Origin: an uncultured SAR86 cluster bacterium
GTDB lineage: Bacteria; Pseudomonadota; Gammaproteobacteria; Magnimaribacterales; Magnimaribacteraceae
Direction of reading: 5' to 3'
DNA: 45,736 nt
NCBI GenBank assembly: GCA_902630715.1
Contig: CACOVO010000011.1
Coordinates: forward strand, 1-45,736
Position 1 is the first letter of the stretch. The number at the start of each line of letters is the position of its first letter. The notes under the pieces were generated by a model. It was given only the letters and a program-made list of their open reading frames with translations, was not told the origin of the DNA and did not search any database. Positions 1-45,736 of the stretch are shown here, one piece after another. The translations under genes and the position numbers were made by a program.

Positions 1-2
1 AT

Positions 3-1343
3 AGCTTTGTATTAGAGATTGAGGCTTCAAAAGCCGACCTCCAAAAGGATAATTTCGAAGGCGTCATAGAAACCTTTAATGGAAAGGAAAAGTCGTATTT
101 TGAAATTTCTTACCCTTTAAAAAATAATATTGCAGATAAGAGCCAAGGATTATTTCTGTTAATTACATTTGCATTCATTGGTGGTCTTATTTTGAATATC
201 ATGCCATGCGTCTTTCCTATACTCAGTATAAAGATTCTAAGGTTTGTAGAGCATAGTGAGAATTCTTCAAATCAAACTTATAAATTTGGTTTTTATTATG
301 CGCTCGGTGCAATCCTTAGCTTCCTTCTTATTGCTGCCTTATTGATAGGGTTAAAATCTACTGGCGAAAACATTGGATGGGGCTTCCAACTTCAATATCC
401 ATTGGTTATTTCGATTCTCTTCTATTTATTTATAGCTCTAGGCTATATGTTCATGAGTGATCTTTTATTCGGTAGCAAATTAGGACAGTTAGGTTCGTTT
501 GCCCAAGTTAAAAATGAATCTCTTGAATCGTTTTTGACTGGTGTTTTGGCTGTTGTGGTTGCTTCCCCATGTACAGCTCCATTCATGGGTTCGGCAATTG
601 GTTTTGCTCTATTACAGCCAAGTGCAAATTCTTTCTTGATATTTTTTAGTTTAGGGACCGGATTTGCTTTACCTTATCTTATTTTAAGTTTTAGACCTTC
701 ACTGTTGTCATTCTTACCCAAACCCGGTGAGTGGATGGAAACTTTTAAGCAATTCATGGCCTTTCCCATGTGGGCGTCTGCTCTATGGTTAATTTGGGTT
801 TTAAGTGGTCAAGTAGATAGTGATACTGTGCTGCTTGTTTTAATCGGAGGCTTGATTATAAGTTTATCCTTATGGTTACTAGACAAAAACACAAGTTCAA
901 AGGAATGGATAAAATTAACTGTAAGAGCGTCAGCTGCATTACTGTTTCTAGTATCGCTTTGGATATTACCTACTGAATATAATGTTAGCGAAAAGTCCAC
1001 CCAAGATAATTTAATATATTCTGAAGAAGCTCTTCAAAAATATGTAAAAGAAAAACAACCGGTTTTTCTAAATTTCACAGCGGATTGGTGCATCACATGT
1101 AAGGTCAATGAAAGAGTTGCTCTGAAATCAGACAGAGTAAAATCAATTATGAAGGCCAAAAATATAATATATATGGAAGCGGATTGGACAAGGAAAAATG
1201 CAAATATTGCGAATAAATTAGAGGAGTATGGACGAACAGGTGTTCCTCTCTATTTGCTCTACAATTCGGATGGTGTTCCTATAATTTTGCCTGAAATACT
1301 TACAGAAGATATTCTTGTAAATTATCTTGAGGATTTAAGTTGA
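3..1343 (+). CDS. dsbD: DsbD-family thiol:disulfide interchange protein, 3' part
   Basis: This inner-membrane protein carries electrons from cytoplasmic thioredoxin to periplasmic thiol proteins. The reading frame is open from base 3 with no start, so the 5' end lies outside the window. The first ~50 residues look like the end of a periplasmic N-terminal domain. A multi-pass membrane domain follows, opening with the DsbD signature NIMPCVFP near base 200 and carrying a second cysteine in SPCTAPFMG near base 570. The C-terminal thioredoxin domain has the redox motif WCITCK near base 1085. TTG at 192 is internal, because the membrane domain's family pattern (AFIGGLIL) continues upstream of it. 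The stop overlaps the start of the next gene, a likely client. The family is clear; the choice between DsbD and the related ScsB is less certain. Confidence 0.9.
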   Translation, partial: SFVLEIEASKADLQKDNFEGVIETFNGKEKSYFEISYPLKNNIADKSQGLFLLITFAFIGGLILNIMPCVFPILSIKILRFVEHSENSSNQTYKFGFYYALGAILSFLLIAALLIGLKSTGENIGWGFQLQYPLVISILFYLFIALGYMFMSDLLFGSKLGQLGSFAQVKNESLESFLTGVLAVVVASPCTAPFMGSAIGFALLQPSANSFLIFFSLGTGFALPYLILSFRPSLLSFLPKPGEWMETFKQFMAFPMWASALWLIWVLSGQVDSDTVLLVLIGGLIISLSLWLLDKNTSSKEWIKLTVRASAALLFLVSLWILPTEYNVSEKSTQDNLIYSEEALQKYVKEKQPVFLNFTADWCITCKVNERVALKSDRVKSIMKAKNIIYMEADWTRKNANIANKLEEYGRTGVPLYLLYNSDGVPIILPEILTEDILVNYLEDLS

Positions 1344-1954
1344 TAAGAAAATATTATTTACATTTTTTTCTTCTTATATTGTTTTCGCAAGTTGCTGTTG
1401 GTTATGTAGAAAAAGGCAAATTAGCACCAGGATTTGATTTAGTTGATAGTCAAGGAAATGTAGTTTCTTTGGAAGCTTATAGAGGTCAAATGGTTGTTCT
1501 TGAATGGACAAATCATGGATGTCCCTTTGTAGTTAGACATTACGAGACTGGGAATATGCAATCAACTCAAAAATTTGCAAAAAATAATAACGTTGTTTGG
1601 TTTACTATTATTTCATCTGCACCCGGGACTCAAGGTTTTGTTACATCTAAGCAAGCCAATGAGCTTTCTCTAAAAAGAGAAGCATTTCCATCTCATGTCC
1701 TTATAGATAAAGATGGAAAAGTTGGAAAACTCTATGGTGCGAAAACCACACCACACATGTATGTAATTGATAGTAAAGGAGTTCTCCAATATCAGGGAGC
1801 CATAGATGATGCTGGTGGAAGAGGCTTCATGAAAAAGGATTTACTTAACGCTAAAAATTACGTTAAGCGGGCTTTGGATGAGCTTATGTCCGGAAAGAAT
1901 GTTTCTATTTCAGAAACAAGGCCTTACGGATGTTCTGTTAAATACTCTACTTAA
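1340..1954 (+). CDS. Secreted redoxin-domain protein (thioredoxin/peroxiredoxin-like)
   Basis: A 204-residue exported protein of the thioredoxin-like AhpC/TSA superfamily. Residues 1-20 are a signal peptide. The redoxin fold starts at GKLAPGFDL. The active-site segment EWTNHGCPFV places one cysteine (C61) where redoxins have their reactive cysteine, with no CXXC. The only other cysteine, C198, is seven residues from the C-terminus. The start is TTG inside the dsbD stop (TTGA overlap), so the two are probably co-translated. The pairing suggests that DsbD keeps this protein reduced in the periplasm, possibly for peroxide or thiol repair. The substrate cannot be told from sequence. Family call is firm; the role is inference. 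Confidence 0.82.
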   Translation: MIRKYYLHFFLLILFSQVAVGYVEKGKLAPGFDLVDSQGNVVSLEAYRGQMVVLEWTNHGCPFVVRHYETGNMQSTQKFAKNNNVVWFTIISSAPGTQGFVTSKQANELSLKREAFPSHVLIDKDGKVGKLYGAKTTPHMYVIDSKGVLQYQGAIDDAGGRGFMKKDLLNAKNYVKRALDELMSGKNVSISETRPYGCSVKYST

Positions 1955-1957
1955 AAT

Positions 1958-2284
1958 TTACTCTGGGGCTTTAAAAACTGAACCAAGTTTCTGACCTAGT
2001 CCCATGTCACCTGAGAACTTAACTTTTCCCTGCATAAAAGCCCCCATTGCTGCTTGCTGATCGCCCGAGAAAACCTTTTCCATTGTCTCTTGGCTATCAA
2101 AGGTTAAAGTAAGACCGGGATCATCATGGGTTGCTTCAACAACAGCTAATGCTCCGTCATTTATATCTACATAAAAATTAGTGAGATCTTCTATGTTGAT
2201 CTGAATTGTTGCTTCTACGCCTTTTGCACCTTCAGCTACAAAGGCTGTTTCTAAACCAGTTTTGAGTTCTTCGAAAGTTGCCAT
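1958..2284 (-). CDS. SCP2 sterol-binding domain protein
   Basis: A 108-residue stand-alone SCP2-like protein with no signal peptide. It opens with the helix ATFEELKTGLETAFV and continues with alternating strands (ATIQINIEDLTNFYVDINDG, then LTLTFDSQETMEKVFSGD). The C-terminal segment AFMQGKVKFSGDMGLGQKLGSVF is the typical SCP2 ending. Such domains bind fatty acyl chains or sterol-like lipids in a hydrophobic tunnel. The gene converges on the redoxin gene with only 3 nt between stops and diverges from the PhyH gene. The several acyl-CoA dehydrogenases and the PhyH enzyme in the window suit an acyl-lipid carrier role, but the ligand is unknown. Confidence 0.85.
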   Translation of the reverse strand: MATFEELKTGLETAFVAEGAKGVEATIQINIEDLTNFYVDINDGALAVVEATHDDPGLTLTFDSQETMEKVFSGDQQAAMGAFMQGKVKFSGDMGLGQKLGSVFKAPE

Positions 2285-2375
2285 ATCTACTCCATGTAAT
2301 TTTTCACGCCATATGATCTCAAAATAAAGTCAGTTTAACCACCACATATGTAATTTAATTGTTAAAATTTTTTTT

Positions 2376-3260
2376 ATGGAAAGAAAGGACATTGATCTAG
2401 ATTCAAAAAAAGAATTTTCTAAGAAGTTGAATGAGCAAGCTGGAAGAACTTCGTCTAGAGGAGTTTCAGATGTCAGATTTATGACTGCTGACCAAAAGAA
2501 GAGTTGGAATCAATTAGGATATATATTGATACCGAATTTTGTGGAGGAGAGCTTTTGTGACCAAATGAATAACGAAGTTTCTGAAATAATCCAATCTTTA
2601 ATCCCTGAAGATAGCGCTTTTAGCCACGCTTATGCTGGAGATGGACACATAGCTATAAGGGAAATGAAACCAGGAGAAAATACTGAGACAATTGAAGATG
2701 AAATCTCAAAACTTTTCAGAATCCATTCTAAAGGAAGCTTTAATGCTTTCATTAAAAATGAAATTCTAGGCAATATACTCGAAGACATTCTTGGACCAAA
2801 TATAGACTGTTTTCTAAGTCAATTTATTTTCAAAAATCCTGGTGCTTGGGGTCAACCCTGGCATCAAGATTCTACGTATTTTCCTTTTGATAGAGAACCT
2901 CAAGTTGCAGCTTGGTTAGCTACTAGCGAAGCGACAATTGAAAATGGCTGTCTTGTCGTTTTACCTGGATCTCATCATGAACATTTACATGAACATCTCC
3001 CTGATGAAAGAAAGGAATCCAATTACGGATATACCGAAATCAAAGATCATGATTTTAGTAAAGAAATGCCACTTCTTTTAAATAAAGGAGATCTTCTCCT
3101 TTTTCATAGTTTCCTTATGCATAAGTCATTTGACAATAAATCTAGTTCAAGAAGAACAGCTATGGTTTATCATTTTGCTGAGACTGGAACCAAATTTGGA
3201 GAGGTAGATAGCCCAACAAATGAATGGATATCTATAAGAGGACGAGGCTTAGATGCTTAA
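2376..3260 (+). CDS. Phytanoyl-CoA dioxygenase (PhyH) family protein
   Basis: A 294-residue Fe(II)/2-oxoglutarate-dependent oxygenase of the PhyH family. The iron ligands are H163 and D165 in PWHQDSTYF and distal H249 in FLMHKSFDN. R259/R260 probably bind the 2-oxoglutarate carboxylate. The family fold begins at the segment QLGYILIPNF near residue 47. The ~35 residues before it are polar and poorly conserved-looking, and ATG at 2481 is a possible alternative start; neither start has a good Shine-Dalgarno. The gene overlaps the following DUF3604 gene by 8 nt, so they are likely one transcript. The substrate is not evident: PhyH relatives hydroxylate branched acyl-CoAs but also many small metabolites. 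Confidence 0.85.
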   Translation: MERKDIDLDSKKEFSKKLNEQAGRTSSRGVSDVRFMTADQKKSWNQLGYILIPNFVEESFCDQMNNEVSEIIQSLIPEDSAFSHAYAGDGHIAIREMKPGENTETIEDEISKLFRIHSKGSFNAFIKNEILGNILEDILGPNIDCFLSQFIFKNPGAWGQPWHQDSTYFPFDREPQVAAWLATSEATIENGCLVVLPGSHHEHLHEHLPDERKESNYGYTEIKDHDFSKEMPLLLNKGDLLLFHSFLMHKSFDNKSSSRRTAMVYHFAETGTKFGEVDSPTNEWISIRGRGLDA

Positions 3261-5340
3261 GTTTATTAAAATTTCTGGATTTATATTAAGTCCTCTAATT
3301 TTAATTTTTCTGTATGTATATATTTCCTCCTCCGGATTATTTGGGAAACTTCCTAAAGATGGAGAGTTAGTCTATTCACCTCGGCCAGTAGATATTAATG
3401 AAGAAAATGTAAAACAGATTTTTTTTGGAGATTTGCATGTTCATACCACTTTTTCTCAGGATGCATTTCTTTTCAGCTTGCCAATGCTTCAAGGTGAAGG
3501 AGCACATCCTCCGTCAGACGCATGTAACTTTGCTCGTTTTTGTTCGTCGTTAGATTTTTTTTCTATAACCGATCACGCTGAGGGAATGACAAAAAAAATG
3601 TGGGAGGATTCGATACAATCCATCAGAAATTGTGACTCTATTTCACATGGTCAAAACAAAGATTTAGTTGTTTTTGCTGGATGGGAATGGACTCAAATGG
3701 GTGCTACGCCTGAAACTCACTATGGACATAAGAATGTAATCCTAAGGGATTTAGATAATATACCGGACGTGCCAATAGGTGCAGGATTGACAGGTTTGGA
3801 TGCACTTATTGAGAGTGGACTTACGCCTTACTTGCCCTTAGTTGCAGACTTTCCTCCTGAAGCGATTGATTTTGATTTTTTAAAATTTAGAAATGAGAGT
3901 TATTCAATCCCTTTCTGCGATGAGTCTAATTCTGATTACGACGAATGCAAAGAAAGAGCCCTGACACCAAGAGAACTTTTTAGTAAGATCGATAATCTTG
4001 GCTTGGATGCAATTGTTATTCCCCACGGAACAGCTTGGGGAATACATTCTCCACCTAATTCAAAACTTAGCTCTCAACTTTCTGGTGAAAATCATGATCC
4101 TGAAAAACAAAGATTGATCGAGGTTTATTCGGGACATGGAAATTCTGAAATATATAAAAATTTTCTTCATACGAAACAGGTTGAACCTGGAAAATATGTT
4201 TGCCCTTCACCGAGCGAAGGATTTGAACCCTGTTGCTGGCGAGCGGGAGAAATAGTTAATCTTCAATGCATCAATGAGACTGGTCTCGCATGTGAGGATA
4301 AAGCTAAACAAATCAGAAATGAGTTTGCCAATAATGCGTCCAGCTTACTAAGATTTAGTTTGGTAGAGGGTGCAACGCAAGAGGACTGGATGCAATGCGG
4401 TCAGTTAAAGGATACTTTTTTGCCAGCTTATACTTATAGACCTTTAATGAGTGCGCAAGCTGCAATAGCATCTAAAGTTGAAGAGAATAATGTGCTTAAT
4501 TCCTTCAGATTAGGACTTATAGGTTCCTCTGATAACCACAAAGCTCGAGCAGGTTCAGGTTATAAAGAATTTGCAAGAAAATCCATGGGAGACTCTTGGG
4601 GAGCAAAAGATAATTTAACGTGGATACTTGAACCAGAAAGAGGAGCTTCGTTCTACTCAACAGGAGGCTTAGTAGCTGTGCATGCCAATAAACTTGATAG
4701 AGATGAAATATATGACTCCCTTTATGAAAGAGAAGTTTATGCAACTTCTGGAGAAAGGATTCTTCTTTGGTTCAATCTTACAAGTGAATCAGAAACAGTT
4801 CCCATGGGTAGTGAAACTCAAATATCAAGCAATCCTTCTTTTGAGGTAATGGCAATTGGTTCTTATAAACAGTTACCAGGATGTCCAGATTATGTCAGTA
4901 GCTCAATGAAAAAAGATGAAATTACGAGACTTTGCTTGAATGAGTGCTACAACCCAAGTGATGAAAGGAATCTAATAGATAGGATAGAAATTATTAAAAT
5001 CCAACCTACCGAAAATCTGACTAAATTAGAAGATGCAATACAAGATCCCTGGAAAGTATTTAATTGCGAAGACAAAGGAGAAGGTTGCTCTATAACTTTT
5101 CAAGACGATGACTTTATGAAAGAAAAAATTAGTTCAGTTTATTATGTCAGAGCAATACAAGAAGAGACTCTTGCAGTCGGAGGTGATCCCTTGCGATGTG
5201 AATATAATGAACAAGGTGAATGTATAAAAATCAATCCTTGTTATGCTAGTGGTCCTAAATTTGATCCAGAGGATGATTGCCTGGCACCAATTGGTGAAAG
5301 GGCTTGGTCTTCTCCAATCTTCCTAAATTATCAAAATTAA
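3253..5340 (+). CDS. DUF3604 family (PHP-like) membrane-anchored protein
   Basis: A 695-residue protein with an N-terminal membrane anchor (residues 7-27) and the DUF3604 signature. The segment FFGDLHVHTTFSQDAF supplies H62 and H64, and SITDHAEG near residue 115 adds D-H. Further metal-ligand-like residues occur in GWEWTQ and GSSDNHKARAGSG. These match the PHP metal-dependent hydrolase superfamily, to which DUF3604 belongs. Many cysteines in the body suggest a periplasmic, disulfide-bearing domain. The ATG lies inside the 3' end of the PhyH gene. The family is recognisable; the chemistry and substrate of DUF3604 proteins are, as far as I know, not established. Confidence 0.82.
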   Translation: MLKFIKISGFILSPLILIFLYVYISSSGLFGKLPKDGELVYSPRPVDINEENVKQIFFGDLHVHTTFSQDAFLFSLPMLQGEGAHPPSDACNFARFCSSLDFFSITDHAEGMTKKMWEDSIQSIRNCDSISHGQNKDLVVFAGWEWTQMGATPETHYGHKNVILRDLDNIPDVPIGAGLTGLDALIESGLTPYLPLVADFPPEAIDFDFLKFRNESYSIPFCDESNSDYDECKERALTPRELFSKIDNLGLDAIVIPHGTAWGIHSPPNSKLSSQLSGENHDPEKQRLIEVYSGHGNSEIYKNFLHTKQVEPGKYVCPSPSEGFEPCCWRAGEIVNLQCINETGLACEDKAKQIRNEFANNASSLLRFSLVEGATQEDWMQCGQLKDTFLPAYTYRPLMSAQAAIASKVEENNVLNSFRLGLIGSSDNHKARAGSGYKEFARKSMGDSWGAKDNLTWILEPERGASFYSTGGLVAVHANKLDRDEIYDSLYEREVYATSGERILLWFNLTSESETVPMGSETQISSNPSFEVMAIGSYKQLPGCPDYVSSSMKKDEITRLCLNECYNPSDERNLIDRIEIIKIQPTENLTKLEDAIQDPWKVFNCEDKGEGCSITFQDDDFMKEKISSVYYVRAIQEETLAVGGDPLRCEYNEQGECIKINPCYASGPKFDPEDDCLAPIGERAWSSPIFLNYQN

Positions 5341-5381
5341 TCTGAATAATGATAATATACTTCCCTAAAATTTATTAACAG

Positions 5382-6395
5382 ATGAGTTTTAGAGGAAATC
5401 ACATACTTTCCATAGATCAGTTCAATCGCAATGACATAGAACAGCTATTTTCTGTTGCAGATAAGTTAGAGCCTTTTGCCTCTAAGGAGAAAATCACCAG
5501 AGTGCTTGAAGGTGCGATACTTGGTAATATGTTTTTTGAGCCAAGTACAAGGACAAGGATAAGCTTTGGTGCATCTTTTAACCTCCTTGGTGGAAGCGTA
5601 AGGGAAATTACCGAAGTTGGATCTTCTTCTTTAGCGAAGGGAGAATCTTTGGCAGATACAGCTCAGGTTTTAAGTGGCTACAGTGACATTATAGTCATGA
5701 GGCATCCTGAAAATGATTCTGTAAAAAAATTTTCTGAAGCAAGCAGAGTTCCAGTGATAAATGGTGGAGATGGATCAAATGAACATCCTTCTCAAGCATT
5801 ATTGGACCTTTATACAATTCGAAAAGAATTATCTCAGAACGATAAAACCATAGATAATCTAAGAATCGCTCTTGTAGGAGATTTAAAGTATGGAAGAGCA
5901 GTACATTCTCTTTGCAAAATTCTCTCTAAATATAAAGATGTGAAGCTAAACCTTATTTCTCCTGATGAATTGAAATTACCAGAAGACCTAATAAGACAGA
6001 TGAATGATTCAAGGGTAAGCATTAATCAAACTGAAAATCTAGAAAAAGGAATATCTGAGGTAGACATAATCTATGTAACTAGAGTTCAAGAAGAAAGGTT
6101 TAAAAATAAAAAAGATGCAAACAAATATAGAGGACTCTTGAGTCTAAATCAGTCTATCTATACAGCTAACTGTGAACCAAATACTGTAATCATGCATCCA
6201 CTTCCCAGAGATTCAAGAAGTGACGCAAATGAACTCGACAGTGATTTATATGAGAATCCAAATCTTGCCATATTCAGACAAGCGGATAATGGGGTCGTCA
6301 TTAGAATGGCAATGTTTGCCTTAGTTCTAGGAGTTGAAGAAAAGATTGAAGAAACCTCAAAACCTGTAAACTGGAAGGTCGGATTAAACTCCTAG
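5382..6395 (+). CDS. pyrB: Aspartate carbamoyltransferase catalytic subunit
   Basis: Cytoplasmic enzyme that joins carbamoyl phosphate to aspartate in the committed step of pyrimidine synthesis. Seen directly: the carbamoyl-phosphate loop FFEPSTRTR (STRTR at residues 55-59), the 80s loop SLAKGESLADT with K86, and HPLPR at 272-276. At 337 residues it is slightly longer than the ~310 of the E. coli enzyme. No pyrI regulatory subunit follows, so it may be unregulated or partnered elsewhere. The stop codon shares a palindromic CTAG with the stop of the convergent PLP enzyme. Very confident. Confidence 0.96.
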   Translation: MSFRGNHILSIDQFNRNDIEQLFSVADKLEPFASKEKITRVLEGAILGNMFFEPSTRTRISFGASFNLLGGSVREITEVGSSSLAKGESLADTAQVLSGYSDIIVMRHPENDSVKKFSEASRVPVINGGDGSNEHPSQALLDLYTIRKELSQNDKTIDNLRIALVGDLKYGRAVHSLCKILSKYKDVKLNLISPDELKLPEDLIRQMNDSRVSINQTENLEKGISEVDIIYVTRVQEERFKNKKDANKYRGLLSLNQSIYTANCEPNTVIMHPLPRDSRSDANELDSDLYENPNLAIFRQADNGVVIRMAMFALVLGVEEKIEETSKPVNWKVGLNS

Positions 6396-7558
6396 CTCAA
6401 AGAACTTTCAATATCTTCAATAAGGTCGTCAACAGATTCTATACCAACAGACAATCTAACAAGGCCATCGCTTATTCCAATTTTTTGTCTGATTTCAGGT
6501 GGTATAGAAGCATGTGTCATTATTGCTGGATGTTCAATTAAACTCTCTACTCCACCCAAACTTTCGGCAAGAGAAAAGAGCTCAGTTCTTTCCAAAAAAT
6601 TCGTTGCTCCTTCAAGGCCTCTCTTAAGAATGATAGATATCATCCCACCAAAGCCTTTCATCTGCTTTTTAGCAATGTCATGCTGTGGGTGGCTTGAAAG
6701 TCCAGGGTATATAACACTCTCAATATCATCATGCTCAGACAAATAATTAGCTATTCTTTCGGCATTTGAGCAATGTCTTTCCATTCTTACAGGAAGTGTT
6801 TTTAAACTCCTAAGAAGTAAAAATGAATCGAATGGAGACATGATTGAACCGACAGCATTTTGAAGATAAAGAAGTTCATTTGCCAAATCCTCTTTCTTAT
6901 CTGAACACACTACTACTCCTCCGATAAGGTCAGAGTGCCCATTCAGATATTTAGTGGCCGAGTGGACAACGATATCAAATCCTAATTCAAGTGGATTTTG
7001 AACATAGGGTGAACAAAAGGTATTGTCACAAACAGAAATTAAATTATTTGCTCTTGCAAAATTTGATATTTCCTCTAGATCTGCAATTTTTAATAAAGGG
7101 TTTGTTGGAGTCTCAACCCATATCATTTTTGTTTTTTTATTTAGAGATTTTTCAAGAGAGTTCAAATCACTTAAATCACAAAAGGTAAAGTCCAAGCCTG
7201 CTGAACGTTTTCTAACATTTTCAAAAAGTCTATAAGTACCGCCATAAAGATCATCCATTGCTATAACATGATCTCCAGACGTAAGCAGCTCTAGCACTGT
7301 AGCGGTAGCTGACATGCCTGAAGCAAAAGCATAACCATGTTTACTGCCTTCCAAGTCGGCAATACAAGCTTCTAATGCCCTTCTTGTTGGATTAATGCTT
7401 CTAGAGTAATCGTATCCCTTATGAACTCCCGGACTATCCTGTACATAAGTAGAGCTTGTATAAATAGGCATCATAATTGCGCCAGTTGTAGGATCAGGTT
7501 CCTGTCCTGCATGAATAGCTCTAGTCTCAAAGCCTTGTCTATTTTTTTTCTTGGGCAT
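6392..7558 (-). CDS. Cystathionine gamma-lyase/gamma-synthase family PLP enzyme
   Basis: A 388-residue Cys/Met-metabolism PLP enzyme. The family pattern is complete: FETRAIHAGQ at the N-terminus, YSRSINPTR near 51, the aromatic stacking segment DDLYGGTYR near 102, and the PLP lysine K203 in HSATKYLNGHSD. The C-terminus SLGGVESLIEHPA is typical of the subgroup holding MetB, CGL and MetC. The upstream gene, 4 nt away in the same operon, encodes cystathionine beta-synthase. That context favours cystathionine gamma-lyase, completing reverse transsulfuration from homocysteine to cysteine. Gamma-synthase cannot be excluded by sequence alone. Confidence 0.9.
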   Translation of the reverse strand: MPKKKNRQGFETRAIHAGQEPDPTTGAIMMPIYTSSTYVQDSPGVHKGYDYSRSINPTRRALEACIADLEGSKHGYAFASGMSATATVLELLTSGDHVIAMDDLYGGTYRLFENVRKRSAGLDFTFCDLSDLNSLEKSLNKKTKMIWVETPTNPLLKIADLEEISNFARANNLISVCDNTFCSPYVQNPLELGFDIVVHSATKYLNGHSDLIGGVVVCSDKKEDLANELLYLQNAVGSIMSPFDSFLLLRSLKTLPVRMERHCSNAERIANYLSEHDDIESVIYPGLSSHPQHDIAKKQMKGFGGMISIILKRGLEGATNFLERTELFSLAESLGGVESLIEHPAIMTHASIPPEIRQKIGISDGLVRLSVGIESVDDLIEDIESSLS

Positions 7559-7562
7559 CTAG

Positions 7563-8945
7563 TTAGTTTAATTTATTTCTATAATGATTTATCAAATCAA
7601 CTTTTGTGATAAATCCGAGAAATGTATCCTTATTATAAATAATTGCTACTTTTCCTTGAGATAAAATTTTAAGAAGTTCTTCCTCTGAGTCGTCAAACTG
7701 AAGGGTGTCTAATTTTACAATCATGTGGTGAGATACCTCATTTGAGAATTTTGAAGGATCTTTACTAACCGAGAACAACAAATCTTCCTCATCTAAAACT
7801 CCCAGTAATTGATTATCTTTTAAAACAGGAATTTGGGATATGTCAGAAGCTCTCATACGATTATATGCTACAAGAAGTGAATCTGTCGGAGAGACCGTTA
7901 CCATTTCACCCTTATCTGCTCTCCTGTTAATCATATCTCTCAAATCATTATGACTTTCGAAATCCAAAAGATTATTGTCTTGGAGCCAAGACTTATTGTA
8001 GGCTTTTGATAAATATTTATTTCCTGTATCGCATATAAATGTAACCACTTTTTTATGATCTTTTTGTTTTCTACACCATTTTGCTGCTGCAGCAACAAGA
8101 GTTCCAGTAGACGACCCTCCCAGAATGCCTTCCTCCTTCAATAGCACTTGTAAGACATCAAATGCCTCCTTATCAGAAACTGTTTCTGCGTCGTCCATCA
8201 AAGAAAGGTCAAAATTATTAGGTATAAAATCTTCGCCAACCCCTTCTACTAACCAGCTACCTCCTTCGTAAGAATATTCGCCTTTAAGAATTGCATCTGC
8301 AACAACTGAGCCTTCTGGATCAGCAGCTACCATAGTAATATTTGGGTCTTGAGCTTTGAAATATTCAGCTAAGCCAGTTAGAGTCCCTCCGGATCCAACA
8401 CCTGCAACCACCGCATCTAAGTTTCCTTGCATTTGTTCCCATATTTCAGGTGCAGTAGTAGTGCGATGTGCTAATGGATTTGCTGGATTGGAAAATTGGT
8501 TAGCTAAAAAAGCTCCAGGTGTCTCACTTAGTATTTTCCTAGCTAAATCTTGATAATATTCGGGATGGCCCTCTGGTACATCGGAACGTGTTAGAACTAT
8601 TTCGGCCCCCAATCCTTCCAAATGAAGTATCTTTTCTCTACTCATTTTATCTGGAATAACCAGAATGATCTTATATCCTTTCAGCGCAGCTATTAAGGCC
8701 AATCCAATACCTGTATTTCCTGCGGTTGCCTCTATGATTGTGCCTCCAGGCTTCAACTCTCCAGACTTTTCTGCCTCTTCTATAATTGATAGTCCAATCC
8801 TGTCTTTTATGGAACCTCCGGGATTATTAGATTCTAATTTTACGTATAAATCACATGGTCCAGTATCAAGGGATTTTATCTTTAGGATAGGTGTATTTCC
8901 TATCAAATCTAGCAGAGAATCTGTAATGTCCATATTTTTCTTCAT
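7563..8945 (-). CDS. Cystathionine beta-synthase with tandem CBS domains
   Basis: A 460-residue PLP enzyme that condenses serine with homocysteine to cystathionine. The N-terminal catalytic domain has LIGNTPIL, the PLP lysine K47 in GGSIKDR and the glycine loop ATAGNTGIG near 73. A second phosphate-binding loop, GSGGTLTG, follows near 185. A pair of CBS motifs occupies about residues 335-460 (TVSPTDSLLVAYNRM and the final segment ending TKVDLINHY). This architecture distinguishes it from CysK/CysM, which lack CBS domains. ATG at 8945 is preferred over an in-frame TTG nine bases upstream. It is first in an operon with the downstream gamma-lyase. Confidence 0.92.
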   Translation of the reverse strand: MKKNMDITDSLLDLIGNTPILKIKSLDTGPCDLYVKLESNNPGGSIKDRIGLSIIEEAEKSGELKPGGTIIEATAGNTGIGLALIAALKGYKIILVIPDKMSREKILHLEGLGAEIVLTRSDVPEGHPEYYQDLARKILSETPGAFLANQFSNPANPLAHRTTTAPEIWEQMQGNLDAVVAGVGSGGTLTGLAEYFKAQDPNITMVAADPEGSVVADAILKGEYSYEGGSWLVEGVGEDFIPNNFDLSLMDDAETVSDKEAFDVLQVLLKEEGILGGSSTGTLVAAAAKWCRKQKDHKKVVTFICDTGNKYLSKAYNKSWLQDNNLLDFESHNDLRDMINRRADKGEMVTVSPTDSLLVAYNRMRASDISQIPVLKDNQLLGVLDEEDLLFSVSKDPSKFSNEVSHHMIVKLDTLQFDDSEEELLKILSQGKVAIIYNKDTFLGFITKVDLINHYRNKLN

Positions 8946-9005
8946 AAGGTACAATTTTTACATTAATTTTAACAAAATGATACGTGACATAATTAGGAGA
9001 GGATC

Positions 9006-9851
9006 ATGGATGACAAGAATATAAAGCAAAAGCAGTTCTGGTCAGGCGCGGGTGGTGATGTGTGGGTTGATAAGCAAAGAGAAATGGACATTATGCTTAA
9101 TCCTCTGGGACAAAAGGCAATTGAGCAGTTGATTTTGGAAGAACATACAAAGATTTTAGACATAGGTTGTGGTTGTGGTGCAACAACAATTGAGATTGCG
9201 AAAATGATTCCTAAAGGCCACGTAACTGGTTTAGATATTTCAATACCCATGTTGGACAGAGCGGAGAAGTTCGCGTCAGAAATGTCTCTTTCAAATATAG
9301 ATTTCCAGGTTAAAGATGTTCAAACAGAAGAAATCAACTCTAATCACTATGACATTGCATTTTCTAGATTTGGAGTTATGTTTTTTGAAGACCCTTACGA
9401 GGCTTTTAAAAATATCAATCAAGCTATCAAGGAAAATGGTCAGTTAGTTTTTGTTTGCTGGCAGCATCCTTCATTAAATCCTTGGCAAAGTCTTTCTTTG
9501 CAGGTTATAAAAGAATATCTTGATTTGCCATCTCCTCCTCCAAAAAGTCCAGGTCCCTTTGCTTTTGAAGATAAGGACTATATTGAGGATATTCTGAAAG
9601 GTACCGATTTCAAAGATGTATCTATAGCAGACAATCAAGAAGAAATAGTCATGTTTTCTGGCAAATCGATTCGTGAGGCTTGCGAAGATTATTTAACTAT
9701 CAATCCAGTTGTTACGGAAATGCTTAAAAACTCAGGAAATGAGTTGAAGGAAGAAATATTAGAAGCTTTGATAGCTAAATTCTCGAGCTTCCACAATAAT
9801 GATGGACTTTTATTTCCAAGCGCAACTTGGATTGTTAGTGCTACGAAATAA
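9006..9851 (+). CDS. Class I SAM-dependent methyltransferase
   Basis: A 281-residue methyltransferase of the Methyltransf_11/25 kind. Motif I is ILDIGCGCGATT (residues 50-61), followed by an acidic strand end GLDIS and the motif IV-like segment YDIAFSRFGVMFF. The N-terminus QFWSGAGGDVWVDKQREMD is characteristic of a group of small-molecule methyltransferases annotated only as class I SAM-dependent. A strong Shine-Dalgarno (AGGAG) precedes ATG. The gene diverges from the cystathionine beta-synthase gene. Placement beside homocysteine metabolism is suggestive, since methyltransferases feed the homocysteine pool, but that link is inference. Substrate unknown. Confidence 0.85.
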   Translation: MDDKNIKQKQFWSGAGGDVWVDKQREMDIMLNPLGQKAIEQLILEEHTKILDIGCGCGATTIEIAKMIPKGHVTGLDISIPMLDRAEKFASEMSLSNIDFQVKDVQTEEINSNHYDIAFSRFGVMFFEDPYEAFKNINQAIKENGQLVFVCWQHPSLNPWQSLSLQVIKEYLDLPSPPPKSPGPFAFEDKDYIEDILKGTDFKDVSIADNQEEIVMFSGKSIREACEDYLTINPVVTEMLKNSGNELKEEILEALIAKFSSFHNNDGLLFPSATWIVSATK

Positions 9852-9955
9852 TTGAGCTTTATAAGGTCGCAAAGAATTAGTGACGCACTTTGGATTTACA
9901 TAATATGGGTAATGCCTAGAGGATTGATTGGCATATAAATTGCATATATCAATGC

Positions 9956-10075
9956 ATGAATCCAAAAAGAAAACTCAAAATCAAAACTATAAGAAAAATT
10001 GGGCGTGAAATCAGTTACTTTCTTCCGCTCATGATGGGTATGTATTTCCTGGCTAACTTTGTAAGTTCAACTTAA
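9956..10075 (+). CDS. Possible 39-residue basic/hydrophobic small protein
   Basis: A short frame in an otherwise gene-free ~300 bp gap. It encodes a strongly basic N-terminus (MNPKRKLKIKTIRK) followed by one hydrophobic segment of about 18 residues (YFLPLMMGMYFLANFV). That layout fits a single-pass inner-membrane small protein with a cytoplasmic N-terminus. There is no convincing Shine-Dalgarno, but a TATA-rich stretch lies upstream and a strong hairpin terminator begins 23 nt after the stop. Those two signs suggest a short independent transcript. It could equally be a chance ORF. No family recognised. Confidence 0.35.
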   Translation: MNPKRKLKIKTIRKIGREISYFLPLMMGMYFLANFVSST

Positions 10076-10098
10076 AAATTAGAGCAAGGTTTATAGGA

Positions 10099-10140
10099 TA
10101 TTAAAAAGGAAATGGCTTAGAAGTCATTTCCTTTTTAATA
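10099..10140. terminator. Bidirectional hairpin terminator
   Basis: A perfect 16-bp inverted repeat (arms 10099-10114 and 10125-10140) around a 10-nt loop that itself can pair further. The arms begin with an A-tract and end with a T-tract, so the hairpin works in both directions. It separates the small plus-strand ORF from the 3' end of the minus-strand VOC/MsrAB/MAPEG operon. Confidence 0.85.
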
Positions 10141-10153
10141 GTTAGATGAAAAT

Positions 10154-10534
10154 CTAACCGAACTTGCAAAAAGTCAGTTTATTTCCGTCCAGATCTCTGA
10201 CATAGCATCCGTAAAAAGTAGGTACTCTTTGTCCAGGCTCTCCATCATCCGTAGCACCTAGCTCAAGCGCTTTTTTATACAAAGCGTCTACGTCCTCGGT
10301 TGTCTCTAAAGTTATTCCCACCATGCTACCATTGCCAACTGTGGCCTCTTCACCATCGTAAGGAACAAAGACAGCAAAATTTGTATCGTCGCCAGGTATT
10401 GTCCAAAAGAAACTCCTTTCATTAGGGCCAAAACTTGTAACTCCCAAATCAGAAAAAAGCTCATCATAAAATTTCTTAGCTCTTTCCAAATCGTTTGTCC
10501 CAACGGTAACGTACTTAGCTATTTTTCCTTTCAT
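10154..10534 (-). CDS. VOC (glyoxalase/bleomycin-resistance fold) protein
   Basis: A 126-residue single-domain vicinal-oxygen-chelate protein. The fold is marked by the opening strand and helix YVTVGTNDLERAKKFYDELF and by the second module MVGITLETTEDVDALYKKALELGA ending YVRDLDGNKLTFCKF. Such proteins are metal-dependent lyases, dioxygenases or binding proteins. Its ATG overlaps the msrAB stop (ATGA) with GGAG just upstream, so it is translationally coupled to the methionine sulfoxide reductase. That suggests a role in detoxifying electrophiles or oxidation products, but the substrate is unknown. Confidence 0.85.
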   Translation of the reverse strand: MKGKIAKYVTVGTNDLERAKKFYDELFSDLGVTSFGPNERSFFWTIPGDDTNFAVFVPYDGEEATVGNGSMVGITLETTEDVDALYKKALELGATDDGEPGQRVPTFYGCYVRDLDGNKLTFCKFG

Positions 10535-11811
10535 ACACTCTCCTTTTTTATAGTTTTGTTGAAATCTTCTCTAGTCTTAAACTCTAGAACAGTTGCGTTT
10601 ATGCAATAGCGAGGCAACCCATTAGGCCCATCAGGAAAAACATGACCTAAGTGTATGTCAGACGAGACAGATCTAATCTCTATTCTTCTCATGCCATAAC
10701 TATTGTCAGCACGTCTATAAACGGAGCCTTCGACTGGTCTTGTAAATGACAGCCATCCTGTTCCTGAGTTAAATCTGTATCTTGTATCAAAAAGCGGTGC
10801 GCCACTTAATTTATCAATAAATACCCCATCAGGTGTATCTTTAAAGATTTCGTACTCTTTGCAAAATCTAGCATCTGTACCATCATTAAAAGCCACGCGA
10901 TAGGCCTCAGAATTTCCAAGCTTGAAAGCACCTAATGCTTGATAAAATTCCTTAGAAGATAGATACCCTTGATGACCAAAGACCTCTACACCATCCTCAA
11001 GAAATAGAATTGTGGGAGTGGCCCACGTTGGTGTTTTTATTTCCAAGCCCTGTAGATTAGATGCTGTTCTATAGCTTAATGTTATGTTTCCCGCATATTG
11101 GTTAGAAACATCGGTTCGAAATTTTTCGCAGTAAGGGCAGAATCCATCAGGCTCTATAACCACGATTCTCTTTCCAACTTTGAGAGCGCTATTGTCAATC
11201 TGATTTTCAGAGCTTTCTCTAGCGAATCTAACTCCAGTTGAATGATCGGGACAGTAACCATTTGGATTTTTCTTAATATAATCTTGATGATAGTTTTCTG
11301 CTTTATAAAACTCTTTAAGAGGTTTAACAGAAGTGGTAATCGGGCCGTACCCTTCTTGGCTCATAAGATCCTGATACTCAGAAATAAGCTCAACGATTAA
11401 ATTTTTTTGAGAGTTGTTTGTATAGAGAACGATTGAACGATATTGAGTGCCAATGTCATTGCCCTGTCTATTTAATTGAGTTGGATCATGAGATTCAAAA
11501 TAGTGGATTATCAACTCCTCAAGTGTTATGAGATTTTTGTTATATGTAACCTCAACAACTTCGGCATGATTTCTGGGATTGAATTTGTTAGAAAATTTGG
11601 TGATTTCTCTGTAAGTTGGTTTTACGCCCTCTCCGTCAGCATATCCTGAAACAGCATCTATCACTCCGTCTAGCGCTTCATAGCCCTTTTCCGCACCCCA
11701 AAAACAACCGGACCCAAGTACAATTTTTTCTATATGGCTTGTCGATGTCCTTTGCTCTGAAAAAAATGAAAAAGATAAAACAAGAAGAATCGGGGCAATT
11801 AAAATTTTCAT
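10531..11811 (-). CDS. Exported MsrA-thioredoxin-MsrB methionine sulfoxide reductase fusion
   Basis: A 426-residue three-domain repair enzyme with an N-terminal signal peptide (residues 1-19). Residues ~28-190 are MsrA, which reduces S-sulfoxides: catalytic C36 in GSGCFWGAE and C187 in NGYCPDH. Residues ~212-297 form a thioredoxin-like domain with FCPYC (C225, C228) and the cis-proline segment TWATPTILF. Residues ~312-412 are MsrB, which reduces R-sulfoxides: GTGW at 350-353, LGHVF and catalytic C403 in RYCINA. The zinc cysteines of many MsrB proteins are absent, which is a known variant. ATG at 11811 has AGGG upstream; an in-frame TTG at 11829 would spoil the signal peptide. The order differs from Neisseria PilB, where the thioredoxin domain comes first. 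Confidence 0.92.
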   Translation of the reverse strand: MKILIAPILLVLSFSFFSEQRTSTSHIEKIVLGSGCFWGAEKGYEALDGVIDAVSGYADGEGVKPTYREITKFSNKFNPRNHAEVVEVTYNKNLITLEELIIHYFESHDPTQLNRQGNDIGTQYRSIVLYTNNSQKNLIVELISEYQDLMSQEGYGPITTSVKPLKEFYKAENYHQDYIKKNPNGYCPDHSTGVRFARESSENQIDNSALKVGKRIVVIEPDGFCPYCEKFRTDVSNQYAGNITLSYRTASNLQGLEIKTPTWATPTILFLEDGVEVFGHQGYLSSKEFYQALGAFKLGNSEAYRVAFNDGTDARFCKEYEIFKDTPDGVFIDKLSGAPLFDTRYRFNSGTGWLSFTRPVEGSVYRRADNSYGMRRIEIRSVSSDIHLGHVFPDGPNGLPRYCINATVLEFKTREDFNKTIKKESV

Positions 11812-11816
11812 GATCC

Positions 11817-12227
11817 CTAAAAACCCCAATTATTAGAAGCTAACCAATTGATCGATATTACCAAGGACCATATTGACTGAATTGCCAATACAATCACAGA
11901 AACAAGAGTCCCTATGGCCCTAAAAACGCTTTTTGCTTCTGGCCTTGTTATGCCATAAGCATGCGATATTCTTGCAAGTAAAAATAGATCACCCAAAACG
12001 AAAGTAGTGATACTAGATACACCGCCAACGGTTTCTAGCAAGAAGGAAAGGATTATGAAAAACACAGCATTCTCAATGAGATTTCCATGTGCACGGGTAA
12101 TTTGTAACATGCCAAAATCGTCTCCAAGACCTAAATTAGTTTCAGTTTTGAATCTTCTCCTGCCAGTTAGAAAGGCCAGAATCAATGCAAGTATTGTGAG
12201 TGACCCGGCGTAAAAAAGAGTGATCAT
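11817..12227 (-). CDS. MAPEG family membrane protein
   Basis: A 136-residue four-helix integral membrane protein of the MAPEG family (membrane-associated eicosanoid/glutathione metabolism). The key segment ITRAHGNLIENAVFF matches the family pattern R-x-H-x-N-x-x-E-N. A later ARISHAYG resembles the second conserved arginine region. Bacterial members are thought to use glutathione to reduce or conjugate lipophilic compounds. It lies first in an apparent operon, 5 nt before the Msr fusion and followed by the VOC protein. The three together look like an oxidative/electrophile-stress unit; that is inference. Confidence 0.88.
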   Translation of the reverse strand: MITLFYAGSLTILALILAFLTGRRRFKTETNLGLGDDFGMLQITRAHGNLIENAVFFIILSFLLETVGGVSSITTFVLGDLFLLARISHAYGITRPEAKSVFRAIGTLVSVIVLAIQSIWSLVISINWLASNNWGF

Positions 12228-12334
12228 ATTATTTCCTTAAAATATCTGATGCGTATTGTATTAAAGTTGATTCAATTGGGGTAGAAATGAAAACCATTAA
12301 TTATGATAAAAGAATCTGAAAATTGAATTTACCC

Positions 12335-13258
12335 TCAGGCCTCTATTGCGCTTGCCCCTCTTCCAAAGTGATCTGACAATTTCCCGTAAAAAAGTTCTTT
12401 CAAAAGCTGAATATCTTTTTGACCTTTAAAACTCTCTCTGTAAGCAAATGCTAATTCTCTGTGTGGACTTGGCTCATCAAGATGAGCTTTTTGAAGCGCA
12501 CCATTCTTAGTAACTAGTTGTTCTAATGATAGTTCTGGAACAAGTGTTGATCCCATTTTTCCTGCAACAAGTTCGACCAAGGTACTCAAGCTTGAAGCGC
12601 TCATATTTAACGTCGAAGAAATATTAACATTACACAAATCAGCAACTTGATCTTTTAGACAGTGTCCATCCTCAAGCAACATTAAGTCTTCTTTTTTTAA
12701 ATCATCTGATTTTACAGATTGTTTGGGTTGTAGATTTTCTATGTGAGAGATCCAATAAAAATCTTCTGCCCAAAACACTTGAGTTATGATTCTATCCAAG
12801 CTGTAAGGTAGCGCAATTATTCCCATATCAATTTCGCCATTTTCAATTTTTTGAATTAAGGAATGTGATTGAGCTTCAATGATCTTTAAATTTGTATTTG
12901 GATATTTATTTTTGAGACTTGGTAAAACAATTGGTAGAAGATATGGACCAATCGTAGGAATAATACCTAGAGAAATATTACTAGAAAGTGAATCAGAACT
13001 TGCGTCAGCAAGGTTTTCTAATTCCTTTACTTTTAAGATTATTTCTTTTGCCTCGAATAAAAACTCTCTGCCGAGGGAAGTTACAATTACTTTCTTATTA
13101 TTTCTCTCAAATATTTCAAAATTTATTTTATGCTCAAGATTTTTTATTGCACTGCTCAGAGAGGATATTGAAACATTGCATTCCTCAGACGCTCTCCTGA
13201 AGTTGAGATGTTTAGATACAGAAATAGCATATTTGATTTCTTTGATAGTGACTTTCAT
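12335..13258 (-). CDS. oxyR: LysR-type peroxide sensor OxyR
   Basis: A 307-residue LysR-type regulator of the hydrogen peroxide response. The N-terminal winged helix-turn-helix contains ISVSKHLNFRRASEECNVS. The effector domain has LLEDGHCLKDQVADLC, placing C200 and C209 exactly as E. coli C199 and C208, the peroxide-sensing disulfide pair. The frame stays open upstream to 13390, but that extension is hydrophobic and would cover the ahpC start. ATG at 13258 gives the usual OxyR length of about 305. It diverges from ahpC. A TATAAT box for this strand lies at 13298-13293. Very confident because of both the cysteines and the neighbour. Confidence 0.94.
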   Translation of the reverse strand: MKVTIKEIKYAISVSKHLNFRRASEECNVSISSLSSAIKNLEHKINFEIFERNNKKVIVTSLGREFLFEAKEIILKVKELENLADASSDSLSSNISLGIIPTIGPYLLPIVLPSLKNKYPNTNLKIIEAQSHSLIQKIENGEIDMGIIALPYSLDRIITQVFWAEDFYWISHIENLQPKQSVKSDDLKKEDLMLLEDGHCLKDQVADLCNVNISSTLNMSASSLSTLVELVAGKMGSTLVPELSLEQLVTKNGALQKAHLDEPSPHRELAFAYRESFKGQKDIQLLKELFYGKLSDHFGRGASAIEA

Positions 13259-13355
13259 TTTATGATCGTTTTTATCGAAACATTTATTAGATATTATACT
13301 ATTTATCCTCATACTAAAGTGTATTAAAATAAATAAATAATTTGGGGAAATTACT
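13259..13355. promoter_or_regulatory. Divergent oxyR-ahpC control region
   Basis: A 97-bp AT-rich spacer between divergent oxyR and ahpC. On the minus strand a TATAAT box (13298-13293) suits oxyR. GGGGA eight bases before the ahpC ATG is its ribosome-binding site. CTAT at 13299 and GTAT at 13321 are 22 bp apart, the helical period between matching quarter-sites in the OxyR consensus. The other two quarter-sites (around 13288 and 13310) match poorly. OxyR control of ahpC is expected from other gammaproteobacteria; the exact site is tentative. Confidence 0.5.
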
Positions 13356-13919
13356 ATGACACTTATAAATACAACAATTAAACCTTTCACTGCCGATGCT
13401 TTTCAAGACGGTGAATTTATAACAATAGATAGCGAAGATTTAAAAGGAAAATGGTCTGTTTTCTTCTTTTATCCAGCGGACTTTACTTTTGTTTGTCCAA
13501 CTGAATTAGGAGACGTTGCAGACTATTATGACGAATTTAAATCTATGGGCGTAGAAATCTACGCCGTTTCTACAGACAGTCATTTCTGTCACAAGGCTTG
13601 GCATGATTCTTCAGACACTATTAACAAGATTAAATATCCAATGATTAGTGACAATACTTTTCAAATCTCAACCAACTTTGAAGTGCTTAGAGAAAATGAA
13701 GGTAGATCTGACAGAGGAACATTCATAGTTGATCCTGATGGAGTCATACAAGCTATGGAAGTTACGGCTGAGGGCATAGGTAGAAATGCAAAAGACCTTC
13801 TTAGAAAAGTAAAAGCAGCACAGTATGTTAGAGAACATCCTGATGAAGTCTGTCCTGCCAAATGGGAAGAAGGCGAAGAAACTTTAGCTCCTTCTCTCGA
13901 TTTAGTAGGTAAAATTTAA
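13356..13919 (+). CDS. ahpC: Alkyl hydroperoxide reductase peroxiredoxin subunit
   Basis: A 187-residue typical 2-Cys peroxiredoxin that reduces H2O2 and organic peroxides in the cytoplasm. The peroxidatic cysteine is C47 in DFTFVCPTE and the resolving cysteine is C166 in EVCPAKW, one residue off the E. coli AhpC numbering. The GGxG-like segment and the C-terminal tail after VCPAKW are present, consistent with a peroxide-sensitive (floodgate) type. ATG has GGGGA upstream. It lies under the shared oxyR-ahpC promoter and is followed by a hairpin and then ahpF, its reductase. Very confident. Confidence 0.97.
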
Positions 13920-13930
13920 TTATCTGAATA

Positions 13931-13954
13931 TAAAGCGCCCTCTTGGGCGCTTTA
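13931..13954 (+). terminator. Hairpin between ahpC and ahpF
   Basis: A 10-bp perfect inverted repeat (13931-13940 with 13945-13954) with a TCTT loop and a GC-rich core. The run of T after it is short, so termination is probably partial. It ends only 9 nt before the ahpF ATG. It may let some transcripts stop after ahpC, or protect the ahpC 3' end. Confidence 0.6.
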
Positions 13955-13963
13955 ACCATATCA

Positions 13964-15529
13964 ATGTCATCGAACCTTTTATCAAAAGAAATCTTAGAAT
14001 CCCTCAGAGGCTATACAGAGAATCTGAAACATTCTGTGGATCTGGTGATTCAAAATGGAGAACATCCCAAGCGTCAAGAGCTTTGTGACTTTCTTCAAGG
14101 AATTTCTGAAGTCTCAGACAAACTTAACTTCAAAGAGGAAGATTTGGATTCTTCTAGAAGTGCCATCACCTTCGAAATAAGAACTAATGACGAACCAACC
14201 GGAATCTCATTTTCTGGTATTCCCTCTGGACATGAATTCAATTCCTTAATTCTTGCAATTTTGCAATCAGGTGGATCAGAAATAAAACTTGATGAGAATA
14301 TCAAAAGGTCTATCGAAAGTATCGATGAAGATTTGCAGTTCGAAGTTTTTGTAAGCTTGAGTTGCCATAACTGTCCTGAGATCGTTCAAACCCTTAACCA
14401 ATTCTCTCTGCTAAACCCAAAGATTAAAACCGAAATGATTGATGGAGGACTATTCCAAGACACGATCGAAGAAAGAGGAATACAGGGAGTACCTAGCGTC
14501 TACATGAATGGTGAAGTATTTGCTAATGGAAAAGTTGAAATAAGCGGAATGATAGAGAGGCTTGAGTCTAAAATCAAAAATCAGGAAGAAGTTGCTGAAA
14601 ATAGACTTCCTACTCAGGACGTGGTGGTTATTGGGGGCGGTCCCGCAGCCATAAGTGCAGCAATATATAGTGCTAGAAAAGGCCTGAAAGTAACTATTGT
14701 TGCAGAAAAAATGGGTGGCCAAGTAAAAGATACTATGGGTATTGAGAATTTAATTTCAGTATCGCAAACTACTGGGCCAAAGCTAACGGTCGATATGAAA
14801 AGTCATATGGATGACTATGATGTAACAATCAAAGAACATCTAAGGGTAAGTGAGATTGAAAAAGGATCAAAGAAAGTTATTACTCTATCTTCAGGCGAAA
14901 AGATTGAGACTAGAGCAATCATAATTGCAACGGGTGCGAACTGGAGGGAGCTAGGTGTTCCTGGCGAGAAAGAGAACATAGGAAATGGTGTGGCCTACTG
15001 TCCGCATTGTGATGGACCCTTCTTCAAAGGAAAAGACGTGGCAGTAGTTGGGGGCGGTAACTCAGGTATTGAAGCTGCAATTGATTTATCAAGCTTAGCA
15101 AGCAAAGTTACTGTTTTTGAATTCTTACCTGAGCTGAAGGCCGATAAGATTCTCATTGATCAAGCAGCTACGAAAGACAACATAGAAATTCATACGAACG
15201 TTGAAGTTCAGGAAATTATAGCGAGTGATGAGCAAGTTACTGCTATCGAATATAAAGATCGAGAATCTGAAGATAAAACCTCTTTAAACTTATCAGGTGT
15301 TTTTGTTCAAATTGGTTTAATCCCTAATAGCCAGTTTTTGAAAGGTATCGTCGAACTTAATGATTTTGGTGAAGTGATAGTCAATGATTACGGCGAAACG
15401 TCTGAAGAAGGAATCTTTGCTTGTGGGGACGTTACTACCGTCCCCTACAAACAGATAATAATTTCGATGGGTGAAGGTGCTAAAGCTTCACTAGCTGCTT
15501 CAGACTATCTTATGAAGTTAACCGCTTGA
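13964..15529 (+). CDS. ahpF: Alkyl hydroperoxide reductase flavoprotein subunit
   Basis: A 521-residue FAD/NADH enzyme that reduces AhpC. An N-terminal double-thioredoxin domain carries SCHNCPE (C134, C137). The thioredoxin-reductase-like part has the FAD motif [13 protein letters not shown] near 221, the redox pair CPHCDG (C346, C349) and a second nucleotide motif [10 protein letters not shown]. The end [19 protein letters not shown] is the usual AhpF C-terminus. ATG at 13964 is chosen; an in-frame TTG at 13943 falls in the loop of the upstream hairpin. It forms an operon with ahpC. Size and motif positions match E. coli AhpF (521 residues). Confidence 0.96.
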
Positions 15530-15557
15530 GGTTCACTCCAATCATTGAACTAAATTT

Positions 15558-16295
15558 TTACCTTATCGAACTACCCACATAAACAGTTGAATTACCGCAA
15601 CTAAAAACTCCGTCTCCTGCGTTATCATCACCCTTTCCCTCTATATTATTTTGGTAATTATCTATGTTTGCACCCCATTGCTCTAGAGACGGTGAAGCAT
15701 ATAGCATCACAAAATCATTATTTCTCAACACAGAAGGAACACCTTGTCTTGGGACAACTATCCGAGAAGAAATCTTATTTCCGTTTTTAACAACATTATT
15801 CATGCGAGATACCTGTGCTTGATGAACATCGGATAAAGTTTTTCCTTCTTCCATATCGCACAACCAGTAAGCAGCGACAAATTCGTCTTCGTTTAATTCC
15901 GCCTCAAGATTTGCACCACCGGCGGGTATTTGTCTTGCTATAAATTGAAACGGGCAAGATGCTGCTGGAAAGGTTGCTGCTAAACCTGAAGCCCTATAAG
16001 CAGACTGTCCTCTGAAAAGTTCTTGCCAAGTATCAGTTCTTCCAACCCACATAAAGTCTATCTCATCATTTGGAGATCTATAGAGCGGTGTAAGCAAACT
16101 TGCCTCATAATCTCCTAAATCTGTTGAATTCATCCATTTATTCCATTCTGAAATCCAATCATTTAAGTCATTTAATGTCTTTCCTTCATCGAGTTTGCAA
16201 CCAAAATACTCGGCACTTACTGAAGCCGGTAAATCAGATGAGTTGATGCCCATTGATACGAATAAAGAAACTAATACTAATGCTATATTTTTCAT
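15558..16295 (-). CDS. Secreted two-repeat protein of unknown function
   Basis: A 245-residue exported protein with a signal peptide (residues 1-19). It contains two diverged copies of one ~100-residue unit. Copy 1 begins YFGCKLDEGKTLNDLNDW and copy 2 begins YWLCDMEEGKTLSDVHQ. Each has the order C-x2-[DE]EG-K-T-L, then MN, then a P segment, a [DN]-[DE]-F hydrophobic strand, W and a final cysteine, suggesting one disulfide per copy. The 128-residue protein at 27337 is a single copy of the same unit (FWGCKFAEGYSMDDLNKW). The pattern of helix plus strands could be a ferredoxin-like alpha/beta barrel, but I do not recognise a named family. Function unknown. Confidence 0.72.
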   Translation of the reverse strand: MKNIALVLVSLFVSMGINSSDLPASVSAEYFGCKLDEGKTLNDLNDWISEWNKWMNSTDLGDYEASLLTPLYRSPNDEIDFMWVGRTDTWQELFRGQSAYRASGLAATFPAASCPFQFIARQIPAGGANLEAELNEDEFVAAYWLCDMEEGKTLSDVHQAQVSRMNNVVKNGNKISSRIVVPRQGVPSVLRNNDFVMLYASPSLEQWGANIDNYQNNIEGKGDDNAGDGVFSCGNSTVYVGSSIR

Positions 16296-16350
16296 AAACT
16301 CTCCTCTAAAGGTACGACTTTATCGCTCTAAGAATATTTGTAAAGTGAAT

Positions 16351-16428
16351 TGGTAGACACGAGTGGACTCGAACCACCGACCCCCACCATGTCAAGGTGG
16401 TGCTCTAACCAGACTGAGCTACGTGTCT
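16351..16428 (-). tRNA. tRNA-Val (anticodon GAC)
   Basis: A complete cloverleaf reads on the minus strand. The acceptor stem is AGACACG/CGTGTCT, and the D arm is GCTC...GAGC. The anticodon arm is CCACC-TTGACAT-GGTGG with anticodon GAC (valine), and the T arm is GGTGG-TTCGAGT-CCACT with one G-T pair. Discriminator A is followed by a genome-encoded CCA at 16353-16351. Confidence 0.93.
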
Positions 16429-16493
16429 ACTGCAGGTTGAAGGCATTATATAGAGATTTCTTTTATACTTATAATCATATGTGAGGAGATTTT

Positions 16494-17426
16494 ATGTTTA
16501 AGCCTATCTTGTTTATTTCTTTATTTTGTTCCATTAATTTCTTGTTAGCTGATAATTGCTCTCATTCAAAGTGGGGAGAGGGTGATGAAATTGGAAGCGC
16601 GAACTTGATTACACCTGATTCTGTACTAAAAGCAGCAAAACTAATACAGACAGGTAAAACTTACAGTTTGGGTCTAGTTATTGATGCTGAGACGCCAGCT
16701 TATCCTCCAAGATCTCTCTCCTTACAAGTTGTTCAGCCTACTCAGCAGTTTGGAGTATTAGGTCTTCCCAACTCAACATACAATGACGATATATTTCAAG
16801 GATGGTTTGGGATAGGTTCGCAGATTGATGGTTTGGGTCACATAGGCACGACTGAAGCAATGTTTTATAACTGTAATGATGGAAAGGAATTTGCTCAAAT
16901 AACGGGGTTAACTAAATTAGGTATTGAAAAAATACCTCCAATTGTTGCAAGAGGTGTCGTAATTGATGTAGCTGGATATTTGGGTGTAAATTATATTGAT
17001 GCAGGCGTTACTTTCAGTCTGGACCAACTAAAGAAAGCTATTCGATCACAAGGTCTGAAAATACAAAAAGGAGATGTAGTTTTACTTCATACAGGATGGA
17101 CTGATGCTAAATTTGAGTCGGACCCAAAAACTTGGGGTGCAGGTGCACCAGGAATTACACCCGAAATTGCTGAGTTTCTAGCTAGTAAAGATGTAGTCGC
17201 TGTTGGTGCCGATACTTGGTCTTTAGATGTAGTTCCCCCAATGATTGAGGATGAGCCTTATCCAGGGCACGGTATTTTACTTCAACAAAATGGTATTTAT
17301 ATTCTTGAAGCCATGAATACGGGACCATTAGTAAAAGATAAGGTAAATGAATTCTTGTTTGTTCTAGGTCAAGCAAAGGTTCGTGGTGCTGTACAAATGA
17401 TCATTAATCCAGTGGCTATTAGATAA
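16494..17426 (+). CDS. Secreted cyclase-family (kynurenine formamidase-like) hydrolase
   Basis: A 310-residue protein with a signal peptide (residues 1-19, cut near LLADNC). It belongs to the cyclase family (PF04199), which includes bacterial kynurenine formamidase and isatin hydrolase. The metal-site motif region reads GSQIDGLGHIG, matching the TQWDGLAH-type subgroup rather than the HGTHxD type. KGDVVLLHTGW, then VGADTWSLDV and GHGILLQQNGIYILEAMN, are other family landmarks. A strong Shine-Dalgarno (GAGGAG) precedes ATG. Being exported is less usual and suggests an amide or lactone substrate in the periplasm. Substrate unknown. Confidence 0.83.
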   Translation: MFKPILFISLFCSINFLLADNCSHSKWGEGDEIGSANLITPDSVLKAAKLIQTGKTYSLGLVIDAETPAYPPRSLSLQVVQPTQQFGVLGLPNSTYNDDIFQGWFGIGSQIDGLGHIGTTEAMFYNCNDGKEFAQITGLTKLGIEKIPPIVARGVVIDVAGYLGVNYIDAGVTFSLDQLKKAIRSQGLKIQKGDVVLLHTGWTDAKFESDPKTWGAGAPGITPEIAEFLASKDVVAVGADTWSLDVVPPMIEDEPYPGHGILLQQNGIYILEAMNTGPLVKDKVNEFLFVLGQAKVRGAVQMIINPVAIR

Positions 17427-17479
17427 AGAGATTATTTACAAAATCTATTTTAGTCGAACAAACAAATGTGATAATCCCT

Positions 17480-17740
17480 TTATGTATAGAACCTTCTAAA
17501 AATAAATCTAGCTATGATTACAATCATAAGCGGGATATTCCAATATAAAAGTGGAATAAAGAAGTATGAAATTGGCAAGTCATCGAGTATTTCGATTTCA
17601 ATTCCAATAAACTCGAGCGGAAATCCTTTAATTAATAAAAGATTTGCAAGAATAAGGAAAAAGCCTATCAAAGATAGGCTTATCGCAATAAAAAAAAAGA
17701 GTTTAAAAGTTAAGAATTTTAAAATTTTCTCAAAGTTCAT
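17480..17740 (-). CDS. Small two-helix membrane protein
   Basis: An 86-residue protein with two hydrophobic helices (residues ~13-37 and ~58-80) separated by an acidic loop (IGIEIEILDDLP). The start lies 3 nt after the stop of the CsgG-like gene upstream, so it is probably the third gene of that operon. The opposite strand also has an open frame here, but its product is a low-complexity basic peptide; the hydrophobic pattern and operon spacing favour this strand. No family recognised. It could anchor or accompany the two CsgG-like proteins. Confidence 0.5.
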   Translation of the reverse strand: MNFEKILKFLTFKLFFFIAISLSLIGFFLILANLLLIKGFPLEFIGIEIEILDDLPISYFFIPLLYWNIPLMIVIIARFIFRRFYT

Positions 17741-17743
17741 TTG

Positions 17744-18643
17744 CTAGAGGCTTAAGCAATTCTTATCCTTTTTGCACTTCTTTTTATATTTCTTTTCTAT
17801 ATTTTTTCCTTTCTTTTTATCCAACTTCGAAGCTATTGCACCTTTTTGGATATCTCCTTCCATAATAGTACCAATAGAAAATTTTGACTTCACGTCAGTA
17901 ATTTTTATAGCACCAATGTAGGTTTCATCCTGTCCAAGCATCTCTCCAGTATCAGGATCCATAAATCCTTCACCTAATTCGATAATTTGTAGGTACATTC
18001 CTTTTTCGACTGATGGTGGACCATAATTAACATAAGCTTGGCCTTTCGAAACATTTATAACTTTGATAGGAAATATTTCCATGGCAATTAGAGAAGCAAC
18101 CGCATTTGCCGTAAGTCGTTGAACTTCTCCTAAAGGATCAGCTTCCTCACCACCTAAAGCAAAACCTTGCATTGCTATTGCTGAACCCGAGCTTGCTTGC
18201 TTTTGTACAGTCTTCGATATTCTTATGGACCCAGTACTTGTATCAACAATTCTTATATCAACAGACATTTCTGCTTTTTGGCCACCGCCTGCGAAACCTC
18301 CAATAGCTAATGCATCAGATTTTGTACCTAGTTTTGTAATAGATCCATAAACTAGGTAGTCTATCCCACTTAATCCTCCAATCTGTCCATTGCCTTGGGT
18401 CAAACCTCCGGCACTCAGAGCTTGCTCACTAAGAAGGTCATCCATGCGAGATCTTTCCATCAAATCAAATTTATTTGTTTGAGATATAGCCGTCTCCAGC
18501 ATAGTTTGAAACGACTGCGGATTACCACCTACGTTAGATGTTATTTCTCCAATTCCTACTATTGGTTTATTAGCAAATATATTGCCAGACAATAATACGA
18601 GTAAAGATACTACTAAGAAATGTTTAGTTTTGTTGTAAATCAT
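17744..18643 (-). CDS. CsgG-like periplasmic protein (copy 2)
   Basis: A 299-residue protein of the CsgG/HfaB fold group. A signal peptide (residues 1-24) is followed by VGIGEITSNVGG, then FQTMLETAISQTNKFDLMERSRMDDLL. The segment GIDYLVYGSITKLGT is the conserved core, and VDIRIVDTSTGSI is typical of the family. Unlike CsgG, the signal peptide has no lipobox cysteine, so it should be soluble in the periplasm or inserted without a lipid anchor. The C-terminus is a lysine-rich tail with two cysteines (KKCKKDKNC). Its ATG overlaps the stop of the paralogue upstream (ATGA). No csgA, csgB, csgE or csgF is nearby. Function unknown. Confidence 0.78.
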   Translation of the reverse strand: MIYNKTKHFLVVSLLVLLSGNIFANKPIVGIGEITSNVGGNPQSFQTMLETAISQTNKFDLMERSRMDDLLSEQALSAGGLTQGNGQIGGLSGIDYLVYGSITKLGTKSDALAIGGFAGGGQKAEMSVDIRIVDTSTGSIRISKTVQKQASSGSAIAMQGFALGGEEADPLGEVQRLTANAVASLIAMEIFPIKVINVSKGQAYVNYGPPSVEKGMYLQIIELGEGFMDPDTGEMLGQDETYIGAIKITDVKSKFSIGTIMEGDIQKGAIASKLDKKKGKNIEKKYKKKCKKDKNCLSL

Positions 18644-19569
18644 ATTTTTCTCCCAATTTTTTGCCTTTGTTGTTGTACATTATTTGATCCGATTCCAGTT
18701 TTATCCTTTAGGATTCTCGCAATTTGTCCTTTACCTGGTGTTTCTCCACTAACAACTTTAGCTTTAGAAAATTTATCAAGAGCTTCGGTTACTTGAACTA
18801 TTCCGATAGTTTTCTCGGTTGAACCAAGATCAAGACCAGTTGTTTCGTCAATCAGCGATTCTCCAAGAACCACTACCTTTAATTTATCTCCTACTGACAG
18901 GAGTGCGGAGCCGTAATTGAGATAAGCACAGCAGCTTTGATTTGTATCTTCTCTAAAAGTTATTACCTCAATAGGAAATATACTTTCAGATATTGCTGCG
19001 GCTACTTGTTTTGCTGCCCTTCTTTGCACATCAGCTAATGGGTCCGCAAGAGTATCGCCAGTTTGAATACCATTTGTTGCCATGCCAGAACCAGTTTCTA
19101 AGCTCACATCGATCGTTTCAGCTCTTCTTATCTCGCCAGTAGTTGCATCAACTACTTTTAAATCAATGCCAAATTCAGCTATCACCTTTACAGTGGCAAA
19201 ACTCTTAGTAGATATCTCTTTTTTCTTAGTCCCGAATTTAGTTATAGAACCATAAACAAGATAATCTATAGCGCCTATATTCATTGCCGTCCCGGCATCG
19301 GAGAATTCGCCTTGCAGTCCTTGTTCTCCCAAAACTTCATCAAGTCTATTTCGTTCCATTATCTTGAATCTTCCAACTTTTACCATTTGGGTTTCAAGCA
19401 TGGTTTGAAAATTACCTGCTTTTGAGTTCTTGTATTCTCTGTAATTTCTTACATCCACACCAGAAGTGATTTCTGTAATTCCTATTACAGGTAAATCTGC
19501 ACTAGATATTTTGCCAATTGGAATAAGCAAAAAAACAATTAAATAGAACAAGCTAAGATTTAGGCGCAT
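18640..19569 (-). CDS. CsgG-like periplasmic protein (copy 1)
   Basis: A 309-residue paralogue of the downstream gene. The signal peptide (residues 1-24) is followed by VIGITEITSGVD, FQTMLETQMVKVGRFKIMERNRLDEVLGEQG, AIDYLVYGSITKFGTKK and IDLKVVDATTGEIRRAE, the CsgG family landmarks. It too lacks a lipobox. The mid region has an extra cysteine pair (NQSCCAYLNYG). ATG at 19569 is chosen over ATG at 19575 because the AGGAG box sits directly against the latter but six bases from the former. It starts a three-gene operon and diverges from the DUF418 gene. CsgG proteins form secretion pores; whether these do is unknown. Confidence 0.78.
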   Translation of the reverse strand: MRLNLSLFYLIVFLLIPIGKISSADLPVIGITEITSGVDVRNYREYKNSKAGNFQTMLETQMVKVGRFKIMERNRLDEVLGEQGLQGEFSDAGTAMNIGAIDYLVYGSITKFGTKKKEISTKSFATVKVIAEFGIDLKVVDATTGEIRRAETIDVSLETGSGMATNGIQTGDTLADPLADVQRRAAKQVAAAISESIFPIEVITFREDTNQSCCAYLNYGSALLSVGDKLKVVVLGESLIDETTGLDLGSTEKTIGIVQVTEALDKFSKAKVVSGETPGKGQIARILKDKTGIGSNNVQQQRQKIGRKI

Positions 19570-19750
19570 CAGCATCTCCTGAATAATATCTATTTATTAC
19601 TGTACAGAAATTATAGATTATTCCAACTTTTGTTTCTTTTTTTTATCGAATAATGGGTATAAATGATCATACTCACTACCCACCTATTTTTGAGCTCAAA
19701 AATTATGGTCCGTAATAGGCTATATGATAGTAGAGTAATCAAAATAAATT

Positions 19751-21007
19751 ATGGATAGAATTGAATATCTAGATGTTCTAAGAGGATTTGCCTTACTTGG
19801 AATCCTGCTTCTGAATATTTTAGGTTTTGGTCTCGCTTCAGCAGCATTTCTGGACCCGGGCATTTTTATTTCTCCCATTGGTAGTATTGATTACGTAGTT
19901 TGGTCTTTAGTTGAAATTTCAAGCGAAGGTGCAATGCGGACATTGTTTTCAATTCTTTTTGGAGCCGGTGTCGTTCTGTTTTTAACAGGTTCCTCAGCGA
20001 AAAGTGCATGGTTCCACTATAGAAGAAACTTTTGGTTGCTAATATTTGGTCTGATTAATATATACGTATTTCTTTGGCCAGGAGATATTCTTGTTACGTA
20101 TGCCTTATCAGGCTTCGTTCTTTGGTTCATAAGAAATTGGAAAGCAAGAAATTTAATGATATTGGCAACTTTTCTTGTATCAATTGGAAGTCTCCAAAAT
20201 TTTGCTTTAAAGGGCTCACTTGAGATTGCTAGAGATGCTGATTTAGAAGAAAAAGCATCTTTTGCTAATGGCGAAGAAGTGAGAGAGGAAATTGTAGAGT
20301 GGGCTCAAGCTTGGAGGGAATATGAAAGAGACAATAAAGTTGAAATTGATGCCATTCAAATAGAAATTGAAAAGAGGACAACTAGCTATGCCTCGGCTTA
20401 CGAATTCAATCTAAAAGCCGCTAGCGATACCATTTATTATCTTATACCGTTTTTTTTATTTCTAGATGCCTTAATGATGATGGTGGTTGGAATGGCACTC
20501 TTCAAACTAAACATCCTCGATGGAAAAAAAGATATCCGGTTTTATACAAGAATGATGTCAATATGCTTCCTTGCTGGGCTTTCAATCAATACCTACGAAG
20601 TTTGGACAATAACAAATTCAAATATGAATATTCTTGAGACAAATCCATACCTGAGATCTACTTACCACTTTGGGAGATTATTCATGGCTCTAGGCTATAT
20701 AGGCTTGATTATAGTGCTGATGAAAATTGATAAGTTGAGTTCATTAAGGTTTAGGTTGGCTTGTGTAGGAAAAATGGCTTTGACTAATTATTTAATGCAC
20801 TCAGTTATAGCTCTTTTCATTTTTTCAGGAGCCGGATTTGGCTTACTGGGCAAATTAACTTGGAGTCAACTTTATCTTATCGTGCCTCTGATTTGGGCAC
20901 TTCAGTTGTACATAAGCCCACTCTGGTTGAAATATTTCAACTTTGGTCCTGTTGAATGGTTATGGCGTTTATTGACTTACTTAAAGATACCTAAAATGAT
21001 CAAGTAG
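19751..21007 (+). CDS. DUF418 family membrane protein
   Basis: A 418-residue multi-pass inner-membrane protein. The N-terminus RIEYLDVLRGFALLGILLLNI is the conserved start of the DUF418/YeiB group. The C-terminal domain (from about residue 255) contains LACVGKMALTNYLMHSVIALF and GPVEWLWRLLTY, the DUF418 signature. A charged, probably extracytoplasmic or cytoplasmic loop lies around residues 160-210. These proteins resemble acyltransferase-3 family membrane enzymes and are often linked to envelope or transport processes, but no reaction is established. Followed closely by a run of small genes on the same strand. Confidence 0.88.
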   Translation: MDRIEYLDVLRGFALLGILLLNILGFGLASAAFLDPGIFISPIGSIDYVVWSLVEISSEGAMRTLFSILFGAGVVLFLTGSSAKSAWFHYRRNFWLLIFGLINIYVFLWPGDILVTYALSGFVLWFIRNWKARNLMILATFLVSIGSLQNFALKGSLEIARDADLEEKASFANGEEVREEIVEWAQAWREYERDNKVEIDAIQIEIEKRTTSYASAYEFNLKAASDTIYYLIPFFLFLDALMMMVVGMALFKLNILDGKKDIRFYTRMMSICFLAGLSINTYEVWTITNSNMNILETNPYLRSTYHFGRLFMALGYIGLIIVLMKIDKLSSLRFRLACVGKMALTNYLMHSVIALFIFSGAGFGLLGKLTWSQLYLIVPLIWALQLYISPLWLKYFNFGPVEWLWRLLTYLKIPKMIK

Positions 21008-21022
21008 TAGTAGAGTAGAAAT

Positions 21023-21151
21023 ATGACTAAACTGCCTGATCCAAGAGACCTTGTTCTTACTAAAGAGGTAAGTATTTCAAATGGTATCAAAGGGCTCAAC
21101 ACAGAAAGAAGAATGAAATTAAGAAGAAATACTTTAAGATATGCGACTTAG
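21023..21151 (+). CDS. Small basic hypothetical protein (42 residues)
   Basis: A 42-residue frame 15 nt after the DUF418 stop and 9 nt before the next small gene. The product starts MTKLPDPRDLVLTKEVSI and ends in an arginine-rich stretch (ERRMKLRRNTLRYAT). No signal peptide, membrane segment or good Shine-Dalgarno is seen. The tight spacing between same-strand neighbours is the main reason to call it a gene. No family recognised. Confidence 0.42.
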   Translation: MTKLPDPRDLVLTKEVSISNGIKGLNTERRMKLRRNTLRYAT

Positions 21152-21160
21152 ATTTTTAAA

Positions 21161-21355
21161 ATGTATTACCCTGCATTCATAGTATTTGTTTTAACACTCG
21201 TCCCATTGTTCTTCACAAAATTCCTATTTATTGCTGATTGGGAGAGACCAAAAGACTTAAATGGTATAGATGCTCGAATGATTCTCTTTTGGGGTTATAT
21301 CTTTGGTATGGTGCTACCCATTGGTCTTGTTGCCTTCAGAGATTATATTATTTAA
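21161..21355 (+). CDS. Small two-helix membrane protein (64 residues)
   Basis: A 64-residue protein with two hydrophobic helices (residues ~4-24 and ~41-60) joined by a charged loop (ADWERPKDLNGIDAR). It lies in the run of small plus-strand genes after the DUF418 gene, 14 nt before the next gene. No family recognised. The clean membrane topology makes a chance ORF less likely, but the start has no clear ribosome-binding site. Confidence 0.55.
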   Translation: MYYPAFIVFVLTLVPLFFTKFLFIADWERPKDLNGIDARMILFWGYIFGMVLPIGLVAFRDYII

Positions 21356-21369
21356 ATAAAGGAATAATT

Positions 21370-21756
21370 ATGATTAAGAAATTGCTTCTTTCACTTGGCC
21401 TTTTGCTTTCAATATATGCCTGGTCTGATGTTAGAACCGATGACGAAACCATTCAATTGGAATGTGAAGGAGATACTTATTGGTTTCAGATTGATTTAGA
21501 AAGAAACGAACACTTAGCCTGGAAATACAATGAACCCAAGACACCTCTCATACTGCGAAAGGTTAGACTAAAACCTGCTATGATTTTATTTGAAGTTGAT
21601 GGCAGTCTTATGAGCATCGATAGAAATACTGGAAAAGTCTCGATTACAAAAAATGTCAATAAGAACGAATATCAATGTAAAAAAATAACCATTCTTGAAT
21701 CTTTAGAAGCTAGAGAACAGAGACTTCAAGATATAAAAAGTTCAAGATTATTTTGA
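21370..21756 (+). CDS. Secreted hypothetical protein (128 residues)
   Basis: A 128-residue exported protein. Residues 1-19 (MIKKLLLSLGLLLSIYAWS) are a signal peptide. The mature part has strands such as TIQLECEGDTYWFQIDL and AMILFEVDGSLMSIDRNTG and two cysteines that could form one disulfide. A long open frame continues upstream to 21238 but runs through the previous gene. ATG at 21370 has AAGGA at the right distance and starts the signal peptide, so it is chosen. The stop overlaps the TTG start of the next gene. No family recognised; beta-rich, perhaps a small lipocalin-like or OB-like fold. Confidence 0.65.
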   Translation: MIKKLLLSLGLLLSIYAWSDVRTDDETIQLECEGDTYWFQIDLERNEHLAWKYNEPKTPLILRKVRLKPAMILFEVDGSLMSIDRNTGKVSITKNVNKNEYQCKKITILESLEAREQRLQDIKSSRLF

Positions 21757-22088
21757 TTAAAAATAAGGTCCCCTCCCTGCTTGTATTGCTGATTCTTTAT
21801 GGTTGTGCTTTTACTGGAACTGAGATTGGGAAAAACCAAAGAGCTTATTCAAATTTTTTTCTTTGCTTTCCTGATATGGACTCAGGATTTTCAAGCCTGA
21901 GTTTGGAAAATCAATTGATTGTATGGAAAAAGATTGCCCAGGAAAAAAGAATTAGAAATTTTGATTGCAAAGAATTTTCGAATTTTGTGAGCAGCAAACA
22001 AAATGTAGATAATATTAATAAAGAAATTTTTAGAGACAAATCTCAGCCTTGTAGAAGACCTAACCTAAGTAACTGTGAACCTCGTTAA
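21753..22088 (+). CDS. Small putative lipoprotein (111 residues)
   Basis: A 111-residue protein starting with TTG inside the previous stop (TTGA overlap). The N-terminus (SLLVLLILYGCAF) looks like a lipoprotein signal with lipobox LYGC, giving a lipidated cysteine at residue 18. Four further cysteines lie in the mature part, including two near the C-terminus (PCRRPNLSNC). The overlap implies coupling with the secreted protein upstream. No family recognised. Confidence 0.55.
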   Translation: MIKNKVPSLLVLLILYGCAFTGTEIGKNQRAYSNFFLCFPDMDSGFSSLSLENQLIVWKKIAQEKRIRNFDCKEFSNFVSSKQNVDNINKEIFRDKSQPCRRPNLSNCEPR

Positions 22089-22120
22089 TTGAAAACGTTA
22101 AGAAAAAAGATTGATAAACA

Positions 22121-22306
22121 ATGTTGATTTTAATATTCATTATTTTGACAGCCTGGGAGATATACTGGACATATAATGCGTGTTGGGTGGCATCTAAGCT
22201 AAACGAGAAGAGAACATTCCTTTTTTTTCTTATTTTTAGTTTATTTGGCATTCCTGAAATTATTTATTTATCTAAAAAGAAAAAGGAATTGAGTGAGATA
22301 ATATAG
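22121..22306 (+). CDS. Small DUF5652-like membrane protein
   Basis: A 61-residue protein with two hydrophobic helices. The pattern W-x-I-Y-W-x5-C-W-V-A-S followed by GIPEIIYLSKKK resembles the DUF5652 group, in which a helix with a conserved tryptophan pair precedes a G-I-x-E-I-x-Y-L ending. The function of that group is unknown to me. It belongs to the run of small plus-strand genes. The match is by eye only. Confidence 0.52.
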   Translation: MLILIFIILTAWEIYWTYNACWVASKLNEKRTFLFFLIFSLFGIPEIIYLSKKKKELSEII

Positions 22307-22379
22307 TGAACAACTGGGTAAATTGGACAATTTTTGGTTGTCTTTTTTTAGTTTTAATAATCCAGATCTTTTTTTAAAA

Positions 22380-22586
22380 ATGATTGAATTACTTCTATTG
22401 GGCATTTTGATTTTCATTGGAATTCTTTGGTTTAGGAATTTAAATGATAATTCTGTCAAAGAGGAAAATCCTGAGGTAGATAGGCTCAGAAAAGAGCAGT
22501 CAAATAAATGGAGTGTTTACCTATCAATATTGATTGTGAGTGGTTTCTTTGTATGGTTATTAATAACGAATGGTAATTTAAATTAA
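22380..22586 (+). CDS. Small two-helix membrane protein (68 residues)
   Basis: The product has two hydrophobic helices, IELLLLGILIFIGILWF at the start and WSVYLSILIVSGFFVWLLI near the end. An acidic and basic linker (NDNSVKEENPEVDRLRKEQSNK) separates them. The frame is open from a TTG at 22323, which would add 19 residues; ATG at 22380 is chosen because neither has a Shine-Dalgarno and ATG starts the helix directly. It ends 4 nt before the next small gene. No family recognised. Confidence 0.5.
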   Translation: MIELLLLGILIFIGILWFRNLNDNSVKEENPEVDRLRKEQSNKWSVYLSILIVSGFFVWLLITNGNLN

Positions 22587-22590
22587 TAAA

Positions 22591-22740
22591 ATGACTAGAA
22601 GTAAACTAAAACCTGGAGACACAAAAAAAGATAGGAAAGGAAGAACAATATACTTCAAAGGCTACTCTGATGAACTTACTAAAAAAGGTGATGCAATAGA
22701 GCTTTGGGAGCCTGTAAATCATACAAGACAAAGTGATTAA
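22591..22740 (+). CDS. Small basic hypothetical protein (49 residues)
   Basis: A 49-residue hydrophilic protein (MTRSKLKPGDTKKDRKGRT, then YFKGYSDELTKKGDAIELWE). It starts 4 nt after the previous stop and its stop overlaps the next gene's GTG start. The tight packing on both sides supports translation. It is too short for a confident family call. The charged, glycine-containing turns could suggest a small beta-rich or nucleic-acid-binding peptide, but this is not supported by a known motif. Confidence 0.45.
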   Translation: MTRSKLKPGDTKKDRKGRTIYFKGYSDELTKKGDAIELWEPVNHTRQSD

Positions 22741-22966
22741 AAGATTACTAAGATTATTTTGGCGGGGAGGTGTAGAGGAAATCAAGCCTCCGTTGAGACA
22801 GCTGCATATTGAGGATGAATTTAGCAAGAAAGATTTAATAGGAGACGAAGATCAATATAAAGACATGTCATCGATGGTTGATGAATTTGCTAAAGATCAG
22901 AAACAAGAAGATATAGACTCAGTTTTTGAAAATTTAAAAAATGCAGGCAACGATAGGAAAGACTAA
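22733..22966 (+). CDS. Small acidic hypothetical protein (77 residues)
   Basis: A 77-residue protein starting at a GTG that overlaps the previous gene's end. A short basic N-terminal helix (MIKRLLRLFWRGG) is followed by a strongly acidic, probably helical remainder (DEDQYKDMSSMVDEFAKDQKQED). The basic amphipathic start could bind membranes. It is the last clear member of the small-gene run before a hairpin terminator. No family recognised. Confidence 0.45.
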   Translation: MIKRLLRLFWRGGVEEIKPPLRQLHIEDEFSKKDLIGDEDQYKDMSSMVDEFAKDQKQEDIDSVFENLKNAGNDRKD

Positions 22967-23037
22967 CACTATGCTGAAATTGTTAAAAAGAAATGGGTTT
23001 AGAGGAAGTAAAATCTATGAAGATTAAGTTTCTGTCT

Positions 23038-23069
23038 AAACCCAAATCAAAATTTAGTAATTTGGGTTT
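23038..23069. terminator. Hairpin terminator at end of small-gene run
   Basis: A 10-bp perfect inverted repeat, AAACCCAAAT (23038-23047) with ATTTGGGTTT (23060-23069), loop of 12 nt, ending in a T-tract. It sits between the plus-strand small genes and the convergent gene starting to end at 23085, so it can serve both strands. Confidence 0.7.
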
Positions 23070-23084
23070 TACTTTAAACCTTGT

Positions 23085-23720
23085 TTACTTGACCATCATA
23101 GGGTTATCCAGCACAACCTGATTCATTGAATTTGCAGATATTTTTCCTTGAGCCATTACTTCTTGATAGAAAGCATTTTGATCTTCTCTTACGTCTTCCA
23201 TAAACTTACCCCAAGCAGATAGGGATGCAAAACTTACATTGTATTGCATACACCCAGAATACCTTCCACCTATGATATTCCATGATCGGACTAAGCCGCC
23301 ATGTTTCTCGTGAATTTCTCTAGATTTTGCAACGTTTCCATAAAAAGTCTCAAGGTCAAGAACTTCCCAAACATTTCCAACAATCACTCCCTCAGAAAGA
23401 GAAATTGCGTCATCATTACCGGGTTGCAAGTCCATCATGAAAGAATCTATACCATGAGATATTCTCTCATTAGCTGCCTTAGCAAACCAGGATTGAAAAT
23501 CAGATGATGATCTTACTTCTTCCATCTTTTCCCCAAACTCTTTTGCATCTTTAGACATAGTAACTGCATAAACATATGGTTCAGGATCACCTGATACAGA
23601 GGACTTAATACTATTAGGTATTTCCTTAGAGTTCATTATCTCGGACCATTCCAGCATCCATTTTGTATATTCAGATATTTTACCGTCTGCGACCTTACTT
23701 ACATTTACTCCACAAAACAT
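23085..23720 (-). CDS. Hypothetical protein, probable tandem alpha/beta-barrel domains
   Basis: A 211-residue cytoplasmic-looking protein with no signal peptide. A very good Shine-Dalgarno (GGAGG) precedes ATG. Two similar halves are suggested. The first has YTKWMLEWSEIMN, then a strand PYVYAVTMS and a helix KEFGEKMEEVRSS. The second has ETFYGNVAKSREIHEKHGG, then a strand GCMQYNVSFAS and a helix AWGKFMEDVREDQ. This helix-strand-helix order resembles NIPSNAP/EthD-type dimeric alpha/beta barrels. The motif W-x3-W-x2-[IM]-[MN]-[NS] also recalls the secreted repeat proteins at 15558 and 27337. No specific family or function can be named. Confidence 0.68.
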   Translation of the reverse strand: MFCGVNVSKVADGKISEYTKWMLEWSEIMNSKEIPNSIKSSVSGDPEPYVYAVTMSKDAKEFGEKMEEVRSSSDFQSWFAKAANERISHGIDSFMMDLQPGNDDAISLSEGVIVGNVWEVLDLETFYGNVAKSREIHEKHGGLVRSWNIIGGRYSGCMQYNVSFASLSAWGKFMEDVREDQNAFYQEVMAQGKISANSMNQVVLDNPMMVK

Positions 23721-23768
23721 ATAACCTCCATTCTTAAGTTTTATTAAAAAAATTTACTATACTGATAT

Positions 23769-24974
23769 TTAGATAATTTCAAAGAGTTTTGATGTTATGG
23801 CATTTGTGGTCTTGTAAAGCTCTTGAGGTTGATGCATCCGATTACATAGAAAAGCATAACCAAGTTTATTCTCAACATCTCCATAAGCGACACAACCGCC
23901 TACACCGCAATGGCCGAAAATAGATTTTGGATGACTAGGCTGACCAATAGTGGTGATGCCGAGACCTAAATCGAATCCCACTCCAAAATTTATAGGCGCC
24001 CCAAACAATACTGTATCCGGTCCTGATGATAATGGATTTAAGCAATATTTCAGAGTATCTTCAGAAAAAATTCTCTTTCCATCTCTTTCGCATCCTGTGC
24101 TCAATATGCCAAATAATTTTGCTAGAGCCTCTGCAGTTCCGTGTCCATTTGCTGACGGGATTTCTGCCTGTCTCCATTCTTTGGAATTAGCAGTATTCTG
24201 GTCTTCAAAAAATTCAAATGCAACTTGATAATCTCCTCCTTTTAGGAGTTGTTTAATTGCTTTTAATTGTTCAGGCAAAATTAAATCAGGCATGTAGGGA
24301 AGTAATTTCATAATCATTGACTCTTTTCTTGGATCAGGAAGTATGTCTGCACATCTAGCTAGATCTTCATCTTTCAGGCCAATTTTAAAATCGATGTTAA
24401 AGGGCTCAGCTATTTCCTCTTCAAAATATCTTCCAACTGATCTTCCATCTATTCTTCTAATAATCTCTCCAACTAACCAACCATAAGTTAGAGCGTGGTA
24501 CCCCTGTGATGATCCCGGTTCTCTGAATGGAGCTTGTTTCGCTAGAGTATCCGTCCAACTATCCCAGTCTGATAAATCAAAACTGGGTATACCATCTTGG
24601 AATCCAAACATTCCAGCACGATGACACAAAAAATCGCTCACTTTTGTGTTCTCTTTTCCTTCACATGCGTATTCTGGCCAGTATTCAGAAACATTTTTTG
24701 AAAGATCTAATTTTCCTTGATCTATCAGTCTAGCGATACATATGGCTGTTACAGCTTTGGTAGTAGAAAAGACATTTAGAATAGTTTTATCTTTCCAAGG
24801 ATCAGTGCCTTCCCTATCTTTAAATCCACCAATAAGATTAACCACCATTTTTCCCTGGTGCTCAATTGCTATGTTTGCTCCTGTATCAAAGCCTGTTTCT
24901 AGAGCCTCTTCAAAGATATCTCTTATCTCAGAAAATTCTGGATCACATGTACCAGATATATTTAAATCAGCCAT
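23769..24974 (-). CDS. Serine hydrolase, beta-lactamase class C/EstB-like
   Basis: A 401-residue serine hydrolase of the beta-lactamase (PF00144) superfamily. The nucleophile motif is STTK (S70, K73) in VFSTTKAVTA. The tyrosine motif region is YHALTYG near residue 163, and the third conserved region is HCGVGGC near 367. There is no signal peptide, so it is likely cytoplasmic and an esterase or transesterase (EstB/LovD-like) rather than a beta-lactamase. AGGAG precedes ATG. It follows the DUF1330 gene by about 20 nt on the same strand. Substrate unknown. Confidence 0.88.
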   Translation of the reverse strand: MADLNISGTCDPEFSEIRDIFEEALETGFDTGANIAIEHQGKMVVNLIGGFKDREGTDPWKDKTILNVFSTTKAVTAICIARLIDQGKLDLSKNVSEYWPEYACEGKENTKVSDFLCHRAGMFGFQDGIPSFDLSDWDSWTDTLAKQAPFREPGSSQGYHALTYGWLVGEIIRRIDGRSVGRYFEEEIAEPFNIDFKIGLKDEDLARCADILPDPRKESMIMKLLPYMPDLILPEQLKAIKQLLKGGDYQVAFEFFEDQNTANSKEWRQAEIPSANGHGTAEALAKLFGILSTGCERDGKRIFSEDTLKYCLNPLSSGPDTVLFGAPINFGVGFDLGLGITTIGQPSHPKSIFGHCGVGGCVAYGDVENKLGYAFLCNRMHQPQELYKTTNAITSKLFEII

Positions 24975-24995
24975 AAATGCTCCTAAATTTTTATA

Positions 24996-25295
24996 TTAGA
25001 ATTTTAGGTTTTGTTCCTCCAATAAGTGTACTTCTCCTCTCGAGTTAGCCAAGCGAATTGGTTTGATTTTATTGTAATCATCACTGTCATACCAATCGTA
25101 AAATGCTGTTTCATCATCGAACTTTATAACAACCATTCTCTGATTTCTAGAATCTCCTTCTATGGCTTTCGGGGCATCATCTACAGCCAGAACTTCGATA
25201 CCCATCTCTTCAAACATAGGAAGAACACTATTTTGATATTCCAAATAGCCTTGTTCATCATCAATATCAATTATTGCCACCATAATTTTACTCAT
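24996..25295 (-). CDS. DUF1330 family protein
   Basis: A 99-residue protein matching DUF1330, a small ferredoxin-like dimeric alpha/beta barrel. Seen: MVAIIDIDDEQGYLEYQNSV, GIEVLAVDDAPKAIEGD, RMVVIKFDDETAFYDWYDSDDY. ATG at 25295 is chosen over 25301 because AGGAG abuts the latter and is six bases from the former. It is first in a likely operon with the serine hydrolase. The biochemical role of DUF1330 is not established. Confidence 0.88.
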   Translation of the reverse strand: MSKIMVAIIDIDDEQGYLEYQNSVLPMFEEMGIEVLAVDDAPKAIEGDSRNQRMVVIKFDDETAFYDWYDSDDYNKIKPIRLANSRGEVHLLEEQNLKF

Positions 25296-25371
25296 ACTCA
25301 TCTCCTTTAATTAAGAGTAAGACACATTAAGAATGCTATTATTAGCTTAAATTCTATAAGGAGTAAATTAT

Positions 25372-25776
25372 ATGAAATACTTAGTTAGTACGTTAATGAT
25401 ATTTTGTTCTTTCAGCATATTTTCAGGTCATCATAAAGCAGGTGAGATGTTAATGCCTGTTGCAAAACCTGGTCAGGTTATAGTTATCTACAGAGGCGAG
25501 TGTCCATCGGGTAAGGTGGATGAGTCAATTAAGATGGTTAAGGAAATCATAGCCTATGAGAGAAAAAATAGTCCTGTCTCTTATTCGTCGTCTCCTGGTG
25601 TTTGGTCGGACGGCAATATAGGAGCTGTTGACCTTCACGACTCCCTTGAAGCCATGGAAAAAGCATTTGCATGGCAAGCAGATGATAAGAAATGGTCAGG
25701 TCTCTATGACGAAGTTGCAAAAACTTGCGGAATTACTGTAGAAGATTTTGATGTTTATAATTTAGTTGCAAGATAA
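25372..25776 (+). CDS. Secreted hypothetical protein (134 residues)
   Basis: A 134-residue exported protein with a signal peptide (residues 1-18, cut near FSGHH). AAGGAG lies upstream of ATG. The mature part has a strand QVIVIYRGECP, a helix DESIKMVKEIIAYERK, a strand SYSSSPGVWSDGNIGAVDLHDS and a helix AMEKAFAWQAD. Two cysteines (GECPSG and AKTCG) probably form a disulfide. The order and the final cysteine recall the secreted repeat proteins at 15558 and 27337, though similarity is weak. No named family. It diverges from the DUF1330 gene. Confidence 0.65.
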   Translation: MKYLVSTLMIFCSFSIFSGHHKAGEMLMPVAKPGQVIVIYRGECPSGKVDESIKMVKEIIAYERKNSPVSYSSSPGVWSDGNIGAVDLHDSLEAMEKAFAWQADDKKWSGLYDEVAKTCGITVEDFDVYNLVAR

Positions 25777-25855
25777 GCATTAATACAGCGATTTTCTGCT
25801 CAAATCTTTTGAAGTGTTGGGCAGAAATCTTGCGATACGATTCCGTCTAGTTTAC

Positions 25856-27253
25856 TTATTTTTTCTTCCTATTTTGAATGTGAATTGCCTCTCCGTTCAT
25901 AGCTAGTGTTGCTTCTAATAAGGTCTCTGAAACAGTAGGATGACTGAATATTGTTTTACTCAAACCTTTAGAGGTAACACCATTATCCATTGCTATAAGA
26001 CCCTGCTGAAGTATTTCCGATGCAGAGGGACCGAACACTTGGATTCCGAGTATTTTATCGTTATCGTTATCCGAGACCACCTGGACGGATCCTGCCGTTT
26101 CGCCAGAAGCTAAAGCTCTACCGCTTGCCAGAAACGGGAAAGAGCCCACTTTATAATCTTTACCTTTCTCCTTTAATTGCTGCTCATTTAGTCCCACCCA
26201 AGCTATTTCAGGGTGAGTGTAAATTACGTTTGGAATATGGTCATAGTTCAAGCTAGTATCCTTGCCAAATATTCTCTCTACTACCATTAGACCCTCTTCT
26301 GAAGCTTTATGCGCTAGCATTGGTCCTCTAACAACATCTCCTATAGCCCATATATTTTTTTCAGATGTCTGACAAAAATTATCTACAGTAATCAAACCAT
26401 GATTATCAATCTCTAATAGCCCGTCTTCAAATAAATCTTTTGTATGAGCTTTTCTTCCAACAGCTACAATGATTTTTTCTACCTTAAGCTTAAATTCCTC
26501 TTCTTTGATTGAATAAGTCACTTCAATTTCACTGGAATCTTGTTGTACTTCAAGTACTTTCGAATCGAGAAGTATTTTAAGGCCTTGATTCTCAAATTCC
26601 CTAAAAATTTGCCTTGAAATTCTCTTATCTAACATAGGCAAGAATTCATTTTGTGCTTCCAATAAGGTTACGCTTGATCCTAATCTAGACCATACACTAC
26701 TAAGTTCTAAACCTATAACTCCAGCACCGATTACAACTATTTTTTTTGGAACCCGATCAAATTTTAATGCCTTCTCGCTATCGACAATATTTTCATCAAA
26801 TTTAATATTTTCTAATTCAATTGGGTTCGACCCTGTAGCTATAATTATATTTTGAGTTTCTAAGATTTCAGTTTTTGAGTCTTGAATTATCTCAACTTCG
26901 TTTCTATTTTTTATCTTTGCAATTCCACTTATAAAATCTACTTTATTTGATTTAAATAAAGCATCTACGCCATTTGTTAGCTGTTTAATGACATCCTGTT
27001 TTCTAGACATCATTTTATCCAAGTCAAGCTGCACTCCATCGACATGAAGACCGTGGTCCTCAAACTGATTTAAAAGATGGTAGTGTTTAAGCGATGAATC
27101 CAATAAGGATTTAGAGGGAATACAGCCAACATTTAAGCAAGTGCCTCCAACTTCGGATTTATCAATGCATCCAACACGCAATCCAAGTTGCGCTGCCCTA
27201 ATGGCAGCTACATATCCACCAGGGCCACTGCCTATGATCAAGATATCGTACAT
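25856..27253 (-). CDS. lpdA: Dihydrolipoyl dehydrogenase
   Basis: A 465-residue flavoprotein that reoxidises lipoamide with NAD+ in 2-oxoacid dehydrogenase complexes and glycine cleavage. FAD motif ILIIGSGPGGYVAA at the N-terminus; redox disulfide GGTCLNVGC (C39, C44); NAD motif VVIGAGVIGLELSS; second FAD motif IWAIGDVVRGPMLAHKA; and catalytic His-Glu in HPTVSETLLEA near the end. No lipoyl domain is fused and no E1 or E2 gene is adjacent, so it may be a shared or second copy. Very confident in the family. Confidence 0.94.
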   Translation of the reverse strand: MYDILIIGSGPGGYVAAIRAAQLGLRVGCIDKSEVGGTCLNVGCIPSKSLLDSSLKHYHLLNQFEDHGLHVDGVQLDLDKMMSRKQDVIKQLTNGVDALFKSNKVDFISGIAKIKNRNEVEIIQDSKTEILETQNIIIATGSNPIELENIKFDENIVDSEKALKFDRVPKKIVVIGAGVIGLELSSVWSRLGSSVTLLEAQNEFLPMLDKRISRQIFREFENQGLKILLDSKVLEVQQDSSEIEVTYSIKEEEFKLKVEKIIVAVGRKAHTKDLFEDGLLEIDNHGLITVDNFCQTSEKNIWAIGDVVRGPMLAHKASEEGLMVVERIFGKDTSLNYDHIPNVIYTHPEIAWVGLNEQQLKEKGKDYKVGSFPFLASGRALASGETAGSVQVVSDNDNDKILGIQVFGPSASEILQQGLIAMDNGVTSKGLSKTIFSHPTVSETLLEATLAMNGEAIHIQNRKKK

Positions 27254-27336
27254 ATTGAGTTTTGTTTATGATATCACTTCAATAATACTTTATTCTTAAA
27301 GAATTTAGATTAAGGTAAGTTTTTTAGGAGAAAAAT

Positions 27337-27723
27337 ATGAAAAAATTATTAATAGTAATTGCTTTCCTTCCATTATCTTTGTTTTCTGCTCCAGTTGAAT
27401 TTTGGGGATGCAAATTTGCTGAAGGTTACAGCATGGACGACTTAAATAAATGGGTTGTAAAGTGGAATAACGTGATTGATGGTTTAGATGATCAATCTTA
27501 CTCTGCGTATATTATGACTCCCGGGTTTTCTAGCAATCTTGGTAATGTGGACTTCGTATGGGCAGGTACTTGGGACAGTTATGCCTCTATGGGAAATGGG
27601 TTTGAAGAATATTTTGGATCAGGTGGAAAAGGCTTGGAAATTCACAGTGAGTTCGAAGAAATAACTAATTGCTCTTCTCATACTCTTGTTGACTCAAGAC
27701 AAGTTAGAGAAGCATCTAATTAA
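27337..27723 (+). CDS. Secreted single-repeat protein of the 15558 family
   Basis: A 128-residue exported protein with a signal peptide (residues 1-17). AGGAG precedes ATG. The mature protein aligns by eye with the first half of the product at 15558-16295: C-K-x2-EG, then DLN-x-W and K-W-N, then Y-x-A-x3-TP, VDF-x-W-x-G and a final C. That gives one conserved disulfide per unit. A GC-rich terminator follows. No named family; the fold may be a ferredoxin-like alpha/beta unit. Function unknown. Confidence 0.68.
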   Translation: MKKLLIVIAFLPLSLFSAPVEFWGCKFAEGYSMDDLNKWVVKWNNVIDGLDDQSYSAYIMTPGFSSNLGNVDFVWAGTWDSYASMGNGFEEYFGSGGKGLEIHSEFEEITNCSSHTLVDSRQVREASN

Positions 27724-27734
27724 AATTGAAAGAG

Positions 27735-27762
27735 AAAAAGGGCGCCTTCAGGCGCCTTTTTT
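27735..27762. terminator. Bidirectional GC-rich terminator
   Basis: GGCGCC at 27741-27746 pairs with GGCGCC at 27751-27756 around loop TTCA. An A-tract precedes and a T-tract follows, extending the stem to about 12 pairs with one G-T. It lies between convergent genes and touches the stop of the metallo-beta-lactamase gene. Confidence 0.88.
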
Positions 27763-28745
27763 TATTTAAGCATGGATGTATAAGCTCTATCTGCGAAAAG
27801 TAGTGATGCCTTGTATCCGGTTCCTTCGTCAAAAGGACTAGATGGAAAAATATCGGCAACTGGGTCAAGTTCCATTACTTCCTCTAAACTCAAACCTTTT
27901 TCCTTTAGAACAAGAAGTCTCTCGTAAGATGTTTCCAACTTACTGACATATTCTTCGAGATCATTTATGTCTGAAACCTCTCCATGTCCTGGGACTATAA
28001 GTGTGTCTTCATTGATAATCTTCATGACTTCTCTAACAGAAAATATCATTCCTTCAAGAGATCCTCCGTTTCCCGCATCAATAAAGGGTAGACCGGTCAA
28101 ATTAGCTACATCTCCAAGATGTATTACATTTGACTCTTCAAAATAGATAAAACTATCCCCAGACGTATGTGCAGGACCATAGTTCATAATTTTGATCGTA
28201 TGACCATTGAGATGCATAGACATTTCGTCTTTGAAAGTTACTCTAGGAGTAGCCAATAACTCATAAGGTTGTTGAGGCCATACAATCCCAACCATATTGA
28301 TATCAGTTCCATTTCTAAAATAATCTATTGAATTTTCATGAGCGATAATATCTGCCCCCAAAGGACCAAAAGCTCTATTACCTTCGGCATGATCAAAATG
28401 AAAATGAGTATTGATGACATAATCAACTGAATCTCCGCCCATCTTATTTATTTCGCCTAGTATGGTATCGAATACCTCCGGGAATTGGCTATCAACAATA
28501 AGTACACCGTCTTCACCTACAGAGACAAGAATATTTCCGCCGTAGCCAAAGATTACTCCAAGACCATCCTTTAAAGGTTGTGAACTCACCAATGAAGGAT
28601 CGAAACCAAGCCATTGAAACCTTTCTAAAACATAATTCTGATCTTCGCTATAAGCATTCATCTCAGGCAAGAAAGACTCTTTGCTTTCTTGAGAGCAAGA
28701 TAGGATTATGAAAGATAGAATTAAAAATGATATGTTATTTCTCAT
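27762..28745 (-). CDS. Metallo-beta-lactamase fold lipoprotein
   Basis: A 327-residue MBL-fold hydrolase. The N-terminus ends in lipobox ILSC with the lipidated cysteine at residue 17. The metal motif is THFHFDHAEG (H114, H116, D118, H119). Further metal-region landmarks are GPAHTSGDSFIYF and VPGHGEV. The exported, quinoprotein-relay/QuiP-like group has this layout, but beta-lactamase, lactonase and thioesterase activities share it. The gene is 17 nt downstream of the acyl-CoA dehydrogenase on the same strand, so likely co-transcribed under the same LysR-linked promoter region. Confidence 0.87.
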   Translation of the reverse strand: MRNNISFLILSFIILSCSQESKESFLPEMNAYSEDQNYVLERFQWLGFDPSLVSSQPLKDGLGVIFGYGGNILVSVGEDGVLIVDSQFPEVFDTILGEINKMGGDSVDYVINTHFHFDHAEGNRAFGPLGADIIAHENSIDYFRNGTDINMVGIVWPQQPYELLATPRVTFKDEMSMHLNGHTIKIMNYGPAHTSGDSFIYFEESNVIHLGDVANLTGLPFIDAGNGGSLEGMIFSVREVMKIINEDTLIVPGHGEVSDINDLEEYVSKLETSYERLLVLKEKGLSLEEVMELDPVADIFPSSPFDEGTGYKASLLFADRAYTSMLK

Positions 28746-28762
28746 ATTCGGTCCTCTTGATA

Positions 28763-30010
28763 TTAGTCTCTAGTGACCACTACTTCATCTGTTTGATCAG
28801 CATATTTTGAAAGTTCCTCACGTGCTATAACTCTTCTATGGACCTCATCCGGACCATCAGCCAATCTGAGGGTTCTCATATGAGCATACATGCTCGCTAA
28901 AGGAAAGTCTTGGCTCACTCCGCCTCCACCGTGCATTTGTATAGCTCGGTCAATTAATCTGCAAGCCACTATAGGAACGTGTACTTTGATCTGAGCAATT
29001 TCACTTCTAGCAACTTTATTACCAACAGTATCCATCATGTGAGCTGCATTGAGTGTAAGTAATCTCGCTGTTTCTATATCTATTCTACTCTCTGCTATAT
29101 AGTCATAATTTGCTCCGAGAGTAGAGAGTTTTTTACCAAAGGCGACTCTATCTTCTGATCTTTTTATCATTAACTCTAGTGCCCTTTCCATCACACCTAT
29201 TGTCCTCATGCAATGATGTATTCTGCCGGGGCCTAATCTTCCTTGAGATATTTCAAAGCCTCTTCCTTCTCCTAGTAGAAGGTTTTCTTTGGGCACTCTC
29301 ACATCTTTAAAGGAAACTCTTCCATGACCATGAGGAGCATCGTCGTAGCCAAATACATGCATCATCTTCTCTATCTTGATTCCAGGAGTGTCCATAGGAA
29401 CTATTATTTGCGATTGTCTTTGATGTTTTGGGTTATCAGGATTAGTCATGCACATGAAAATGAGCACCTTACATCTTGGATCTCCTGCTCCAGAAGTCCA
29501 CCATTTTTCACCATTGATAACATATTCGTCACCATCTAGGACAGCTGACGAGCATATGTTAGTAGCATCTGAAGAGGCCACAGCAGGCTCGGTCATAGCA
29601 AATGCTGATCGGATTTCTCCATTCAGCAAAGGCTTCAACCATCTCTCTTGTTGCTCTTCATTCGCATATCTAGCCAGAACTTCCATGTTTCCAGTATCGG
29701 GAGCAGAACAATTAAAAATTTCAGATGCAATTCCTGATCTCCCCATTATCTCGGCAAGAGGTGCATAATCAAGATTACTCATACTCTCACCCATTGGGTT
29801 TTCAGGTAGGAATAGGTTCCATAATCCTTCAGACTTAGCTATTTCTTTCTTATCTTCTATAATTTGCGGTATCTGCCATCTATCCCCTTCTTGGGTAAAT
29901 TCCTCCATTTGCTGAGCATAAATTGCTTCAGCAGGATAAACATGATCATCTAAAAATTTGGAAATTCTAAGTTGTAAATCCTTAGATCTATCTGAAAATT
30001 GGAAAGCCAT
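28763..30010 (-). CDS. Acyl-CoA dehydrogenase, ACAD10/11-like
   Basis: A 415-residue flavoprotein that desaturates acyl-CoA at the alpha-beta bond. Seen: [17 protein letters not shown] (FAD-binding), [28 protein letters not shown] and [13 protein letters not shown]. The usual catalytic YEGT loop reads [11 protein letters not shown], as in the ACAD10/ACAD11 group, with Asp in place of Glu. The partner lipoprotein lies downstream in the same operon. A LysR regulator diverges from it across a long dyad. Substrate chain length cannot be inferred. Confidence 0.9.
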
Positions 30011-30034
30011 TTTTTCTCCTTATAATTTATATAA

Positions 30035-30083
30035 ATAACTAAATGTTGTATTATAAGTTCCATCTATAACAAGATTTAGTTAT
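30035..30083. promoter_or_regulatory. Long dyad, candidate LysR operator
   Basis: In the spacer between the divergent acyl-CoA dehydrogenase and LysR genes, ATAACTAAAT (30035-30044) is matched by its exact complement ATTTAGTTAT (30074-30083). The symmetry continues inward to 15 of 18 matching positions per arm. A divergent LysR-type regulator commonly binds such dyads. No measured site is implied. Confidence 0.5.
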
Positions 30084-30147
30084 AAATGAATAATAGAGCC
30101 ATCTGTTGAGATAGTCCATAAATCATTAAACATTTCCAAAATACCCT

Positions 30148-31053
30148 ATGAATCTTAAAGAAACTGACTTGAATTTATTTGTTGCTTTTGACGTAATTTA
30201 TAATGAGAGAAATCTTACAAAGGCTGGTCAGGTACTTGGTATAACTCAACCTGCGGTAAGCAATGCGCTTTCTAGATTGAGAGAACTTTTTGACGACGAA
30301 CTTTTCATAAGGTCATCTAAAGGGATGGTTCCTACTCCGGTAGCACATCAAATAATTACAGATGTCAGAAACGCTCTCTTTTTAATACAAAATACAATAG
30401 CAGAAACAGAAAAATTTGATCCTTCTACAGCTGAGCTTACCTTCAAGATTTCAATAGGAGACAGTTCAGAGTACAGATTACTTCCTTTGCTGATAAAAGA
30501 GTTAGCTGAAATTGCACCAAATATTAAGGTCGAAACATTTTTTGTTTCAAGAAAAGATGCAGCACGAGAGTTAGCTGCTGGTAACGTAGATTTTAGTATC
30601 GATCCTCCTTTGCAAAGTGATCCTCATCTCAGACAAGAAAAAATATATGAAGAGGAGTATGTAATGATAGTCAGGAAAGATCATCCCATTTTAAAGAAGG
30701 ATACCATTACGATGGATGACTATTTGGATCTATCTCATATTCATATTTCAAATAGAAAAACCGGCTTTGGTCAAGTAGATATGACGCTTTATAAATTAGG
30801 ACTTTCTAGAGATATTGTTTTAAGAGCTCAACACTTTCTAGTCGCACCATATGTAGTTGAACAGTCGGATTTGGCAATTACTACTACAAAAGGATTTGCA
30901 ATGGACAGGAATTTGCCTTGGAGAAAGCTACCTTTTGATATAGATCCATTGGTTCTGCATCTTTACTGGCATGAATCAAAAGAATCAGATCCGTCATCAA
31001 GATGGATGAGAGATCTGATGCTTAAAACCTACGGTAAACTGCAAAAAAGCTAG
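30148..31053 (+). CDS. LysR-type transcriptional regulator
   Basis: A 301-residue LysR-type regulator. The N-terminal helix-turn-helix reads LNLFVAFDVIYNERNLTKAGQVLGITQPAVSNALSRLREL split over two helices, with LFIRSSKGMVPTP as the wing; this is the NodD/LeuO/NahR-like subgroup. The effector-binding domain follows (RKDHPILKK, then HIHISNRKTGFG). It diverges from the acyl-CoA dehydrogenase and MBL lipoprotein operon with a dyad in the shared spacer, so control of that operon is likely. The inducer is unknown. Confidence 0.9.
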   Translation: MNLKETDLNLFVAFDVIYNERNLTKAGQVLGITQPAVSNALSRLRELFDDELFIRSSKGMVPTPVAHQIITDVRNALFLIQNTIAETEKFDPSTAELTFKISIGDSSEYRLLPLLIKELAEIAPNIKVETFFVSRKDAARELAAGNVDFSIDPPLQSDPHLRQEKIYEEEYVMIVRKDHPILKKDTITMDDYLDLSHIHISNRKTGFGQVDMTLYKLGLSRDIVLRAQHFLVAPYVVEQSDLAITTTKGFAMDRNLPWRKLPFDIDPLVLHLYWHESKESDPSSRWMRDLMLKTYGKLQKS

Positions 31054-31062
31054 AATAAAAAA

Positions 31063-31147
<85 letters not shown>

Positions 31148-31186
31148 GCGAGGACTCATTATATGTGTACATTGCCTGTGTGCAAC

Positions 31187-31864
31187 CTATTGGTTTTGGG
31201 GATCTAAGATAATTAGCTCAAGCTCATTTATTTTTTCTTTCAAAGTAATCAAAGTCTGATTAACTTGAACTCGGTAAGCATTTATAGAGTCAATACTTTC
31301 TTGTATGTCATCGAATTTATCATTATTAGAACTTAAGTCGGAATCTAGATTTAAACCTTGAATTTTTTTATCCATTTTTTCTGCAATATTCGAAGTCTTT
31401 GCTAACTCTAGATTAAGTGCTCTTAACTGAGCAGATAAAGTTTCATTTTGCTTTACTACTTCGCTAAATTCTTCTTTTAATTCTTCTATAGAATTCAGAT
31501 TGGCAGAGATGTTTTTTCTGTTTCGTTTATTACTTAAATCCCAGAGTTTTCTTATTTCTTTATTAACAAACTTTAGATCCGCATCAATGCTTGAGATTAA
31601 TTCTTCAATCTGTGCTTCTCGGTTTTCAAGTGTTTCTTCAACATAACTGATACGTTCTACAAAATTTTGACCTGCCTCTTGTTGATTTCCTGAAGTATTA
31701 AAAAACCAAAAAAATAGAATGAGAAGTCCAATGAAATTCACCATGGTAAAAATGGAAGAAAAAAGAAATCCTTCGCCACCAGTTCTCCTTAAAGTTCTGT
31801 TAGACGACGTATCTGGTCTTTCAGGCTTGATGTCTTTTTTATCGCCTTCTAGTTTTTCATTCAT
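31187..31864 (-). CDS. Single-pass membrane coiled-coil protein
   Basis: A 225-residue protein with a charged cytoplasmic N-terminus (MNEKLEGDKKDIKPERPD), one membrane helix (residues ~35-55, FTMVNFIGLLILFFWFF) and a long coiled coil (about 65-220). Heptad-like stretches include VEETLENREAQIEELIS and LNSIEELKEEFSEVV. No catalytic domain. Such proteins often act as envelope or division scaffolds, but no family is recognised. It is transcribed toward tRNA-Leu, whose gene follows 40 nt downstream on the same strand. Confidence 0.72.
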   Translation of the reverse strand: MNEKLEGDKKDIKPERPDTSSNRTLRRTGGEGFLFSSIFTMVNFIGLLILFFWFFNTSGNQQEAGQNFVERISYVEETLENREAQIEELISSIDADLKFVNKEIRKLWDLSNKRNRKNISANLNSIEELKEEFSEVVKQNETLSAQLRALNLELAKTSNIAEKMDKKIQGLNLDSDLSSNNDKFDDIQESIDSINAYRVQVNQTLITLKEKINELELIILDPQNQ

Positions 31865-31972
31865 TGTTTAATTTTGCACTTTCTTTCTATTCGATGGTAT
31901 ATACAATAGATTCTAAAATTAAGTTTAACAATTAATCTAAATTTAAGGATTAGATTTTAATAGAGGAATGTT

Positions 31973-33076
31973 ATGAATTTTGAATTTTCTGCTGATCAAA
32001 TGCAATTAAAAGATATTGCGAGGAAATTTCTCGAGAAAGAGGAGGCTGTCAAAAGAGCAAGAAATGTTCTTGAAGGAGAGGCATCCTATGATGAAGATCT
32101 ATGGGCTCAAATTATTGAAATGGGTTTCACCGCAACAGCGATACCCGAAGAATATGGTGGTTTAGGATTAGGTTATCTAGAGTTATGTGTAATTGCGGAA
32201 GAGCTCGGAAGAAGTCTTGCGCCTACTCCATTTTCCTCAAGTGTTTATCTCGCTACTGAGGCTATATTAAATTATGGAGATGATTCTCTCAAACAGGCCT
32301 ATCTGCCCGGCTTTGCTTCAGGAGAAAAAATTGGAGCTTTTGCGCATAGCGAATCAAATACTTCTCCTACAGAAGCAAATATAAATTGTGCATATTCTGA
32401 CGGAAGTCTAACAGGCACCAAAATTGCTGTGGTCGATGGTGATATTGCAAATACATTCATTGTTACTGCTAACAATGGATCTGGTGTAGGTCTTTACTTG
32501 GTCGACTCTTCTAGCGAAGGTGTTGAAATAACCGAGCAGTCCACCTTAGACCCTTCAAGATCTCATGCATCTATAGTTTTCAATAACAGCAAAGCAATTG
32601 AACTTAACTCCGACTGGTCAAATGTTCAAAATTTATTAGATAGAGCAGCAGTTCTATTTTCTTTTGAGCAATTAGGTGGTGCAGAAGCTTGCATGGATAT
32701 GGCGAAAGAATACGCTATGGGAAGATATGCATTTGGAAGATCTATTGCTTCATTTCAAGCCATCAAACATAAGCTTGCTGATATGTATATTGCAGTGGAA
32801 TTGGCTAGATCAAATTGTTATTATGGTGCCTGGGCGTTAAGTACGGATGCTCCTGAACTACCTACAGCTGCTGCGACATGTAGAGTTAGTGCAAGCCAAG
32901 CTTATCATGAGTGCTCCAAAGAGAATATTCAGACTCATGGTGGTATGGGCTTTACATGGGAATTTGATTGTCATCTTTATTACAGAAGATGTCGTCAGCT
33001 TGCTGCTAACATCGGCAGCCAAGCTATCTGGAAAGATAAACTAATAGGTTCTTTAGAAAGAGCCAATCAAATATAG
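31973..33076 (+). CDS. Acyl-CoA dehydrogenase family, likely partner subunit
   Basis: A 367-residue acyl-CoA dehydrogenase homologue. The N-terminal helical domain has DQMQLKDIARKFLEKE and PEEYGGLGLGYLE; the C-terminal domain has RYAFGRSIASFQAIKHKLADMY and IQTHGGMGFTWEFDCHLYYRR. The middle FAD region is reduced (GAFAHSESNTSPTEANINC) and the catalytic YEGT loop is absent: the end reads CRQLAANIGSQAIWKDK. It overlaps in operon with the next dehydrogenase, 9 nt downstream. This resembles the short subunit of actinobacterial alpha2beta2 enzymes. GAGGA precedes ATG. Confidence 0.88.
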   Translation: MNFEFSADQMQLKDIARKFLEKEEAVKRARNVLEGEASYDEDLWAQIIEMGFTATAIPEEYGGLGLGYLELCVIAEELGRSLAPTPFSSSVYLATEAILNYGDDSLKQAYLPGFASGEKIGAFAHSESNTSPTEANINCAYSDGSLTGTKIAVVDGDIANTFIVTANNGSGVGLYLVDSSSEGVEITEQSTLDPSRSHASIVFNNSKAIELNSDWSNVQNLLDRAAVLFSFEQLGGAEACMDMAKEYAMGRYAFGRSIASFQAIKHKLADMYIAVELARSNCYYGAWALSTDAPELPTAAATCRVSASQAYHECSKENIQTHGGMGFTWEFDCHLYYRRCRQLAANIGSQAIWKDKLIGSLERANQI

Positions 33077-33085
33077 GAGAAAAAT

Positions 33086-34315
33086 ATGGATTTTAACGAC
33101 ACTCCCGAAGAAGCTAAGTTTAGAAAAGAAGCCTTTGAATGGCTTAAGGCTAATGCTGAGCTTAAAGAAGGTCCAAAGGATAGCTGGAGAGCTTCTTCTG
33201 AAGAAGAAGGTCTTAAAGAAGTTAAGATTTGGCAGAAAAAACTGCATGAAGGTGGATGGGCTTGCCTCCATTGGCCAAAAACTTATGGCGGAAGAGAATC
33301 AACTCCAATTGAAAGGGTAATTTGGGGGCAAGAGGTTTCCAAGTTTAAAGTCCCTGGTGGCTATCTTGAGATAGGTCAAGGAATGGCTGGTCCTGTGATG
33401 ATGATGTATGCTACTGAGGAGCAAAAAGAAAGATATCTTCCTCCGATGGCGACAGGAGAAGAGATTTGGTGTCAATTGTTTAGCGAACCCGCAGCGGGTT
33501 CAGATGTTGCAGGCATCAAAACTAAAGCTGAACTTGATGGCGATACTTGGACTATAAACGGCCAAAAAGTTTGGACTTCTGGAGCACATTTCAGTGATTA
33601 CGGAATTCTTGTAACTAGAAGTGATCCTTCAGCACCTAAACATAAAGGGTTAACATTCTTTTTTGTAGATATGAAGTCTCCTGGCATAGAAGTGAAGCCC
33701 ATCAAGCAAATATCAGGAGGTGCCAACTTCAATGAAGTTTACTTTACCGATGTGAAAATACCTGACAGCCAAAGATTGGGTGCTGTTGGGGATGGTTGGA
33801 AAGTTTCTTTAACCACTTTGATGAATGAAAGACTTGCTGTTGGGGATGCTTCAGGACCAGACTTCCAAGAAGCTTTTTCACTAGCCAGAGGACAAGACTT
33901 AAATGGTAAATTGGCAATCGAAAATGACGCGGTTAGGGAAAAGCTGGCTGATTGGTATTGTCAACAAAGTGGGCTCAAATATGCTAAGTATAGAAATATC
34001 TCTGCCCTATCACGCGGTGAGACGCCAGGTCCGCAATCTTCTATAACGAAAATAGTCAGTGGAAACAAGCTGCAAGAAATTGCTAACTTTGGATTGGATA
34101 TGCTTGATTCGGCCGGAATATTGAGATCAGACGAAGAAGGTGCTGAGCAATCTATGTACCAATACGGCTTTTATGGAGCTGCAGGTATAAGAATTGCTGG
34201 TGGAACTGATGAAATTCTTAAAAATATCATTTCGGAGCAAGTTCTTGGGATGCCTCAAGATATGAGAGCAGACAAAGGACTTCCATTTAACGAAATTCCA
34301 ACAGGTAATAAATAA
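33086..34315 (+). CDS. Acyl-CoA dehydrogenase, likely catalytic subunit of a pair
   Basis: A 409-residue acyl-CoA dehydrogenase. FAD and substrate landmarks are complete: QLFSEPAAGSDVAGIKTKAE, INGQKVWTSGAHFSDYG and FNEVYFTDVKIP. The C-terminal loop reads IAGGTDEILKN, with glycine where YEGT-type enzymes have Glu. Glu248 in LTTLMNERL sits where isovaleryl- and long-chain enzymes keep the base, so it is the probable catalytic residue. AGGAG precedes ATG, 9 nt after the partner gene. A strong terminator follows. Likely joins the previous protein as a heteromer; long or polycyclic substrates are possible. Confidence 0.9.
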   Translation: MDFNDTPEEAKFRKEAFEWLKANAELKEGPKDSWRASSEEEGLKEVKIWQKKLHEGGWACLHWPKTYGGRESTPIERVIWGQEVSKFKVPGGYLEIGQGMAGPVMMMYATEEQKERYLPPMATGEEIWCQLFSEPAAGSDVAGIKTKAELDGDTWTINGQKVWTSGAHFSDYGILVTRSDPSAPKHKGLTFFFVDMKSPGIEVKPIKQISGGANFNEVYFTDVKIPDSQRLGAVGDGWKVSLTTLMNERLAVGDASGPDFQEAFSLARGQDLNGKLAIENDAVREKLADWYCQQSGLKYAKYRNISALSRGETPGPQSSITKIVSGNKLQEIANFGLDMLDSAGILRSDEEGAEQSMYQYGFYGAAGIRIAGGTDEILKNIISEQVLGMPQDMRADKGLPFNEIPTGNK

Positions 34316-34329
34316 GAATACCGAAATCA

Positions 34330-34374
34330 AAAAAGGCGCAAACTCTTTTCTAAATGTTGAGTTTGCGCCTTTTT
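34330..34374 (+). terminator. Strong terminator after acyl-CoA dehydrogenase pair
   Basis: A perfect 16-bp inverted repeat (34330-34345 with 34359-34374), loop of 13 nt, with A-tract before and T-tract after. The mnmC start codon begins only two bases later. Confidence 0.9.
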
Positions 34375-34376
34375 CT

Positions 34377-36131
34377 TTGAAAAACGATTCTCTTTTCTCT
34401 CATGAGTTCAATGATCTTTACTCCTCTTCTAAAGGTCCTATTGAAGAGTGTGAATACGTATTTATCAAAGGAAATCGTCTTGAAAAAAGATTCAAGAAAA
34501 TTGATGAAAATAGAAATTTTCATATAGGGGAAATTGGTTTTGGTATAGGTTTAAATTTTCTTACTACCTGCAGAGCTTGGTTAAAGCTAACTAAAGGTAA
34601 TCAGACTCTAGAATTCACCTCCTTTGATAAACAAATCTTTAAATTGGAGGATTTTAAGACATACACCAGCCAGTTATTAGGGTTAGAGGAATATGGACAC
34701 GTATTCGAGAAATCTTATCCTTATAATATAGAAGGTGTTCAGAAGATTTCGCTGTTTGACGGAAGAGTCATCTTAAATCTAGTGATAGGAGATATTTCCA
34801 AAACCATTGAGTATCTAACTTCTCTCAATCAAGTTGATGCGTGGTTTTTGGATGGTTTTACGCCCGCAAAGAATCCTCAGCTTTGGAGCGATGTTCTATT
34901 GAACGCAATTGGAAAGACCTGCATCGATGGCAGCACTTACTCTACTTATACATCCTCTGGTATGGTCAAAAAAAATCTTGCTCAATCAGGTTTTAGTGTT
35001 GAGAAGATAGAAGGATTTTCTAATAAAAGGCATATGCTCCATGGGCAGTCTCTTTCCAAAAATTTATACAAATCCTCTTCAAAGAAAAAAATTGCGATTA
35101 TAGGTGCAGGTATTTCTGGATGCACCCTTGCTCACGTTCTTTCAAAAAAAGGGCAAGAAGTAGATCTGTACGAAAAGTCAAATTCCATTTGCTCTGGCGC
35201 TTCTGATCATAAATTACTCGTAACTTACCCTAGGTTGTCAGCTCACGATACCTCTTTTGGTAGATTTAGTATTCAATCATACTTATACGCAATAAAATTT
35301 TACGAAAGCTTAAATAGTAAGGCATGGAAAAAAACTGGTGTTCTCATGCTAAATCACGATGAGGCATCAAAAAAAAGAAACGATGCTTTGTTAAGTAAAA
35401 GAAGTGATGATTTAATTTATCAGTATGTTGATGTTAAGGAAGCATCTGATATTTCAGGGATAAACCTCATGTATGAAGGACTATACTTCAAAGATGCCGG
35501 TTATATCTTTCCTAATCAAATGTGTAATTTTCTAGTGGATAGTCCAAACATATCAGTTTTTAGATCTTCTGAAGTAAATAACCTTTCAAATTCAAAAGAT
35601 AAAGTTACCTTTACAATAGGCAATGACATATTTGAATATGATGAAGTTTGTATATGCACGGGAAGCAGCTCAGATGATCTAATTGCACTCAATGGGTCAA
35701 GTTTAAAAAGAGGACAAGTTAGTATTGTTAAAAGCGAAGAATCACTAAAAGACATCAAAGTACCTGTCTGTGCAAAGGGTTACATATCTCCTAAGATTGA
35801 TGGTATTCATCTAGTTGGCTCTAGTTACAGTAATCATCTAGATACCGAAATTCGAGAAGATGAGCATGCCTCAAATTTAAGAAATCTAAAAATTATTTAC
35901 AGTGGTGATCCTGTAATTAAATCAGGTAAGGCTGGTTTGAGAGCTGTATCAAAAGACCATGTTCCTATAGCTGGAAATCTAGAAGGGATATTTATAAATA
36001 CCTGCCATGGATCTAAAGCATCTATAACGTCGCCAATTTGTGCTGAAGTGGTTGCATGTAAAATGCTTAATCTCCCTCCTCCCTTAGAGAAGGCTGAGTT
36101 GGATGCACTTTCCCCCTTGAGATTTAATTAA
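34377..36131 (+). CDS. mnmC: Bifunctional tRNA 5-methylaminomethyl-2-thiouridine synthesis protein MnmC
   Basis: A 584-residue two-domain tRNA-modifying enzyme. The N-terminal MnmD methyltransferase has EIGFGIGLN (52-60) and the active-site segment DAWFLDGFTPAKNP (154-167). The C-terminal FAD oxidase has IIGAGISGC (241-249) and GSSYSNHLD, then the end NTCHGSKASITSPICAE. Together they turn the cmnm5 group at wobble uridine 34 into mnm5. E. coli MnmC is 668 residues. The only usual start is TTG at 34377, directly after a terminator hairpin, without a Shine-Dalgarno. It lacks about 15-20 N-terminal residues of the E. coli protein, and the frame stays open upstream through the hairpin. Its stop is shared with the convergent gene. 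Confidence 0.93.
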   Translation: MKNDSLFSHEFNDLYSSSKGPIEECEYVFIKGNRLEKRFKKIDENRNFHIGEIGFGIGLNFLTTCRAWLKLTKGNQTLEFTSFDKQIFKLEDFKTYTSQLLGLEEYGHVFEKSYPYNIEGVQKISLFDGRVILNLVIGDISKTIEYLTSLNQVDAWFLDGFTPAKNPQLWSDVLLNAIGKTCIDGSTYSTYTSSGMVKKNLAQSGFSVEKIEGFSNKRHMLHGQSLSKNLYKSSSKKKIAIIGAGISGCTLAHVLSKKGQEVDLYEKSNSICSGASDHKLLVTYPRLSAHDTSFGRFSIQSYLYAIKFYESLNSKAWKKTGVLMLNHDEASKKRNDALLSKRSDDLIYQYVDVKEASDISGINLMYEGLYFKDAGYIFPNQMCNFLVDSPNISVFRSSEVNNLSNSKDKVTFTIGNDIFEYDEVCICTGSSSDDLIALNGSSLKRGQVSIVKSEESLKDIKVPVCAKGYISPKIDGIHLVGSSYSNHLDTEIREDEHASNLRNLKIIYSGDPVIKSGKAGLRAVSKDHVPIAGNLEGIFINTCHGSKASITSPICAEVVACKMLNLPPPLEKAELDALSPLRFN

Positions 36132-36651
36132 AGCTAGATAAAACTGTCTCCACTAAAGCATTTACACTACCTTGATCATATTGATCACTTGGCCTTGTAA
36201 ACCTCGTAAATGCATACCACACTACGTCATTAGTCTTGCTATCATGGAATCTTATCGCTATTTCATCCTTTTCAGATCTAACATATCTTTGATCTCGAGA
36301 ATCAAAGTATCTAGAGCCGTAATAACCATAACCACCCAGATCTGAAGACCTCTCTACTTCTCTTGCAGTTCCAAGATAAAATTTTACAAGAACATCAGCA
36401 TTATCAGACTTGGTTAAGCCTTTCTGGGTCAAAACTGAGTTCAGTGATCTCGATATTCTCTGAATGAGAATTGGATTTATACTGATTAAATCATCTTGTT
36501 CTTCCAAGTTAGGAGGGATTACCGAAAAGGTCTTATATGAAGATAAACTATACTCTTTGTCAGAATCGGACTGAACTTTGAGGGTAGTTGCACAAGAAGA
36601 AAACAGCAATATGAAAAACGGAATTAATATAGTTTTAAGTTTTAAATTCAT
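36124..36651 (-). CDS. DUF4136 lipoprotein
   Basis: A 175-residue lipoprotein: lipobox FSSC at residues 17-20, then a DUF4136 domain. Landmarks are YSLSSYKTFSVIPP near the N-terminus, ADVLVKFYLGTAREVE in the middle and IAIRFHDSKTNDVVWYAFTRF near the end. A glycine-tyrosine-rich stretch (GGYGYYGSRY) is typical of the family. It should sit in the outer or inner membrane facing the periplasm. It is the last gene of the smc-zipA-ligA-SLT operon. Its stop shares the palindrome TTAATTAA with mnmC. Role unknown. Confidence 0.85.
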   Translation of the reverse strand: MNLKLKTILIPFFILLFSSCATTLKVQSDSDKEYSLSSYKTFSVIPPNLEEQDDLISINPILIQRISRSLNSVLTQKGLTKSDNADVLVKFYLGTAREVERSSDLGGYGYYGSRYFDSRDQRYVRSEKDEIAIRFHDSKTNDVVWYAFTRFTRPSDQYDQGSVNALVETVLSSFN

Positions 36652-36660
36652 AAGTGAATT

Positions 36661-37260
36661 TTAGAAAAAAAAGAATCTTTTTCCTAATTTTTTCTTACAT
36701 CTTTCATATTGAACCCTATACCTATCTGCTTGACGTTGAACATTATCTGCAACTGACAAAAGCCAAGGTTTAGTTCTATAGCTTCCTCTTTTATAACCTC
36801 CCCTGCCCTCATGATAAGCCAAGTAAAGAGCTCTTGCATTAGTCATAGAAATGCCAAGCTGCTTATGCGTTTTATAGTTATACCAGCCTACAAAATCTAC
36901 TGAGTCTTCGAAATCATTTCTGCTTTTAAACCAGCCTCCCCTATCTTTAAGATACATTTCCCAAGTCCCATCTACAGCTTGGGCATATCCTCTAGCGCTT
37001 GTTACTCTTTTCCAAGGTATAAAACCAAGGAGTTTTGTTCGTTCAGGTCTAGCATCAGCTCTAAAACTAGACTCTTGCTTAATAATTGCCATAGAGACAT
37101 AAACTGGAATTTTCCATCTTTTTTCTGTTTTCTTTGCTGCTTTATACCAGCTATAACGTTCCTTAAATATCTTGCAAACATCAGTGGTGGTAGTAGGCGG
37201 ACTATTTGACGCGCAAGATACTAGGAAAACAATTAATATACTTAGTAAAAACTTCTTCAC
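36661..37260 (-). CDS. Lytic transglycosylase (SLT) lipoprotein
   Basis: A 199-residue exported lipoprotein (lipobox VSC, cysteine 16) with a Slt-type lysozyme-like domain. Catalytic Glu63 lies in MAIIKQESSFRADA; the second motif is ARGYAQAVDGTWEMY, and the third ALYLAYHEGRGGY. It cleaves the MurNAc-GlcNAc bond of peptidoglycan without water, forming 1,6-anhydro ends. It starts with GTG directly at the ligA stop (no gap). The position beside ligA and zipA suggests co-expression with division genes. Small size suggests an accessory or localised enzyme. Confidence 0.9.
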   Translation of the reverse strand: MKKFLLSILIVFLVSCASNSPPTTTTDVCKIFKERYSWYKAAKKTEKRWKIPVYVSMAIIKQESSFRADARPERTKLLGFIPWKRVTSARGYAQAVDGTWEMYLKDRGGWFKSRNDFEDSVDFVGWYNYKTHKQLGISMTNARALYLAYHEGRGGYKRGSYRTKPWLLSVADNVQRQADRYRVQYERCKKKLGKRFFFF

Positions 37261-39944
<2,684 letters not shown>

Positions 39945-39945
39945 A

Positions 39946-42414
39946 TTAACTTGCAGCCATCTCTACAGCTTCGTCAACATCAACAGCAACCATTCGCGAA
40001 ACACCAGGTTCTTGCATTGTTACTCCCATAAGATGTTTACTTTTTTCCATTGAGATCTTGTTGTGCGTTATGTAAACAAATTGAACTCTTTGAGACATTT
40101 CATCGACTAGGTCAATAAACCTCATTGTATTCAGATCATCCAGTGGAGCATCCACTTCATCAAGTAAGCAGAAAGGAGCAGGATTTAATTCAAAGAAAGC
40201 AAAAACTGTAGCAATAGCAGTTAAGGCTTTTTCACCTCCAGACAGTTGAGAGACACTTGCATTCTTTTTTCCAGGAGGCCTAGCTGATATACCAACTCCA
40301 CATGTGAGAAGATCATCACCAAGTAAAATAAGCTCAGCGTGACCACCCCCGAATAACTTCGGAAAAGATTGAGATAAACTGGCATTAAGTTTATCGAAAG
40401 TGTCCTTAAAAGTTGTCCTAGTCTCTTTATCTATTTTTGTTATGGCCTTTTCTAAAGTCTCCAAGGCTTCCATTAACTCATCATGTTGACTATCCAGGAG
40501 TTCCTTTCTTTTTGATTCCTGATCATATTCTTCCATTGCCGCGAGATTGATAGCACCAAGTCTTGTGATTTTTAGCTCTATTGATTCTAAATCAGCTGAA
40601 TAATCAGTGATCAACTTGTCTTCAACTAAATATTCTTTAATTTCCTGTAAATCACCCTCCAAATCTCTAACCTGATTCTCTATATTATCTTGTTCAATCT
40701 TTGAGGCTTGTCTTTCCAATCTCAAATTCTCCAAGAGCTCTCTCAGCTTTATGGCTGCTTGCTCTTTCTCTATTTTTTCTCTCTCTATTTTATGGATCGA
40801 TGCATTACAGACTTCTATAGATTTTCTTGCATCTAGTAACTTACTTTCGACTTTCAATCTATGAGATAAGAGTTCGTCAAGATTCTTTTGGATTAATTCA
40901 ATTGGTTGCAAGAGATTTACAGATTCTTCACTCAATTTATTATTTTCATCAGAGAGATCTGCAAGCTTCGCGCTTATGTGTGACTCTTCTGCATATATAG
41001 AAGCGAGCTTAGCTTGAAGATTCGCATAAGTGTCTGTTTTATCAATGAGGTCTATACGGCTTTTTTTAGCATCTTCAGATGCATTAGTTAAGAAATCTTG
41101 CGTTAACTTAGTAAGTCTTTCTGGTTCTGTCTGAAGCTCATCTAAATCTTGCTTGGAAGATTGTATAAGTGAGACTAATTGCTTAATTTTTTCTTCGTTA
41201 ATTTCAATTGGATAAGATAAATCAACTGATTTTGATAGATTTGACAGTATATTTTTTATCTTTGTTATGAAAAGCAACCAAGAACTCTCCAGCCTTTTTG
41301 CCTCAGCATCATTAAGTTCGTCATTTCCAGCAGTCTTCAAAGCTTTCAGTTCGGATTCAATATTTTCTAATTCATTACTAGCAGCTATTTTTGTTTCAAG
41401 AAGGTTTTGGGTTTCCTTGGTTCTTGATTCGATAAGCAATTTATTTGTCGAAATTTTCTCATTTATTTCGTTGATTCTCTCTTTTTTGAGAGAAAGATCT
41501 TGCTCAGTTCTCGAAATATCCGCTCCGTAGCTGTAAAACTCTTGTTGAACATTATCAAGTGCTGTTTGTAATTCAATTTGCGTAGCTCTTAATTTTATAA
41601 CTTCGCTATCGGAAGAGTTTTTTTCTGAATTAACCTGTTCAACTTTCAATTCCTGAGCTTTTACTTCCTCTTCTTTAACTTTTAATGTTTTTGAAACTTC
41701 CCTCCATTTTGCCCCTAAGAGCATTAATTTAGCTTTTGCTTCTTCATTCCTCAATTCATGATATTTTTCTGCAGCCTTTGCTTGCCTTTGTAACTTAAAT
41801 AATAAGCGCGAAATTTCTTCTCTTAAGTCGTCTAAACGAGATAAATTTTCCTTAGTTCTCTTAATTCTAGATTCTGTTTCCTTTTTTCTTTCTAAATAGC
41901 GAGAGATGCCAGCAACCTCTTCAATGTAGCCTCTCATTTCATCTGGTTTGGCACTTACTATTTGCGATATCATTCCTTGCTCTATGATCGCATAAGATCT
42001 TGGTCCAAGACCTGTGCCAAGAAAAACATCTATAATGTCTTTTTTTCTGCAACTTGTTCCATTGAGATAATAATTAGATTGGCCATCCAACTCTAAGCTT
42101 CTTCTTACAGAAATTTCGCTATAGCTTGAAAATTCTCCACCTATTCGTCCATCTTTGTTATCGAAGAATAGTTCTACAGAGGCTTTTGATACAGGTTTCC
42201 TTGATGAAGATCCGTTGAATACAACATCGGTCATAGCCTCGCTTCTGAGATTTTTAGCTGAGCTCTCCCCTAAAACCCATCTTACTGCATCAATAACATT
42301 TGATTTTCCACATCCATTTGGACCAACAATACACGACATGCTTGAAGGGAAAGTAACTGTTGTGGGATCAACAAATGACTTAAAACCTGAGAGCTTTATT
42401 GAGTTGAGTCTCAT
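39946..42414 (-). CDS. smc: Condensin subunit SMC, short form lacking a recognisable hinge
   Basis: A chromosome-organising ATPase. The heads are complete: Walker A GPNGCGKSN (31-39), the Q-loop region SYAIIEQGMISQIV, signature LSGGEKA (724-730), Walker B FCLLDEVDAPLDD (~748-760) and H-loop YITHNK. Arms are coiled coil (~170-360 and ~445-600). Bacterial SMC proteins are usually ~1150-1200 residues with a ~150-residue hinge; this one is 822. The middle (362-445) is a short helical stretch with no hinge glycine motifs and no CXXC hook. Heads match Pseudomonas-type SMC closely. It is first in the operon with zipA and ligA. The frame is intact, so this is not a frameshift. Confidence 0.94.
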   Translation of the reverse strand: MRLNSIKLSGFKSFVDPTTVTFPSSMSCIVGPNGCGKSNVIDAVRWVLGESSAKNLRSEAMTDVVFNGSSSRKPVSKASVELFFDNKDGRIGGEFSSYSEISVRRSLELDGQSNYYLNGTSCRKKDIIDVFLGTGLGPRSYAIIEQGMISQIVSAKPDEMRGYIEEVAGISRYLERKKETESRIKRTKENLSRLDDLREEISRLLFKLQRQAKAAEKYHELRNEEAKAKLMLLGAKWREVSKTLKVKEEEVKAQELKVEQVNSEKNSSDSEVIKLRATQIELQTALDNVQQEFYSYGADISRTEQDLSLKKERINEINEKISTNKLLIESRTKETQNLLETKIAASNELENIESELKALKTAGNDELNDAEAKRLESSWLLFITKIKNILSNLSKSVDLSYPIEINEEKIKQLVSLIQSSKQDLDELQTEPERLTKLTQDFLTNASEDAKKSRIDLIDKTDTYANLQAKLASIYAEESHISAKLADLSDENNKLSEESVNLLQPIELIQKNLDELLSHRLKVESKLLDARKSIEVCNASIHKIEREKIEKEQAAIKLRELLENLRLERQASKIEQDNIENQVRDLEGDLQEIKEYLVEDKLITDYSADLESIELKITRLGAINLAAMEEYDQESKRKELLDSQHDELMEALETLEKAITKIDKETRTTFKDTFDKLNASLSQSFPKLFGGGHAELILLGDDLLTCGVGISARPPGKKNASVSQLSGGEKALTAIATVFAFFELNPAPFCLLDEVDAPLDDLNTMRFIDLVDEMSQRVQFVYITHNKISMEKSKHLMGVTMQEPGVSRMVAVDVDEAVEMAAS

Positions 42415-42444
42415 GATTCTAATTCCTTTTGAGGGTAGAAAGCC

Positions 42445-42465
42445 AATGCTTTGAGGGAAAGCATT
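42445..42465. terminator. Weak hairpin between ccm and smc operons
   Basis: An 8-bp perfect stem AATGCTTT/AAAGCATT with a 5-nt GAGGG loop lies in the 110-bp spacer between ccmI and smc. No T-tract follows on either strand, so termination would be weak; it could instead be part of the smc promoter region. Confidence 0.3.
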
Positions 42466-42524
42466 AATGAAACAAAATTAACTTTCATTTGCTTGTAAAT
42501 TTTAGTCTATTAAGGGGTCATAAA

Positions 42525-43190
42525 CTACTGCTTTTTTCTTTTTTTCACTACTTCGATCAGTACCTTTAAATCGTTTTTTTCTTTCTCAGAATTCAGGAAA
42601 ACAATAGCCTTATTCCAAAGTTCAATGGTATTGTTTAGATTATTCTTTTCCAATTCGGACAATCCTTTTAAGGTTAAAGCTGAAGGATTATTAGGAACTT
42701 TTTTTAAAGATTCGTCTAAGATAGACTCGAGAATACTGTCAAATTTATTGCCATTAGTAGCAAACAAAACTTGTGCATATTCTGCAATGACGTTACCGTC
42801 CAATTCGGCTCCATACCTTTTATATATTTCCTTAAAAACCTTGGCAGACAATCTCAATTCATTTGCATTCTTTAGTTTTTTTGCAAGTATATAGAACTCA
42901 CCTGCTTCAACATCTTGCTTTTGTGTTAAGTGTTCAACTAAATACTCAACATCCTGTTTAGTGTCCTCCCGTTGAGAAGGGTCAGAAGTTACAAATTTAT
43001 CGAGTGATTGTTTTTTTTGGGCTAGTTCAAAAGATCCATTTGAAAGATAGAATTGAAATATAAATGAGACCAAAACTGCAGTAAAAATTGAAAAAATGAA
43101 CGGAATATTCAACTGAAAGTAATCTTTTTTATCGTTGAGTACGAAATAAATAAGGAAAAATATTACTATAAAGATAAGAAAGTAAATCAT
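42525..43190 (-). CDS. ccmI: Cytochrome c biogenesis protein CcmI-like
   Basis: A 221-residue inner-membrane protein with two N-terminal helices (residues ~2-18 and ~27-50), as in CcmI/CycH. The periplasmic part is helical repeat, TPR-like: LAKKLKNANELRLSAKVFKEIYKRYG, then NNPSALTLKGLSELEKNNLNNTIELWNKAI. CcmI presents apocytochrome c to the CcmF/H heme lyase. Position immediately after ccmH with an ATGA overlap supports the call, because sequence alone is only TPR-like. It is the last gene of the ccm operon. Confidence 0.85.
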   Translation of the reverse strand: MIYFLIFIVIFFLIYFVLNDKKDYFQLNIPFIFSIFTAVLVSFIFQFYLSNGSFELAQKKQSLDKFVTSDPSQREDTKQDVEYLVEHLTQKQDVEAGEFYILAKKLKNANELRLSAKVFKEIYKRYGAELDGNVIAEYAQVLFATNGNKFDSILESILDESLKKVPNNPSALTLKGLSELEKNNLNNTIELWNKAIVFLNSEKEKNDLKVLIEVVKKRKKQ

Positions 43191-43591
43191 TTAGATAGAT
43201 TTCTTCTCAATAAAAAGACAGCTGACAAAGCAATGCAAAACAGTAGAAAAGGTCCGAACCAAAGAACATACGTTCGAGGTTCGATGGGCGGATTGTAAAT
43301 TATAAAGTTACCGTACCTTTGCACTAAGTAGGTCTTAACCTCTTCTGCAGTTTTACCACTTTGGACTAATTTAAATACTTCTCTTTTTAAATCATTTGAT
43401 ATAGGAGAATTTGAACCTGCTAAGTTAGAACTTTGACATTTGGGACACCTTAGCTCATTTAATAAAGAGTAGAACAAATCTTCTTTTTCTTGAGTATCAA
43501 AAGGATACAGATCAAAGTCTGCTTGCGAGTAACTATTTCCATGAAGGCTCAAAGAAATAATTAATAGAAAAATATTTAAAGATTTAGTCAT
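43187..43591 (-). CDS. ccmH: Cytochrome c maturation protein CcmH
   Basis: A 134-residue thiol oxidoreductase of the CcmH/CycL/NrfF family. A signal peptide (residues 1-22) is followed by the redox motif LRCPKCQ (C49, C52), the conserved SGKTAEEVKTYLVQRYGNF and a C-terminal membrane helix (LWFGPFLLFCIALSAVFLL). It reduces apocytochrome c before heme attachment. ATG at 43591 is chosen; upstream frame to 43630 would precede the signal peptide. It overlaps ccmG by 8 nt and ccmI by 4 nt. Confidence 0.95.
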   Translation of the reverse strand: MTKSLNIFLLIISLSLHGNSYSQADFDLYPFDTQEKEDLFYSLLNELRCPKCQSSNLAGSNSPISNDLKREVFKLVQSGKTAEEVKTYLVQRYGNFIIYNPPIEPRTYVLWFGPFLLFCIALSAVFLLRRNLSK

Positions 43592-44105
43592 CAAGATATT
43601 GAGCAAATTTTTCTTGCCAAACTTTCTCATCTACTACACCAACGTGCCTTTCACGAACAATTCCCTCCTTATCTATGAAAAAAGTCTCTGGAGCACCATA
43701 AACTCCAAGATCTATGGCTAATCTTCCTTCAAAATCATATATTGAGAATTCAAAGGGATTACCATCTCTCTCTAATAAATCTAAAGCTTTTACTCTGTCA
43801 TCCTTATAATTCAAACCATATATTTTTATAGTTGAATTCTCTTTCAATTTCATTAAGAAAGGATGTTCAACTCGACAAGCTATGCACCACGTAGCCCATA
43901 CATTTACCAGGGCGGGCAACTCAGAGATATCTTTTTTTGATTTAAAACTTGATTCGTCAGAGAGAGATGTTAGAGAAAATTCGGGAAAAGATTTGTCTAC
44001 TAAAACAGATTCAAGCTGATCTTCTCTTCCGGACAGAAAGGTAAAAAGCACTAATATGAGTGCTAAAAATATTATTAGAGGAATTAGGTCTAAAGTTTTT
44101 TTCAT
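43584..44105 (-). CDS. ccmG: Thiol:disulfide interchange protein CcmG/DsbE
   Basis: A 173-residue membrane-anchored thioredoxin. Residues ~8-25 are the anchor; the active site is ATWCIACRVEHP (C74, C77), and the cis-proline segment is YGAPETFFID. It supplies reductant in cytochrome c maturation, receiving electrons from CcdA or DsbD, the latter encoded at the left end of this window. Its ATG overlaps the ccmF stop by 4 nt. Confidence 0.95.
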   Translation of the reverse strand: MKKTLDLIPLIIFLALILVLFTFLSGREDQLESVLVDKSFPEFSLTSLSDESSFKSKKDISELPALVNVWATWCIACRVEHPFLMKLKENSTIKIYGLNYKDDRVKALDLLERDGNPFEFSIYDFEGRLAIDLGVYGAPETFFIDKEGIVRERHVGVVDEKVWQEKFAQYLDD

Positions 44106-45736
44106 GTCCTTCTTATTTGTCTAACACCAGAAAAGAAGCTTCCGATAGCTATTAAAAGAGCCCCTAACCAAATCCATCTTATGAATGGTTTTATTTGAAC
44201 CTTGAAAGACCATATTTCTGTTTCAAGATTATCGCCCATAGAAACATACAAATCCTTAAACAGCTCGGCTTTGATCCCTGCTTCGGTTGTTAATTGACCC
44301 GATGGAGAGTAAGTCCTTTTTTCGGTTATTACCTCGGAAGTATTCTTGCCATTTTCAAATGAAATAATTGCAGATTTTGATAAAAAATTTGGTCCAACTT
44401 TATCTTCAATAGATTCAAATCTGACCACTTGATCCCCAAATTCGAAGGATTCTTTAGGAGAGAGAATTATCTCCTTTTCGAGAGAATAGCTTGTGACTAT
44501 ACCTACGCCCAAAGTAAGGATAGCCATACCTACATGCGCAAACGTAACTGCAAATCTTTTTTTCAAAAAATACCAATAACCAATATTTCTATTATTATTT
44601 ACTTGCAGGGTTCCTACTATTATCCAAGAGGCCAAAAATATGGTCGCAAATGAACTTAGATATAAATTGTCAAAGAGGACGAAAAGCAGTAACAGGATGA
44701 GTGCAAAAAATGATACAGATTCAATTAGAACTCTTGGTAAGAAGCTAAATGACTTGGATTGACCCCAAGAAAGATAGAGTGCTATGCCTTGAAGTAAACC
44801 GAGTGCAAGTGCAAAGGGGAAAAGAATTATTTCAAAATAAGGCGCCCCAACAGATATCTGCTTTCCATCTGTATAAGCCTCATAAAGTAAAGGAAATAGA
44901 GTGCCAAAAAGAATAGAAATAGCTAGGACTACTAATAGAAGATTATTAAGTAAAAAACCAAACTCTTTTGACGAAAGCTCATAAGAATTTGATTCGAATT
45001 TAAACTCTTTAAGAGAGAACACAGTCAAACTACCTATTATAAAAAAGGCTAATATGCCTAATAAAAATACACCCCTTTCAGGATCTAAGGCAAAAGCATG
45101 GACCGATGTCAAAATACCTGACCTTACTAAGAAAGTTCCAAGCAAGCTCGTTGCAAAAGCAAAGATTGAAAGAAGCAAAGACCATTTACCAAAAACACCC
45201 CTATTTTGACTTGTTATCAATGAGTGAAATAAAGCTACCGATAGAAGCCAAGGTACAAAGGCTGCATTTTCTACAGGATCCCAAAACCACCAACCACCCC
45301 AGCCTAATTCGTAGTAAGCCCACCAACTGCCCAAGGCTATGCCAAGGGTTAGGAAACTACAAGACATTAAAGCCCATGGCCTTGCATAACCCGCCCATTT
45401 TTTTGTATCAATATCAAATAGCATAGCCGAAACAGCTATTGCGAAGGGAATTAGAAGGCCTGAGTAACCGAAATATAACAACGGAGGATGAACTGTGAAA
45501 GCAATATCCTGAAGGGAAGGATTCAAGTCAGCTCCATTCAATGGAGGTATAGGCAATATTCTCTCAAAGGGGTTTGATGTAAATAAAGTGAAAAGTGAAA
45601 AAGCGAAAATTACCTGGCAAGATATTGAAAAAACGGAAGCTAAAAATCTTTTATCTGTAGAAGGTGTCAGAAAAATAAATGATATCAACCATGCATTCAT
45701 TGCTAGAATCCAAAGGACAAGAGATCCCTCATGCGC
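44102..45736 (-). CDS. ccmF: Cytochrome c heme lyase subunit CcmF, 3' part
   Basis: A multi-pass heme lyase component; the frame is open to the right edge, so the first ~100 residues are outside the window. HEGSLVLWIL at the edge, the tryptophan-rich WWD segment GWGGWWFWDPVENAAFVPWL and ATSLLGTFLVRSGILTSVHAF are CcmF landmarks. The C-terminal periplasmic region and final helix (IRWIWLGALLIAIGSFFS) are present. ATG at 45700 is internal, since the HEGSL motif continues upstream in frame. First visible gene of ccmFGHI. Confidence 0.96.
   Translation of the reverse strand, partial: AHEGSLVLWILAMNAWLISFIFLTPSTDKRFLASVFSISCQVIFAFSLFTLFTSNPFERILPIPPLNGADLNPSLQDIAFTVHPPLLYFGYSGLLIPFAIAVSAMLFDIDTKKWAGYARPWALMSCSFLTLGIALGSWWAYYELGWGGWWFWDPVENAAFVPWLLSVALFHSLITSQNRGVFGKWSLLLSIFAFATSLLGTFLVRSGILTSVHAFALDPERGVFLLGILAFFIIGSLTVFSLKEFKFESNSYELSSKEFGFLLNNLLLVVLAISILFGTLFPLLYEAYTDGKQISVGAPYFEIILFPFALALGLLQGIALYLSWGQSKSFSFLPRVLIESVSFFALILLLLFVLFDNLYLSSFATIFLASWIIVGTLQVNNNRNIGYWYFLKKRFAVTFAHVGMAILTLGVGIVTSYSLEKEIILSPKESFEFGDQVVRFESIEDKVGPNFLSKSAIISFENGKNTSEVITEKRTYSPSGQLTTEAGIKAELFKDLYVSMGDNLETEIWSFKVQIKPFIRWIWLGALLIAIGSFFSGVRQIRRT

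Follow-up and report, generated by a model that had tools for sequence, protein, structure and literature searches.

A hinge-less SMC protein with a putative helical arm tip in the marine SAR86 order

The window analysed here, a stretch of 45,736 nucleotides from an uncultured SAR86 cluster bacterium (contig CACOVO010000011.1, assembly GCA_902630715.1), encodes a protein that family model, motifs and operon position all identify as a genuine bacterial SMC, and from which the hinge is truly gone. The short, hinge-less state is ancestral to SAR86, the loss being ancient and order-wide, and the ~85 residues that remain in the middle of the protein are predicted to form a new helical tip. We consider it reasonably probable that the protein belongs to a working SMC-ScpAB condensin whose pairing would proceed through this replacement tip.

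Table 1. Features of the smc locus in window coordinates
Feature	Position	Strand	Basis
smc, hinge-less SMC, 822 aa	39946..42414	-	uninterrupted ORF, family models
N-terminal ATPase half, residues 1-165	41920..42414	-	sequence, invariant columns of alignment A1, SMC_N; boundary approximate
N-terminal coiled-coil arm, residues 166-360	41335..41919	-	single long helix 171-360, AlphaFold2 model
Putative helical tip at hinge position, residues 361-446	41077..41334	-	AlphaFold2 helices, no strands; no hinge match
C-terminal coiled-coil arm, ~residues 447-655	40450..41076	-	AlphaFold2 helices and alignment; boundary approximate
C-terminal ATPase half, LSGGE 724-728 and Walker B LLDEVDAP	39949..40449	-	sequence, invariant columns
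zipA, ZipA C-terminal domain	39297..39944	-	PF04354 E 4.4e-17
ligA, NAD-dependent DNA ligase	37261..39285	-	PF01653 E 6.1e-96 and further ligase domains

The first-pass annotation had called the protein an SMC, and the family models agree: it scores 812.9 bits against the equivalog model TIGR02168 (SMC_prok_B, cut-off 567.35), and the Pfam SMC_N match (E 5.1e-61) spans both protein ends. Walker A (GPNGCGKSN, residues 31-39), the LSGGE signature and Walker B are all intact and largely invariant in alignment A1; an INLAA motif near residue 622 lies, by alignment, inside the C-terminal arm. The models of related families fit far less well, with 47.8 bits for RecN (TIGR00634, cut-off 407.85), 68.7 bits for the NCBIfam model of the archaea-specific SMC-related protein ASRP (cut-off 300) and a score far under the cut-off for Rad50, and MukB domains are absent among the Pfam matches at E<=10. 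The frame is uninterrupted, as had been noted, and its product is indeed unusually short, since most frames listed elsewhere in the class are ~1160-1250 aa long. Pfam also recovers the reported smc-zipA-ligA order for both neighbours, which lie downstream of smc on the same strand. This order is conserved, ligA being found no more than 1.5 kb downstream at 74 of the 79 named loci and a zipA match at 75; among the five loci with no nearby ligA, four end within 540 bases, and CP097973.1 is truly devoid of ligA at this place. In two cases (L126 and L217, that is CP097973.1 and G056) ligA does not adjoin smc-zipA.

The absence of the hinge was assessed at the level of both proteins and genomes. 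The Pfam hinge model PF06470 finds nothing in the 822-aa protein even at E<=10, nor in four further SAR86 SMCs (728, 995, 736 and 810 aa), and it is present in 5/5 control SMCs of Gammaproteobacteria (1161-1177 aa, 28-57 bits). This model is imperfect, as it misses some long frames (no match at E<=0.1 for G217, 1165 aa, and G292, 1191 aa), and therefore length and a local hinge HMM, built from 11 gammaproteobacterial SMCs, were used in addition. The local HMM reached at most 5.7 bits across 107 SAR86 rows, of which 83 are distinct and one is a fragment, as compared to 65-223 bits in all 11 leave-one-out controls, so that the missing hinge claimed at first pass is borne out. The same is true of the missing hook: none of the 107 rows has a CXXC in its middle region, and a zinc hook at the tip was rejected on this ground. 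Compared with relatives of 1161-1177 aa, ~340-350 residues have been lost. The proposed in-frame loss of ~330 residues was thus about right in size, but it is not a recent deletion.

At the genome level, PF06470 passes its cut-off in 219 of 274 genomes of the class survey and in none of the 203 genomes of the SAR86 order; at E<=1 it has no match in the 40 good genomes of the order. Weak matches (E<=1) in six of the 203 genomes, the best of them with an E-value of 0.025, might be taken to mean that a small protein of its own provides the hinge in trans. Two of the six carry an in-frame stop and the four inspected are, judging by motif, what we take to be ApaH-like phosphatases, and with no genome of the order above the cut-off we regard such a split arrangement as highly improbable.

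The nearest named records to the 822-aa SMC are from SAR86, and full-length relatives, looked for within the lineage, were not found: the relatives are short as well. An SMC with both ATPase motifs is encoded at 76 of the 79 named loci (contig ends truncate the remaining three), with lengths of 727-827 aa in 72 of them and 995 aa in four; the complete single-contig chromosome CP097973.1 encodes a 728-aa form. Of 61 genomes, 56 have an SMC match, in open frames with no stops, and the five with no match are incomplete. The source genome is itself an incomplete assembly (63.7%), which could by itself suggest an error of assembly or gene calling, or a decaying pseudogene. An assembly artefact was rejected, as the same layout recurs at the 76 named loci, the complete chromosome included. 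A pseudogene is at odds with the open frames and with a dN/dS of 0.02-0.07 for the gene (29 of 170 pairs, 25 of them distinct, chosen to have the same length and a dS of 0.1-1.0, with each row used once); we give this whole class of explanations practically no weight. The smc gene is under strong purifying selection, which is unevenly spread over the protein: dN/dS is lowest in the heads (0.016-0.017), intermediate in the arms (0.048 and 0.062) and highest in the tip (0.091), the least constrained part of the SMC.

ScpA (E 1.3e-35) and ScpB (E 4.7e-52), whose presence the first-pass annotation had proposed to check, are encoded side by side in the source genome, to which the search for ScpB was confined; ScpA was found in 172 of the 203 genomes of the order and in 39 of the 40 good ones. 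In all of the 10 near-complete genomes inspected, SMC_N ranks the short SMC first and it is the only full SMC; no further SMC-like frame is conspicuous, the next matches being frames of ~340-370 aa, followed by weaker ones whose frames have the size of ABC proteins or UvrA. A second, full-length SMC was found neither in these genomes nor in the source genome. A RecN-like frame does not stand out among the SMC_N matches of the 10 genomes either.

RecN consists of a head and a short coiled coil with no hinge, and the hinge-less head-and-coil layout is that of both RecN and Rad50. The protein could in principle have left condensin work and act in repair like RecN or SbcC, and the lack of an evident RecN in the near-complete genomes would be in keeping with such a role. 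On the other hand, the scores of the SMC_prok_B and RecN models point the opposite way, the CXXC of a Rad50-like hook is absent, ScpA and ScpB are kept, and no other SMC is left for condensin work, all of which makes a repair machine improbable in our view. The first-pass annotation had offered another mode of dimerisation or a different machine as the consequence of losing the hinge; these were the right alternatives, and the adjacency of ScpA and ScpB in the source genome speaks for a condensin that has a new tip rather than for a different machine.

What occupies the position of the hinge was approached by structure prediction. The AlphaFold2 model of the 822-aa protein (50 sequences, mean pLDDT 72.1, pTM 0.35) is free of strands from residue 146 to residue 691. 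Beyond the outgoing arm it places tip helices at 366-400, 407-427 and 430-443 (tip pLDDT ~54-79), and the return arm starts at 447, with helices 447-584, 602-619 and 625-688. The 728-aa form (22 sequences, pTM 0.44) is modelled as a helix, a short tip helix at 343-357 and a return helix from 362. Confidence is low in both models (tip pLDDT 50-79), which contain helices only at the tip. A search of the PDB for relatives of the tip (residues 361-447) gave two chance-level matches only (E 0.021 and 0.57), and a fold search with the model returned SMC heads as its best hits, at poor superposition (5xei, rmsd 33.7), and is uninformative for the tip. Long antiparallel coiled-coil arms are present in these low-confidence models but shortened, to ~190 residues where relatives have roughly 300 or more. 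We also counted the residues between a fixed post-head motif and INLAA (row sets of 91, 21 and 11, with one SAR86 row among the 11). This distance is ~780-795 in most hinge-bearing relative rows and 426-444 or 345-355 in SAR86, rising to 613 in the 995-aa form; in a second order with short SMCs (see below) it is ~543-556.

We propose that the SAR86 SMC may still serve as the chromosome condensin SMC-ScpAB. The helical arm tip would functionally replace the lost hinge, with two SMC proteins pairing there; the opposite end of the complex would be closed by the kleisin ScpA together with the ATP-driven engagement of the heads, and the outcome would be a smaller ring or rod. A condensin with a replacement tip is suggested by the TIGR02168 score, the presence of ScpA and ScpB, the lack of any other SMC, the low dN/dS, the kept operon, the all-helical tip and the matched doubling of both arms in the 995-aa form (see below) taken together. 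RecN-type tips and zinc hooks pair SMC-like proteins at their arm ends. Pairing at the SAR86 tip would be in keeping with its hydrophobicity in two of the families (labelled f1-f4 among the named loci by length and similarity), and the use of a tip other than the hinge has a precedent in zinc-hook engineering (PMC5344682, PMC6969161). Hydrophobicity peaks at the tip within the middle region of 26/28 f1 and 25/28 f3 sequences, and at the corresponding place in all 11 hinge controls and in 14/19 proteins of the second order; a peak there is less frequent in f2 (10/19), f2L (1/4), f4 (0/3) and f42 (0/1). Against pairing at the tip stand these last four families, where it is the hydrophobic peak in about half of the sequences (f2) or in one or none of them, its position as the least constrained part of the protein and the low confidence of the models. 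A tip fold common to the families was rejected, as hhalign found no mutual alignment between their tips (probability <=5%), and hence no single conserved pairing module is visible.

These same observations, the tips that diverge and are the least constrained region and their lack of hydrophobicity in f4, together with the retention of ScpA and ScpB, would suit an SMC with no pairing at the arm tips at all, in which monomers meet at the ATP-bound heads and through ScpA-ScpB to form a clamp rather than a hinged ring. A bare turn between the arms, however, would have no need to be the hydrophobic peak in 51 of the 56 f1 and f3 sequences, nor for parts of it to be better conserved than the flanking coil, as they are in these two families; and arms that are kept long, and even doubled, would make little sense with nothing at their end. 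We therefore hold a clamp to be rather unlikely, though it deserves more weight than a role in repair.

The doubling of arms was observed in the 995-aa form, which accounts for four of the 76 named proteins (L106, L108, L109 and L115). In L106, residues 227-345 align with 347-465 with no gap over 119 residues (score 297), and residues 518-659 align with 661-802 over 142 residues (score 360); for comparison, the best of 500 shuffles scored 83 and an unrelated arm-to-arm alignment 70. The duplication has the same bounds in L109 (scores 271 and 304), so that the bounds were measured in these two proteins, with L108 and L115 sharing the length of 995 aa. On one side the duplications break off at the tip, and on the other at arm positions of matching height. 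By these alignments, both arms have been re-lengthened by matched internal duplications, in a pattern consistent with the insertion of an arm-tip-arm unit at the tip of a second copy. A single nested insertion would explain the pattern, and so would a pair of matched tandem duplications; the former needs just one event. The matched doubling shows that the paired arms evolve as a unit; the hinge was not regained despite this joint growth (PF06470, L109).

As a kind, the hinge-less SMC is already known: Sussfeld et al. 2025 (PMC12153180) drew on a gene catalogue to report one in marine Actinomycetes. SAR86 has no occurrence in the main text of that paper, and a SAR86 hinge-less SMC was not found in the open-licence literature. 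According to the passages that describe it, the actinobacterial protein shares with the SAR86 one its annotation as SMC, the marine origin, the lack of both hinge and CXXC, and the lack of a regular SMC alongside (PMC12153180). The SAR86 case differs in its gammaproteobacterial order, its operon, the presence of ScpA and ScpB, the several types of tip and the doubling of arms. With the condensin SMC of SMC-ScpAB (TIGR02168) it has in common the heads, motifs, antiparallel arms, operon place and ScpA/ScpB, and it differs in that the hinge is gone, the arms are shortened and a helical tip would stand instead. The likeness to RecN ends with the hinge-less head and coil, given the 47.8 bits against a cut-off of 407.85; ASRP is SMC-like and short, as the SAR86 protein is, but its model gives 68.7 bits against a cut-off of 300, and Rad50/SbcC carry a CXXC zinc hook at the tip, which is found in 0/107 SAR86 rows. 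There is also an engineered parallel to the tip: a B. subtilis Smc with the Rad50 zinc hook in place of its hinge is called functional in a passage of PMC5344682. In both cases the hinge is swapped for another tip, although the chimera is artificial and contains CXXC (PMC5344682), and the SAR86 tip is natural and has none. Hook and hinge are also described as interchangeable in Rad50 (PMC6969161), and both precedents support the view that a tip other than the hinge can serve.

These comparisons give the natural proteins some value as test cases. Models of loop extrusion have the hinge take part in pairing, in the binding of DNA and in its entry (as outlined in PMC12153180), and an abundant marine order that keeps SMC and ScpA with no hinge makes the need for it directly testable; the SAR86 SMC is in this sense a natural test of how much of the condensin machine is needed. 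Likewise, the 727-, 822- and 995-aa forms constitute a natural series of arm lengths that can be compared with the rule on arm length reported for B. subtilis Smc (in a passage of PMC5344682). Calculating arm lengths against the published modes was set aside for these proteins, as the procedure takes the hinge as its point of measurement.

To assess whether the loss extends beyond SAR86, we used the class survey, where three small genomes outside the order stand out by their SMC length, G343 (944 aa), G455 (927 aa) and G240 (937 aa); no hinge was found in any of the three with PF06470 and the local HMM. In the order of G343, the second gammaproteobacterial order with short SMCs, a match is present in 22 of 25 genomes, 19 of them with full-length frames of 929-956 aa; the hinge HMM gives the 19 distinct proteins -7.5 to 3.4 bits. 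The genomes behind L209, L210 and L220-L238 (order of G343) and L211 (G240) are small and carry SMCs of 926-944 aa with no detectable hinge.

Trees of head sequences were computed from 42 or 46 rows, hand-picked from the 83 distinct SAR86 rows and others at hand, Gammaproteobacteria only. SAR86 forms one group in them (99/99 in the fuller tree) and the second order another (100/100), and the two are not joined. Three changes are needed on the head-sequence tree, two of which are forced by starred branches; on the fuller tree, which includes four long rows, starred branches force just one. In the one-clade test p-AU was 0.054 (0.057 for SAR86 and f145 alone), and a single ancient hinge loss is thus not rejected. 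A broader scenario, to which we give a little less than an even chance, involves two or three separate losses of the hinge among Gammaproteobacteria with small genomes: in SAR86, in the order to which G343 belongs and in the G240 family. Each loss would have been followed by a newly made helical tip, and the arms would later have been re-extended by nested arm-tip-arm insertion; the hinge fold, its DNA-binding surface and the full arm length would then be dispensable for SMC-ScpAB. One further protein of the survey, L212 from G205, has an SMC of 1000 aa that has kept its hinge (93.7 bits), indicating that arms can be shortened with no loss of the hinge.
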